Source: Candidatus Poribacteria bacterium (GTDB lineage Bacteria > Poribacteria > WGA-4E > WGA-3G). Taken from it: 9,598 nt of DNA. The stretch spans positions 1 to 9,598 of the forward strand of contig JAPPMR010000664.1 of NCBI GenBank assembly GCA_028818995.1, written 5' to 3'. Shown here piece after piece: positions 1-9,598 of the stretch; the first letter of the stretch is position 1; every line of letters starts with the position of its first letter. The notes under the pieces are model-generated. The model was given only the letters and a program-made list of their open reading frames with translations. It was not told the DNA's origin and made no database searches. The position numbers were made by a program, and so were the translations under genes.

Positions 1-14
1 TTTTTAGTTTCCAT
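1..14 (-). CDS. Start of an unidentified gene cut by the left window edge
   Basis: Only the first codons are present: an ATG at 14-12 reading Met-Glu-Thr-Lys before the sequence ends. A good Shine-Dalgarno, GAGAGG (complement of 22-27), sits 7 nt upstream of the ATG. It begins 1 nt after the stop codon of the creatininase-family gene (28-30), so the two genes would be tightly spaced and probably cotranscribed. Nothing can be said about function. The call rests on the RBS-start pairing and the close spacing alone. Confidence 0.45.
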
Positions 15-27
15 GTGATATCCTCTC

Positions 28-915
28 TTAGGAAAGTTCTGGAAGTTTACACTGACGAAACCATTGTGAATCTTCCGGCGGCGATTCTTCAGGATTTTTC
101 ATCGTCTCAAAGGTTTTCAGAGCAGGTGATACTGTTTCTGCCCATATCTGTTCGACTTCCTCAAAAGTTACAGGATGGCGTTCCGTAATGTTTTGTTGTG
201 CGTAAGTTTCCAATAACTCCTGCATCTTTTCCCCGAGCCACGCGACTTCGTCTTGCACCATACGTTCACCGATGCGTCGGTCAGAATCGGGAGCGTTTGA
301 TCCCATTGCGAAGTGAGGTCCTTGTGCGTCCGCTGCGGGCATCCGCGACATATCAACACACTCCGGTTCTAACGCCCACAGCAGTGAGGTTTCAACTCTA
401 CCAGCGTGGTCTCCACCGTTGCCTTGACCGTCGAACCCGGGTGTGTTCGCTTCAAAATCGGGGAGCCCATAGAGCCGCATAGCGAAATGTGGTTGAATTA
501 GTGATAGGAGCGTCTTGAGGTCCTGCCAGTTCGGTCCGTAGTGTCCGGTGAGGAAAATAGCGGCGTGGAATCCGAGCGCATCAGCAGCGCGGACGTGATA
601 ACACACATTTTTGAAATGTTGCCACGTCGGCATCGCAGTGAGCCAGCTGCGCACTTCGCCGACATTCTGATATGCCCAGTTTGCATACATACCGTGTTCA
701 TGGATGTGCCAATAGTCGGGCGGTGCGACAATACCGCCGTGCGTTTGTGCTGCGCGGCAAGCGATTCCGTGTGCCTTGAGTGCATCTAACCCGACTGTAT
801 TTTGGGGTCCGTGCGGTTCGCAAAGCCCGTATGTAAAATAGACCGCGGGACATTCGTTGAATGCCGTTTCCAATTCATCGGGGAACATCCGTTCCCAGCG
901 TATCTCTTTTCGCAT
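28..915 (-). CDS. Creatininase-family amidohydrolase
   Basis: A 295-aa protein of the creatininase / creatinine amidohydrolase family (PF02633 type), cytosolic metal-dependent enzymes that open cyclic amides or hydrolyse related C-N bonds. Seen directly: EPHG at residues 33-36 matches the family E-x-H-G metal motif, D44 follows at the usual distance, GHYGPN (124-129) stands where the family has NGHxxN, and GDHAGRVETS (168-177) matches the HAGExETS block. Length is slightly above the usual 240-270 aa; residues 62-90 and the acidic, Pro-rich C-terminal tail account for the excess. There is no signal peptide or membrane segment. The start is supported by AGAGGA about 8 nt upstream of the ATG. 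It lies 54 bp downstream of the J-domain gene and may share its transcript. The true substrate is unknown, because many members of the family do not act on creatinine. Confidence 0.85.
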   Translation of the reverse strand: MRKEIRWERMFPDELETAFNECPAVYFTYGLCEPHGPQNTVGLDALKAHGIACRAAQTHGGIVAPPDYWHIHEHGMYANWAYQNVGEVRSWLTAMPTWQHFKNVCYHVRAADALGFHAAIFLTGHYGPNWQDLKTLLSLIQPHFAMRLYGLPDFEANTPGFDGQGNGGDHAGRVETSLLWALEPECVDMSRMPAADAQGPHFAMGSNAPDSDRRIGERMVQDEVAWLGEKMQELLETYAQQNITERHPVTFEEVEQIWAETVSPALKTFETMKNPEESPPEDSQWFRQCKLPELS

Positions 916-969
916 GCGTATTTTCCTCTGATGAGAATATCGTAATTCGGAGATTATTCCGACAGTTGT

Positions 970-1839
970 TTATCCGAAAAGTGAACCCATATTTAAGATT
1001 TTGCAGATTTTCTTAGCACCGGTCAGGCGAGGTTGCAGTTCAAATGCCATTTTCAGAATAGTTCGTGCTTCCCGGAACTGATCGATCTCAACATAGAATT
1101 CGGCGATTTTCTTGTACATCCATGCGGTTTCGCGTTTCGAGAGTTTTAATTCACGGATTTTCGCCAGCGGGATTTGGTACGTTTGGTCGTACCCCTCAAC
1201 GGTGAAATGGTAGAGATAGATAAATTTGAGGCGTTCTTTGATTTCCCGAATAAAATGTTTGAAACACGGACGTTGTGATTCGGCGGACAAAAGGGATTCG
1301 TAAAGCAGCATGGCTTGTTCAATCTTTCGATGCCGATCAAGAACCGAGGACTGATCGCCGTTAGAGAATCCGAGTTTCTGATATGCTTCGGCGATGAGGA
1401 ATTCGCAGTCCCGACTCTCTTCGTAGCTCAGGAAATCGTCAATACGCCACTCCTTCCCTCTTTCTTGAGAGTGGTGCTGCAGCTGCTCGTACATGGAGAT
1501 ACCCGTTTCGTACTTGTGATGGAGCAGCGCATGCAGCAGCAATTCTAACTTGGCGTAAGTCTGATTGAGTTTATTCAGTCTGTTGAGATAGACTTCGTGT
1601 GATTTTTGTTGCCGTTCGATTGCCTGTAACGTCCGGTCGTAGTCGGATTTTCGCTTTTTGTCGTGAAGCGTATTGTAAGCGTTACAGACTTCGCGGAACA
1701 TTTTTTCTGCAAAAGCGGTCCGCTCCGGGTTTTTGTCGGGATGGTAGCGTTTTGCGAGTTTCCGGAATGCAATTTTTATTTCGCGAGCGGTGGCATCCCG
1801 CCTGATCTCTAAGATTTGATAGTAATCTGGAATTCGCAT
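970..1839 (-). CDS. J-domain (DnaJ-like) co-chaperone with TPR-like C-terminus
   Basis: A 289-aa protein with an N-terminal J domain (about residues 5-70). YYQILEI opens helix I, HPD at 33-35 is the motif that stimulates Hsp70 (DnaK) ATPase, and KSDYDR (64-69) closes the domain. A basic, Gln-rich, probably helical linker (70-95) follows, then a mostly alpha-helical region without the Gly/Phe-rich, zinc-finger or substrate-binding domains of true DnaJ. Residues 237-270 look like one TPR-like helical hairpin (TAWMYKKIAEFYVEIDQF then REARTILKMAFELQP). It is therefore a class C J-protein that would recruit DnaK to a specific client, not the general DnaJ; no dnaK or grpE is nearby. No Shine-Dalgarno is visible before the ATG, and the leader is AT-rich. 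A candidate promoter lies just upstream. The client is unknown. Confidence 0.85.
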   Translation of the reverse strand: MRIPDYYQILEIRRDATAREIKIAFRKLAKRYHPDKNPERTAFAEKMFREVCNAYNTLHDKKRKSDYDRTLQAIERQQKSHEVYLNRLNKLNQTYAKLELLLHALLHHKYETGISMYEQLQHHSQERGKEWRIDDFLSYEESRDCEFLIAEAYQKLGFSNGDQSSVLDRHRKIEQAMLLYESLLSAESQRPCFKHFIREIKERLKFIYLYHFTVEGYDQTYQIPLAKIRELKLSKRETAWMYKKIAEFYVEIDQFREARTILKMAFELQPRLTGAKKICKILNMGSLFG

Positions 1840-1869
1840 TGTGAATACAACATTTTTGATAGATACGGT

Positions 1870-1901
1870 AATATAGTTCCATATATTCCAGAATTTGTCA
1901 A
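1870..1901 (-). promoter_or_regulatory. Candidate sigma70-type promoter of the J-domain gene
   Basis: On the minus strand a perfect -35 hexamer TTGACA (1901-1896) is followed by TATATT (1875-1870), a 5/6 match to the -10 consensus. The spacer is 20 nt, longer than the ideal 17. A poorer alternative -10, AACTAT, lies at the ideal spacing. TATATT is also the right arm of an AATATA-N6-TATATT inverted repeat (1887-1882 / 1875-1870), which could be an operator or merely AT-rich chance. The -10 candidate lies 30 nt upstream of the ATG at 1839. Confidence 0.35.
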
Positions 1902-1976
1902 GTGGAAATTGGGAAGATTAAGGTTGGAAGACTGGTGGAGAGTTGTGATAGTGGCGATATGACGTGAAGGTGAGAT

Positions 1977-4559
1977 TTAGCCATCCTGCTCTGAAATTTG
2001 GGGAACAGTTTTCAATGCGTTATCAAGATCCTCTCTGAACTGATTTTCATGGGTCTTATTATAGAATGAAGGTACGCCGATGATACGATATTTGCTATTT
2101 TCTGTCAGGACTTTACTTTGGTATTCTGTGCAGATTTCTTGTAGAAATTCCTCTTTCCATCGGTCACCGTCAGCAATATGTTCCCCTTTAGGTTCAATGA
2201 AAAGTTGGTAGGACAGCGCGTTCCCATTTTTCTCGCGTAAGAATAGCACAAAATCGGGTTGAAATCCTTGTCCATCAGAGAAGTTATAGAGTGAGAAATG
2301 TCCCTCGTTGCGAAGCAAATAAATGATCTCGTAGTCTTTTTCTGTATCCTTAATCCATCTGTCTAACAATCGCACAAATGCCCTTTCTGCGCTCGTGCCG
2401 TAGAGGGTGTCAAAAGCAAACCAGTCTTTAACCGAGACAAAATGCGTGAACTGCGGGTCCTCCTTAGACTTTAGGGTATCGGGGCTAAATTCCAAACGTT
2501 TGTCTGTAAAAATAGCGTGGACGAATTCTTCATAAAACTGTGTTGTGCCTTCGTATTCAGTAATCTGTTCGCGGATATCGGATTCAATTTGACCTAACAA
2601 ACCACAACATGCAGCCAGTTTTTCGGAGCGATTGATTCCTAACCCGTTGATGTTTCCTTGAAGGTTGATTGTCAGTCCTCTAAGATAGTCTTCAGAGGTG
2701 ATAAATTCGCGTATGGATGTCAACTGCGGGAAATACCTGCTGATTGATGCAAACGTAAAAAACGGATTGCGTGCAATCGCTGCTTTAACAATATTCATCT
2801 CAATATCCTTCACGGGTAAATCCTCAGAATTTTCATCGGAAACAATCGTTATATTTTGATTCTTGAGTGCTGTAATTGTGCCTCCCTGCCCAGTAGCAAT
2901 CTGATGCGGATAGTCTTTCTTCTTAACGCCTAAATCTTCAAAAGATTGAATGTGACTATAGTTTTTCTTAACTCGCTTGTTCAGCCAAACAACACCTTTT
3001 TTGTAAAAGTCGGTTTCTTTGAATTTGTTTTTTAGTTTGATTTCTCGTGACTCACGTTCTTTGATGTCCATCATCCCCTTATCAATCAATGCTGAACGGA
3101 TTTCGGAGATGTAACGAGGATTGTGCATGCTGTGATAATGAAGTTCCTCTAACACGCGTAGGTCATGATCAGGGTTTTCATCAAACTTGCGGCGGAACCG
3201 GTCAGGGTAGTCTGGTAGGACGAAATGAAAATAACGTGCGCCGCGCCCGATAAGTTGTGCTTCGGAGGTTGTCGTTTTCCCTGAGTCTCGGGTCTCGTAA
3301 CAGCGAACGATGTCAAATAGATTCAGCACATCCCACCCTTCATTGAGTTGTTGCACAGCAAAAATAGCACGGATCCGATTACCTTTATCTTCAAGTGTAT
3401 TGATCAATATTTGGTAATTTTTTCTCTCTTCTTCACTGTTAACTGTGAGGCAGTGGTCCTCGCGAAATTCGGATTTCAGTTGTTGTGTCAACAATTCCGC
3501 GCTTGTGTTATCTTCATCGAAAAAACGAAACGCTCGTTGAACAGCTGGCACTTTTGATACTCGACGAATACTGTTAATCTGATTTGCAGTCAATTCATCA
3601 ATTAGTGTGCGAAAGTTTTCCCTATTTTCTTTTGATCGCGGAATTGATTTTTCCTTAAACAAGATAACAGGTTTATCAAGTGGAATCTTATATTTCACAG
3701 CGACCTTCTGCTTGTAATAACTGAGAATGAGTGCTTGCAGCATGCGCGTCTGCGTGTTCATATCAAAGTACACAAGATCTATCTCTTTAGAGAATTTATC
3801 TCTACGGAAATCTATTAGATCATATCGGTTGATAACTTTATTCCGATACTTCTCTACCATCGCAGCCGTTTCGTAATCGTGTGTAGCAGTGAATTCCAAA
3901 AGTAGGTTAGCTTCATTTGACTTAAAGATACGTTCCACCGTATTTTCCCAACTTTCAAAAAGTTCTTGCTGAGTTTTTGTTTTGGTATTCATGTGGTGTG
4001 CTTCATCTGCCAACAGCACAATTTCCTGCTCAGCGAAATTTTCATAAGTTAAGGCATTCTCCTTTTCTGTTGTCATATCAATGCGCAACTGCTGAATCGT
4101 TGTGAAACAGATATTGATGTCGTTTTCGTTGACTCCGTCAAAGTTGTTTACTTCTGTCACCGCGACCTTTTTCCCATCAATATAGATATTTTCGTTGAAA
4201 AGATATTTTGTGGCGCGTGGGTTGAGGAAATTGTCTCTTGTTTTTTCAATGATATTGGTGGAGTTAACGAAAAAGAGGAAATTGTGGTAACCTTGCTCAT
4301 AGAGGTATAGAATCAAACCTGCCATGATAAGTGTTTTACCGCTACCGGTTGCCATATTGAATAAGAGATGTAATGGATTTTCCTTGCCGGGAAAAGTGCC
4401 ATTGTGACAGTGAATGAACCTTGCAAATGCTTCTTTCTGATAATCGCGAAGTTCATAAGCAGGATTTAGGTTTTGTGTAATGCTATCGGGAATTTCTTTG
4501 TTTAGAAGTCCCAAGTTAGATGCTGCGTCAAGTTGTTGATAAAGGAATTGTTCAGGCAT
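1977..4559 (-). CDS. res: Type III restriction enzyme, Res subunit (SF2 helicase + nuclease)
   Basis: An 860-aa protein with the full layout of a type III Res subunit. The N-terminal SF2 helicase shows Walker A ATGSGKT (70-76), DEAH (185-188), TAT as motif III (224-226), NEGWD (406-410) in the motif V region and QLIGRGAR as motif VI (435-442). Near the C-terminus is a PD-(D/E)XK nuclease core: PDF at 768-770, then EPK at 789-791 (D769, E789, K791). Known family role: with Mod it forms a complex that hydrolyses ATP and cleaves DNA with unmodified head-to-head sites. No catalytic residue I looked for is missing, so it appears functional. The ATG is fixed by a perfect AGGAGG 5 nt before it. It is the last gene of the operon, 11 bp after the stop of the 425-aa gene. 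The next gene downstream has its own candidate promoter. Confidence 0.95.
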   Translation of the reverse strand: MPEQFLYQQLDAASNLGLLNKEIPDSITQNLNPAYELRDYQKEAFARFIHCHNGTFPGKENPLHLLFNMATGSGKTLIMAGLILYLYEQGYHNFLFFVNSTNIIEKTRDNFLNPRATKYLFNENIYIDGKKVAVTEVNNFDGVNENDINICFTTIQQLRIDMTTEKENALTYENFAEQEIVLLADEAHHMNTKTKTQQELFESWENTVERIFKSNEANLLLEFTATHDYETAAMVEKYRNKVINRYDLIDFRRDKFSKEIDLVYFDMNTQTRMLQALILSYYKQKVAVKYKIPLDKPVILFKEKSIPRSKENRENFRTLIDELTANQINSIRRVSKVPAVQRAFRFFDEDNTSAELLTQQLKSEFREDHCLTVNSEEERKNYQILINTLEDKGNRIRAIFAVQQLNEGWDVLNLFDIVRCYETRDSGKTTTSEAQLIGRGARYFHFVLPDYPDRFRRKFDENPDHDLRVLEELHYHSMHNPRYISEIRSALIDKGMMDIKERESREIKLKNKFKETDFYKKGVVWLNKRVKKNYSHIQSFEDLGVKKKDYPHQIATGQGGTITALKNQNITIVSDENSEDLPVKDIEMNIVKAAIARNPFFTFASISRYFPQLTSIREFITSEDYLRGLTINLQGNINGLGINRSEKLAACCGLLGQIESDIREQITEYEGTTQFYEEFVHAIFTDKRLEFSPDTLKSKEDPQFTHFVSVKDWFAFDTLYGTSAERAFVRLLDRWIKDTEKDYEIIYLLRNEGHFSLYNFSDGQGFQPDFVLFLREKNGNALSYQLFIEPKGEHIADGDRWKEEFLQEICTEYQSKVLTENSKYRIIGVPSFYNKTHENQFREDLDNALKTVPQISEQDG

Positions 4560-4564
4560 CGTTG

Positions 4565-4570
4565 CCTCCT
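4565..4570 (-). promoter_or_regulatory. Strong Shine-Dalgarno of res
   Basis: The complement of 4565-4570 reads AGGAGG, a perfect Shine-Dalgarno, 5 nt from the res ATG at 4559-4557 and directly abutting the TAA stop of the preceding gene (4573-4571). It is the strongest ribosome binding site in the operon. The arrangement suggests efficient, perhaps coupled, translation of res after the middle gene. Confidence 0.8.
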
Positions 4571-5848
4571 TTATAGAACATTTGATTCAACATTTTCTTC
4601 CCCACTAACATCAGGATCTGCATCTTCTATTTCTGATTTATTCTTTTGGTTTTCGTTAGGTGGTGTAGAGAGATAAAAGTAAATCTGATCGAGTGTTAAG
4701 AGTGCTTGTAATGCTCTTTCTGGTTTATAATCTTCTCCTAAAGCAACACCATGAAGGGCAGAATGTCGTGATAAATCAACTTCTCCGGTTGTGGGGTCAA
4801 ACTCTTTGAAAATACTCTCCGTGAGATAATTTAAAAAATACTGAGGTAAAAGTAACGATTGGTCGTCCTCAGTTTTACGCTCACCAACTTCTATAAGTCG
4901 ATCAATAAGTTTCTGTATGTTACGTGTCCTCTCTCCGCTATCCTGATAATATAAGGAACGCATAATCCCTTCAATTTCTGAATAGAGAGTCTTTATGCAA
5001 TTTATGTAGTCGCTTTTGGTACTTCCAAGAAAAGCATCGATGCCAGCTTGTATTAGTTCCTGCTTTTCCAGGAAAATAGGATTTTCCCACCACTTGTCAG
5101 TTATTTTTTGTAAGCGTATTTCATTGAAATTTTCAAGAAGCAATTTTACCTTATTATCGTAAGTGAACTTTTCATTTTGATAAGTTTCAAATAGGGTCTT
5201 ATACTCGTTCCCCAAGATTTCTACAAAAGGAAACCATCCGTCTGCCACCATTTTTTCAAAAATAGGTTCTGATTCCAGGCTGTGATAGACATATTGAAAT
5301 GTTAAATATCTGTAGAGTTGCCCTAATTGAGTTTGCATTCGGACGAGATTAGGCACCTCAAGTTCTTCCTCTTTAAATTCTAATGAACCAACCTCCGTTT
5401 CAACTAATGTAGGATTACGCACGAAGTTAAAATAGAGTCCGAATTTCCAACCTACTTTAAGGCAACAAATAACCTTGTCAGACTCTTGTATGTCCACGCC
5501 CGGAAACCTTAATTCGATAATATCTGCAATATCATTATATGAGATCAACTCATTTTCTTTTAATGCCCGCTTGGATCGACATTTTATTTCAATCGGAAAA
5601 TCATTGACGTAAATATCGGCACTTAAGTTCTGATGTATGAGTATCAGAAAACTGCATATTGAATTAACACCTGTTTTGTGGTACGTAGCATACAAATAAG
5701 TTTTCGATATTTCCTCAATGTATTTGTAAAATATTGCATCATCGGAAGTTAGACGAGATGAATTCAATACCCAACCATAGTGATCCTTAGGTACATTGCA
5801 TACTGCAAAACCAGTGATATCCGAAACTTTCTCTAAATGAAATCGCAT
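4571..5848 (-). CDS. Unrecognised 425-aa protein embedded in the type III R-M operon; possible nuclease-like N-terminus and HEPN-like C-terminus
   Basis: I do not recognise this as a named family. It lies between mod (54 bp gap) and res (11 bp gap) on the same strand, so it is very probably part of the R-M operon. Seen directly: ADIYVNDFPIEIKCRS (77-92) has the D-x8-E-x-K spacing (D78, E87, K89) and hydrophobic pattern of a PD-(D/E)XK nuclease core. Residues 285-400 look all-helical and contain RHSALHG (361-367), an R-x4-H pattern (R361, H366) as in HEPN domains, preceded by a helix containing EIEGIMRSLY (291-300). The acidic tail SEIEDADPDVSGEEN (405-419) resembles the Mod tail. No signal peptide or clear membrane segment is seen. 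The ATG follows an in-frame stop with no alternative start between; AGGAG lies 14 nt upstream, a long spacing, so initiation may be weak. The gene looks visibly more AT-rich than uvrA. An accessory effector or regulator of restriction is inference only. Confidence 0.85.
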   Translation of the reverse strand: MRFHLEKVSDITGFAVCNVPKDHYGWVLNSSRLTSDDAIFYKYIEEISKTYLYATYHKTGVNSICSFLILIHQNLSADIYVNDFPIEIKCRSKRALKENELISYNDIADIIELRFPGVDIQESDKVICCLKVGWKFGLYFNFVRNPTLVETEVGSLEFKEEELEVPNLVRMQTQLGQLYRYLTFQYVYHSLESEPIFEKMVADGWFPFVEILGNEYKTLFETYQNEKFTYDNKVKLLLENFNEIRLQKITDKWWENPIFLEKQELIQAGIDAFLGSTKSDYINCIKTLYSEIEGIMRSLYYQDSGERTRNIQKLIDRLIEVGERKTEDDQSLLLPQYFLNYLTESIFKEFDPTTGEVDLSRHSALHGVALGEDYKPERALQALLTLDQIYFYLSTPPNENQKNKSEIEDADPDVSGEENVESNVL

Positions 5849-5902
5849 CGTATTTTCTTGAACTCCTATCTAAATTTAATTTCCGTGACTTATCTTTTAG
5901 AG

Positions 5903-7822
5903 TTATGTGTAAAATTTCCGATTAAGTCCTTTATCTCCCTCACTGATCTCAAAATCCGCATCCTCTATTTCAGAGAGGTTGACGTAGAGTTGGTTTTTAT
6001 CAAGCAGTTCAGCGAGTAAGTGTTTCTGTTTCTCCACGTCGTCAATGGCGATGAAATCGTCTACTGCGTCTTGTGGCATTTCTGCGTTGACATACCAGTT
6101 CAGGAACGAGTTCTCGGCGATGTCTTGCCAGAGTGCGACAAGTTCTTTGGAGGATTGCGCGGCTTGGATTTTGTCCATATATGCCTGGTTGTATTGCATC
6201 GGTTCGCAATAGATGAAATCGCCGCCTTGCTTTCCTATAACTTTTTCCACGCGCGGCACGGTAACATTTTCAACATAGTCCATCTGTTCTACCAAAATAA
6301 ATTTCCGATTTCCATTATCTTGCGTGTTCGATTCTAAGACAGCATGCGCGGTTGTTCCACTTCCTGCAAAAAAATCCAATATTATGTCGTCATTACCAGT
6401 CATGATTTTCAAAGTATCTAGCACCGCATACAGCGACTTCGGATAACTAAATAAATTTTTACCCAATAAATTTTTTAGGAGATTAGTGCCTTGAAATTCA
6501 GGAAAATATTTCTTATCTGTCCACAAATTTTTAATCACTTGTTGCTCACGGTATTTGTGCAAGATTGTTATCTGCCCGTGCTGCTCCACCGCTACAAAGT
6601 AGTCACCGACATTTCGTTTTTCAAATGTCTCTGGCTTGGTTTTCCATGTAAATTCACGACCATTATTAATGGGTAAAACTTCATGATAATCATCCTTTTT
6701 TGTCAGTGTAATGTCTTTCAAATCTTTACTGACGTAAATAGGATACCAAAATTTAGGTTTATTGGTTCGTGAAGTATTTGATCTTACCCTGATAAATTGT
6801 TCTAAACGATAATTTCCTTCCTCGTCGCGTTTGTCAAAACTTTCGATCTTATCTTTGTCTAAGGCTACCTTGTTAAACTTAGCTTTAGATATGTCCTTCG
6901 CATATACCAACATGTGTTCGGTTGCAGCAGAAAAAAATCTCTCGTGTTGCCTACCTTTCGGGTTGATGTAGATCGTCACTATTCCTATACGGTTTTCCCG
7001 CCCAAATATCTCATCAAGCAATACCCCAAGATAAAATAGTTCTACATGATCAATCGTGACCGCCATAAAGCCATCATTCTTCAATAATTCCTTTCCAATT
7101 TCTATTCTATTCCTGATAAAAGTTAGCCATGTGGAGTGTTTAAATTCATTGTTATAGGAAAAAGAGTCTGTGCTTCCTCCCGTATTATACGGCGGGTCAA
7201 TGTAAATGAGTTTGACCTGTCCTCGAAATTGCTGTTTGAGAGTGTGGAGGGCGATGAGGTTATTGCCTTTGATGATAAGGTTTTCGCGTATTGTGTCGTT
7301 GTCGTCGCGCTTGATCTCGGTTACGTCTTGTGCACCTGCGGCGGTATAGCGTTTCCAACTGGTAAGCACTTTCGGATCGAACATCTGATTAATTTCGTCT
7401 TGGGCAAGGATTTCGTTGAAGAAGATCTCTTTGCGCTTTTCCTCATCCGTTGTTTGTCCGCCTTCAAGGATACAATCTTTGTAGGGCCAGACGAGTGAGA
7501 CTTCGCCGCGTTCGCGGAAGAATTTTCCGTCAATGTTCAATCCAATTTTGTTGCGGAACTGGGTGTAGGAATTGGCAAGGAAGTTCTTTTCGTTGATGTA
7601 GTCAATAAAGGTATTGTGGTTGAAAACCCAATGTCCGTCAATTTCGTCAAAGAAGGTTGATTTTATCTCTGGATCGGAAAGCAGTAATCTGATTAGGGTG
7701 TGGTCAAGTTGCCAAGCGTGATCTTTGACTGCAGCGGGAAGGAGTTCGTCTGATTCGTCAAGGAAGTCGGGATTGGTTTTGAGAAGGGCAATAAGTTTTT
7801 CGTTGAAGTTTTGTTTTGGCAT
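5903..7822 (-). CDS. mod: Type III DNA-methyltransferase, Mod subunit
   Basis: A 639-aa site-specific adenine-N6 DNA methyltransferase of the beta class, the modification and recognition subunit of type III systems. Motif order defines the class: catalytic DPPY first (209-212, followed by NTGGSTDSFSYNNEF as in type III Mods), then the AdoMet-binding DFFAGSGT (483-490). The segment between, roughly 280-460, should carry the target recognition domain and is the part expected to vary. The N-terminus (1-150) is the usual Mod helical region, and the C-terminus ends in NLSEIEDADFEIS...NRKFYT (615-639). The length is normal for the family. It methylates the recognition site in trans to Res and also guides Res to DNA. 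The start has AGGA about 10 nt upstream, and a 19-codon ORF ends 1 nt before it. There are no frameshifts or phase-variable simple repeats. Confidence 0.96.
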   Translation of the reverse strand: MPKQNFNEKLIALLKTNPDFLDESDELLPAAVKDHAWQLDHTLIRLLLSDPEIKSTFFDEIDGHWVFNHNTFIDYINEKNFLANSYTQFRNKIGLNIDGKFFRERGEVSLVWPYKDCILEGGQTTDEEKRKEIFFNEILAQDEINQMFDPKVLTSWKRYTAAGAQDVTEIKRDDNDTIRENLIIKGNNLIALHTLKQQFRGQVKLIYIDPPYNTGGSTDSFSYNNEFKHSTWLTFIRNRIEIGKELLKNDGFMAVTIDHVELFYLGVLLDEIFGRENRIGIVTIYINPKGRQHERFFSAATEHMLVYAKDISKAKFNKVALDKDKIESFDKRDEEGNYRLEQFIRVRSNTSRTNKPKFWYPIYVSKDLKDITLTKKDDYHEVLPINNGREFTWKTKPETFEKRNVGDYFVAVEQHGQITILHKYREQQVIKNLWTDKKYFPEFQGTNLLKNLLGKNLFSYPKSLYAVLDTLKIMTGNDDIILDFFAGSGTTAHAVLESNTQDNGNRKFILVEQMDYVENVTVPRVEKVIGKQGGDFIYCEPMQYNQAYMDKIQAAQSSKELVALWQDIAENSFLNWYVNAEMPQDAVDDFIAIDDVEKQKHLLAELLDKNQLYVNLSEIEDADFEISEGDKGLNRKFYT

Positions 7823-7823
7823 A

Positions 7824-7883
7824 TTAGTTTTTTCCTGGAGTGTTAACCGTGAGGTTCCTCTTTACAATCTCTCCTGTAGCCAT
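7824..7883 (-). CDS. Possible 19-codon leader ORF ending 1 nt before mod
   Basis: On the minus strand ATG (7883) opens MATGEIVKRNLTVNTPGKN and stops at TAA (7826-7824); one T then separates the stop from the mod ATG (TAATATG). Stop codons TAG TGA lie directly in frame upstream, so it cannot be longer. There is no strong Shine-Dalgarno before it, only GGAATTA. If translated, it would couple ribosome delivery to mod. It overlaps another short frame (7843-7938), and both cannot easily be functional. Chance is a realistic alternative for an ORF this short. Confidence 0.3.
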   Translation of the reverse strand: MATGEIVKRNLTVNTPGKN

Positions 7884-8113
7884 TCACTAATTCCGAATAT
7901 ATATCTCGCAGCGAGTCATATACGTTATGACCGCCCATTCAAACCGTGATAAGTTTCTGAGACCTTCTTGTTAAGGTGAGTGACAAGTTCAAAGAGGAAC
8001 TTCCTCCCGTTAGCAGTATGTATTTTAACGCCAGTTTGAAAAAAGATATTAGAAGCCGAGGCGGATGCAAATTGGGAAACCAAAAAGCAATATATTCTCT
8101 CAAAAAGAGGCAA
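7843..8113 (-). pseudogene. Possible decayed reading frame upstream of mod
   Basis: Two adjacent frames look more protein-like than their surroundings. The first, ending at the TAA at 7927-7925, includes KIHTANGRKFLFELVTHLN and KKVSETYHGLNG. The second (7938-7843, 31 aa) overlaps it by 14 nt in another frame and includes NVYDSLRDIYSELVNGYRRD. Joined across one frameshift they would give about 60 residues of plausible helical, charged protein ending close to mod. The first frame has only a TTG start and its beginning (FLVSQFASASASNIFFQ) looks like non-coding translation, so this would be the 3' remnant of a truncated gene. I recognise no family. It may simply be untranslated leader sequence. 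Confidence 0.25.
7905..7931. repeat. Two adjoining inverted repeats in the mod leader
   Basis: ctcgc-a-gcgag (7905-7915) is a perfect 5-1-5 dyad. It shares its last base with a second perfect dyad, gtcata-N5-tatgac (7915-7920 / 7926-7931). Together they occupy 27 bp about 85-110 bp upstream of the mod ATG. Such paired dyads can be operator sites, or the larger could fold as a weak RNA hairpin. No neighbouring regulator gene is present, and the decayed frame overlaps the same bases. Confidence 0.35.
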
Positions 8114-8137
8114 TTTTTAGGAATACAACCCCCTAAA

Positions 8138-8155
8138 TCCCCCTTATCAGGGGGA
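8138..8155. terminator. GC-rich hairpin, possible repeat element or terminator
   Basis: TCCCCCT-TATC-AGGGGGA is a perfect 7-bp stem with a 4-nt loop, in the context aaccccctaaatcccccttatcagggggactt (8128-8158), where a second C5 tract at 8129-8133 offers an alternative pairing partner for the G5 tract. It lies in the space between uvrA and mod. On the minus strand it is followed by TTTAGGGGG rather than a clean T tract, so as a Rho-independent terminator it is imperfect. Similar C5-TAAAT-C5 elements are, to my knowledge, dispersed intergenic repeats in several bacterial groups; only a genome search would show this. Confidence 0.5.
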
Positions 8156-8208
8156 CTTTAAGAGGAAATGCATCTGCCTTAAGTATTTATCAAACTCATG
8201 TTATTTTA

Positions 8209-8237
8209 AGTTTATCATACACCATGCCAAATATCAA
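8209..8237 (-). promoter_or_regulatory. Weak candidate promoter upstream of the R-M operon
   Basis: On the minus strand TTGATA (8237-8232, 5/6 of the -35 consensus) is separated by exactly 17 nt from TAAACT (8214-8209, 4/6 of the -10 consensus). It lies about 390 bp upstream of mod and just after uvrA, with the GC-rich hairpin between it and mod. This is the best-spaced pair I found in the intergenic region, but AT-rich sequence yields such matches by chance. Confidence 0.22.
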
Positions 8238-8263
8238 GTGAGTATTTAGTTTTAGTGGAAGGA

Positions 8264-8288
8264 AATCTCGATCGGGAGATCGCGCCTA
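8264..8288. repeat. Palindromic patch directly after, and including, the uvrA stop
   Basis: The minus strand reads TAGGCGCGATCTCCC then GATCGAGAT. It contains CGATC-N4-GATCG (8269-8282 region) and overlapping ATCTC-N6-GAGAT pairings, so two mutually exclusive 5-bp stems. The TAG of uvrA (8288-8286) is its first triplet. It could be a weak terminator, though no T tract follows, or one end of a dispersed intergenic repeat. Confidence 0.35.
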
Positions 8289-9598
8289 CAGGACTTCGCG
8301 TAGGAAGCGTGCGGTGTGGGACTCTTGAACAGCAGCAACCTCTTCTGGGGTGCCCATCGCGACGACATTTCCGCCACCTTTGCTGCCTTCCGGTCCCAAG
8401 TCGATAATCCAGTCTGCGGATTTGATAACGTCGATGTTGTGTTCGACAGCGATAATTGTGTTGCCTGCCTCGACAAGGGTGTTCAGCACCTTAAGGAGTT
8501 TCTGAATGTCATCAAAATGGAGTCCCGTCGTCGGTTCGTCCATGATATAGAGCGTTGAACCGGTTTGGCGACGCGCTAACTCTTTGGCAAGCTTAACACG
8601 CTGTGCCTCCCCACCAGAGAGCGTCGGTGCTGATTGCCCTAACTTGATATAACCGAGTCCGACATCTGTTAGCATCTGAAGCGTCCGGCAGATACGGGGA
8701 TTTTCGTCGAAAAATGTGAGTGCTTCGTCTACTGTCATCTCCAGGACTTCAGCGATATTCTTGCCCTTATAACGGATTTCGAGTGTGTCCATGCTGTAGC
8801 CGGTGCTATTGCACGTCTCACATGGTATCCATACGTCGGGGAGAAAATGCATCTCAACACGGTTGAAACGGTGTCCTTCACAGACATGGCACTGCCCCTG
8901 CGCGAGATTGAAGCTGAACCTGCCCATATTATACCCACGCGTCTTCGCGTCGTGTTGCTCAGCGAAGAGTTCACGTATTTTCGTGAAGAGGTCGGTATAG
9001 GTTGCTGGATTGGAACGCGGTGTTTCTCCGATCGATTTCTGGTCTACGTTGATGAGACGCTTGATATAACTAACCCCCCGAATGCTTTTATACTCTGGTT
9101 GTCCGTAGTCGTTATAGATCGGCTCTCCGTAATCATCGCTGGTATGGTGGCTATAGCGACGATCTTCCGGGTCGCCCGTTTTGATAGAACTGCGACTTTC
9201 GAGGGCAGGTTTTAGCGTGCCTTCAACAAGTGAACTCTTCCCACACCCTGAAACACCGGTTACACAGGTGAGCGTTCCGAGTGGAATCTTGACATTAATA
9301 TCTTTCAGATTGTTTGTTCTCGCTCCAAATATCGCTAACGTTTTGCCAGTGCCTTTGCGCCGAGTTTTCGGAACAGAAATCTCTACTTCATTGGAGAGAT
9401 AGGCTTGCGTCAAGGATTTGGTGGCGGAGGGTTTATCGGTAGATGACGATTCGTCGATCATTCCTACAGGCGTGCTGCCGTTTGTGAAAGTATCCGGGGC
9501 ACCGATAGCGACGATTTCGCCACCGCCATTACCTGCCTGCGGACCGAAGTCAATCACGTAATCGGCGGCTAAGATTGTGTCGCGGTCGTGTTCCACAA
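8286..9598 (-). CDS. uvrA: UvrA-family excinuclease ABC subunit A, C-terminal part (5' end outside the window)
   Basis: About 437 codons of the C-terminal half of UvrA, the DNA-damage-recognising ATPase of nucleotide excision repair. The first visible residues (VEHDRDT...ADYVIDFGP) are the end of nucleotide-binding domain 1, so the real start lies beyond the right edge and the GTG at 9596 is internal. Numbering from that GTG: Walker A of domain 2 GVSGCGKSS (114-122), the DNA-binding zinc module C236-x2-C239 ... C259-x2-C262, signature LSGGEAQ (326-332), Walker B with MDEPTTGLH (352-360) and H-loop H386. The end SHTARFLREVL is typical of UvrA. Oddities: an insert of about 20 residues after Walker A carrying a DYGxPxY tandem repeat, IGETPRSNP instead of the usual IGRTPRSNP, and an unusual zinc-module loop (GHRFNRVEMH). 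It may be a divergent UvrA or a UvrA paralog. The stop lies in a palindromic patch. Confidence 0.92.
   Translation of the reverse strand, partial: VEHDRDTILAADYVIDFGPQAGNGGGEIVAIGAPDTFTNGSTPVGMIDESSSTDKPSATKSLTQAYLSNEVEISVPKTRRKGTGKTLAIFGARTNNLKDINVKIPLGTLTCVTGVSGCGKSSLVEGTLKPALESRSSIKTGDPEDRRYSHHTSDDYGEPIYNDYGQPEYKSIRGVSYIKRLINVDQKSIGETPRSNPATYTDLFTKIRELFAEQHDAKTRGYNMGRFSFNLAQGQCHVCEGHRFNRVEMHFLPDVWIPCETCNSTGYSMDTLEIRYKGKNIAEVLEMTVDEALTFFDENPRICRTLQMLTDVGLGYIKLGQSAPTLSGGEAQRVKLAKELARRQTGSTLYIMDEPTTGLHFDDIQKLLKVLNTLVEAGNTIIAVEHNIDVIKSADWIIDLGPEGSKGGGNVVAMGTPEEVAAVQESHTARFLREVL

Follow-up and report, generated by a model that had tools for sequence, protein, structure and literature searches.

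A predicted HEPN-type protein encoded between Mod and Res in a type III restriction-modification operon of Candidatus Poribacteria

The HEPN superfamily is characterized, according to a survey from 2013, by two sequence signatures, R-x4-6-H and E-x3-[KR], and for HEPN domains in which the motif is missing a non-catalytic role in RNA binding is assumed (PMC3710099). The same survey links at least 16 HEPN clades to restriction-modification (R-M) systems (PMC3710099). PrrC, which accompanies the type IC enzyme EcoPrrI, is an RNase-type HEPN protein encoded within an R-M operon (PMC3710099), and it is described as an accessory gene within the type IC locus that guards R-M (PMC12707154). ApeA (PF18862 and PF18739), in which the HEPN domain is C-terminal and preceded by an N-terminal domain, is counted among the HEPN systems (PMC10952713), and RosmerTA has been reported as a toxin-antitoxin system active against phages (PMC10440598). 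The R-M-linked HEPN families of the 2013 survey are of the same general kind as the family described here; both uses of "type III" in its main text refer to CRISPR-Cas, and its additional files might list the present family (PMC3710099). No paper joining HEPN to type III R-M, or dealing with genes between mod and res, was found in the open-licence library searched, and none of the titles and abstract openings among the matches listed there describes such a HEPN-in-type III arrangement. The linkage of HEPN with R-M is known; the present family, its Mod-Res slot, and its mod-derived tail appear to be new.

The window, that is, the whole stretch of 9,598 nucleotides that was analysed, contains on its minus strand a type III R-M operon in which a gene for a 425-residue protein follows Mod and precedes Res:

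5903..7822, minus strand: Mod, type III methyltransferase subunit, 639 aa (PF01555 and PF12564; PADLOC MTase_III, 3.6e-143)
4571..5848, minus strand: middle gene, intact open reading frame with an ATG start, encoding the 425-aa HEPN-type protein
1977..4559, minus strand: Res, type III restriction subunit, 860 aa (PF04851; PADLOC REase_III, 4e-133)

The initial annotation had placed this reading frame in the middle of a type III operon, and the Pfam and PADLOC identification of both flanking genes bears this out. The middle gene lies 54 bases from mod and 11 bases from res, and its product has no match above the Pfam cut-off and none in PADLOC or NCBIfam. The nearest named relatives belong to Candidatus Poribacteria; two of them, L001 and L003, share the gene order, carry a DnaJ gene after Res, and have Res proteins that are 83% and 84% identical, respectively, to that of the window. 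Several Res rows from the phylum contain one in-frame stop within the matched stretch (decay or the edge of the match).

Each of the described systems resembles this locus in part. PrrC likewise joins a HEPN protein to an R-M operon, but it has an N-terminal ABC NTPase and a type I locus, whereas the window protein has a beta-rich N-terminus, a type III locus, and no NTPase match in Pfam at E up to 1. ApeA has a comparable layout, but no profile match connects it with the present family: ApeA_NTD1 and HEPN_Apea are absent from the Pfam matches of the window protein (E up to 1) and from the best 25 of the 31 families found for A2, an alignment of 67 diverse, hand-picked members, and hhalign of the ApeA profiles against the family gave an E of 0.43 over 21 columns. 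An HTH-ImmA protein matching RmrA of RosmerTA fills the same Mod-Res slot in close relatives, but this RosmerTA-like cargo is a two-gene toxin-antitoxin system, distinct from the single HEPN-type gene of the window.

The product of the middle gene is most likely an RNA-cutting HEPN-type defence protein and not a restriction nuclease. Its C-terminal part is predicted to be a helical domain resembling HEPN and carries both signatures of the superfamily:

4658..5086, minus strand: helical HEPN-like domain at the C-terminus, residues 255-397 (the HEPN matches cover 254-397 in VIA-align)
4958..4972, minus strand: E293-x3-R297, the second HEPN signature (described in PMC3710099)
4751..4768, minus strand: R361-x4-H366, a motif of the HEPN catalytic type

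Among the 67 rows of A2, R361 is kept in 64, H362 in 61, H366 in 65, G367 in 66, E293 in 64, and R297 in 63, and eight rows miss one of the HEPN residues. R361 and H366, which occur together in 64 rows as well as in the window, are among the most conserved polar positions, a degree of conservation beyond chance that upholds the earlier reading of R361-x4-H366 as a HEPN motif. The E-x3-[KR] signature, also present in A2, is typical of HEPN domains, not universal. In structural comparison, the best two matches are HEPN domains, and the third, Csm6, is level with unrelated helical proteins; one homolog, P0147, carries the source name "Apea-like HEPN domain-contai...". These observations, together with the two conserved signatures, support the HEPN assignment. 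The motif had also been placed in an all-helical region, which holds for the region as a whole, since residues 257-393 are mostly helical in the model, but less well for R361 and H366 themselves, which fall in a loop of poor model quality that separates helices 335-346 and 376-393. A doubt raised over the histidine after the arginine is no objection, since the residue in this position is "mostly N, D or H" in the HEPN survey (PMC3710099). Could the protein instead be a non-catalytic HEPN protein, acting as an RNA binder or a regulator of Res? This would agree with the RNA-binding role ascribed to motif-less HEPN domains (PMC3710099) and with two family members, L013:1724-2956 and L011:1065-2603 (the latter outside A2), which lack R361 and H366 and are possibly non-catalytic, but it is very unlikely for the window protein given that both motif residues are present in it and so highly conserved among its homologs.

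The N-terminal part is modelled as a separate domain:

5354..5848, minus strand: N-terminal beta-rich domain, residues 1-165 (model of residues 1-205, mean pLDDT 82)

Structural comparisons of the residues 1-205 model matched this domain to no known fold. Two of its positions are nearly invariant in A2, D109 (66/67) and D124 (64/67). The initial annotation had proposed a PD-(D/E)XK nuclease core here, built on D78, E87, and K89 in a strand-turn-strand pattern, and the placement itself is accurate: the three residues are at these positions, strands 77-81 and 87-92 surround them in the model, and residues 38-92 follow a helix-strand-strand-strand order with all three residues on strands. The proposed core is not supported on other grounds. 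D78 is kept in 26, E87 in 12, and K89 in 14 of the 67 rows of A2, and the three occur together in five; in A1, a narrower alignment of 52 near members, D78 is nearly invariant and E87 and K89 are not. Of the alpha-beta-beta-beta-alpha-beta core of such nucleases, the first helix and three strands are present, but in both models strand 107-114 follows the third strand (87-92) without an intervening helix of at least four residues. No PD-(D/E)XK entry appears among the best 50 rows of the 996 chains aligned with the N-terminal model, an absence that is not proof. The conserved D...(D/E)-x-K triad expected of PD-(D/E)XK nucleases is absent from the family, and the fusion of such a nuclease to a HEPN-like domain, as first proposed, is largely refuted by the non-conservation and extremely improbable.

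A protein search identified 730 homologs at E up to 0.001, and a second search with the distant member L012 from Prolixibacter identified 103; no Pfam domain was found among the 120 of the 730 homologs listed. Despite this size, the HEPN-type family is not represented in Pfam, NCBIfam, or PADLOC, the libraries that were compared, and it offers a type III parallel to PrrC. Among 15 loci in named genomes, the gene lies between Mod and Res in three (L001-L003), and in a member of the Atribacteria (L010) a Mod fragment, a ResIII protein, the relative, and an ApeA gene (L010:4373-5736) are consecutive. At the other 11 loci, BLAST found no Mod or Res within flanks of 265 to 8,021 bases, and 18 neighbours compared with Pfam were mostly housekeeping or metabolic, with zero R-M proteins; BLAST with the window Res also failed to detect the Res of L010, which limits the weight of this absence. 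In the phylum of L001, 5 of 84 genomes contain the family (E up to 1e-10) and 47 contain a Res like that of the window (E up to 1e-50); three of the five are L001-L003, and the other two have no Mod or Res by BLAST in 13 kb. Distant relatives are also present on eight plasmid records, and the surroundings of three were read. On an Agrobacterium plasmid (L097:7923-10272) the relative directly precedes a Swt1-family HEPN gene, and HEPN/Toprim and Shedu-domain genes lie less than 8 kb away; the Bradyrhizobium and Rubrobacter plasmid stretches contain no gene annotated as defence. R-x4-H is kept in all three plasmid relatives, and E-x3-R only in that from Rubrobacter. No relatives were found in the viral contigs and phage records searched. 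The family is probably mobile, with many members lacking R-M genes nearby and one residing in a defence-gene cluster.

The space between Mod and Res is itself variable. Forty further Res neighbourhoods (of 68 Res rows) were surveyed, which brought the total to 45 sequences including the window. Both Mod and Res are present in 34 of these, again with the window included; 27 hold cargo between the two genes and 7 hold none, the reading frames in the empty gaps overlapping by 10-127 bases or, in L071, lying 297 bases apart. A few operons hold more than one cargo; by label, the contents are F2 (10), F1 (6), the present family (4), a pair of HTH-ImmA/IrrE and DUF4411 proteins (3), and others (4). 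F2, a family of 352-525 aa (L054, L058, L067, L069, and L081-L086), has an R-x4-H-x-G motif near its C-terminus whose R and H are invariant in the eight rows aligned (A4), and on this motif alone it looks HEPN-like; the F2 reading frame of L081 (352 aa) stops before the motif. F1 comprises proteins of 951-1215 aa without a clear domain, split in L063 into two reading frames of 445 and 468 aa, and one member (L002:9219-12845) has a weak match to pP_pnuc_1 (E 1.9e-5, just under the cut-off). HTH-ImmA/IrrE and DUF4411 proteins occur in the Mod-Res gap of L054, L055, L057, and L059. Seven of 20 slot proteins score above the Pfam cut-off (Peptidase_M78 with HTH, DUF4411, Transposase_31, DUF3800, RRXRR, Uma2, and PIN), and a Y1_Tnp match falls below its own. 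PADLOC, applied to 10 slot proteins, matched the HTH-ImmA protein of L055 to RmrA (3.9e-17) and the Uma2 protein to PDC-S03 (1.7e-9), with two weak matches and six without any, F1 and F2 included, among the rest. In related bacteria the slot is filled by different accessory genes, some of them defence-like. On a tree of Res (34 rows, six labels) the cargo changes 14 times, against a minimum of 5 and a mean of 21.0 for shuffled labels (0 of 200 shuffles as low), so that the cargo switches and is also, in part, passed down together with Res. The window Res falls in a fully supported group of eight with four different contents, and a natural experiment is offered by closely related Res genes that differ in their Mod-Res cargo or have none.

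The end of the middle gene is related to the end of mod, and the two copies form a direct repeat:

4571..4636, minus strand: C-terminal tail, residues 405-425 and the stop codon (aligned as DNA with the 3' end of mod; none of 200 first-order shuffles reaches the score)
5911..5974, minus strand: second copy of the direct repeat, at the 3' end of mod (DNA alignment with the cargo tail)

When these last 66 bases of the gene are compared with 474 stretches of the locus, nothing apart from the gene's own end matches them better than the mod 3' end; at the protein level, 2 of 2000 shuffles score as high against the Mod end. The repeat is clearer in L001, with 52 of 64 positions identical and 0 of 200 shuffles as high. 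The tail and the Res junction are collinear with the mod-res junction of the empty operons L080, L088, and L095, and in each of these alignments 0 of 500 shuffles scored as high, for the window and for L001; only the tail is informative, because the Res part is expected homology. The C-terminal end could be placed in 172 of the 237 family sequences given. A tail of at least 15 residues is present in 39, and 30 of these score at least 30 against the Mod C-terminal consensus (1.2% of shuffled tails do), which does not amount to 30 independent events since the tails have a common ancestry. At the 12 loci where the gene lies elsewhere than between Mod and Res (L004-L015), it never has a tail of this kind. 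Among 27 operons tested for the DNA repeat, it is clear in the window, in L001, and, between two cargo genes, in L069; it is borderline in L002, whose tail scores only 23 against the Mod C-terminus, and absent from L003 (163 of 200 shuffles as high) and the other 22. The simplest reading is an insertion at the mod 3' end that duplicated this end and was followed by decay. The repeat would then be an apparent insertion scar, suggesting how type III operons take up genes.

The gene in the window thus belongs to a conserved family, occupies a variable slot of the operon, and ends in a repeat of the mod end. We consider it probable that it encodes a two-domain HEPN RNase whose N-terminal domain resembles a sensor and which the operon has taken up as a back-up effector. 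The C-terminal HEPN domain (about 255-397), with both its sites intact, would act as the RNase, and the beta-rich domain (about 1-165) would keep it inactive and sense an infection signal. In Poribacteria, a member of the mobile family would have inserted at the mod 3' end of a compact Mod-Res operon, where it may cleave RNA of the host or the phage as a second line of defence once phage DNA has escaped or the restriction enzyme has been inhibited. Such a back-up role, already suggested in the initial annotation, is plausible in this context. It is unlikely that the protein is a guardian of its own R-M system in the manner of PrrC, restrained by Mod or Res, perhaps through the mod-derived tail, and released by anti-restriction proteins. 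The tight spacing to mod and res, the Mod-like score of most long tails and their absence from loci outside Mod-Res, and the precedent of PrrC in a type I operon (PMC3710099, PMC12707154) all speak for a guardian, but the insertion itself explains the tail, the shared descent of the tails weakens their count, the Mod-gene-Res locus L003 has no significant DNA repeat and the L002 tail scores low, and the gene neighbours are known for only a minority of the tailed proteins. The alternative to such guarding is that the protein senses phage by itself, and relatives found away from R-M genes speak for a capacity to function on its own.

That the gene is carried along in a hotspot of mobile genes and has nothing functional to do with restriction is rather unlikely. 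Transposase_31, RRXRR, and sub-threshold Y1_Tnp proteins in the same slot and the frequent changes of cargo on the Res tree are what such a hotspot would produce, but other cargo includes the RmrA-like toxin-antitoxin pair and a PIN domain, and cargo is clustered on that tree well beyond the shuffled expectation. A bolder reading takes the poribacterial Mod-Res gap as an exchange slot for defence effectors, in which insertion at the mod 3' end leaves the cargo with a copy of the mod tail, and the tail borrowed by the HEPN family as a docking peptide. If this unlikely proposal is true, the RNase is bound to the restriction complex through a captured part of Mod, as a type III equivalent of PrrC.

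The N-terminal domain is found once with another C-terminus: a protein from Phytohabitans (L015:7983-9182) shares only residues 7-170 with the family and continues into a different, TOPRIM-like C-terminal part. The domain may accordingly be a reusable sensor. An uncharacterised siphovirus protein of 136 aa (A0A8S5NQ38) also resembles it (Foldseek E 1.3e-4, with a poor rmsd), and a phage-side trigger or decoy behind this likeness is conceivable.
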